Assembly: GCA_001800825.1 (NCBI GenBank)
Contig: MGWD01000051.1
Span: forward strand, 9,910-48,677
From: Euryarchaeota archaeon RBG_19FT_COMBO_69_17
GTDB taxonomy: Archaea > Thermoplasmatota > Thermoplasmata > RBG-16-68-12
Reading direction: 5' to 3'
Length of the DNA stretch: 38,768 nucleotides
Made by a program: the position numbers and the translations under genes. Shown in pieces: positions 1 through 38,768 of this stretch. The stretch's first letter is position 1; each line of letters starts with the position of its first letter. Below the pieces are notes generated by a model. The model did no database searches. It was not told where the DNA came from and saw only the letters and a program-made list of their open reading frames with translations.

Positions 1-508
1 GCTCCGCCGGCGCGGGCGCGCTCGGGGGCATCGCCCGGGAGACGCGTGGGGTCTCCGCCCTCAGGGGCTCCCCGCAGATCTCGCACTCCGTCCAGTCCGG
101 GGTGTTGTCCGCCCCGCAGATCGGGCAGAGGATGAGGTCCAGGATGTCCGCGTCCTCCCCGGCCCACGCGGGCTCCGTCTCCTCGTCCGCTTCGAACTCC
201 GCCCCGCACCGCGGGCACGTCGGGTCCCCCGTGGCGACGAAGCCCCCGCAGTTCGTGCAGAGGAACAGGAGGCCCGTCTCCTTCCTCTCGAGGACGCCGT
301 CCACGTCGCGCCCCCGGAGTTGCTCGGGACGCCGGAAGCCGGCCTCGAAGAGGGCGAGGGCCTTCTCCCGGTCGATGCCGAAGGCTCGGGAGAGGCGGAC
401 GACTGCCTCATCGATGACGAAGGCCCCGCAGTTGCCGCAGTCCGTCGCGTCTGGGGCCATCGGCTCCTGGCAGACGGGACAGAGGGCCCGGGCCTGTTTC
501 CCGGGCAT
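1..508 (-). CDS. Multi-zinc-ribbon protein with an intervening helical hairpin (HhH/SAP-like); 3' end beyond the window
   Basis: My translation of the minus strand: MPGKQARALCPVCQEPMAPDATDCGNCGAFVIDEAVVRLSRAFGIDREKALALFEAGFRRPEQLRGRDVDGVLERKETGLLFLCTNCGGFVATGDPTCPRCGAEFEADEETEPAWAGEDADILDLILCPICGADNTPDWTECEICGEPLR... Three CxxC-n-CxxC zinc ribbons. Absent from the ORF track because there is no stop inside the window; listed ORFs at 61..540 and 102..542 are other frames. Confidence 0.85.
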   Translation of the reverse strand, partial: MPGKQARALCPVCQEPMAPDATDCGNCGAFVIDEAVVRLSRAFGIDREKALALFEAGFRRPEQLRGRDVDGVLERKETGLLFLCTNCGGFVATGDPTCPRCGAEFEADEETEPAWAGEDADILDLILCPICGADNTPDWTECEICGEPLRAETPRVSRAMPPSAPAPAE

Positions 509-586
509 GAGCGATCGAACCATCCGTGGGACGGAGCCATAAGGGTATTGACCCCGTTGTCAGGCCCGATAGTGGCCTCCCGGGCA

Positions 587-595
587 CCTTAAGTA
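587..595 (+). promoter_or_regulatory. TATA-like element CCTTAAGTA for the PrsW-like gene
   Basis: AT-rich hexamer 26-30 nt before ATG 621, in GC-rich surroundings. Confidence 0.5.
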
Positions 596-620
596 GCGCG
601 CGACGCCTCCTGTCGTGCCG

Positions 621-1355
621 ATGGCGACCCAACTCGACTTCCTCGCGGCTCTCGCGATGGGGATCGGCCCCGCCCTCCTCTTCATGTGGGTCTCCCTCCG
701 GCGGTTCGACCGCCCTCGGGTCGAGGCGACTCTCTTCGACGATCGGCGGGTCTTCGGGCACCTCGCCGTCGGGATGATCTTCGGGGTCTTCGCGAGCGTC
801 CTCGCCCGGGCCATGCCGCGGTTCGACTTCGCGTCGTCCGTCCTCGCGGTCGGCGCCTCCTTCCTCGTCGAGGAGCTGTTCAAGGTCGTCGTCCTGAACC
901 GGAAGGGGTATCAGGGGCGCTTCGACACGACGTTCACGGGCGTCTCCCTCGGCGCCGGCCTCGCCGCGACGACCGCGATGGCGACGATCTACTGGAACGT
1001 CACGGGGAGCCTCGGGTTGCCCGATCTGTTCCTCACGTTCCTCCTCTTCTCCGTGACGATGAACCTCGTCCACGTGGACACGGGGGTCCTCATCGGCTTC
1101 GGCGCATCCCAGAAGGAGATGGGCCGGCCGCTCGTGAAGGCCCTCGCGATCCGCGGGGCCCACGCAGGGTTCCTGTTCCCCCTCCTCGTCGGCGCCCCGA
1201 ACCCCTGGAGCCTCGTCGCGGCCGCGACATCCACGGGGTTCGCCCTCCTCGTGTTCTACTACGCGTACACGGTCCTGCTCCCCGCGACCCTGCCCCAGGA
1301 CCTCCAGCGGAAGGCCCGCCGGGAGCGCCGGCGCGTGCCGTCCGTCAAGGAATGA
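621..1355 (+). CDS. Polytopic membrane protein, PrsW-like
   Basis: ORF 615..1355; multiple hydrophobic helices; FLVEELFKVVVL resembles the PrsW EExxK motif; TATA-like CCTTAAGTA at 587-595 favours ATG 621. Confidence 0.6.
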   Translation: MATQLDFLAALAMGIGPALLFMWVSLRRFDRPRVEATLFDDRRVFGHLAVGMIFGVFASVLARAMPRFDFASSVLAVGASFLVEELFKVVVLNRKGYQGRFDTTFTGVSLGAGLAATTAMATIYWNVTGSLGLPDLFLTFLLFSVTMNLVHVDTGVLIGFGASQKEMGRPLVKALAIRGAHAGFLFPLLVGAPNPWSLVAAATSTGFALLVFYYAYTVLLPATLPQDLQRKARRERRRVPSVKE

Positions 1356-1818
1356 GGGAGACGGCCCGGTAGAACCCCGCCCGCGGTTCATATACGGCGC
1401 CGGCCTCGACCAGCTCCGCGAGAGCTGCTTCGGGATCGGGGATCCCGAGCCCCGCGAGGACCTTCCGCCAGTCCTCGAGGGAGAAGACCTCGAGCTCCCG
1501 CGTGAGCTCGGCCGCGGCGACCCGGGTGCGGCGGGCCCGGTCCCCCGAGGCCGCGGCCGCGACGATCCTCGTGTGGACGTCCCGCGATCGTGCGCGCCTC
1601 CTCGGGGCGGACGCCTCCGCGGCGACGTCGGCACCGCCCGCGAGTTCCGCGTTCACCCGCCCGACAAGGGGCGCGAGCTCCCGCGCCGTCGAGGCCCGCG
1701 CGCGGACCTTCGCCGGGACGACCCGGATCTCGAAGCCGCAGGCGCACGCCGTCGTCTTCTGCGCAAGGTCCACGCCCTTCGCCCGCCGGCACCGCGGGCA
1801 CACGACGACGCCGTACAT
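1345..1818 (-). CDS. Zinc-ribbon protein, DUF1922-like N-terminus
   Basis: MYGVVVCPRCRRAKGVDLAQKTTACACGFEIRV: CxxC...CxC zinc ribbon typical of small archaeal DUF1922 proteins, with a helical C-terminal extension. Confidence 0.6.
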   Translation of the reverse strand: MYGVVVCPRCRRAKGVDLAQKTTACACGFEIRVVPAKVRARASTARELAPLVGRVNAELAGGADVAAEASAPRRRARSRDVHTRIVAAAASGDRARRTRVAAAELTRELEVFSLEDWRKVLAGLGIPDPEAALAELVEAGAVYEPRAGFYRAVSLIP

Positions 1819-1822
1819 CCGC

Positions 1823-2290
1823 CTAGACCAGGAAGACGAGGGCCGCGAGGCACGCCCCGTAGTGGTCCATGGGGATGCTCAGCTCCTCGATCCGGTACTC
1901 GATCCGGCGGAACTTGATCCCTCGGAGGTTCGCCATCTCCCCCATCTTCCACTCCATGACCTCCTTGAGGGAGCGCTTCGTCCCGTGCATGTGGCCCTCC
2001 GCGACGTACCCGCCGAAGCCGTCCTCCCGGAACCCGTACGCGATCCCCGCCGCGACCGTTTCCCCTTCCCCGCCCCGCTGCTGGGCCAGGACGCAATGGG
2101 TGATCGCCCCCATGGGGAGGTCCCTCTTCCGGACCTGCTTGATCCCAATCGGGAGCACGGAGGACACGGAGACGAGGTTCTGCTCGGACAGCCCGCCCGC
2201 GAGGAGGGCCTGGTCGAACGCGTTGAGGTCGGAGATCTTGGACACGGCCTTCCCGGACGTCACGAAGAACTTCGTCGGAATGGGCAACAT
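1823..2290 (-). CDS. pdaD: Pyruvoyl-dependent arginine decarboxylase
   Basis: IPTKFFVTSGKAVSKISDLNAFDQALLAGGLSEQNLVSVSSVLPIGIKQV...: PvlArgDC signature with the Ser-Ser self-cleavage context. The ORF-track GTG start (2323) overlaps a TATA-like element, so ATG 2290 is preferred. Confidence 0.88.
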   Translation of the reverse strand: MLPIPTKFFVTSGKAVSKISDLNAFDQALLAGGLSEQNLVSVSSVLPIGIKQVRKRDLPMGAITHCVLAQQRGGEGETVAAGIAYGFREDGFGGYVAEGHMHGTKRSLKEVMEWKMGEMANLRGIKFRRIEYRIEELSIPMDHYGACLAALVFLV

Positions 2291-2322
2291 GGGGCTCTGC
2301 GGGGCCGCCCCATCCCCCGCCA

Positions 2323-2334
2323 CGGCTTAAGGCT
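2323..2334 (-). promoter_or_regulatory. pdaD: TATA-like element (AGCCTTAAGCCG) for pdaD
   Basis: 33-44 nt upstream of the preferred ATG 2290; overlaps the ORF-track start. Confidence 0.5.
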
Positions 2335-2385
2335 TTGCGAGAGGGCCTCGCAGGGACCCACCGACATCTATTCGTCTAATATTAT

Positions 2386-2877
2386 TTATCTAGATGAATG
2401 GATAGGGACGGACGCCACGGAGACGTGCGGGACGTCCGGCGGCCGCTCAAGGACCTTCCGCATCTCGAACGCGTCCTCGCCCCACGAATAGTACTTCGGG
2501 AGGAGGCCTTCCGTCCCGTACCCGAGCCGGCGGTAGAGGGCGATCGCCGCGAGGTTCGCCGTGCCCACCTCGAGCCGGACGATCCCGCATCCCCGGTCTC
2601 TCGCGGCGTCCTCTGCGGCGAACATGAGCCGCGTCGCGATCCCCCGCCTTCGGGCCTTGGGCTCGACGGCGATGGACAGGACCCGCCCGACGCGTCCTTC
2701 GAACAGGAGGAGGAGGGCCGCCCGGATCCGGCCCTCCGCCTCCTCGACGAGGGCGAGGGCCCGCGCGTTCCGGAGGATCCACTCGAGGAGCTCCCGCCGG
2801 AACCGGCGGTCTTGGAAGCACACGTCCTCGATGCGCTGGAGCCCATCGAGGTCCTCGATTGACGCCCGTCGGAGCAA
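2386..2877 (-). CDS. rimI: Ribosomal protein S18-alanine N-acetyltransferase-like GNAT
   Basis: GNAT fold signatures: LSIAVEPKARRRGIATRLMFAAEDAARDRGCGIVRLEVGTANLAAIALYRRLGYGTEGLLPKYYSWGEDAFEMRKVL. Confidence 0.85.
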   Translation of the reverse strand: MLRRASIEDLDGLQRIEDVCFQDRRFRRELLEWILRNARALALVEEAEGRIRAALLLLFEGRVGRVLSIAVEPKARRRGIATRLMFAAEDAARDRGCGIVRLEVGTANLAAIALYRRLGYGTEGLLPKYYSWGEDAFEMRKVLERPPDVPHVSVASVPIHSSR

Positions 2878-2899
2878 GGGGGCATGGACGCGCGACTCG

Positions 2900-3313
2900 T
2901 TATTCTCCCTTTCGGTCCGCTCCTCGGCCGCGGTCCTCGTCCCCGAAGGGGCGAGGCCTCACGTCCTCGAAGATTCCGAACCGGTTCCCGCTCGGGTCCT
3001 CGAAGACGAGGCACGGCCCGTTCGGGATCTCGAAGGCGCGGCCCTCGGATTTCCATCCGCGACGGCGGAGGGCCTTCGCCGTCCCCCGGAGATCCCGGAC
3101 CGCGAAGAGATGGATCGTGCTCGGGGCGGGCCGGTGGTCCGCGAGGAGGACGAGGGGACCCCTGCCGAGGCGGACGGCGGCCACGTGAGCGCCGAAGCCC
3201 TCGAGGTTCCACATGACCTCGCCGCCGAGGACGTCCCGGTAGTACGCGAGGTCGCGCTTGAAGTCCCGGGACCCGAGGTACACGTACTCGAGGCTCTCGA
3301 AGGGGAGCGCCAT
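2900..3313 (-). CDS. VOC/glyoxalase family protein
   Basis: FESLEYVYLGSRDFKRDLAYYRDVLGGEVMWN...CLVFEDPSGNRFGIFED: VOC pattern. Confidence 0.8.
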   Translation of the reverse strand: MALPFESLEYVYLGSRDFKRDLAYYRDVLGGEVMWNLEGFGAHVAAVRLGRGPLVLLADHRPAPSTIHLFAVRDLRGTAKALRRRGWKSEGRAFEIPNGPCLVFEDPSGNRFGIFEDVRPRPFGDEDRGRGADRKGE

Positions 3314-3414
3314 GGTCGACGATGCGCCGTCCCCCGCCTTCCGCCTTTCGGTCCCCGGATGCGTCGCGGCATCCGGGTGACGTCTCCGCGAAAGGGTAAT
3401 CTAGGCCCCCCGGG

Positions 3415-4719
3415 ATGGCCCGCGGGCCCATGGTCGCGATCGCGGAGATCCTCAAGGGCGCCTACGTCGGGCGGGAGGTCGAGCTCCGAGGCTGGATCTA
3501 CCGCACACGGACGATGGGCGGCAAGGCCTTCGTCGTCGTGCGGGACGACACGGGGATCCTCCAGGCCGCGGTCTCGAAGGACGGGGTCCCCGCGGAGTCC
3601 TTCGAGGCAGTCGAGCGGGCCCTCATCGAGTCCGCCGTCGTCGTCCGGGGGACCGTCGTGGCGGACAAGCGGGCCCCGGGCGGGTACGAGATCCGCGCCG
3701 CCGACGTCAAGATCGTCCACTTCGCGGAGAAGTTCCCGATCCAGGAGGACCTCAGCGAGGAGTTCCTCCTCGACGTCCGCCACCTCTGGATCCGCTCCCA
3801 GCGGATGACCCAGATCTTCCGCGTCCGGCACACGGCCTTCGCGGCCGTCCACGAGTACTTCCGGGACCAGGGGTTCTGGGAGGTCCACCCGCCGATGATC
3901 ACCCCCGCGGGGAGCGAGGGCGGGTCCACCCTTTTCGAGATCGAGTACTTCGGCCGCAAGGCCTACCTCACCCAGTCCTGGCAGCTCTACGCGGAGGCCC
4001 TGGCCCTCTCGATGTCCAAGGTCTACTACGTCGGCCCGTCGTTCCGCGCGGAGAAGTCCCGCACCTCGCGCCACCTCACGGAGTACTGGCACGCGGAGAT
4101 GGAACAGGCGTGGGCGGGGATGGAGGACGTCCTCAAGCACGCGGAGGGCGTGATCTCCCACGCGTGCCGCAGGGTCGCCGAGGAACGCCCCGACGACGTG
4201 ATCGCCCTGGGCCGGACCCCGGAGTTCCTCAAGGCGGTGACCCCGCCCTTCGAACGCCTCACGTACCGGGAGGCCATGGACATCCTGACGGCCAAGGGCG
4301 TGGGCATCGAGTGGGGGAAGGACCTCCGGACGTTCGAGGAGCGGGCCCTCACGGAGGGCAGGACGAAGCCCATCATCGTGAGCCACTATCCTCGGGTGTC
4401 CCAGGCGTTCTACAAGGCGCGGGACCCCACGGACCCCGAGGTCGTCCTCGCCTTCGACGTGATCGCGGGGGACGGGGTCGGGGAGATCGTGGGCGGGAGC
4501 GAGCGGGAGACGGACCTCGCGACGATCGAGGCGTCCCTCCGCGCGCAAGGGGAGGACCCCAAGGCGTACGCGTGGTACCTCGACCTCCGGCGGTACGGGA
4601 GCGTCCAGCACGCGGGCTTCGGGATGGGGATGGAGCGGCTCATCCAGTGGATCTGCAAGCTCGAGCACATCCGGGACGCCGTGCCGTTCCCGCGGACCCC
4701 CGCTCGCTTCCATCCCTGA
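3415..4719 (+). CDS. asnS: Asparaginyl-tRNA synthetase (class II, Asp/Asn family)
   Basis: OB domain VELRGWIYRTRTMGGKAFVVVRDDTG; GSEGGSTLFEIEYFGRKAYLTQSWQLYAEAL; motif 2 FRAEKSRTSRHLTEYWHAEME; motif 3 GFGMGMERLIQWICKLEHIRDAVPFPRTP. ATG 3430 is a possible alternative start. Confidence 0.85.
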   Translation: MARGPMVAIAEILKGAYVGREVELRGWIYRTRTMGGKAFVVVRDDTGILQAAVSKDGVPAESFEAVERALIESAVVVRGTVVADKRAPGGYEIRAADVKIVHFAEKFPIQEDLSEEFLLDVRHLWIRSQRMTQIFRVRHTAFAAVHEYFRDQGFWEVHPPMITPAGSEGGSTLFEIEYFGRKAYLTQSWQLYAEALALSMSKVYYVGPSFRAEKSRTSRHLTEYWHAEMEQAWAGMEDVLKHAEGVISHACRRVAEERPDDVIALGRTPEFLKAVTPPFERLTYREAMDILTAKGVGIEWGKDLRTFEERALTEGRTKPIIVSHYPRVSQAFYKARDPTDPEVVLAFDVIAGDGVGEIVGGSERETDLATIEASLRAQGEDPKAYAWYLDLRRYGSVQHAGFGMGMERLIQWICKLEHIRDAVPFPRTPARFHP

Positions 4720-4762
4720 AGGGCGCATCCTTTTAGGCCGGGCCCGCGCTTCGCGGCGCCCG

Positions 4763-5260
4763 ATGGCCGACCCCGGGGAGGACCCGTTCTCCCGCCTCCT
4801 CGACGACCACAAGGACTTCCTCGAGAAGCTCGCCGAGCTCGAGGCGACCCTCGACGAGATGGTCCGGACGCGGAAGGCGACGGAGGCGAACCGCGCGGTC
4901 CTCGACGAGGCCCTCCGCTTCCTCGAAGAGGAGCTCCTCCCTCACTTCCGGCTCGAGGACGAGGTCGTCCTGCCGGCCCTCGAGTCCCGGGTGGGCCGGT
5001 TCGGGAGCCTCGTGAACGTGGTCGCGTACGAGCACGAGGAGATCCGCCGGGAGGTGGGGAAGTTCCGGGAGGCCCGCGCGGACCTCACGGTTGCCCGCGA
5101 TCCAGGTCCAGCGATCGAGGAGCTCAACCGCCACGGGATCTTCACGATCCAGTTCCTGTGGGACCACTTCCGGAAGGAGCGGACGAGCCTCTTCCCGACC
5201 GCCCGGGAGCAGCTCCCGCCGGAGGACCTCTCAGCGATCCGGAGGAAGCTCTCCCGCTAG
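4763..5260 (+). CDS. Hemerythrin HHE-domain protein
   Basis: DDHKDFLEKLAELE...EEELLPHFRLEDEVVLPALE...YEHEEIRREVGKF...LWDHFRKERTSLFPTA. Confidence 0.85.
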   Translation: MADPGEDPFSRLLDDHKDFLEKLAELEATLDEMVRTRKATEANRAVLDEALRFLEEELLPHFRLEDEVVLPALESRVGRFGSLVNVVAYEHEEIRREVGKFREARADLTVARDPGPAIEELNRHGIFTIQFLWDHFRKERTSLFPTAREQLPPEDLSAIRRKLSR

Positions 5261-5724
5261 GCACGCCCGATCGCCTCGCGGAGCCGCGCGGCCGTCGCCT
5301 CGAGGGTGGACCGGTCCGGCGGGTCCGCGTACCGGGGCGGGAACCGGAGATGGAACCCGTCCCCTTCGTACCTCGGGAACACGTGGAGGTGGACGTGGAA
5401 GACCTCCTGCCCCGCGGCCTCCCCGTCCGCGAGGTGGATGTTCACCCCCTCGCACCTCACGCCGCTCCCGCGCAGGGCGGCGGCCACGCGCATCGCCGTC
5501 TCGAAGAGCCGCCCTCCCGTCGCGGGGTCGAGGTCCGCGAGGCCCGCGGCATGGGCCCGCGGGATCACGAGGGAGTGACCCTCGTTGATGGGCCGGATGT
5601 CGAGGAACGCGACGGTCAACGGGTCCTCGTGGACGACGCTCGCGGGCAGCTCCCGCCGGCCGATACGGCAGAAGACGCACGTCCCCTCGGCCATCTCGTT
5701 CGGGAATCGGCGCGCGGGTTTCAA
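5257..5724 (-). CDS. HIT family hydrolase
   Basis: CVFCRIGRRELPASVVHEDPLTVAFLDIRPINEGHSLVIPRAH...QEVFHVHLHVFPRY (HxHxH). Confidence 0.92.
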   Translation of the reverse strand: MKPARRFPNEMAEGTCVFCRIGRRELPASVVHEDPLTVAFLDIRPINEGHSLVIPRAHAAGLADLDPATGGRLFETAMRVAAALRGSGVRCEGVNIHLADGEAAGQEVFHVHLHVFPRYEGDGFHLRFPPRYADPPDRSTLEATAARLREAIGRA

Positions 5725-5742
5725 GCTTGCGCCGACCCGCCC

Positions 5743-6906
5743 TCACGGCTTCCGGGTCGTCGGCCCCAGGACGCGCTCCGCGATCACGAGCTTCTGGATT
5801 TCGTTCGTCCCCTCGTACAGTCCGAGGATCCTCGCGTCCCGGTAGTACCGTTCCACGTCGAAGTCCCCGCTGAAGCCGTACCCCCCATGGACCTGGACGG
5901 CCCAGTCCGTGACCCGCTGGGCCATCTGGGCGCCGAACAGCTTCGCCATGGAGACCTCGAGGGTGTTGTCCTGCCCCAGGTCCCGCAGGTGGGCTGCCCG
6001 CAGGGTCAGGAACCGGGCCGCATCGATCTCCACGGCGGATTGGGCGATCATCTCCCGCACAAGCTGGAAGTCCCCGATGGGCCGCCCGAACGCCTTCCGC
6101 TCCTTCACGTACCGGACGGAGGTCTCGAGGGCCGCCCGCGCCACGCCCACCGCGCCCGCGGCGATCCCGATCCTCCCGCTGTTGAGGGTCTTCAGGATCT
6201 GGGCCCAGCCGTCGCCCGGTGACCCGATGAGGTTCTCCTTCGGGATCCGGCAGTCATCGAAGGCGAGGTCCGCCGTCGGGCTCGCCCGCAGGCCGAGCTT
6301 CGTCCTCGTCTCCACGTTCGTGACCGTGAACCCGGGCGTCCCCTGGGGGACCATGAAGAGGGAGATCCCCTCGTGCCTCGACGTGCCCGGCTCCCGCGCG
6401 TACACCTGGACGTAGTCCGCGATGCTCGCGTTCGAGATGAACCGTTTCGAGCCGTTGAGGACCCACTCGTGTCCGTCGAGGGCGGCCGTCGTCGCGAGGC
6501 TCGCCGCGTCGCTCCCCGCGCCGGGCTCCGTGAGGGCCCACGCCCCGAGCTTCTCCCCCCGCGCGAGGGGGACGAGCCACTCCCGTTTCTGGGTCTCGTT
6601 CCCGAACCAGAGCAGGGACGTCTCGCTCAGGGACGTCTGCACGGAGACCGTCGTCCGGACGCTCGACGAGCCGCGGCTGATCTCCTCGACGAGGAGCATG
6701 AAGGACACGTAGTCCATCCCCGCGCCGCCGTACGCCTCGGGCACGGGGGCCCCGAGGAACCCGAGTTTCGCCATCTTGTCGTACAGGGCGCGCGGGATCT
6801 CCCCCGCCTCCTCCCACGCTCGGACGTGGGGGACGATCTCCCGGTCGACGAAGTCCCGCGCGGTCTCCCGGACGAGCTCCTGGGCCTCCGTGAGGCGGAA
6901 GTCCAC
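5743..6906 (-). CDS. Acyl-CoA dehydrogenase
   Basis: Full-length ACAD signatures: WALTEPGAGSDAASLATTA, GSKRFISNASIADYVQVYAR, QVHGGYGFSGDFDVERYYRDARILGLYEGTNEIQKLVIAERVL. Confidence 0.95.
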   Translation of the reverse strand: MDFRLTEAQELVRETARDFVDREIVPHVRAWEEAGEIPRALYDKMAKLGFLGAPVPEAYGGAGMDYVSFMLLVEEISRGSSSVRTTVSVQTSLSETSLLWFGNETQKREWLVPLARGEKLGAWALTEPGAGSDAASLATTAALDGHEWVLNGSKRFISNASIADYVQVYAREPGTSRHEGISLFMVPQGTPGFTVTNVETRTKLGLRASPTADLAFDDCRIPKENLIGSPGDGWAQILKTLNSGRIGIAAGAVGVARAALETSVRYVKERKAFGRPIGDFQLVREMIAQSAVEIDAARFLTLRAAHLRDLGQDNTLEVSMAKLFGAQMAQRVTDWAVQVHGGYGFSGDFDVERYYRDARILGLYEGTNEIQKLVIAERVLGPTTRKP

Positions 6907-6993
6907 CGGACCACCTTCCCGCGGGCTAAAGGCGGGGCGGCCATAAAGGTTCGGAACGGACGTTTCCGTCCGCAGGTCCCGGGTCGGCTCGAT

Positions 6994-7191
6994 CTAGAAG
7001 GTGAAGTCCTGGTTCTCGGGACCGCCAGGGGACGGGTTGAGGACCCAGAGGTGCCCGCCCTGGACCACGACGATGCGCCCGCACGACCGGCACCGGAGGA
7101 ACTCCGCGTTCCGCTCGGACCCGAGGGCCTCCGTCTCCCGGTGCTCACAGACGGAGGGATCGACCCGCGACTTTCGAAGCATGACGCTCAT
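6994..7191 (-). CDS. Small zinc-ribbon protein
   Basis: Internal ATG of ORF 6994..7305: MSVMLRKSRVDPSVCEHRETEALGSERNAEFLRCRSCGRIVVVQGGHLWVLNPSPGGPENQDFTF. Confidence 0.55.
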   Translation of the reverse strand: MSVMLRKSRVDPSVCEHRETEALGSERNAEFLRCRSCGRIVVVQGGHLWVLNPSPGGPENQDFTF

Positions 7192-7325
7192 GCTCTGCTC
7201 TCCTGACCCATCTTGGGAACCGGTCCGGGAAGTCCCTTCCGTAAGTACGCTAGGGTCCCCTCTCCCAGGACGGAGCGACGCGGCCCCCGAAGCCTTAATC
7301 AGCATGGCCCGGATACGACGGGCCC

Positions 7326-7808
7326 GTGGGCGTCCTCTCCGATGCGGACATCCTCCGGTACCTCGAGAAGGGCGAGTTGGCGATCGAACCCTTCGCGGAG
7401 GCCCACCTCACCCCGAACGGCTACGACGTGTCCGTCGCGCAGGTCGCGTTGCCCGCCGCGGACGTCCGCGTGAAGGACGGGGTGGCCCGGGTCCCGCCGA
7501 TGACGCGGTTCGCGGTCGGGACGCAGGAGGTCGTCACCCTCGGCCGCCACCTCGCGGGGCAGATATGGCTCCGCACGACGTGGGCGCGACGCGGGGTCCT
7601 GTCGTCCTTCGGGATGATCGACGCGGGCTTCTCCGGCGCCCTGACGTTCGGCGCCCTCAACGCATCCCATGAGTCCCTCGAGGTGCCGATCGGGGAGCGG
7701 TTCGCCCAGGTCGTGTTCCTCACCCTTGAGTCGCCCGCGTCCGCGACGTACGAGCGGCGCTCGGGGACGTACCAGGGGCAGCGGGGCGTCACCCTGGGCC
7801 GACCCTGA
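7326..7808 (+). CDS. dcd: dCTP deaminase/dUTPase family
   Basis: GVLSDADILRYLEKGELAIEPF...LTPNGYDVSV...IWLRTTWARRGVLSSFGMIDAGFSGALTFGALN; GTG start; TATA-like CCTTAATC upstream. Confidence 0.88.
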   Translation: MGVLSDADILRYLEKGELAIEPFAEAHLTPNGYDVSVAQVALPAADVRVKDGVARVPPMTRFAVGTQEVVTLGRHLAGQIWLRTTWARRGVLSSFGMIDAGFSGALTFGALNASHESLEVPIGERFAQVVFLTLESPASATYERRSGTYQGQRGVTLGRP

Positions 7809-8799
7809 CGTCGAACGCGACGTGGTGCTGGCTCGGGGAGTACGCGCGGACGTCGTGGAGGCGGACCTCCTCCGCGGTCCGGCCCGATCCCTCCACGAGG
7901 TAGCGGACCTCGAGGGCCCTTGCCTCCCTCTCCGCGTCTTCTAGGATGCCGTACATGTGGACCGTCCCGTGGGGTCCGAGGGCCCCCAGGGCGTCGGGGA
8001 GGAACTCCATCGCGCGGTGGGGCAGGTCGAGGATCACGCGGTCCACGGGCCCGACGGACGCGAGGATGTCCCGCGCGTCCCCCTCCCCCACCTCCACGCG
8101 ATCGGCCCGGTTCGCGGCGACGTTCCGCCGGAGGAGGGCGACGGCCTCCGGGTTCGCGTCCGCGGCGACGACCCGGGCCGGGTCCGCCCGGCGGGCGATG
8201 AGGATCGCGTACGGGCCCACGCCCGCGAAGGGGTCCGCGACGGCTTCCCCGGGCGCCACCTGGCGGGCCACCCGCATCCGCTCCGTCCCGAGCCTCGGGC
8301 TGAAGTACGCCCGCGCGACGTCGACGTGGTACCGGAGGCCGTACTCCACGTGGACCGTCGTCGTGCGCGGCTCCCCCGCGACGACCTCGACGTCCCGGAT
8401 TCGGAGACCCCCGGAGACCCCGCGGTCCCGGGCGACGACGCGGACCTTCGGGTTCCATGCGAGGATCGCCCGGCCGATCTCCGCGCGGTGGGCCTCGAGC
8501 TCCTCGGGGATCTTGAGGACCGCGACGTCCCCGATCACGTCGAACGAGGAGGGCAGGAGGGGCCGCAGTCGGTCCGGGACCCGGACGACGTCCTTGTAGC
8601 TCCGCACGGGGACGAACGTCGCCCCGACGTCCCGCTGCTCCACTGGAAAGCCGAGGTCCACCCGCTCCCGCGCCGGGAGGAGGATCCGGTCTCCCTCCCG
8701 GAGGATCTCCGCATGCTTCAGGAGGAGCCCCCGGTCCCGCAAGGCCCGCCGGACCTCCTCCGCCCGGCCCCGCGGGACGACGACGCACCAGGCGCGCAC
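7789..8799 (-). CDS. trm5: tRNA (guanine37-N1)-methyltransferase, Trm5 family
   Basis: GDVAVLKIPEELEAHRAEIGRAIL...YFSPRLGTERMRVARQVAPGEAVADPFAGVGPYAILIA...ILDLPHRAMEFL: Trm5 core motifs. Confidence 0.88.
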   Translation of the reverse strand: MRAWCVVVPRGRAEEVRRALRDRGLLLKHAEILREGDRILLPARERVDLGFPVEQRDVGATFVPVRSYKDVVRVPDRLRPLLPSSFDVIGDVAVLKIPEELEAHRAEIGRAILAWNPKVRVVARDRGVSGGLRIRDVEVVAGEPRTTTVHVEYGLRYHVDVARAYFSPRLGTERMRVARQVAPGEAVADPFAGVGPYAILIARRADPARVVAADANPEAVALLRRNVAANRADRVEVGEGDARDILASVGPVDRVILDLPHRAMEFLPDALGALGPHGTVHMYGILEDAEREARALEVRYLVEGSGRTAEEVRLHDVRAYSPSQHHVAFDVRVGPG

Positions 8800-8877
8800 G
8801 CGGCCGCGAAGGACCCTTCGTTATGAAACCCTTTCGAAGCGGATAAGGGCCAGGCCGCGATAGGGTCCTCGAGGCCC

Positions 8878-9465
8878 ATGAGCCGACGGCGGAAGATGAT
8901 GGAGGCGCTCGGAGGAGACGTCTCCGAGCTCTTCCGCCGGTACTTCGTGAACACCCTCTTCGACTCCACGTTCGTCGTCCTCGGGATCCTCGCCGCGGCC
9001 GCCTTCGCGACGGAGCCGGACCCCGAGTTCGCCCTCGGCGCGATCCTCGCGGCGTGCCTCGCAATCGGGATCTCGACGGGGGTCAGCGTGTACGAGGCGG
9101 AGCACACGGAGGGAGAGATCCACCTGAACCGGCTCGAGCGAGCGATGCTCTCCCCCCTCCGGGACACCCGCCTCGAGCAGGGGCTCCGCCTCTCGCGGAT
9201 CGCGACGTCCCTCGTGAACTTCTCCGCGCCCCTCGTCGTCGCGGCCGTCACGGGCCTCCCAATCCTCCTCTACGAGCGGGGGGTACTCGGGGACTTCTTC
9301 CTCGCGGCGAGCGTATCGAGCGCCCTCGGCCTTGGGATCGTCTTCGCGACGGGGTACTTCCTCGGCACCCTCACGGGCCGGGGGCCATGGCGGAAGGCTG
9401 CCCGGATGACCCTCATCGCCCTCGGGACGTTCGGCGTCCTCGTTGGCATCGAGCGCCTGTTCTGA
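8878..9465 (+). CDS. Membrane protein, VIT1/CCC1-like
   Basis: Hydrophobic helices; FDSTFVVLGILAAAAF...GVSVYEAEHTEGEIHLNRLERAM resembles VIT1-family organisation. Confidence 0.55.
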   Translation: MSRRRKMMEALGGDVSELFRRYFVNTLFDSTFVVLGILAAAAFATEPDPEFALGAILAACLAIGISTGVSVYEAEHTEGEIHLNRLERAMLSPLRDTRLEQGLRLSRIATSLVNFSAPLVVAAVTGLPILLYERGVLGDFFLAASVSSALGLGIVFATGYFLGTLTGRGPWRKAARMTLIALGTFGVLVGIERLF

Positions 9466-9503
9466 GGCAACGTTCTTGCGGCGCCGCGTGCTTGCCCGCG
9501 GCG

Positions 9504-10283
9504 ATGGGGGAGCTTCGGTTCATCGGTTTGGGTCTCCACGACGAGAAGGGGATCACCATCCGGGGGCTCGAGGAGGCCCGCGCCTGCGACGTCCTCTTCG
9601 CGGAGTTCTACACGTCGGCCCTCGTCGGCATGGGCCCCCGGGGCCTCGAGGCCCTCCTGGGCAAGGAGGTCCGCGTCCTCCGGCGGGAGCAGGTCGAGGC
9701 GGGGGACGCGATCCTCGAGGCCGCCCGGGACCGGCGGGTTGCCCTCCTCGTCGCGGGGGACCCCATGGCCGCGACGACGCACGTCGACCTGCGACTGAGG
9801 GCCGCGGCTCAAGGCATCGGGACACGGATCGTCCACGGGGTCTCGATCCTCACGGCCGCCGCGGGGGCCCTCGGCCTCCAGTCGTACAAGTTCGGCCGCA
9901 CGACGACGGTCCCGTTCCCCGCCCCTGGCTTCGACCCGACGAGCCCCCTCGAGGGGATCCTCGCGAACCTCCGCGCGGGGCTCCACACCCTCGTCCTCCT
10001 CGACCTCCGGGACGACGGGACGTCTCTCGACCCGAAGGACGCCCTCCGGCGGCTCCTCGAGGCCGCGGATAGGGCCCGCGCGTACGAGCTCGGCCCGACG
10101 ACCCTGGCGTGCGTCCTGAGCCGGGTCGGGTCGCCCGACGGGAGGGCCGCTGCGGACCGGGTCGAGGACCTCCTGGAGAGGGACCTCGGGCCGCCCCTCC
10201 ACTGCCTCGTCGTCCCGGGCTCCCTCCACTTCCTCGAGAAAGAGGCCCTCGTCGCCTTCGCGGGCGCCCCTCAGGACGTCTGA
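9504..10283 (+). CDS. dphB: Diphthine synthase
   Basis: MGELRFIGLGLHDEKGITIRGLEEARACDVLFAEFYTSAL...VALLVAGDPMAATTHVDLRLRA...YKFGRTTTVPFP...LLDLRDDG. The true start is internal to ORF 9054..10283. Confidence 0.93.
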   Translation: MGELRFIGLGLHDEKGITIRGLEEARACDVLFAEFYTSALVGMGPRGLEALLGKEVRVLRREQVEAGDAILEAARDRRVALLVAGDPMAATTHVDLRLRAAAQGIGTRIVHGVSILTAAAGALGLQSYKFGRTTTVPFPAPGFDPTSPLEGILANLRAGLHTLVLLDLRDDGTSLDPKDALRRLLEAADRARAYELGPTTLACVLSRVGSPDGRAAADRVEDLLERDLGPPLHCLVVPGSLHFLEKEALVAFAGAPQDV

Positions 10284-11050
10284 GCCGGGGACCGCGCGAG
10301 CTCCGCGAGGCGGTCGATCCGCCAGAAGCACACGTCCACGGTCAGGGTGCGCGCGATCTCCCGCCCCGCCCACGCCTCCCGCAGGGACGCCATCGCGCGT
10401 CCGTGGATCGCCTCGGGGACCTCCCACTGGGACGAGTAGTCCCGCCGCTCGAGCTCCGCGAGGATCGCGTCCGCGGGGACGTCGTCCTGGAACGGCCCCA
10501 CGGGCATCACGAGGTCCGGCCGCAGGAGCTCGGGCAGGTCCCGCTCGTGGAGGCCTGGGGCGATCCACTCATAGCCTAGTTCCTTCGCGAGCCGGTCGTA
10601 CTCCCGCTTGATGCTCCACCTCGCATCGACCTTCTCGATGATCGTCGCGTAGCTCTCCCGCGTCACGCGGGCGATCTCGATCAGGACGTCCCGCCAGTCG
10701 GGGATCAGGTGGAGAACGTGGTTCGTCGTCGCGACGTCGAAGGAGCGCGGGGCGAAGGGGAGCCGGGCCCCGTCCGCGAAGACGACGTTCCGGAGCCCCT
10801 TCGCGAGGCCGAGGTCGACCATCTTCCGCGAGATGTCGATCCCGACGAGGTCGATCCCGCTCTTCTGGAGCGGCACCGCGAAGCGCCCCGTCCCCACGCC
10901 GACCTCGAGGACCCGCTTCCCGCGGAGCTGCTCGAGGAGTCCGTGGACGAGGCGTGCGTTGACCTTCGGGGGGATCGTGCGGGTCGCGTCGTAGATCGAG
11001 GCGACGCGGTCGAACGGGAGGCGGGCGGGCATCCGACGTCGCGATGGCAC
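10271..11050 (-). CDS. Class I SAM-dependent methyltransferase
   Basis: GKRVLEVGVGTGRFAVPLQKSGIDLVGIDISRKMVDLG...NVVFADGARLPFAPRSFDVATTNHVLHLI. Confidence 0.88.
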   Translation of the reverse strand: MPSRRRMPARLPFDRVASIYDATRTIPPKVNARLVHGLLEQLRGKRVLEVGVGTGRFAVPLQKSGIDLVGIDISRKMVDLGLAKGLRNVVFADGARLPFAPRSFDVATTNHVLHLIPDWRDVLIEIARVTRESYATIIEKVDARWSIKREYDRLAKELGYEWIAPGLHERDLPELLRPDLVMPVGPFQDDVPADAILAELERRDYSSQWEVPEAIHGRAMASLREAWAGREIARTLTVDVCFWRIDRLAELARSPAQTS

Positions 11051-11133
11051 CCCGCCCGAAAAAGGTGTCCCACACGCACCCTTCGGTCGAACGCCTTCGT
11101 GCGTCCGATAGTTTCACCCACCCCTCCGTCTTA

Positions 11134-11144
11134 CCCTTTTAAGC
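11134..11144 (+). promoter_or_regulatory. radA: TATA-like element CCCTTTTAAGC for radA
   Basis: 30-41 nt upstream of ATG 11175. Confidence 0.55.
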
Positions 11145-11174
11145 ATGGCCCGGGATGAGAAGCGAGGTGACAGG

Positions 11175-12122
11175 ATGGCCGTCTCTGCGAAAGCCATCGA
11201 CGAACTCCCCGGCGTAGGTCCCGCGACCGCGGAGAAGCTGCGGGAGGCAGGGTACACGGACCTCATGGCCCTCGCCGTGGCCTCGCCCCAGATGATCGCG
11301 GACGCCGCGGAGCTCGGGGCCAACGTCGCCCAGAAGATCATCATCGCGGCCCGCGAGGCCGTCGACGTGGGCGGGTTCGAGACCGGGGACGTGATCCTCG
11401 AGCGCCGGAAGAGCGTCGCGAAGCTTACGACCTGCTCGAAGGCCCTCGACGAACTCCTGGGTGGCGGTCTCGAGACGCAGGCGATCACGGAAATGTACGG
11501 GGAGTTTGGCAGCGGGAAAAGTCAGTTGGCCCACCAGCTCGCGGTGAACGTCACGCGATCCGAGGACGACGGAGGCCTGAACGGCGACACCGTCTGGGTC
11601 GACACGGAGCAGACGTTCCGCCCCGAGAGGATCCGTCACATGTCGGACGCCTTGGACCTCGACCCCGAGACCATCCTCAAGCGGATCCACGTCGCCCGGG
11701 CCTTCAACAGCCACCACCAGATGCTCCTCGTCGAGAAGGCGAGCGAGATCGCCAAGGACTTCCCGATCCGTCTCGTGGTCATCGACTCCCTCACGGCGCA
11801 CTTCCGGGCGGAGTACATCGGCCGCGGAGTCCTCGCGGAGCGCCAGCAGCTCCTCAACAAGCACATCCACGAGCTCATGCGCTTCGGTGACCTCCACAAC
11901 GCGGTCATCTACGTGACGAACCAGGTTCACTCGAAACCCGACGCGTTCTTCGGGGACCCGACGAGGCCCATCGGAGGCCACATCGTCGGGCACAGCGCGA
12001 CCTTCCGCGTGTACCTGCGGAAGTCGAAGGGCGGCAAGCGGATCGCCCGGCTCATCGACTCCCCGAGCCTGCCGGAGGCCGAGGCCGTCTTCAGCGTCTC
12101 CGAGGCCGGCATCCGCGACTGA
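11175..12122 (+). CDS. radA: DNA repair and recombination protein RadA
   Basis: [27 protein letters not shown] (HhH); [20 protein letters not shown] (Walker A); [19 protein letters not shown] (Walker B). The ORF start at 11145 lies directly after a TATA-like CCCTTTTAAGC, so ATG 11175 (preceded by GAGGTGA) is more likely. Confidence 0.95.
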
Positions 12123-12172
12123 GCCCTGTCACGCGTTGTCGGGACAGCTTGAAGTAGCGTCCGGCCGTTCGG

Positions 12173-13270
12173 ATGGACGCGTTCATGCGCCCGCCCCTCC
12201 TCCTCGTCCCCGGGCCCGTGCCCCTCCATCCTGCGGTCCAGGAGGAGATGGCGAAGCCCGCCGTACCGCACTACGGGGAGGCGTTCATCCACACGTACCG
12301 AGAGACCATCGACCTCCTCCGGCACATCTGGTCTTCGCCGGACGGCCGGGTCTTCCCAATCATGGGCCCCGGGCATGCCGGGCTCGAATCGATCGCCTTC
12401 ACGTTCCTGCGGCGCGGGGACCGCGTCGTCGTCCAGGAGAACGGCTTCTTCGGCGGACGGATCGCCGAGGTCCTCCGAGCCCACGGGGTCCGGACGGACC
12501 TCGTCGCGTCCGCGTGGGGCGGGGGGCCCGACGTCGACGGGGTCCGGAAGGCCCTCCGGGAGCCTGCCAAGGCCCTCGCGGTCGTCCACAACGAGACCTC
12601 GACCGGGGTCACGAATCCGCTCGGCGAGCTCCTCGAGGCGGCCCACGACGCGGATGCGTTCGTCCTGCTGGACGCGGTGTCGTCGTTCGCGGGGATCCCG
12701 GTCCCCATCGAGCGCCTCGGAATCGACGCGGCCTTCAGTGCGTCCCAGAAATGCCTCGCGGCCCCGGCCGGCTTCTCCCCCGTCGCGATCGCGCCCGCCC
12801 TCTGGGAGTCCGCGAAGGCGCCCGACGTGGACGGCTGGTACCTCAACCTGGCCACCTGGTCCCGCTACGAGTCCGAGTGGGGGGACTGGCACCCGACGCC
12901 GACGACGGTCTCCTCGAACCTTTTCTACGCGCTCCACCGGGCCCTCCGCCTCGTGAAGGAGGAGGGGCTCGAGGCCCGCTACGGCCGGCACGCGGCCATG
13001 GCGGCCCGCGTCCGGGGCGGCCTCACGGACCTCGGCTTCCGGTTCCTCGCGCCTCCGGACCTCGCGTCGAACACGGTCGCGTGCGCGGAGCCTCCTGCGG
13101 GCGCGGACGCCGCGACCCTGATCCACAGGCTTCGGGAGGACCGCGGGATCTACGTGTCGGGCGGGCTCGGCCCGCTCCGCGGGAAGGTCGTCCGGATCGG
13201 GACGATGGGCACACAAGCGGAGCCCGAGGTCGTCGACGCCCTGCTCGATGGGGTCCAGGCCTGCCTATGA
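12173..13270 (+). CDS. Class V aminotransferase (alanine-glyoxylate/serine-pyruvate type)
   Basis: LLLVPGPVPLHPAVQEEMAKPAVPHYGEAF...VVHNETSTGVTNPLGEL...LLDAVSSFAGIPVP...FSASQKCLAAPAGFSPVAI. Confidence 0.9.
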   Translation: MDAFMRPPLLLVPGPVPLHPAVQEEMAKPAVPHYGEAFIHTYRETIDLLRHIWSSPDGRVFPIMGPGHAGLESIAFTFLRRGDRVVVQENGFFGGRIAEVLRAHGVRTDLVASAWGGGPDVDGVRKALREPAKALAVVHNETSTGVTNPLGELLEAAHDADAFVLLDAVSSFAGIPVPIERLGIDAAFSASQKCLAAPAGFSPVAIAPALWESAKAPDVDGWYLNLATWSRYESEWGDWHPTPTTVSSNLFYALHRALRLVKEEGLEARYGRHAAMAARVRGGLTDLGFRFLAPPDLASNTVACAEPPAGADAATLIHRLREDRGIYVSGGLGPLRGKVVRIGTMGTQAEPEVVDALLDGVQACL

Positions 13271-15082
13271 CGTCGGGTCGGGGAGGAACCGGCCGAGCCA
13301 GGCGAGGACCGTCTCGATCTCCTTGATCTTGTTCGTCATCTTCCGGGGCCGATGGCCCTCGTCGGGGAACTCGAGGTACTCGACCGTCTTCCCCGCGGAC
13401 TTCATGTCCGCGAACATCTGCCTCGCCTCGCCGACGGGGCAGCGCGGGTCGTGCGCCCCGCCTGTGAACAGGAGGGGCGCTCGGATCTTGTCCATCGAGA
13501 AGCGCGGGGAGTAGCGGCGGAAGTGGTCGATCTCCAGGTCCACGTCGCCCATCTTCCAGCGGTCGTAGTGGCGGAGGCTCCCCCGCTCGTCCTTGCACGC
13601 GGTGAACCAGTCGAAGTACCCGACGATGCTCGCGCCGACGGCCCACAGGTCGGGAGCCTGGATCATGCAATGGGCGACGGAGTACCCGCCGTACGACACC
13701 CCGAGGATCCCGAGCCGCCCCGGCTCGCAGATCCCCTTCTTCAGGAGCCAGCGCCCGCCCGCGATGATGTCCTTCATGTCCGCCCCGCCGAGGTCCCGGT
13801 TGCTCCTGTGCCGGTACGCCCGGCCCCAGCCCGTGCTCCCCCGGTAGTTCGGGAACAGCATCGCGAACCCCTGCGCGACCATGAACTGGGTGTTCGTGTC
13901 CCATTCGTTCATGACCTGCCACTCCGGGCCGCCGTGGGGCTCCACGAGGGCCGCCCCGCGGGACCGCGACGTCTTCGGGAGGAAGAGCATCGCCGGAATC
14001 TTCCGCCCGTCGAAGCTCGTGTACGCGACGAAACGGCCCTCCGCGAACTCGTCCCGCGGGAGCTTGACCCGGGCGCAGTCGACGAGGACCTTCCTCGCCC
14101 CGCCCCGTTGGAGGAGGAGCCGCGTGGGCTGGACGGACGTCGAGTGCTGGTACAGGAGCCCCTTCCCGTCCGGGTGCCATCGGGGGTGGCTCGCGAGCCC
14201 CTTCGCGGGGGACACGACCCTGAGGCCCCGGCCCCTCGGGTCCGCCGTCTTGAGGACGACGTTCCCGTCCCGGTGCTCGAGGAAGGCGATCCGGGACCCG
14301 TCGGGGGACCACACGGGCATCGCCTTGTCCCGCGGCCCCTCGACGATCCAGCGCACGCGACGCGTCGCGATCTCCAGGACGCCGACGTCCCCGTGATCGT
14401 GAACGTTCGAGCTGAAGACGAGCTCGCGACCGTCGGGGGACCAGGGATGCGCATGGCCCCATCCCCCGCCGAACTCGTCCACAAGCTCCGCCTCCGCGTC
14501 GGGGGAGCTCACGAGGGTCTCCACGTGACCGTCGAGGTCCACGACGTGGATCCCGTCGAGGTTCCCCGTCCCCGTCTGGAACGCGATCGCGCGTCCGTCG
14601 GGGCGCCACGCGATCTCCACGACGATGTCCTCCGAGAACGTGAGCTGACGGGGCTCGCCGCCCTCCGCGTCGACGACGAAGACGTTCTCCTTGTCCTCCC
14701 AGCGGTTCGAGATGAACGCGATCCTCCGTCCATCGGGGGACCACCGCGGCGACGCGTCGTCCTTCGGGTGGTCGGTGATCCTCCGTACGGCCCCGCCCTT
14801 CGTGGGCACGACGTACACGTCCGCGTTCTCGTCCCCCTCGAAGTCCGCCTGCATCGCGATCCTCGTGCCGTCCGGCGAGAATTCCGGGTTGAGCATCGCC
14901 TCGGAGGACTTCGCGAGGGCGCGCTCGCGCCCCGTCTTGAGGTCCTTCACGTACACGGCATACTGCTCGCCCTTGTTCGCGGCGTACGCGAGGAGCCGCC
15001 CGTCCCGGGACACGTCGAAGTTCTCGAGCTCCCAGATCTTCCGTCGATAGCGCGCGGGGCTGAACGTCACCTTCCGAGGCAT
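13265..15082 (-). CDS. S9 family prolyl-oligopeptidase/acylaminoacyl peptidase
   Basis: TolB/WD40-like repeats (WSPDGRRIAFISNRW etc.) plus alpha/beta-hydrolase domain: GVSYGGYSV, HDPRCPVGEARQM, PDEGHRP. True start MPRKVTFSPARYRRKIWELENFDVSRDG, internal to ORF 13265..15532. Confidence 0.93.
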   Translation of the reverse strand: MPRKVTFSPARYRRKIWELENFDVSRDGRLLAYAANKGEQYAVYVKDLKTGRERALAKSSEAMLNPEFSPDGTRIAMQADFEGDENADVYVVPTKGGAVRRITDHPKDDASPRWSPDGRRIAFISNRWEDKENVFVVDAEGGEPRQLTFSEDIVVEIAWRPDGRAIAFQTGTGNLDGIHVVDLDGHVETLVSSPDAEAELVDEFGGGWGHAHPWSPDGRELVFSSNVHDHGDVGVLEIATRRVRWIVEGPRDKAMPVWSPDGSRIAFLEHRDGNVVLKTADPRGRGLRVVSPAKGLASHPRWHPDGKGLLYQHSTSVQPTRLLLQRGGARKVLVDCARVKLPRDEFAEGRFVAYTSFDGRKIPAMLFLPKTSRSRGAALVEPHGGPEWQVMNEWDTNTQFMVAQGFAMLFPNYRGSTGWGRAYRHRSNRDLGGADMKDIIAGGRWLLKKGICEPGRLGILGVSYGGYSVAHCMIQAPDLWAVGASIVGYFDWFTACKDERGSLRHYDRWKMGDVDLEIDHFRRYSPRFSMDKIRAPLLFTGGAHDPRCPVGEARQMFADMKSAGKTVEYLEFPDEGHRPRKMTNKIKEIETVLAWLGRFLPDPTS

Positions 15083-15152
15083 GGACCGCACCGGCGCGCG
15101 CGGGAACGCGAGGAGGGATAAAGCCATGTCCCCCGCGTTCGTACCGGCTCCC

Positions 15153-15656
15153 ATGGCCCTCAATGTCGCGACCCTCCCCATCACCGTGGGCGTCGGCGGC
15201 TTCCTCGCCCGCGGGTCGGACCTCCTCGTCGTCCGGAAGACGTACGGCCCTTGGTCGGGCCTGTGGACAATCCCCTCGGGGTACGTCGAGCCCCGCGAGC
15301 CGGTCACGCGGACGATTGAGCGGGAGGTCGAGGAGGAGGCCGGGGTCGTGGGCCGCGCGGAGGCCCTCGTCGGGGTGAGGAACCTCGTGACCCCGAAGGT
15401 CAACGACACATTCCTCGTCTTCACGATGGCGTACGTCTCCGGCGAGCCGCGCCCCGACGGGGTCGAAGTCACGGAGGCCGCGTTCGTCCCCCTCGAGGAC
15501 CTCGCGAGCTCGGACGAGTCGGCCCCGTTCACGAAGGCGATGATCGCCCGCCTCCCGGGGTCCCGGGGCTTCCGGCTCGACGGATACCGGCCGCCGAAGG
15601 ACCGGCTCGACCACGACGCGTACCTCCTGTTCGTCGAGGGCGCGAAAGACCTTTAG
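15153..15656 (+). CDS. NUDIX hydrolase
   Basis: GLWTIPSGYVEPREPVTRTIEREVEEEAGV: Nudix box GX5EX7REUXEEXGU. ATG 15153 preferred over upstream alternatives. Confidence 0.9.
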   Translation: MALNVATLPITVGVGGFLARGSDLLVVRKTYGPWSGLWTIPSGYVEPREPVTRTIEREVEEEAGVVGRAEALVGVRNLVTPKVNDTFLVFTMAYVSGEPRPDGVEVTEAAFVPLEDLASSDESAPFTKAMIARLPGSRGFRLDGYRPPKDRLDHDAYLLFVEGAKDL

Positions 15657-15678
15657 GACCGCGCCCCTTCCCGCGTCC

Positions 15679-16299
15679 GTGGCGGACACCCTCGTCGCCC
15701 AGCCCCTCGGGACGAAGTTCGTCCTCCCGGGGGACGCCCTCCCGCGGCTCCGGGAGATCCTCCGTTCCGGGGGGCTCGTCGTCCATCCGACGGACACCGT
15801 GTACGGCCTCGCGGCGGACCCCTTCAACCTGGCCGCCGTGGAGCGCCTGTACGCGGCGAAGGCCCGTCCGCGGGACCTCCCCGTGTCCGTCGCCGTCGCG
15901 GAGGTGCCCGACATCTTCCGATTCGGCGCCCGCACGCCCCTCGCGGAGGCCTTCTGCGAGAAGAACCTGCCCGGGCCCTACACGGTCGTCCTGCAGGCGA
16001 CCCCCGAGGCCCCGCGGGCCGTCGTCTCGAAGGAGGGCCGGATCGCCCTCCGGGTGCCGGATCACCCGATCCCCCGCCTCCTCGCGAAGGCGTTCGGCCC
16101 CGTCACGTCGACGAGCGCGAACGTCCACGGCCGGCCGGCCCCCGTGACGTGCGAGGAGGCCCGCGCCCAGCTCGGGGACTCCGTGGACCTGTACATCGAC
16201 GGGGGTCCCTCGGACCTCGGTCAGGAGTCGACGGTCGTGGACCTCACGGGCCCTCGCGCGAGCATCCTGCGGGCCGGCGCCATGCCACGGGGGCGCTGA
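15679..16299 (+). CDS. L-threonylcarbamoyladenylate synthase (Sua5/YrdC/TsaC family)
   Basis: LREILRSGGLVVHPTDTVYGLAADPFN...KARPRDLPVSVAVAEV...RVPDHPIPRLLAKAFGPVTSTSANVHGRPAP; GTG start. Confidence 0.93.
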   Translation: MADTLVAQPLGTKFVLPGDALPRLREILRSGGLVVHPTDTVYGLAADPFNLAAVERLYAAKARPRDLPVSVAVAEVPDIFRFGARTPLAEAFCEKNLPGPYTVVLQATPEAPRAVVSKEGRIALRVPDHPIPRLLAKAFGPVTSTSANVHGRPAPVTCEEARAQLGDSVDLYIDGGPSDLGQESTVVDLTGPRASILRAGAMPRGR

Positions 16300-16301
16300 C
16301 G

Positions 16302-17189
16302 ATGGAACCGGACGTCCTCGAGAAGCTCCGCACGGCGGGGCGCGTCTCCCGGGAGGCCAAGGAGGTCGGCGTCGCCGCCGTGAAGGAGGGCGCCCTCCTC
16401 CTCGACGTCGCGGAGGAGATCGAGGCCCACATGCGGCGCCGCGGGACGAAACCCGCGTTCCCCACGTGCATCTCGATCGACGACGTCGCGGCCCACTACT
16501 CGCCGACCCACGACGACGCCCTGCGGTTCCGCCGCGGGGACGTCGTGAAGCTCGACCTCGGCGCCCATCTCGACGGGTGGGTCGCGGACACGGCCGTCAC
16601 GATCGAGGTCGGCACGCGGAACTGGACGGAGCTCATCCGGGCGTCGGACCTCGCCCTCGCGACGGCGATCGAGGGGGTCCGGCCCGGCGTCCCGACGCGG
16701 ACCCTCGGCGCCGGGATCCAGCGGGCGATCGAGGCCCACGGCTTCAAGCCGATCCGGAACCTGACGGGTCACACAATCGAGCGGTACGTCCTCCACGCGG
16801 GGAAGAGCGTCCCGAACATCCCCCACGGGCACGACGTGCTCGCGGCGGACGAGGTCGTCGCGATCGAGCCCTTCTCCTCCTCGGGCGCGGGCCAGGTCGA
16901 CGGCCGGCGCACGGGGAACATCTACCGGGTCCTCCGGACGAGGTCCCTCAAGGTCCCCGAGCTCAACGCGTTCCTGAGCGACCTCGTCGTGGACTTCCGG
17001 ACCCTGCCTTTCGCGGAGCGCTGGGCCTACGCCCTCGACCCGAAGGCCCCCGCCCTTCTGAACCAGCTCCTCCGCGTCGGGGCGGTCATGACGTACCCGG
17101 CCCTCCTCGACACGGGGAAGGGGATCGTCGCCCAGACGGAGCACACGATGATCGTCCGCGCAGGCGGCGCGGAGGTCACCACGGCGTAA
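16302..17189 (+). CDS. map: Methionine aminopeptidase type II
   Basis: PAFPTCISIDDVAAHYSP...VVKLDLGAHLDGWVADTAVTIEV...NLTGHTIERYVLHAGKSVPNIP...VVAIEPFSSSGAGQV...QTEHTMIV. Start internal to ORF 16149..17189. Confidence 0.93.
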   Translation: MEPDVLEKLRTAGRVSREAKEVGVAAVKEGALLLDVAEEIEAHMRRRGTKPAFPTCISIDDVAAHYSPTHDDALRFRRGDVVKLDLGAHLDGWVADTAVTIEVGTRNWTELIRASDLALATAIEGVRPGVPTRTLGAGIQRAIEAHGFKPIRNLTGHTIERYVLHAGKSVPNIPHGHDVLAADEVVAIEPFSSSGAGQVDGRRTGNIYRVLRTRSLKVPELNAFLSDLVVDFRTLPFAERWAYALDPKAPALLNQLLRVGAVMTYPALLDTGKGIVAQTEHTMIVRAGGAEVTTA

Positions 17190-17223
17190 GGCTCCTATTT
17201 CCGGCGCGGGCCCGGTACACAAC

Positions 17224-17232
17224 GTTTAATAT
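17224..17232 (+). promoter_or_regulatory. TATA-like element GTTTAATAT for the DUF211 gene
   Basis: About 40 nt upstream of the CTG at 17272. Confidence 0.5.
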
Positions 17233-17271
17233 CGACAGGCCCGTTCGCTCGAACCCCCGGAGCGAGATCCC

Positions 17272-17565
17272 CTGACTGACGTCAAGCGGCTCGTCCTGGA
17301 CGTCCTCAAGCCGCACAAGCCTTCTCTCATCGAGATGTCGAAACGCCTGAGCGCCCTCAAGGGGGTCGACGGCGTGAGCTGCATCCTCGACGAGGTCGAC
17401 CAGGACACGGAGAGCGTGAAGGTCACGATCGAGGGCGGCTCCGTGAACTACGAGAGCGTGGAGGACACCCTCCGCGAGCTCGGGGCCGTGATCCACTCCG
17501 TCGACGTCGTCGCCTCGGGGAAGCGCCTCGTCGAGGACGTGCGGACCGCGCAGGACCACCGCTGA
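17272..17565 (+). CDS. DUF211 family protein; apparent CUG (non-canonical) start
   Basis: Frame reads (CTG)TDVKRLVLDVLKPHKPSLIEMSKRLSALKGVDGVSCILDEVDQDTESVKVTIEGGSVNYESVEDTLRELGAVIHSVDVVASG. DUF211 N-terminus RLVLDVLKPH lies upstream of the ORF-track ATG at 17335; the in-frame stop upstream is TAA 17227-17229. Confidence 0.75.
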   Translation: MTDVKRLVLDVLKPHKPSLIEMSKRLSALKGVDGVSCILDEVDQDTESVKVTIEGGSVNYESVEDTLRELGAVIHSVDVVASGKRLVEDVRTAQDHR

Positions 17566-17567
17566 CG

Positions 17568-17852
17568 TCAGCGGGACGCCCGGAGCCGCTCCCCGACCTT
17601 CTTCACGACGGACGTCTTGTAGTAGTCCGCGCGGACGAGGACCCGGCCCTCCCTCTTCCACGGGCTCGAGGGGAACGCCTTGCCCTCCTCGATCGTGGGC
17701 TGGAGCCCGAGGGCCTTCGCGGCCGCGGCGATCTGCTCGACCGTGGGCGAGTCCACGGAGGCCTTCTTGGGGACCCGGCGGCCTTCCGCGCGGCTCCGGG
17801 CCGCGTCGAAGTACGCGGGGTAGAGGACGATGGGCCGGTCGCCCTTCGGCAT
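17568..17852 (-). CDS. srp19: Signal recognition particle 19 kDa protein
   Basis: MPKGDRPIVLYPAYFDAARSRAEGRRVPKKASVDSPTVEQIAAAAKALGLQPTIEEGKAFPSSPWKREGRVLV: SRP19 signature. Start internal to ORF 17568..18059. Confidence 0.92.
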   Translation of the reverse strand: MPKGDRPIVLYPAYFDAARSRAEGRRVPKKASVDSPTVEQIAAAAKALGLQPTIEEGKAFPSSPWKREGRVLVRADYYKTSVVKKVGERLRASR

Positions 17853-17955
17853 CGGGTCGGCCAAGGGGGGACCCGGGATAAGGGTTTGCCGGGCCCGCGG
17901 CGATATCTTAATTCGCGGGAGCCCATTCTCCGCGCACCTTCCCGGAGAGGGGCCC

Positions 17956-19368
17956 ATGGCGGATGCAGACCTCGTGGATCTCGCGGTGGACGTCGCGCGC
18001 TCGAAGGGGGCCACATACGCGGAGGCGCGGTACGAGCGGCAGGCCCAGGAGAGTTTCATCCTGAAGAACGGCGTCCTCGACGCCCTCTACTCGGGGGACG
18101 ACCAGGGGATCGGGGTCCGGGTCCTCGTGGACGGGGCCCTCGGATTCGCCGCGACGAACCTCCTCACGAAGGCCGACGTCCGGGCGACCGTCGACGCGGC
18201 CGTGAAGGGCGCCAAGACCTCGCGCCGGAAGACCCCAATTGCCTTCGCCCAGGAGGACTCCTTCGTCACGAACTGGTCCGTCCCCGAGGTGAAGCGCCTC
18301 GCGGACGTCCCCGTGGAGGCGAAGGTCGCGGAGATCCAGGCGGTGGACCGGGAGGTCATGGGCCTCGGGATCAAGGTCCCCGCGCGGTACTTCCAGCTCG
18401 CCTCGAACCGGATCGAGAAGTACTTCGCGAACTCGGAGGGTTCCCGGATTCGCTCGTACAGTCCGCGCCTGCGATTCTTCTACTTCCTCACCGTCGGCCA
18501 TGACGGGGACGTCGAGCAGACGTACCGGAACTACGGGTGGTCCGGCGGCTGGGAGGGGATCCGTGCGTGGGACCTCAGGAACCGCGTCCTGGAGGAGGCC
18601 CGCTCCATGAAGCGTTCCCTCAAGGAGGGGAGGAAGTCCCCCGAGGGGAAGATGGACCTCATCGTGGGCCCCCAGGTGAGCGGGATCGCGGCCCACGAGT
18701 CGTGCGGCCACCCAACAGAGGCGGACCGCGTCCTCGGGCGGGAGGCGAGCCAGGCCGGGAAGTCCTTCCTCACCCCGGAGAGCCTCGGCACCCGGGTCGG
18801 GTCGGACCTCGTGAACGTCGTGGACGATCCGACCGTCGAGCACGCGATCGCCTTCTACCTCTACGACGACGAGGGGGTCAAGGCCCGCCGGCGGTACCTG
18901 TACAAGAACGGGCGGGTCAACGAGTTCCTCCAGAACCGGGAGACGGCCGCGGTCCTCGGGACCCGGAGCAACGGCGCAGCCCGCGCGGTGAACTACAACG
19001 TCGAGGCAATCGTCCGGATGGCGAACACGTTCGTCGAGCCGCAGGACCACCGCCTCGAGGAGCTCCTGGAGGGCGTGAAGTTCGGGGTCTACATGAAGTC
19101 CTTCATGGAGTGGAACATCGACGACAAGCGCTTCAACGCGAAGTACGCGGGGCGGGAGGCGTACCTCGTGGAGGACGGACAGATCAAGCACCCCGTCCGG
19201 AAGACGGTCATCGAGCTGACGACCCCCGCGTTCTGGTCCGCCGTCGACGCGGTCGGGAAGGACCTCGAGTTCGAGGCCGGGTTCTGCGGGAAGTCGGACC
19301 CCGGGCAGGCCCTCGACGCGAGCCTCGGCGGGCCATCCATGCGCCTGCGCAACGTGTACCTGAGGTGA
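17956..19368 (+). CDS. tldD: TldD metalloprotease
   Basis: Metal motif GIAAHESCGHPTEAD (HExxxH), MADADLVDLAVDVARSKGATYAEARYERQ...; paired with the following gene. Confidence 0.93.
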   Translation: MADADLVDLAVDVARSKGATYAEARYERQAQESFILKNGVLDALYSGDDQGIGVRVLVDGALGFAATNLLTKADVRATVDAAVKGAKTSRRKTPIAFAQEDSFVTNWSVPEVKRLADVPVEAKVAEIQAVDREVMGLGIKVPARYFQLASNRIEKYFANSEGSRIRSYSPRLRFFYFLTVGHDGDVEQTYRNYGWSGGWEGIRAWDLRNRVLEEARSMKRSLKEGRKSPEGKMDLIVGPQVSGIAAHESCGHPTEADRVLGREASQAGKSFLTPESLGTRVGSDLVNVVDDPTVEHAIAFYLYDDEGVKARRRYLYKNGRVNEFLQNRETAAVLGTRSNGAARAVNYNVEAIVRMANTFVEPQDHRLEELLEGVKFGVYMKSFMEWNIDDKRFNAKYAGREAYLVEDGQIKHPVRKTVIELTTPAFWSAVDAVGKDLEFEAGFCGKSDPGQALDASLGGPSMRLRNVYLR

Positions 19369-19372
19369 TCCC

Positions 19373-20686
19373 ATGGAGGACCTCGCATCCCGGATCGTCA
19401 AGAAGGCGCTCGCCCTCGGCTGCCAGGACGCCGTGGCCGACGTCGTCACGAACCGATCGTATCAGATCCGCTTCGCCCGGAACGAGCCCGTGATCAGCAA
19501 CCGCTGGCGGGAGACGACGGCCTCCGCGTTCCTCGTCCATAGCCGCCGGGTCCTCGCGAGCGACATCAAGGACCTCACGCGGACGGACGAGGCCGTCGAG
19601 CGGCTCGTCAAGATCGCGAAGGCGTCCCAGGAGAACCCCGAGTACGCGGGGATCGCCCGGGGCCCCTTCTCCTACGCGCGCATGGCCCCGGACAAGAAGG
19701 TCCTCGCCCTCGAGGACGGGAGCGACCACGTGGACGCCGCGATCCACGGCGCCCTCGAGATGGGCGCGACGGAGTGCGCGGGGTCCTTCTGGAAGTACGA
19801 GGAGGAGCACGCGCTCGTCACGTCGAACGGGGTCCGCGGTCGGGACCATCGGGCTTCCCTGTACCTGTCCATCCGCGCCCTCGCGTCCCCCGAGGCGAGC
19901 GGGCATGGGATCGCCGCGGGGACGAGGCTCTCCCAGTTCGATCCCGCCCGGGCGGGTCGGAAGGCGGGGCGGGTCGCCAGTCTCGCGAAGTCCCCGAAGC
20001 TCGGGACGCCCGGGAAGTACGCGGTCGTCCTCGACCCCCTCATCTTCGGCGCCCTGACGGACCAGGTCGCGAACGGGCTGGGGGCGTGGACGGTCCAGGC
20101 GGGCCTCTCGCCGTTCGGGAAGAAGATCGGGAAGCGGGTGGCGTCGGCCGCCGTCACGATCGTCGACGACGGCTCCTCGGACTCCATCGCGCGGAAACGG
20201 TTTGACGCGGAAGGGGTCCCGACCCGGCGGAACGTCCTGATCCAGAAAGGCGTCCTCCGGACGTACCTCCACAACACGACGACGGCGAAGCGCTTCAAGG
20301 CCCGGACGACGGGGAACGCGGGCCTCGTGAGCCCCCAACCCCACGCGGTCTTCCTCAAGCCCGGGGACTGGAGCAAGGACGAGATCTTCGAGGAGGTCAC
20401 GGACGGTCTCTGGCTCACGAACACGTGGTACACCCGCTACCAGGCCTACGTCACGGGGGACCTGAGCACGATCCCGCGGGACGGGATCTTCCGGATCCGG
20501 AAGGGCGAGGTCGTCGAGAGCTGGAAGGGGATCCGGGTCACGGACAACCTGATCCGCCTGATGAAGAACGTCGTCGCCCTGAGCGACGCCCCGGAGCAGA
20601 TGATGTGGTGGGGCGAGGTGAGCGTCCCGAACTTCGTGCCCTACGCCCTCGTGAAGGACGTGAACATCACGACGTCCGCGGAGTGA
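19373..20686 (+). CDS. tldE: TldE/PmbA family protein
   Basis: Second half of a TldD-TldE tandem (4-nt gap); YAVVLDPLIFGALTDQVANGLGAWTVQAGLSPFGKKIGKRV...GVPTRRNVLIQKGVLRTYLHNTTTAKRF. Confidence 0.92.
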   Translation: MEDLASRIVKKALALGCQDAVADVVTNRSYQIRFARNEPVISNRWRETTASAFLVHSRRVLASDIKDLTRTDEAVERLVKIAKASQENPEYAGIARGPFSYARMAPDKKVLALEDGSDHVDAAIHGALEMGATECAGSFWKYEEEHALVTSNGVRGRDHRASLYLSIRALASPEASGHGIAAGTRLSQFDPARAGRKAGRVASLAKSPKLGTPGKYAVVLDPLIFGALTDQVANGLGAWTVQAGLSPFGKKIGKRVASAAVTIVDDGSSDSIARKRFDAEGVPTRRNVLIQKGVLRTYLHNTTTAKRFKARTTGNAGLVSPQPHAVFLKPGDWSKDEIFEEVTDGLWLTNTWYTRYQAYVTGDLSTIPRDGIFRIRKGEVVESWKGIRVTDNLIRLMKNVVALSDAPEQMMWWGEVSVPNFVPYALVKDVNITTSAE

Positions 20687-20712
20687 CGGCGGTCCTCCGC
20701 CCCCCGCGCCCG

Positions 20713-21111
20713 TCAGGCGGCCGTCTTCGGCAGCTCGAGGAGGACCGCGTTGACCACGCCGTCCTGGCCCGGCCGGGAGGTGACCTTCGCGAGGCCCAGC
20801 TCCGTCTGGACGACGGCCCCTCGGGTGATGATGTTCCGCGTGACGAAGTGGGGGTTCGACGTGTTCTCCTTGACCGTCACGATCTTGACCTTCTTCGTGA
20901 CGGAGGTCCTCGGGTCGAGGACGTTCGCGAACTCCGCCTTGAGGACACGGACCTTCTGGTTCGCGCCCTTCGTGCGGTAGAGCTTGCTCCGCTGGGGCCC
21001 GACGAAGGCGAACTGCTGCTCCCGCCCGATCTCGTGCTTCCGCTTCTTGCGGAAGGGCCGGTAGCGCCCGCCCGTGGACTTCCTCTTCGCGCGTCCCTGC
21101 CAGAGGGCCAT
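20713..21111 (-). CDS. rps8e: 30S ribosomal protein S8e
   Basis: MALWQGRAKRKSTGGRYRPFRKKRKHEIGREQQFAFVG...: S8e signature. Confidence 0.95.
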   Translation of the reverse strand: MALWQGRAKRKSTGGRYRPFRKKRKHEIGREQQFAFVGPQRSKLYRTKGANQKVRVLKAEFANVLDPRTSVTKKVKIVTVKENTSNPHFVTRNIITRGAVVQTELGLAKVTSRPGQDGVVNAVLLELPKTAA

Positions 21112-21136
21112 GGCGAGCCCGTCCCAACCCGGCGGC

Positions 21137-21147
21137 CCTATAAGACG
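21137..21147 (-). promoter_or_regulatory. rps8e: TATA-like element GTCTTATAGGG for rps8e
   Basis: About 26-36 nt upstream of ATG 21111 on the minus strand. Confidence 0.5.
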
Positions 21148-21163
21148 CTTGCGGGCCGTGGGC

Positions 21164-22129
21164 TCACGGGACGAGAGGCGGCACGACGGTCCCGTACACG
21201 AGGAGGACCCCGAGGAAGAAGCCCGCGATGGCCCCGCCGTTCAGGAGGGGCAGGCCCGCCTGGGGGTTCCCCTTCAGGACGAACCGCATGAGGACCGTGA
21301 ACCCGACGAGGGTGCCCGCGATCGCCGCCAGGGCCACGATCGCGCTCGGAGGCACGGCGCCGACGCGCAGCCCGACGTCGTCCGTGAGGAACGCCCGCGC
21401 GGACACGGCCATGATCCCGGGGATGATGAGGTCCCCGAGCCCGATGAACATGGCCTCCCGCTCTTCGCCCTCCGCGATCTGCGCCTTGAGGCTCTTCTGC
21501 TCCGAGAACTTGTAGCCCCGGTGCTTCGGGACGACGAGGAGCACAGGCAACTTCTGGGACGTGAGCTCGTCCGCGAGGGTGACCATATGCTTCGTCCGGT
21601 ACACGGCCCACGCGTCGTACGCGGCGAGGGCGACGAGGAGGATTAGGGCGGGGAGAATCGAGAACGAGATCCCCATGATCGCCGTGACCCCGGCCGCCGT
21701 CGCGAAGCCGATCGTGTCGACCACGTACCATTCGGGGACCTTCACGAGGAGCCCGATGAGGAGCCCTGCGAGGATGAACGCGAGGAGGGTCGCGAGGTTT
21801 CCTCCGAACTCGCTGTTGAACAGGCCGTCGTTGATCCACACGAGGAGGAAGAACAGGGGCAGGAGGAGGATGAACGCGAGGGTCAAGAAGATCGACGCGA
21901 GGATGATCCCCCTCGCCACGTTCCTCCGCCGCAGCTTCACGAAGGCGAGGATGATCGCCGTGAAGACGAGGATGAGGACGAGGTACACGACCGCGTTCGT
22001 CGGGTTGTCCGGCTCCGGGAACGCCTGGAAGCTCGCGAACGCGAAGAGGGGGGCGATGCCGACCGCAATGAGCTGGGACCCCGCGAGGAGGATGCCCATG
22101 CCGAGGACGGAGAAGGTCTCCCGGCGCAT
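21164..22129 (-). CDS. Presenilin/signal-peptide-peptidase-like A22 intramembrane aspartyl protease
   Basis: Polytopic; catalytic motif pair AAYDAWAVYRTKHM (YD) and FIGLGDLIIPG (GLGD). Confidence 0.9.
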   Translation of the reverse strand: MRRETFSVLGMGILLAGSQLIAVGIAPLFAFASFQAFPEPDNPTNAVVYLVLILVFTAIILAFVKLRRRNVARGIILASIFLTLAFILLLPLFFLLVWINDGLFNSEFGGNLATLLAFILAGLLIGLLVKVPEWYVVDTIGFATAAGVTAIMGISFSILPALILLVALAAYDAWAVYRTKHMVTLADELTSQKLPVLLVVPKHRGYKFSEQKSLKAQIAEGEEREAMFIGLGDLIIPGIMAVSARAFLTDDVGLRVGAVPPSAIVALAAIAGTLVGFTVLMRFVLKGNPQAGLPLLNGGAIAGFFLGVLLVYGTVVPPLVP

Positions 22130-22135
22130 GGGCCC

Positions 22136-22756
22136 CTACTCCCGGGACACGCGACCGAACGCGACGCTCCCCGCGATCTTCTCGATGTGGACCTTCACGA
22201 TGGCGCCCTTCGCCGTGCCCGGGACGTAGATGATGTACCGGTCGAGCTTCGCGATCCCGTCCCCCTTCTTCCCGATGTCCTGGATCATGAGCTCGTAGAC
22301 CTTCCCCTCCACGAGGGGGGCCTCCTCGACCTTCGCGGCCTTCTTCACGGACTTCACGGGCCGCCGGGCGCCGCACGCGTCGCACTCGAGCATCGCGACG
22401 CGGTCCTCCTTCACGAGGCGGGTGTCCGGGCGGCCACACTCCTGGCACAGGACGTACGTCTCCACGTACGACTTGACCCGGTCCGCGACCTGGGCCGCCG
22501 TGACCTTGCCCTTGAAGACGACCCGGCGGCCGTCCTGGGCCCCCGCAGTCCCGAGCTCCCGGAGGAGGTATGTGAGGACCATGGTCGGGTCCCGGCGGAT
22601 CGCCTCCGCGATGTCGAGGAAGTTCCGGAGGATCGTCGTCTTCCCCTCGACGACGATGTCCGCCTCGGGGATCTGGAACCGCTCCCCCGAGCTGAGGGCG
22701 TCCGGGAGGGCCTTCTTGGCCCGCTGGAGGAGGGCGTCGTAGGATAGGCCGGCCAT
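22136..22756 (-). CDS. Translation initiation factor aIF2 beta with C-terminal TRAM domain
   Basis: FQIPEADIVVEGKTTILRNFLDIAEAIRRDPTMVLTYLLRELGTAG...YVLCQECGRPDTRLVKEDRVAMLECDACGA (C4 zinc) then EGKVYELMIQDIGKKGDGIAKLDRYIIYVPGTAKGAIVKVHIEKI (TRAM). Confidence 0.95.
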   Translation of the reverse strand: MAGLSYDALLQRAKKALPDALSSGERFQIPEADIVVEGKTTILRNFLDIAEAIRRDPTMVLTYLLRELGTAGAQDGRRVVFKGKVTAAQVADRVKSYVETYVLCQECGRPDTRLVKEDRVAMLECDACGARRPVKSVKKAAKVEEAPLVEGKVYELMIQDIGKKGDGIAKLDRYIIYVPGTAKGAIVKVHIEKIAGSVAFGRVSRE

Positions 22757-22797
22757 CGAGGGCGGCCCAACGGCCGCGTCGCCTTAAAGGTTTGCGG

Positions 22798-24405
22798 CTA
22801 CGCCGCGGCCGCCCGCACGAGGCCCAGGTGGATCGGGCTCGGCCTCAGAGGCCTGGACCGGAGTTCGGGATGGAACTGCGATGCGACGAAATACGGATGG
22901 CCGCGCAGCTCGAGGACCTCCATCCGCCGACCGTCGTCCGAGCGACCGACGTATCGCAGGCCCGCGGCCTCGAGCTTCTCGATGTACGCGGGGTTGATCT
23001 CGTACCGGTGGCGGTGCCTCTCGTGGATCGTCGTGGCCCCGTACATCTTCGCGGTCTTCGACGAGGGATCGAGGAGGATCTCGTGGGCCCCGAGGCGCAT
23101 CGTGGCCCCCATGGACTTCACGGACCGCTGCTCGGGCAGCAGGTCCACGACAGGGTGGGGCGTCTTCGGGCTGAACTCGGAGCTGTTCGCGCCCTCGAGC
23201 CCGAGGGCCGCGCGGGCGAAGCCGACCGTCGCGAGCTGGAACCCGAGGCACACGCCCTGGAACGGGATTCCCTGTTCCGCGGCGTATCGGGTCGCCGCAA
23301 TCTTCCCCTCGATCCCGCGGTCCCCGAAGCCCCCGGGCACGAGGATCCCGTCGACCCCGTCGAGGAGCTTCACGCCCTTCCGCTCGAGGTCGAGGGACTC
23401 GACCCACCGGAGCTTCACGTGGGCCCGCGCGGCCGCGGACGCATGGTGGAACGCCTCGATGTGGCTGATGTAGGAGTCCTTCAGGTGGGTGTACTTCCCG
23501 ACGAGGGCGATCTCGACGTCCTTCTCGGGGTTCTTGAGCCGGTCGATGAAGTCCTTCCACGCCTCGAGGTCCTCCCCCTTCGGCTCGAGGCCGAGCTCCC
23601 GGACGACGTACTCCGTCAGGCCCTGGCCGTCGAAGAGGATCGGGACCTCGTAGATCGTCGAGACGTCGGGCGCGCTGATGACCCCCTCCACGGGGAGGTC
23701 GCAGAAGAAGGCGATCTTCTGTTTGATGTCCGGCTCCAGGGTCCTCTCGCCCCGGGCGATGATCGCCTTGGGCTGGATCCCCACGGCCCGCAGCTCCCGG
23801 ACGCTCTGCTGGGTCGGCTTCGTCTTCTGCTCCCCCACGGCCCCCATGATCGGGACGAGGGTCGTGTGGACGAACAGCATGCTCCCCCGCCCGACGTCCT
23901 GGCCCAGCTCCCGGAGGGCCTCGAGGAAGGGCATCCCCTCGATGTCCCCGACCGTCCCACCGACCTCGATGAGGACGAGGTCCGCCTTCTCCCGCTCCCC
24001 GACCCCCCTGAGGAGGGCCTTGATCTCGTCCGTGATGTGCGGGATGATCTGGACCGTCTTCCCGAGGAAGTCCCCGCGCCGCTCCTTCTCGATGACCGCG
24101 CGGTACACCTTCCCCGTCGTAATGTTGTGGTCCCCCGTCAGGTTCACGTCGAGGAACCGCTCGTAGTTCCCGAGGTCCAGGTCGACCTCGGACCCGTCGT
24201 CGAGGACGAACACCTCCCCGTGCTGGTACGGGTTCATCGTCCCCGCGTCGACGTTCAGATACGGGTCGATCTTGATCGGGCAGACCCGCAGGCCCTTCGA
24301 CTTCAGGAGGACCCCGATGGAGGAGGTGGAGATCCCCTTCCCGAGTCCCGACAGAACGCCCCCCGTGACAACGACGTACTTCACGCTATCACGGGAATGG
24401 TCCAT
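22798..24405 (-). CDS. pyrG: CTP synthase
   Basis: KYVVVTGGVLSGLGKGISTSSIGVLLKSKGLRVCPIKIDPYLNVDAGTMNPYQHGEVFVLDDGSEVDLDLGNYERF...GVCLGFQLATVGFAR (glutaminase Cys). Confidence 0.97.
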   Translation of the reverse strand: MDHSRDSVKYVVVTGGVLSGLGKGISTSSIGVLLKSKGLRVCPIKIDPYLNVDAGTMNPYQHGEVFVLDDGSEVDLDLGNYERFLDVNLTGDHNITTGKVYRAVIEKERRGDFLGKTVQIIPHITDEIKALLRGVGEREKADLVLIEVGGTVGDIEGMPFLEALRELGQDVGRGSMLFVHTTLVPIMGAVGEQKTKPTQQSVRELRAVGIQPKAIIARGERTLEPDIKQKIAFFCDLPVEGVISAPDVSTIYEVPILFDGQGLTEYVVRELGLEPKGEDLEAWKDFIDRLKNPEKDVEIALVGKYTHLKDSYISHIEAFHHASAAARAHVKLRWVESLDLERKGVKLLDGVDGILVPGGFGDRGIEGKIAATRYAAEQGIPFQGVCLGFQLATVGFARAALGLEGANSSEFSPKTPHPVVDLLPEQRSVKSMGATMRLGAHEILLDPSSKTAKMYGATTIHERHRHRYEINPAYIEKLEAAGLRYVGRSDDGRRMEVLELRGHPYFVASQFHPELRSRPLRPSPIHLGLVRAAAA

Positions 24406-24507
24406 CGGGCGGGTCCCAGAAATACCTTCCGCATCGCCCGTTCGACGGCCCGCCAGAAAAGCTGCAAAGTCTTATCCGGAACGCGACATTCGTGACGCCC
24501 GGTTCCC

Positions 24508-25083
24508 ATGCCGCAGGACCTCTCCCCCAACCAGGTTCCGGGCCTCCGCCCGGGCGCGGAGGCCCCCGACTTCTCCCTCCCCGGGGTCGACGGGACCACA
24601 TACGGTCTCGATTCGTTCAAGGACGCGAAGGCCCTCGTCATCTTCTTCACGTGCAACCACTGCCCCTACGTCCAGGCGTGGGAGTCCCGGTTCGTCGAGG
24701 TCCAGCGGGACTACGCCGCAAAGGGCGTGCGGCTCGTGGGGGTCAACTCGAACGACGAGACGGAGTATCCGGAGGACGACTTCGCCCACATGAAGGCGCG
24801 GGCGAAGGAGCAGGGGTACAACTTCCCGTACCTCCGGGACGAGAGCCAGGCCGTCGCGGAGGCCTACGGCCCTGTGTCCACGCCGGACTTCTTCGTCCTC
24901 GACCCCCAGCGCGTCGTCCGCTACCGCGGGCGGCTCGATGACAACCATCAGGATCCGAAGCGGGTCGCGAAGCGGTACCTGCGGGACGCCCTCGACGATC
25001 TCCTCGCGGGACGGGACCTCCGCACGCCCCTGACGCCGCCCTATGGCTGCTCGATCAAGTGGAAACCCGCTCACTACGCGTGA
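24508..25083 (+). CDS. Thioredoxin-fold redoxin family protein
   Basis: GAEAPDFSLPGVDGTTYGLDSFKDAKALVIFFTCNHCPYVQAWESRF (CNHC) ...VNSNDETEYPEDDF. Confidence 0.9.
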   Translation: MPQDLSPNQVPGLRPGAEAPDFSLPGVDGTTYGLDSFKDAKALVIFFTCNHCPYVQAWESRFVEVQRDYAAKGVRLVGVNSNDETEYPEDDFAHMKARAKEQGYNFPYLRDESQAVAEAYGPVSTPDFFVLDPQRVVRYRGRLDDNHQDPKRVAKRYLRDALDDLLAGRDLRTPLTPPYGCSIKWKPAHYA

Positions 25084-25868
25084 GGGCTCCGTCTCCTCGT
25101 CCGGGTCCGCGTGGGTCGCGCCCTCCGACGGAGGACCTTGAGCCGCCATTCGAGGAACGAGTACGTTGCGCCCAGGTTCCCTGCCTTGTCGTACGCGCGG
25201 AGCATGCGCGCGGCCTCCCCCGGGGCGTCCTGGAGTTCCCCGACGAACTTCCGGATGTTCGCGAGCGCGCGGGTCAGCTCGTCCACGACGGGGATCGTCG
25301 CCCGCTGGGACGTCCGGGAGAGCGGGTTGAGGTCGACGCTGATGACTGTCTTCCCCATCGCCGCGAGGGCCTCGGCCCGGTCCCCGTCCTCGAGGGGGAC
25401 GAGGACGACGTCGGCCGTGAAGATGCCGTCCCGGTCGCTGAGGGCCCGCTTCGACTCGAGTCCCGGGATCCTCGCGTCGGGACGGGTGCCCAGGACGGCC
25501 TCGGCTCCGGCGGCCTCCAGCCTCCGGACGATTCGGCGGACGCGGGCCGGCGTCCGGTGAAACAGGTTGACCTCGATCCGCGCCGGGATCGCGCGGGCGA
25601 GCCGGACGACCTCTCGGGCCGCGAGAGCGGCGACGTTCCCGTTCACGGAAATCACGGGCCGCTTTGCCCGGAGGAGGGCGGCCGCCGCGGCCTTCTCCGC
25701 GACGAGGGCGGGCGCGCTCGACTCCTCCCCAAGGAGGTAGTCGAACGCCTCCCCCCGTCCGTGGGCGATGAGGCCTTCCGGCACGACGGTCCCGTCCTTC
25801 CACGCCCGCACGAGCCTCTCCCGGCGGACGAGGGACGCGTACCTCGGATGGGACTTCGGGATCCTCAC
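25074..25868 (-). CDS. 4-phosphopantoate--beta-alanine ligase (archaeal phosphopantothenate synthetase, DUF137)
   Basis: (GTG)RIPKSHPRYASLVRRERLVRAWKDGTVVPEGLIAHGRGEAFDYLLGE...VISVNGNVAALAAREVVRLA...VDLNPLSRTSQRATIPVVDELTRAL. True start inside ORF 25074..26468, overlapping the upstream stop (GTGA). Confidence 0.9.
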   Translation of the reverse strand: MRIPKSHPRYASLVRRERLVRAWKDGTVVPEGLIAHGRGEAFDYLLGEESSAPALVAEKAAAAALLRAKRPVISVNGNVAALAAREVVRLARAIPARIEVNLFHRTPARVRRIVRRLEAAGAEAVLGTRPDARIPGLESKRALSDRDGIFTADVVLVPLEDGDRAEALAAMGKTVISVDLNPLSRTSQRATIPVVDELTRALANIRKFVGELQDAPGEAARMLRAYDKAGNLGATYSFLEWRLKVLRRRARPTRTRTRRRSPHA

Positions 25869-26920
25869 AGCATCCCCTTGATTCTCTCGACGAACTTCCC
25901 ACAGCCGTGCCAGAGGGGGTCCGCGGCGGGCAGTTCGTACCGGTCCTCCCACTCCCGGACCGTGGCCTCGACCTGGTCCCGGGTCATGTTCTCGTGGTTG
26001 ATCGCGAGCCCGAACACCTTCGCCCCCCGGGCGAAGAACTCGAGCCACTCGATCTCCTCCTCGACCGTGGGCATGGGCCACGCGACGACGTCCCGGCGGA
26101 AGTTCCTCGTCTTCCGGGCGGGGGCGTGCATCATGAGGATCCCGGAGGGCATGGAGGCCATGAGGATCGCGCGGGTCCCGCACACGTACGCGGGGTGGGA
26201 GACGCTCCCCTGCCCCTCCACGACGAGGACCCTCGGCTTCGTCTCCTCCCATGCCCGGACGACCTCCGCCTCGAGCTCGCCGACCATGAAGTCCCCCTTG
26301 ATGGAGTCGAGGGCGACCCCGTACGGCGATCCTTGGAGCAGGCCCGTCTGGCCCGTCGCGACGAACGTCGTCCCTACGCCGGCGTCGTTCAGGGCGTCCG
26401 TGAGGAGGAGGGCCGTCGTGCGCTTCCCGATCGACCCGTCCGTCCCGAGGACGGGGATCCGGAGGCACGGGAGCCTCCGGGAGCGGTCGCTGAACTGCTG
26501 GGCCTCCCGGATCGGCCGCGGCCGACGGACGTCGACGAGGCGGACCCCGCGGTCCGCCGCAAGCTTGGAGAACTCCGGATCGTCGCCCAGGTACTCGTGG
26601 AGGCCCGCGACGACACTCAGGCCCGCCTCGATCGCCTCCCGGATCACGGGCCGGAATTCCTTCGGGATGTACCCGCCGAACGTCGCGACCCCGATGATGA
26701 GGGTCTCCGGCCGAGCCCGGTCCACGGCCTCCCGGAGGTCCTTCAGGATCGGGATGCCTTTCGGGGTCCCGTCGAGGACCTCCCCCGCGTCACGCCCCGC
26801 CTTCGTCCGGTCGATCACCCCGACGATCTCGTAGCGCTTCGAGCACCGCACGAGGCCGTTCGCCGTCTTCCCCGTGTTCTGGCCGAAGTACCCGTCGCAG
26901 AGGATGACCGCGCGTTCCAC
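25865..26920 (-). CDS. DUF1611 family P-loop protein
   Basis: RAVILCDGYFGQNTGKTANGLVRCSKRYEIVGVID...PVLGTDGSIGKRTTALLLTDALNDAG...VVEGQGSVSHPAYVCGTRAILMAS: DUF1611 features. Confidence 0.85.
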   Translation of the reverse strand: MERAVILCDGYFGQNTGKTANGLVRCSKRYEIVGVIDRTKAGRDAGEVLDGTPKGIPILKDLREAVDRARPETLIIGVATFGGYIPKEFRPVIREAIEAGLSVVAGLHEYLGDDPEFSKLAADRGVRLVDVRRPRPIREAQQFSDRSRRLPCLRIPVLGTDGSIGKRTTALLLTDALNDAGVGTTFVATGQTGLLQGSPYGVALDSIKGDFMVGELEAEVVRAWEETKPRVLVVEGQGSVSHPAYVCGTRAILMASMPSGILMMHAPARKTRNFRRDVVAWPMPTVEEEIEWLEFFARGAKVFGLAINHENMTRDQVEATVREWEDRYELPAADPLWHGCGKFVERIKGML

Positions 26921-27014
26921 CTGTTCACGCCCCGGGGGCGGTCCCGCGGATGCGGTCGGAGGTCATGAGGTCTCGCTCCCCACCCGGGCGCTCCGGGACA
27001 ACAATCCCGGCTGA

Positions 27015-27037
27015 TAATGGCGAAGGAAACTCCATTA
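27015..27037. promoter_or_regulatory. Perfect 6-bp dyad TAATGG-N11-CCATTA next to the TPR operon promoter
   Basis: Immediately precedes the TATA-like GTCTTAAATC at 27041-27050. Confidence 0.35.
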
Positions 27038-27040
27038 CCC

Positions 27041-27050
27041 GTCTTAAATC
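27041..27050 (+). promoter_or_regulatory. TATA-like element GTCTTAAATC for the TPR/zinc-ribbon operon
   Basis: AT-rich element shortly upstream of ATG 27063; matches GTCTTAATAG (rpl15e) and GTCTTATAGG (rps8e). Confidence 0.5.
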
Positions 27051-27062
27051 TGAGTCCGGCCG

Positions 27063-27788
27063 ATGCTCAAGGGATTCCGCCGAGCGTTGAGTGGAATCCC
27101 TCGACCCAGGTCCGGGGGCCGCCGGGAGGCCTTGCGGGCCGTCGCCCGCGGGAACCAGCTCCTCGACCGGGGGGACCTCGAGGGCGCGCGGAAGGCCTTC
27201 GAGGCCGCCGTCGCGACGGACCCGGACTACGCGCCCGCGTGGAACAACCTCGGGGTCGTCGTCGATCGGGGAGGCCGCCCCCTCGACGCCCTGCCCCACT
27301 TCAACCACGCGATCAAGCTCAGCCCTTCCTTCGTCGACGCCTGGTGCAACAAGGGCGTGGCCCTCCTCCACCTGGACCGCCCCTCGAGGGCCGAGGAATG
27401 CTTCCAGTCCGCCCTCCAGGTCGACCCGGGCTCGGAGGTCGCCCTCCTCAACCTCGGGGTCCTCCGGGCCCGCCGGGGGGACCTCCGGGGCGCGACGGAC
27501 GCGTTCGCCCTCGGCCTGCGAGACAATCCCGACTACGCCGCCCTTTGGGTGAACCTCGGGACCGTGTTCCTCGAGTCGAAGGAGGTCGGGCGGGCCCTCC
27601 AGTGCGTGAACGCGGCCCTCGGCCGCCGTCCCGACTACCCTGAGGCGTGGCTCCAGAAGGGCCGCATCCTCGTCGCGTCGGGGAAGCCGGACGACGCGCG
27701 GTTCTGCTTCGAGCGGGCCCTCCAGATGCGTCCGACCCTCGCCGGCGCGCGGGAGGCCCTCGCCGCCCTCCGGAGGTCCGGGGGATGA
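27063..27788 (+). CDS. TPR-repeat protein
   Basis: About six TPR units (e.g. APAWNNLGVVVDRGGRPLDALPHFNHAIKLSP, VDAWCNKGVALLHLDRPSRAEECFQSALQVDP). Confidence 0.92.
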   Translation: MLKGFRRALSGIPRPRSGGRREALRAVARGNQLLDRGDLEGARKAFEAAVATDPDYAPAWNNLGVVVDRGGRPLDALPHFNHAIKLSPSFVDAWCNKGVALLHLDRPSRAEECFQSALQVDPGSEVALLNLGVLRARRGDLRGATDAFALGLRDNPDYAALWVNLGTVFLESKEVGRALQCVNAALGRRPDYPEAWLQKGRILVASGKPDDARFCFERALQMRPTLAGAREALAALRRSGG

Positions 27789-30700
27789 CCCGGAAGGCCT
27801 CCGCCCTCCCTCCCTGCCCCCGGTGCGGGGGCCAGCTCCTCCCCATCAGCCTCTGCGATGTGTGCGGGTCCGCCGCGGTCCTCCGAGGCCTGGAGGAGAT
27901 CGACCGGGTCGTCGAGTGCCCCGAATGCCACGCGACGAGTCCCGCCCAGGTCCTCTGCGACGGGTGCCAGACGCGGAGCCTGCTCGCGGACCTGCCGGAG
28001 GCGGACTCCACGCCCCCGAAGTGCCCCTCTTGCGCGACGTTCCTCGGCCCCGACGACGCCGCGTGCCCGACCTGCGGGCGCTCCTTCCGGGCGGCCCCTG
28101 CCATCCCCCGTCGGAAGGAGAGGAGGTCCCGCCGGATCCGGGGCGACTACGACGAGCGGCAGCTGCGGGACATCCTGTCGATCCCGGGGGTCAACGAGGC
28201 CCTCGCCCGCGTCCTCCTGCGTCAGGGCTACAACGCGATCTCGAAATTGAAGGCCGCCCCGGAACCGGAGCTCGCCTCGATCCCGGAGATCGGCCCCGCG
28301 GGAGCCCGGACCCTCCTGCGCGCCCTTGCGACGGTCCCGTACGTCGTGCCCGCGAGGCGCGGAGACGCGTTCGCGGAGGAGGAGGCGGAATGCCCCCTGT
28401 GCGCTTGCCCGACGTCCCTGTTCGCCTCATCGTGCCTCGATTGCGGCGCCTTCTTCGACGAGGAGGAGACGGACCTGGAGACCCGGGAGAGGCTCGCCGG
28501 GGAGGCGCCCGCGAGCCTCCTGTCGTTCTACGACCTCCGTCTCGAGGATGACCCGGAGGACGCGGACCTGTGGTACGCCCGGGGCCTCCTCCTCGAGTCC
28601 CTCGGCCAGGACGCGGGCGCCCTGGAGTCCCTCGAGCGGGCGAAGGCCCTGAGCCCCGGGACGCGGAAGGTCACCGTCGCGATCACGCGGCTCTTGTCGA
28701 AGACCCCGCCCGCCTCCGGCGGCTCGGACCGCCTGCGTTCCATGCTTCACACGATGGTCGAGGATGTGGCCTTCGAGCAGGAGATGACCGCGGTCCAACG
28801 GTCCCTCGGGCTCGAGGGGCCCGCGTGCCCCTTCTGCGACGAGCCCGTCCCGCCCGACGCGAGGACGTGTCCCGCGTGCTCGATGACCCTCCCGTCCCGG
28901 ACGCTGCCGGAGGCGGCCCGCCCGAAGGTCGAGGAGGAACAGGACCTCCTCGCCTCCCTCCTCGAGGACCTCCGGAGGGAGGCCCGCGCGCCGGAGCCCG
29001 TGGCCGAGCTCGAACCCTCGACGCCCCCGACCCTCGACGGGATGGTCCAGGCGTTCGAGGAATCCCTCTCCCCGGAGGAGCTCGAGGCGGCCCAACGCGC
29101 GACCCTCGACTGGCTCATGGACGAGCTCGAGGAGTCGATCGGCCCGGAGGAGGCGCCATCCCCGGCGCCCCCGCCTCACCCCTCGTCGAGCCCGGCCCCC
29201 GCCTCGGGCCTGGGAGCGCGGTTCCACATCCCCACCTCCCGCGGCTTCCTGTCCCGGTCCCGGGTCCAGCGCCGGGGTTTCGTGAACGGGGCTGGCTCCG
29301 TGAACGGCCGCGCCCGGGTCAACGGGCTCGTGAACGGGCAGGGGACAGGCCTCGTGAACGGCCGGGGCCACGTGAACGGCTTCGTGAACGGCCGCGGCTA
29401 CGTGAACGGCGCCTCCGTGACCCTCGTCCGGCTCCCGTCCCCGCCCCGGCGGACGACGTTCGCGCTCGTCGCCCTCGGGCTCGTCATGGGGGGCCTCATC
29501 GGCGCCCTCCTCCTCGTGCCGTCCTCCGTGCCCTCGGCCCCGATCTCGATCGACGGCTCGTTCGAGGACTGGACGTCCGTGCCGTCCCTCGACGCGGCGA
29601 CGCCGTCGACGAACCCCCGGGTCGGGATCGCGCGGTACGCCCTCCTCTCCTACCGGACGTCCCTCTTCCTCTTCGCCTCGACCCTCGCCCCGACGTTCGA
29701 GGACCCCGACGGCTTCGACGGGGTGTTCTTCCTCCTCGATGCGGACGACGACCCGTGGACGGGTTACTCGTTCGCCGGGGTCGGAGCGGACTTCGTCGTC
29801 GAGGTCTACGGGAACGGGACGTCGCGGAGCGCGCACCTCTTCGAGTTCCCCGCGGACGCGGAGTTGAACTGGAGCCGGCGGGCCCCGGTGACGTCCCTCC
29901 GGGCCGCCTCGGGCCCGGGGGGCGTGGAGGTCCTCCTCCCCCTCGCGGACCTGGAGCCCGCGGACCCCGCGCTCCTCCGGGCCGTCGTCTACGCGGACGA
30001 CTTCGAGGGCGCCTCGAGCCGGGGGCTCGGCCTCTTGTCGACATCCGCGGGGGCGATCCTCCTCGAGTCGCGCCCCCTCGTCACGACCGTGGGCCCCGGC
30101 CCCACGGAGATCCTCGAGATCCGGGTCCGGGGCCTCGGTCTGACCCCCTCCGACGCGTGGGCCGTCTCCTCCTTCCGTCTGCGGGGGACCGCGGGCCTTA
30201 CCTATGATCTGTCGGCGGAATCCGTGAGCATCACCCGGGACCAGCCCGAGGTGGCCGTGCGGGCCACCGTGCAGGTCCCGGGATTTTTCCCCGGCGACAC
30301 GGTCAGCCTCGAGGTCCTCGGCGCGAACGCGGACCGCCCCGTCTCCGTGACGGGCGACGCGGGCCGAGCGTACGTGATCGGCCCGCCCCCGACGAAGCGG
30401 ATCGACGGGCTCTTCGCGGACTGGGCCGGGACCTCGGTCCCGGACGCGGACCCGGAGGCCGTCAACAACTCGAACGTCGACATCGTCCGGTCGGGCGCGG
30501 CGACGGATGGGACCCTCGCGTACTTCCAGGTCGAGGTCGCGGGCGTCCTCTTGGAGGGCCGGGTCCCCCAGCGCGTGGCCCGCCCCGTGGGCCCCGGCGG
30601 GCCCGGCGGCCCGCCCGGCCCGTCGACCCCCCCGCCCCGGCGCACGGGGGAGGACCTCCTCCGGATGTACGTTGACATGAACGGGTCGGACCTCCAGGGC

Positions 30701-31114
30701 GCGGACATCGAGGGGATCCTCGCGGACGTCCTCGTGGAGGTGCGCGGTCAGGCGGGCGCGGTGACGTCGACCTCCCTGTATACGTGGTCCTCGGGCTGGC
30801 GGAAGGTCCCCGGGGCGCCCATCGTCATCGCGAAGAACTCGACCGCGATCGAGGGCTCGATCCTCATCGCGCCCGGGTGGAACGGGACGCGAGTCGTCTT
30901 CGAGGCGACGGACTGGTCCGGGATCCGGGACGTGACGGAGCCCATCGCCGTCGTCTACGAGCCCCCGACGCCCCTCGTCCCCGTGGTCCCGATCACGATC
31001 GCCGCCCCGGAGTTCGAGCTCGCGGCGGCCCCCCTCCTCGGGACCGCGGCCCTCGTGCTCCTCCTCCGCCGCCGGCGGGCCCGCGGCTCTTCGGGTCCCC
31101 GAGAAGGTACTTGA
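27785..31114 (+). CDS. Large multidomain protein: five zinc ribbons, HhH-like and TPR-like segments, VNG repeat, TM helix, two IDG-DW ectodomains, PEF-CTERM-like tail
   Basis: ATG 27785 overlaps the TPR gene stop (ATGA). Zinc ribbons: CPRCGGQLLPISLCDVCG, CPECHATSPAQVLCDGCQ, CPSCATFLGPDDAACPTCG, CPLCACPTSLFASSCLDCG, CPFCDEPVPPDARTCPACS. TM: TTFALVALGLVMGGLIGALLLV. C-term: APEFELAAAPLLGTAALVLLLRRRRARG. Confidence 0.9.
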   Translation: MTRKASALPPCPRCGGQLLPISLCDVCGSAAVLRGLEEIDRVVECPECHATSPAQVLCDGCQTRSLLADLPEADSTPPKCPSCATFLGPDDAACPTCGRSFRAAPAIPRRKERRSRRIRGDYDERQLRDILSIPGVNEALARVLLRQGYNAISKLKAAPEPELASIPEIGPAGARTLLRALATVPYVVPARRGDAFAEEEAECPLCACPTSLFASSCLDCGAFFDEEETDLETRERLAGEAPASLLSFYDLRLEDDPEDADLWYARGLLLESLGQDAGALESLERAKALSPGTRKVTVAITRLLSKTPPASGGSDRLRSMLHTMVEDVAFEQEMTAVQRSLGLEGPACPFCDEPVPPDARTCPACSMTLPSRTLPEAARPKVEEEQDLLASLLEDLRREARAPEPVAELEPSTPPTLDGMVQAFEESLSPEELEAAQRATLDWLMDELEESIGPEEAPSPAPPPHPSSSPAPASGLGARFHIPTSRGFLSRSRVQRRGFVNGAGSVNGRARVNGLVNGQGTGLVNGRGHVNGFVNGRGYVNGASVTLVRLPSPPRRTTFALVALGLVMGGLIGALLLVPSSVPSAPISIDGSFEDWTSVPSLDAATPSTNPRVGIARYALLSYRTSLFLFASTLAPTFEDPDGFDGVFFLLDADDDPWTGYSFAGVGADFVVEVYGNGTSRSAHLFEFPADAELNWSRRAPVTSLRAASGPGGVEVLLPLADLEPADPALLRAVVYADDFEGASSRGLGLLSTSAGAILLESRPLVTTVGPGPTEILEIRVRGLGLTPSDAWAVSSFRLRGTAGLTYDLSAESVSITRDQPEVAVRATVQVPGFFPGDTVSLEVLGANADRPVSVTGDAGRAYVIGPPPTKRIDGLFADWAGTSVPDADPEAVNNSNVDIVRSGAATDGTLAYFQVEVAGVLLEGRVPQRVARPVGPGGPGGPPGPSTPPPRRTGEDLLRMYVDMNGSDLQGADIEGILADVLVEVRGQAGAVTSTSLYTWSSGWRKVPGAPIVIAKNSTAIEGSILIAPGWNGTRVVFEATDWSGIRDVTEPIAVVYEPPTPLVPVVPITIAAPEFELAAAPLLGTAALVLLLRRRRARGSSGPREGT
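29279..29410 (+). repeat. In-frame degenerate tandem repeat encoding eight (X)VNG units
   Basis: FVNGAGSVNGRARVNGLVNGQGTGLVNGRGHVNGFVNGRGYVNG; the DNA core GTGAACGG/GTCAACGG recurs eight times. Confidence 0.95.
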
Positions 31115-31138
31115 GACGGGAGCCCCTTCCGCGCGGCG

Positions 31139-32329
31139 ATGGAGCTGGGGATCGTCGGCAAGCCGAACGTCGGGAAGTCGACGTTCTTCGCCGCGGCGAC
31201 CCTCGCGCCTGCCGTGATCGCGAACTACCCCTTCACGACGATCGAGCCGAACCGGGGGATCGCGTACATCCGGAAGCCCTGCCCCCACGGGGACCTCGGG
31301 AAGCCGTGCGGCCCGCGGAACGCGCCCTGCCAGGACGGGACGCGGCTCGTCCCCGTCGAGCTCCTCGACGTCGCGGGGCTTGTCCCGAGGGCCCACGAGG
31401 GCCGCGGCCTCGGGAACAAGTTCCTCGACGACCTCCGGCAGGCGAACGCGTTCATCCACGTCGTCGACGCAACGGGGGGCACGGACTTCGAGGGGAACCC
31501 CGTGCCGCCGGGCTCCCATGACCCCCTCGAGGACGTCCGGTTCCTCGAGGACGAGCTGGCGTACTGGATCGCGGGGATCCTCTCCCGGAACTGGGAGAAG
31601 GAAGCCCGCCGGGCGGACCTCGAGGAGGTGCCGCCGGAGAAGCTCGTCCACGACCGGCTCACGGGGCTCGGCCTCGCGGAGGCCCAGGTCCACACGGCCC
31701 TGCGCGACACCCCGCTCGACGGCAAGATGGCCCGCTGGTCCCCCGAGGACCTCCGCGGGCTCGGGGCGGCCCTCCTCCGCCGCGGGAAGCCCATGCTCGT
31801 CGCCGCGAACAAGGCGGACCTCGTGTCGGAGGAGCAGCTCCGGCGCCTGACGACGGCGGAGGGGATCCGCGCCGTGCCGACGGCTTCCGAGTACGAGCTC
31901 GCCCTCCGGCGCGCGGCGAAGGCCGGCCTCATTGCGTACGAACCGGGGGCGCCCTCCTTCGAGGTCCGGGAGTCCGGGAAACTCACGGCCGCCCAGGCGA
32001 AGGCCCTCGACGGGATCGCCTCATTCCTGGAGGCCCGGGGGCCGACGGGGGTCCAGGCGTGCATCGAGGAGGCCGCCGAGAGGCTCCTCAACCTGATCGT
32101 CGTGTACCCCGTGGAGGATGAGACCCACTGGACGGACAAGAAGGGGAACGTCCTGCCGGACGCGTTCCTCGTCCCCCGCGGGTCCACGGCCCGGGACGTA
32201 GCCTTTAAGGTGCACACGGACTTGGGTAACCACTTCATTCGCGCCATCAACGCCCGGACGAAGATGGTCGTCGGCCACGACCATCCCGTCCAGGATGGCG
32301 ACGTCCTGAAGATTGTGGCGAAGGCATGA
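31139..32329 (+). CDS. ychF: YchF/OLA1-type Obg-family ATPase/GTPase
   Basis: ELGIVGKPNVGKSTFFAAATLAPAVIANYPFTTIEPNRGIAY...LLDVAGLVPRAHEGRGLGNKFLDDLRQANAFIHVVDATGG...TGS-like C-term. Confidence 0.93.
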   Translation: MELGIVGKPNVGKSTFFAAATLAPAVIANYPFTTIEPNRGIAYIRKPCPHGDLGKPCGPRNAPCQDGTRLVPVELLDVAGLVPRAHEGRGLGNKFLDDLRQANAFIHVVDATGGTDFEGNPVPPGSHDPLEDVRFLEDELAYWIAGILSRNWEKEARRADLEEVPPEKLVHDRLTGLGLAEAQVHTALRDTPLDGKMARWSPEDLRGLGAALLRRGKPMLVAANKADLVSEEQLRRLTTAEGIRAVPTASEYELALRRAAKAGLIAYEPGAPSFEVRESGKLTAAQAKALDGIASFLEARGPTGVQACIEEAAERLLNLIVVYPVEDETHWTDKKGNVLPDAFLVPRGSTARDVAFKVHTDLGNHFIRAINARTKMVVGHDHPVQDGDVLKIVAKA

Positions 32330-34785
32330 GCGACTCGTGGGACGTCCGGCTCGTGACCGCGTCGTACCGCCGGGAGCCGCCGGGGGGTCCCGAGGACCCT
32401 CAGGAGCCCGTCATCCAGCTGTTCGGCCGCACGCGGGACGGGAGGAGCATCGCGATCGAGTACTCCGGGTTCCGGCCGTACTTCTACGTCGTCGCGCCGT
32501 CCCCGGCGCTGCGGGACGGGTTCGTCCGGGACCGTCAGGTCGCGGCCTTCGAGGAGGTCATCTTGGAGGTCGAGGGCCGGCCGACGCCCTGCGCGAGGGT
32601 CGTCCTCCGGCAGCCGTGGAAGACGCCGGAGTACCGGGAGAAGGCCCGGCGGTTCGGGTCGACCCCCCTCGAGGCGGACATCCCGTTCCAGCACCGCTTC
32701 ATCTACGACATGGACCTCGGGGCCGCCGTGCGGGTCCACGGGACCCCGGCGGACCCCGCGGGCCGATACACGACGGACCTCTTCGTCGTCGCGGACCGGT
32801 TCGAGCCCTGCGAGCCGTTCCGCCCCCAGCTCCGGATCCTGAGCTTCGACATCGAGAACTCGATCCGGGACGGGCACATCTTCTGCATCGGGGTCGTGTA
32901 CCGCGAGCAGGGCGAGCTGAAGACCCGCGTCCTGGCGGGGACGGAGAAGGAGATCATCGAGCGCTTCGTGAAGCTCGTCCAGGAGACGGACCCCGACGTC
33001 ATCTCGGGGTACAACATCGACGGGTACGACCTCCCCGTCCTCGTGGAGCGCGCCCAGAAGAACGGCATCCCGAAGCTCCAGCTCGCCCGGGACTTCTCGG
33101 ACTTCTTCCACCTCGGGGAGCGGTTCTGGCGGGTCGACGGCCGCATCGTGACGGACGTCTGGTGGGCCGTGAAGGCGGAGCGGTTGACCCTCCACCTCAA
33201 ACAGGAGACCCTCGACTACGTGGCCAAGCATCTCCTCGGGGAAGGGAAGCATGACCTCGAGCGCCAGAAGATCGACGAGGAGTGGGAGCGGGACCGGGAC
33301 AAGGTGATCCGGTACTGCGTGAACGACGCGGAGCTGTCCCTCAAGATCCTCGAGCGCGTGCGGCGCATCGAGAAGACCCTCGACCTGGCCGCCGTCAGCA
33401 AGCTGCCCCTGGAGGACGTCCTCCACGGGAGGACATCGAACCTGATCGACTCGATCCTGATCCGGGCGGCGGACCGCGCGAAGGTCGCCGTGCCGATGAT
33501 GAAGATGCGCGGCGGCCGCGTCGAGCAGATCGAGGGCGGGTACGTCCACAGCCTGCAACCCGGGCTCTACGAGTGGGTCATCTCCCTCGACTTCCGCGCG
33601 ATGTACCCCTCCCTGATCATCGAGAACAACATCTGCTTCACGACGGTCTCCCCGGACGGAAGCATCGAGAGCCCGACGGGCGCGAAGTTCCTCTCCGCCG
33701 ACGTGAAGAAGGGGCTCCTCCCCGTGATCCTCGCGAACCTCATGAAGGAACGCCAGGATGTGCGCGCGAGGATGCGGGACGCGACGGCCCCCGAGATGAA
33801 GGACTTCTACGAGGGCCTCCAGGCGGCGATCAAGGTCCTCATGAACGCGTTCTACGGCGTCCTCGCGTCCTCGTTCTACCGGTTCAACGACCCGAAGGTC
33901 GGCGCGTCGATCACGGGGTTCGCCCGGGAGCGGATCAAGGGGATCATCGGGGAGCTCGAGGCGGAGGGCGTGAAGGTCGTCTACGCGGACACGGACTCCG
34001 TGTTCTTCCAGTCCCCGACGCCGGGTCTCGAATCGTCCCTCGAGTTCGCGCGGAGGACGGCCGAGCGCTTCTCCCGCGGCCGGATCTCGATGGAGGTCGA
34101 CAAGATCTTCGAGACCCTGTTCAGCCACGGCCGGAAGAAGCGGTACGCCGGGAAGGTGGGCTGGCCGACGGACATGGGCGGCCAGCTCGTCGTGCGCGGG
34201 TACGAGATCCGCCGCACGGACGCCTTCGACCTCCAGAGCGAGGCCCAGCGGCGCGTGTTCGAGAGGATCCTCGACCGGGACCAGGACGGGGCCGTCGCCC
34301 TGGCCAGGGGGATCGTCGCGGAGGTGCGGGCCGGCACGCCGTCCATCGTGGACCCGGAACGGGACCCCATCGAGTCCCTCGTGATCTCGAGGACGGTGAA
34401 GGACGAGACGCAGTACGTGAACCCGAACTCGATGAGCAACGTGATCGCAGCGCGGAAGCTCGAGGAGATGGGGGAGGAGTTCATGCCGGGGATGAAGGTC
34501 TCGTGGATCGTCACGGACTCCAAGCGCAGCCCTATGGAGGTCGAGCCGTACGTCTCCGGCCGTCCCTTCGAGAAGCGGCCCGACTGGGAGTACTACGCTC
34601 GGAGGGTCGCGCAGACCCTCGCCTACATCACGGAGGCGTACGGCTGGGACGAGAAGGCCCTGTTCACGGGGACCCTCCCCGCCCAGCAGACGTCCCTGTT
34701 CGGCGACGCCTTCGGCGGGGAGACGCTCCCGGAACGGGGTCCGGCGAAGGCGAAGAAGGACCTGACCCTCGAGGATTTCTTCTGA
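32326..34785 (+). CDS. polB: Family B DNA polymerase with 3'-5' exonuclease
   Basis: ExoI SFDIENS, ExoII ISGYNIDGYDLPVL, ExoIII YCVNDAELSLKI; pol motifs SLDFRAMYPSLIIENNICF, KVLMNAFYGVLASSFYRF, VVYADTDSVFF. No intein seen. Confidence 0.96.
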   Translation: MSDSWDVRLVTASYRREPPGGPEDPQEPVIQLFGRTRDGRSIAIEYSGFRPYFYVVAPSPALRDGFVRDRQVAAFEEVILEVEGRPTPCARVVLRQPWKTPEYREKARRFGSTPLEADIPFQHRFIYDMDLGAAVRVHGTPADPAGRYTTDLFVVADRFEPCEPFRPQLRILSFDIENSIRDGHIFCIGVVYREQGELKTRVLAGTEKEIIERFVKLVQETDPDVISGYNIDGYDLPVLVERAQKNGIPKLQLARDFSDFFHLGERFWRVDGRIVTDVWWAVKAERLTLHLKQETLDYVAKHLLGEGKHDLERQKIDEEWERDRDKVIRYCVNDAELSLKILERVRRIEKTLDLAAVSKLPLEDVLHGRTSNLIDSILIRAADRAKVAVPMMKMRGGRVEQIEGGYVHSLQPGLYEWVISLDFRAMYPSLIIENNICFTTVSPDGSIESPTGAKFLSADVKKGLLPVILANLMKERQDVRARMRDATAPEMKDFYEGLQAAIKVLMNAFYGVLASSFYRFNDPKVGASITGFARERIKGIIGELEAEGVKVVYADTDSVFFQSPTPGLESSLEFARRTAERFSRGRISMEVDKIFETLFSHGRKKRYAGKVGWPTDMGGQLVVRGYEIRRTDAFDLQSEAQRRVFERILDRDQDGAVALARGIVAEVRAGTPSIVDPERDPIESLVISRTVKDETQYVNPNSMSNVIAARKLEEMGEEFMPGMKVSWIVTDSKRSPMEVEPYVSGRPFEKRPDWEYYARRVAQTLAYITEAYGWDEKALFTGTLPAQQTSLFGDAFGGETLPERGPAKAKKDLTLEDFF

Positions 34786-34793
34786 GGCATTCC

Positions 34794-34952
34794 ATGGCCG
34801 CCACGGACGCCCTCTGCCGGTTCTGCGGTTGGGAGGGGCCCGACGCCGTCCGCGACGCGCACGGGAACCTCTTCTGCCCGAGATGCGGCCGGCCCGCGGA
34901 CTACCGCCTCGTCGTCGAGGAACTCCGGCGGCAGGGCCTGTGGCCCGGATAG
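34794..34952 (+). CDS. Small zinc-ribbon protein
   Basis: MAATDALCRFCGWEGPDAVRDAHGNLFCPRCGRPADYRLVVEELRRQGLWPG; 8 nt after polB; recovered from the 3' end of ORF 33282..34952. Confidence 0.7.
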   Translation: MAATDALCRFCGWEGPDAVRDAHGNLFCPRCGRPADYRLVVEELRRQGLWPG

Positions 34953-34969
34953 GGGACGGAGGGCGGGCC

Positions 34970-35959
34970 GTGGGACGTCCGGGTGGGAAGCTCGCGGCCC
35001 GACGCCGGTTCGACGCCCTCGCGATCGGGGACGCGATCCTCGACGTCGTGAACGATCCCGTCCCGGCCCGAGGATCCGGGGACGGCCAGAGCCGGGTGGA
35101 CTCGATCACTTACCTCCCCGGGGGAAACGCGACGAACTTCGCCCTCGCCCTCGCACGCCTCGGGGGCCGCGCGGCGTTCGTCGGGTCGGTGGGTAGGGAC
35201 GCGGGAGCCCGCGTCCTCCGGGACGCGTACCGCGCGGCCGGCGTGGCGGCGCGCCTCCGCACGACGGCCGGACCGACGGGCACGACGATGGCCGTTACGT
35301 ACGAGGGCGGTCGGCGGCACCTCATCACGGCCCTGGGCGCGAACGGGAATCTCCGCCCGTCCGACGCCCCGCCCCGCTGGATCGCCTCGGCGTCCCACGT
35401 TCACCGGGCGGGCTACTGGTGGACCCCGCGCCTCCAGGGTCCCCCGACCCTGCGGCTCCTTCGTTCGGCCCATGCCCGGGGCGCGACGACCTCCCTCGAC
35501 ATCGCGACGGATCCCGAGGGTTGGACCCCGTCCCGCAGGGACTCCGTCCGAACGGTCCTCCCCGAGGTCGACGTGTTCTTCGGAAACGAGGAGGAGACCC
35601 TCCGCACGGGCGCCCGGCCCGATGTCGAGGCGTCCGCCGAGGTCCTCCTGGACCTCGGGGTCCGGGAGGTCGTCGTCCACCTCGGGCCGCGAGGTTCGCT
35701 GGCCGTCACGCGGGAGCGGTCGTTTCGGTCGGCCCCGTTCCGAGCCAAGGCTCGAAACCCGACGGGATGCGGGGATGTGTTCAACGCGGCCTACGTCCTC
35801 GCCTCCCTCCATGGCGCCGACGTGGCCTCGCGGCTTCGGATCGCGAACGCGGCGGGCGCGTGGCACCTCGAGCACCCCGACGCGCCGTACCCTTCCCGCC
35901 GGGACCTCGCGCGCCGGTTCGGTCCCCGCGCGGGGAGGATCCTGTCGTCGACCCGATGA
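34970..35959 (+). CDS. PfkB/ribokinase-family carbohydrate kinase
   Basis: FDALAIGDAILDVVND...YLPGGNATNFALALARLGGRAAFVGSVGRDAGARVL...NPTGCGDVFNAAYVLA; GTG start. Confidence 0.88.
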   Translation: MGRPGGKLAARRRFDALAIGDAILDVVNDPVPARGSGDGQSRVDSITYLPGGNATNFALALARLGGRAAFVGSVGRDAGARVLRDAYRAAGVAARLRTTAGPTGTTMAVTYEGGRRHLITALGANGNLRPSDAPPRWIASASHVHRAGYWWTPRLQGPPTLRLLRSAHARGATTSLDIATDPEGWTPSRRDSVRTVLPEVDVFFGNEEETLRTGARPDVEASAEVLLDLGVREVVVHLGPRGSLAVTRERSFRSAPFRAKARNPTGCGDVFNAAYVLASLHGADVASRLRIANAAGAWHLEHPDAPYPSRRDLARRFGPRAGRILSSTR

Positions 35960-36048
35960 GGGTTTCACAGGGGCCCAGGCGGATTTTCAGTTTCACCCAT
36001 CTCCCCCTCGGAGGCCCGTACAAATAGGCCGGGGCCTTTGGGAGCCCC

Positions 36049-36825
36049 GTGGCCCTCGCCTCGCAGCCGGACTCCGCCCCGCTCCCTGTTGCGCCTGAGG
36101 CTTGGGCCTCCCTCGCCCGCGGGGATCTCGAGGCGTCGACTTTCTGGGACTTCCCGGACCAGGGCTCGCCCCTTGGCCCCGCGGGCGATGCCCGGTTCAA
36201 CGGCGTGACCCCGTCCGGGTGCGTCCGGAACCTCGTTCGGCGCTACACGCGCCCGGGCGACCTCGTCGTGGACCCCATGGCGGGGTCGGGAACGACTCTC
36301 GACGTGGCCCGCGCCCTCGGCCGGCGCGCGGTCGGGTTCGACCTCGTCCCCCGCCGGCGGGACATCGGCCGCGCAGACGCGAGGGCGTGCCCCCTCGCGG
36401 ACGGTGTCGCTACCCTCGCCGTCGTGGACTCCCCCTACTCGGATAACGTACGATACGGAGAGGACCCCCGGTGCCTCGGACGGATCCCGTGCGAGGACCC
36501 GCGGTTCTACGCGGAGATGGCCCGGGTCGCGTCGGAGGTCCGCCGGGTCCTCGCGCCCGGCGGCGTCCTCGCCTGGATCATCAGCGACGCGTACCGCGCA
36601 GGCCGCTACACTCCCGTGGGGTTCCTCCTGTTCGACGTCCTCCGGCGCCACTTCGATCCCGTCGACACGATCGTCCTCGTCCGGCATCACGACCGCTCGG
36701 GGTCCCCCTTGTGGGAGCACCGGGCCCGGCGGTTCAACTTCTACCTCCGGGGCTTCAAGTTCCTGTTCCTCCTCCGAAAGAGGGACCCGGGACAGGGAGG
36801 GGACATCCCATGGACAACGCGTTGA
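36049..36825 (+). CDS. SAM-dependent DNA methylase-like protein (N4/N6 type)
   Basis: Motif I VVDPMAGSGTTLDVARALGRRAVGFDL; motif IV-like VVDSPYSDNVRYG; GTG start. Confidence 0.75.
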   Translation: MALASQPDSAPLPVAPEAWASLARGDLEASTFWDFPDQGSPLGPAGDARFNGVTPSGCVRNLVRRYTRPGDLVVDPMAGSGTTLDVARALGRRAVGFDLVPRRRDIGRADARACPLADGVATLAVVDSPYSDNVRYGEDPRCLGRIPCEDPRFYAEMARVASEVRRVLAPGGVLAWIISDAYRAGRYTPVGFLLFDVLRRHFDPVDTIVLVRHHDRSGSPLWEHRARRFNFYLRGFKFLFLLRKRDPGQGGDIPWTTR

Positions 36826-37232
36826 CGAAGGCGGGCGTGGAACCGAGGGCGATCGTCGAGCGACTCCGGTCCGTCGCGGGAGAGCATGCGCGGAGCCGGG
36901 CGGACCGGGTCCGGGCGCGGGTCGGGGGCCACTGGATCGGCCTCCGCAGCGTCGCCCGGGACCGCGTGTTCGCGGAGGTGCGCCCCTCGCGGACGAAGGT
37001 CGAGGTGTTCCTCCTCCCCGCGCCGCGGGACCTCCGCGATCCCCATGGGCTCGCGAAGAAGGTCCCGCCTTCCCGGGGCTGGGGCTGGTTCCGCAGCCGC
37101 CTCGTGATCGCCTCGGTCGCCGACGCGGATCGCGCCTCGGCCCTCGTTCGGCAGTCGTATGACGCCCTCCAGGGACGGGCGGACGGCGGCCGCTCCGCGC
37201 GCCGCCGCGCGCGGCGCAGGGAAACGTCTTAA
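36810..37232 (+). CDS. DUF5655-like protein
   Basis: [69 protein letters not shown] resembles DUF5655; start ATG 36810 overlaps the methylase 3' end by 16 nt. Confidence 0.65.
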
Positions 37233-37235
37233 TAG
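37225..37235 (+). promoter_or_regulatory. rpl15e: TATA-like element CGTCTTAATAG for rpl15e
   Basis: AT-rich element about 86-96 nt upstream of ATG 37321, implying an unusually long leader here. Confidence 0.45.
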
Positions 37236-37320
37236 GACCCCCTCCTTGGAGCGCCGCTTTCAGCGTCCCTGGTCGGGAGATGTACCTTCGGGCGAATCCG
37301 CAAATCCAGGGGGTAGGTCC

Positions 37321-37983
37321 ATGGCAGAGGAACCCAAGGCTCCGGAACCGGAGCCCAGCATCGCGGGCGAGGAGGAGACGAAACCTCCCGCGAGACCGCG
37401 GAACTTGTACGGCTACGTGAAGAAGGCGTGGAAGAACCCCCACGCGGGCGTCGTCGAGGAGACCCACTGGCAGCGCCTCGTGGACTGGCGCCACGGCCCC
37501 GCAATCGGCCGGATCGAGCGGCCCACGCGGATCGATCGGGCGCGGGAGCTCGGGTACCGCGCGAAGCAGGGGTACATCCTCGTGCGGGCCCGCGTCCGGC
37601 GGGGCGGCCGGCGGAAGCCGCACCCCATGGGCGGCCGGAAGGCGAAGCGCCGCGGCCTCCGGAAGATCACGATGGCGAAGTCGATCCAGCGGATCGCGGA
37701 GGAGCGGGTCGCCCGGCGGTTCCCGAACCTCGAGATCCTCAACTCGTATTGGGTCGGGGAGGACGGGCTCCACAAGTACTACGAGGTCATCCTCGTGGAC
37801 CCCGAGCACCCCGTGATCCGGAGCGACCCCAAGATCAACTGGATCTGCGAGCCCGCGAACCGGGGCCGGGCCTTCCGTGGCCTGACATCCGCGGGGAAGA
37901 AGGGCCGCGGCCTCCTGCACAAAGGCAAGGGCGCGGAGAAGGTTCGCCCGAGCATCGGGGCCCACGAGCGCAAGGGCAAGTGA
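37321..37983 (+). CDS. rpl15e: 50S ribosomal protein L15e with N-terminal extension
   Basis: [83 protein letters not shown]15e; preceded by [28 protein letters not shown]. Confidence 0.95.
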
Positions 37984-37989
37984 CCGCCG

Positions 37990-38768
37990 TCACGCGCCGC
38001 GAATCCGCCGCGCCCACCCTTCGACCTCCTCGTCGGCGAGGCCGATGAGGGGCTCGAAGACGGGCACGGGGACAGCCGGCCGGCCCGAGGGATCGAACCC
38101 GATCCACCGGGTCCCGATGAAGAGGGCCTCTGCCCGCGCGACGCGGACGAGCTCCGGGAGGTCCCCGGGCCCGCGGTACGGCAGGACCTTCAGGTGGGTG
38201 TCCCACCGCCGGAGCGCGTCGAGGTCGGGACCGTCCTCCGCCGCGGCGACGACAACCCGGCACCCGCGCTTCATCCCCATCCACGCGGCGACCATGCCCG
38301 CCGCCGCGTCGACGACGGCGAGGGCCCGACCCTGGCTCCCGAGGGGCAGGCCCCCGGGCCCCGGCCACACCTCCTGGAATACGAACCCGCGGTTCTGCCG
38401 CACTTCGACGTGGAACTCGAGGTCGGGGCGGCTCAGGTCCACCCGGCTCCCGGGGACCGCGGCCTGGACCGCGGCGCCGAGGTCCCGCGCGAGGTCCTGG
38501 CTCGTGAAGGGGTGCGTCCCCGTCCGCCGGGTCCGGAGGGCGAACGAGGCCCCGGACGTCAGGGCCGCGGAGGCGACCTGGACGACCCGCTCCCGCAACG
38601 CCCCGACGTCCGCGGGGACCTCGATCGCGGGGCTCATCGAGACGACGCCGAACACACGCCCGAGGATTCGCCGCGCAGCCTCGGGGTCGGCCGTGTGGAC
38701 GTACACGCGGGCCTCGTCGGCCTCCGTGATGCACTCGACCCGGTCCGCGGCGAACATGTCCTGGATGT
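37990..38768 (-). CDS. ThiI-like THUMP/PP-loop protein with degenerate PP-loop; 5' end beyond the window
   Basis: THUMP-like region SFALRTRRTGTHPFTSQDLARDLGAAVQ...; GPGGLPLGSQGRALAVVDAAAGMVAAWMGMKRGC aligns with the ThiI PP-loop region; VFEPLIGLADEEVEGWARRI matches the ThiI xPLIGxxKxE region. Frame stays open to the window end. Confidence 0.75.
   Translation of the reverse strand, partial: IQDMFAADRVECITEADEARVYVHTADPEAARRILGRVFGVVSMSPAIEVPADVGALRERVVQVASAALTSGASFALRTRRTGTHPFTSQDLARDLGAAVQAAVPGSRVDLSRPDLEFHVEVRQNRGFVFQEVWPGPGGLPLGSQGRALAVVDAAAGMVAAWMGMKRGCRVVVAAAEDGPDLDALRRWDTHLKVLPYRGPGDLPELVRVARAEALFIGTRWIGFDPSGRPAVPVPVFEPLIGLADEEVEGWARRIRGA

Follow-up and report, generated by a model that had tools for sequence, protein, structure and literature searches.

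A syntenic housekeeping gene for a probable trans-envelope protein of an undescribed Thermoplasmatota family, coupled to a TPR gene

The window, i.e., the whole stretch of 38,768 nucleotides analysed here from Euryarchaeota archaeon RBG_19FT_COMBO_69_17, a soil archaeon, carries a gene for a TPR protein followed directly by a gene for a big trans-membrane surface protein. The two genes and the features assigned to the big protein are as follows.

27063..27788, + strand: TPR protein gene, 241 aa, at least five TPRs (Pfam TPR_2, E=1e-34)
27785..31114, + strand: gene of the big trans-membrane surface protein, 1109 aa (open reading frame and syntenic orthologs)
27815..27967, + strand: zinc ribbons 1 and 2 (aa 11-61); Cys positions conserved in orthologs, Cys of ribbon 2 invariant
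28022..28075, + strand: zinc ribbon 3 (aa 80-97); the ten TPR-less orthologs lack it, as does L049
28166..28330, + strand: helix-hairpin-helix (HhH), HHH_5 (aa 128-182); E=8.3e-9, helices in the structure model
28391..28444, + strand: zinc ribbon 4 (aa 203-220); its Cys residues do not vary among orthologs
28475..28804, + strand: TPR-like helical segment (aa 231-340); Pfam match below cut-off and helices in the model
28826..28879, + strand: zinc ribbon 5 (aa 348-365); match to Pfam DZR with a score at the cut-off
29282..29410, + strand: NG-repeat tract next to the membrane, made of eight VNG units (aa 500-542); repeat analysis
29462..29518, + strand: TM1, N-in signal anchor (aa 560-578); hydropathy and flanking charge
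29537..30040, + strand: CBM9-like beta-sandwich 1 (IDGSFEDW); profile match to 1i82 (E=3.3e-5) and ectodomain model
30041..30382, + strand: Ig-like beta-sandwich between both CBM9-like modules; secondary structure in the model
30383..30979, + strand: CBM9-like beta-sandwich 2 (IDGLFADW); homologous to sandwich 1
31007..31111, + strand: archaeosortase-type tail, i.e., PEF motif, hydrophobic helix (aa 1079-1094; region aa 1075-1098) and RRRR; shared by all 43 intact family tails

The stop codon of the TPR gene and the ATG of the big gene overlap in the ATGA at 27785-27788, as had been claimed in a sequence-only reading of this DNA. At the TPR-positive loci checked (G000, G007 and g2 of family f1, families f2, f3 and f4, and G048 of family f18), the TPR gene was found directly upstream of the big gene, with an overlap or a gap of no more than 7 bp. 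The adjacency is conserved at these loci, but in the clade that is sister to the window's lineage (support values 100/99) the TPR gene was lost in a single event and the big gene was kept; no TPR ortholog was found elsewhere in the four TPR-less genomes of this clade that were searched. This loss indicates that the TPR gene is not essential, and the gene is an ancestral, translationally coupled, yet dispensable partner of the big gene. In the wider family, TPR and zinc-ribbon modules are part of the protein itself in some paralogs, while adjacent genes encode them in others.

Across the whole order, the big gene occurs as a single-copy ortholog in conserved synteny, in the arrangement PyrG-Prx-DUF1611 <> [TPR]-BIG-YchF-PolB, and most neighbours at this locus are informational housekeeping genes. 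The anatomy of the window protein was found again in more than 20 syntenic orthologs, which argues that the listed features are not due to chance. To our knowledge, zinc-ribbon/HhH modules are rarely combined with CBM9-like modules, and this rarity could point to a fusion of two unrelated genes by assembly or gene prediction; such an artefact is vanishingly improbable, however, and was rejected, as the orthologs of over a dozen independent genomes from several families have the same uninterrupted frame.

All five CxxC...CxxC zinc ribbons described before were located in the big protein (aa 11-27, 45-61, 80-97, 203-220 and 348-365); zinc ribbon 3 is not shared by all orthologs, however, and is missing in most of those from the same genus. 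The HhH-like segment proposed previously exceeded the gathering cut-off of Pfam HHH_5 (36.2 bits versus a cut-off of 27), and the proposed TPR-like segment is also present, with a match to TPR_9 (E=6e-6) under the Pfam cut-off and about six helices at aa 231-340 in the structure model. A structure search with the model of the cytosolic half retrieved only designed and generic TPRs, and a search of PHROGs retrieved zinc-ribbon fragments only. In a thin phylum-wide draw of genomes, the N-terminal module was found in 4 of 295. While cytosolic archaeal zinc-ribbon/TPR/KaiC proteins contain the same types of modules, in the protein described here these modules continue through the NG-repeat tract into a membrane helix and then the ectodomain.

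The HhH region also shows weak similarity to the HhH regions of RadA, UvrC and Hef, but unlike in HHH_5 proteins of the RadA/UvrC type, it has no nuclease or recombinase attached here, but is combined with a membrane anchor, TPR helices and zinc ribbons. Zinc ribbons often take part in nucleic-acid binding, and a SAP domain was found in one paralog. These observations would be consistent with a nucleoid- or RNA-to-membrane tether, in which DNA or RNA would be bound by the HhH and zinc ribbons and kept at the membrane, with the ectodomain serving only as an anchor. Both HhH and zinc ribbons also bind proteins, however, and the first HhH hairpin is degraded in several orthologs (the L055 group and the same-genus LLKVLGLD forms), making a tether of this type quite improbable.

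The window protein has about 560 residues of cytosolic-type sequence ahead of TM1, including the NG-repeat tract, for which the eight units counted at aa 500-542 agree with the earlier description as an eight-unit VNG repeat. In 56 of 57 members of the family, the N flank of TM1 has a higher net charge than the C flank, and KaiC ATPase or SAP modules precede TM1 in several paralogs; the N-terminal part was therefore taken as cytosolic, which fits the membrane-spanning platform suggested by the sequence-only reading, in which the TPR protein would be a putative adaptor. The same reading counted one TM helix; TM1 was indeed found at aa 560-578, but a second, C-terminal hydrophobic helix had been overlooked. 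Adjacent NG units with identical residues were encoded by identical DNA in just 32 of 296 cases, indicating that it is the protein sequence of the tract that is maintained. As far as checked, all NG-repeat matches in the genomes searched were in ORFs of the family, and no description of NG repeats was found in the literature.

On the other side of TM1, the two claimed IDGxFxDW modules were found at aa 589 and aa 873. The ectodomain model (pLDDT 88.5, pTM 0.84) shows two CBM9-like beta-sandwiches flanking an Ig-like sandwich, and the two CBM9-like sandwiches are homologous to each other (hhalign probability 99.9%, E=1e-31). A Foldseek search of the PDB with the whole model was uninformative, as it gave generic multi-domain beta-sandwiches whose query TM-scores did not exceed 0.20; the comparison was therefore made with profiles of single domains. 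With the single-domain profile A3, matches were found to 1i82, the CBM9 of xylanase A (E=3.3e-5), and to 7nwn (E=0.005). The likeness to CBM9-2 of the T. maritima xylanase 10A (PDB 1i82) consists of the IDG...W motif and profile similarity over the N-terminal half; the protein described here differs in that its two modules flank an Ig-like domain on a membrane protein and in that sugar-site residues do not seem to be conserved. At the positions of W71, D60 and E77, the aromatic and acidic residues that bind sugar in CBM9-2, the aligned family profile has other residues, and glycan binding is therefore doubtful. The window ectodomain had no match in Pfam, and the gathering score of CBM9_1 was not reached in the family, with only 1 of 34 members showing any match (E=0.09). 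A weak match to Firmicu-CTERM (TIGR04145) covered the first 43 positions, including the IDG..DW motif, but reached only 22.6 bits versus a cut-off of 50 and left the remainder without a match.

The window protein ends in APEF, a hydrophobic helix and RRRR, and a PE[FLY]-helix-R/K tail was found in all 43 intact family C-termini examined, even though these proteins are otherwise divergent. PEF motif, hydrophobic helix and C-terminal basic cluster resemble the PEF-CTERM signal (TIGR03024) of the archaeosortase C system (ArtC, TIGR03762); PEF-CTERM is recognised by ArtC (PMC5244752). Exosortase/archaeosortase genes are present in the same genomes as the family. The genome that contains the window encodes two archaeosortases with TIGR04178 matches over the cut-off; ArtC is the nearest named subfamily for both, yet they are below the cut-off of the ArtC model itself. 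No tail reached the TIGR03024 cut-off of 23 bits, including those from sortase-positive genomes, where the best TIGR03024 sites were mostly the C-termini of family members; tail and enzymes thus both differ from the known system in scoring under curated cut-offs. A further difference is that the big protein has an N-terminal anchor and a large cytosolic domain in place of a cleavable N-terminal signal peptide, whereas the archaeosortase substrates known to us are Sec-exported surface proteins, none of them with such an anchor and cytosolic domain.

The sub-threshold TIGR03024 scores could also indicate that the big protein is a structural protein of the surface coat, in which the C-terminal helix acts as a plain stop-transfer anchor and archaeosortase processing does not take place, and eight ectodomain-positive genomes indeed have no TIGR04178 match. 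For seven of these eight, however, the enzyme is present in another member of the genus. Among the 201 genomes of the class, 42 had both the ectodomain family and an archaeosortase, 8 the ectodomain only, 6 the archaeosortase only and 145 neither (25, 1, 2 and 48 by genus), although these counts lack phylogenetic independence. Given this near-complete co-occurrence by genus, and PE[FLY] preceding the helix in every intact tail, we consider an ordinary stop-transfer anchor rather unlikely.

The combination of NG tract, TM helix, ectodomain and tail is common to many paralogs per genome, and the cytosolic parts are exchangeable (HhH/zinc ribbon/TPR, KaiC, SAP or none). The family was found in about a quarter of the 201 sampled genomes of the class, with many copies in some. 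No Pfam or NCBIfam model covers the whole big protein or its ectodomain, consistent with the earlier statement that no named family with the full architecture was known to the reader, and no description of CBM9/KaiC/archaeosortase combinations was found in the literature. In our reading, the big gene is the syntenic housekeeping member of a so far undescribed trans-envelope family of Thermoplasmatota. The large paralogous family, the archaeosortase-type tail and the CBM9-like nature of the ectodomain had all been missed previously. A profile built from every ortholog proved too divergent for scanning the collection; a narrower one matched 12 'Euryarchaeota archaeon EA_*' MAGs from soil as well as a single MAG of Thermoplasmata. 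Ca. Angelarchaeales bear CuMMO (PMC9038741); PF02461, searched with regard to membership in this group, had no match in seven genomes, including G000.

A constant ectodomain with exchangeable cytosolic outputs resembles receptor evolution, and the KaiC, DUF7504 and MEDS-like modules in paralogs, together with the KaiC and HTH regulator genes that adjoin paralog L109, could suggest a single-pass receptor whose ectodomain senses an extracellular ligand and whose cytosolic modules relay the signal, with the TPR protein as effector. Searches for a kinase, response-regulator or HAMP-like relay found none, however, and several paralogs carry the NG tract alone inside the cell. In addition, the PEF tail would fix the ectodomain at both ends, and the informational housekeeping neighbours do not point to signalling; a receptor therefore seems a fairly unlikely reading.

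The architecture of the big protein is well supported; its function we infer. The most likely reading, with about an even chance in our view, is that the big protein and its TPR partner form a trans-membrane linker between the surface coat and a cytosolic TPR/nucleic-acid or protein module, with the tail processed by an ArtC-like archaeosortase. For such a linker, TM1 would initiate export of the ectodomain, and the archaeosortase would cut the C-terminal tail and join a lipid to it, so that TM1 and the lipid would hold the ectodomain by both ends on the outer face of the membrane. The ectodomain may then bind the cell's own coat, either a glycan or neighbouring family members, while the cytosolic module, together with the TPR protein, may attach a complex of proteins or nucleic acid to the membrane from inside. 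More speculatively, and in our opinion improbably, the NG tract might be a functional module of its own, a cytosolic, membrane-adjacent low-complexity tract that co-assembles paralogs laterally and clusters HhH/SAP, KaiC, TPR and zinc-ribbon modules into one membrane platform tied outside to a lipid-anchored coat.

The analysis defines an unnamed family that may be a main client of archaeosortases in these uncultured archaea; its members would have no earlier counterpart known to us among archaeosortase-type surface proteins in carrying a large cytosolic domain. The NG-repeat tract, which is maintained in its amino-acid sequence, was seen in no other family in the genomes searched; clustering through this tract, if true, would represent an archaeal trans-envelope scaffold similar to FG-repeat or LINC-type linkers in logic, not in descent. 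The proposed linker, if true, would provide a physical link between the archaeal coat and the cytoplasm.

The source genome of the window (2.2 Mb in 66 contigs) encodes a TPR protein followed directly by a large protein built of many parts:

27063-27788, + strand: TPR protein of 241 aa
27785-31114, + strand: large protein of 1109 aa, its ATG overlapping the stop of the TPR gene as ATGA

The sequence-only reading had described the large protein as five zinc ribbons, an HhH segment, a TPR-like helical part, acidic linkers, eight VNG units, a membrane helix and two IDGxFxDW modules, and every one of these was confirmed, the HhH segment scoring above the Pfam cut-off; what that description missed were the last 35 residues, which consist of PEF, then ELAAAPLLGTAALVLLL, then RRRR. 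In this C-terminus a short motif is followed by a hydrophobic helix and then a basic cluster, a tripartite layout that has been reported for substrates of archaeosortases (PMC7157517).

A search of 60 relatives found a clear counterpart of the large protein throughout the order in the same genomic place, with PSH, aIF2-beta, PyrG, peroxiredoxin, the 25110 gene and DUF1611 on one flank and YchF, PolB and L15e on the other; some of these flanking genes are absent in some families. Among the orthologs, the cysteines of zinc ribbons 2 and 4 are invariant. In one relative (G035), an exported 938-aa protein with a CGNGGCHG motif (L048:11978-14791) adjoins the orthologous locus.

The zinc-ribbon/HhH/TPR half is essentially single-copy. 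The C-terminal half, made up of the VNG-type repeats or NG tract, the membrane helix, two IDG modules and the PEF tail, occurs in many copies per genome: the window's genome has two, further genomes gave 16-19 match segments, and G106 and G110 gave 34-35 family candidates at first look. The cytosolic part joined to it can be HhH with zinc ribbon and TPR (loci L104, L109, L118), a KaiC ATPase with TPR and zinc ribbon (L108, L111), SAP with zinc ribbon (L122), zinc ribbons only (L121), TPR with a weak zinc ribbon (L110) or the NG tract alone (L107, L112, L113, L117). The second member in the window's genome (L104:6430-11049, contig C25; about 1540 aa) comprises HhH, three zinc ribbons, TPRs, an NG tract, two IDG modules, lamin-tail and DUF11 domains and an IPEL tail, and a member in G110 (L130:1167-4931, contig C9) has a roughly 480-aa cytosolic N-part that matched no Pfam family.

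Upstream of some members that lack a cytosolic domain lie separate TPR genes (L106, L112) or, for L117, a small zinc-ribbon gene. The genes found in this position (L106:10259-12496, L112:5217-7853, L117:8942-9406) are of the types long TPR gene, 108-aa TM protein with its end overlapping the family start, and small zinc-ribbon gene, and they are split versions of the fused architecture. Since TPR and zinc-ribbon proteins are fused to the family in some members and neighbor it in others, their distribution suggests, without proving, that they act together with it.

Across 57 members, the NG tract ranges from 3 to 28 units (median nine), the last of them lying 12-30 residues ahead of the membrane helix (TM1, aa 560-578 of the large protein). 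Of 296 pairs of adjacent units with the same protein sequence, only 32 also share their DNA sequence, so selection acts at the amino-acid level. A 53-residue NG query matched all 8 family-positive genomes and none of the 4 family-negative genomes tested, and the identifiable ORFs it matched were family members; two initially unfamiliar ORFs cut by contig ends (L128, L129) have KaiC- or zinc-ribbon-type N-termini, as in other members. Because it is kept in forms with no other cytosolic part, the NG tract is probably more than a linker.

Net charge flanking TM1 averages +4.3 N-terminally and -2.8 C-terminally, and the N-terminal flank has the higher value in 56 of the 57 members; from this bias, and from the ATPase, zinc-ribbon and HhH modules that precede TM1, we assign the N-terminal half to the cytosol. 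For aa 585-1109, structure prediction gave a confident model (pLDDT 88.5, pTM 0.84). The first IDG module in it matches two xylanase CBM9 modules, one of them from xylanase A (1i82, E=3.3e-5) and the other being 7nwn (E=0.005), and the two IDG modules are homologous to each other (hhalign 99.9%). Although related to CBM9, the modules have other residues where the alignment places the sugar-binding W71, D60 and E77 of CBM9-2, and therefore need not share its sugar-binding mode. A conserved DxDxxxxTGY in the ectodomain suggests a putative metal or structural loop.

In 43/43 intact family C-termini the sequence ends with PE[FLY], then a helix, then basic residues (39/44 by script pattern and four more by eye, the remaining end being an assembly gap). 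The tails score below the cut-off of the PEF-CTERM model TIGR03024, yet in sortase-positive genomes most of the sites that score best genome-wide with this model are C-termini of the family. The nearest named subfamily of the two archaeosortases in the window's genome is ArtC, which recognizes PEF-CTERM (PMC5244752). At its C-terminus, one of the two enzymes (L127:1120-2019, contig C16) apparently has a Cys-rich tail of zinc-ribbon or RING-like type (CGVCGEAL...CPRCGAPW). Co-occurrence of ectodomain family and archaeosortase is near-complete: among 201 genomes of the class, 42 have both, 8 the family only, 6 an archaeosortase only and 145 neither (25, 1, 2 and 48 by genus), with nominal Fisher p-values of 1e-28 and 1e-16 that are inflated by relatedness.

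The ATGA overlap of the TPR gene with the large gene was borne out, and their adjacency held at the checked loci that have the TPR gene (in family f1, G000, G007 and genus g2; families f2, f3 and f4; and G048 of f18), the two genes overlapping or lying within 7 bp (ATGA, GTGA or TGATG junctions, an overlap of 8 nt in G048, a gap of 7 bp in f3). The exception is a set of ten species that are sisters to the window's genus: they lack the TPR gene, and on every contig that extends far enough the large gene comes right after the divergent DUF1611 gene. In a tree of the large protein, in which some long branches were flagged, all ten TPR-less orthologs fall on one side of one branch (support 100/99), so a single loss suffices to explain them. 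No ortholog of the TPR gene was found elsewhere in four genomes of this clade, only background TPR proteins scoring at most 96 bits, compared to 175-304 bits for true orthologs. Zinc ribbon 3 (aa 80-97; 28022-28075) is absent from the same ten orthologs, hinting that it may be a TPR docking site; since this co-absence is one event and L049 lacks the ribbon but keeps the TPR gene, it is a lead and no more.

As the sequence-only reading had supposed, no Pfam or NCBIfam model spans the full architecture, nor does one cover the window's ectodomain, and no description of such a protein was found in the open-access literature. The individual parts are of known kinds; what appears to be new is how they are combined, together with the NG tract and the presence of an archaeosortase-type tail on a protein whose cytosolic domain is large. 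Most likely, the protein would be inserted N-in via TM1, its ectodomain exported and its C-terminal helix exchanged for a lipid by an ArtC-like enzyme. The data establish the anatomy, the synteny, the coupling with the TPR gene and the co-occurrence with archaeosortases; we infer this processing, as well as coat binding and a cytosolic cargo. A receptor, or a tether for the nucleoid, are both live alternatives for the same membrane-spanning protein. Under the lipid-exchange mechanism, the ectodomain would be seated in the coat, while the cytosolic half and the TPR protein would anchor a protein or nucleic-acid complex to the membrane.
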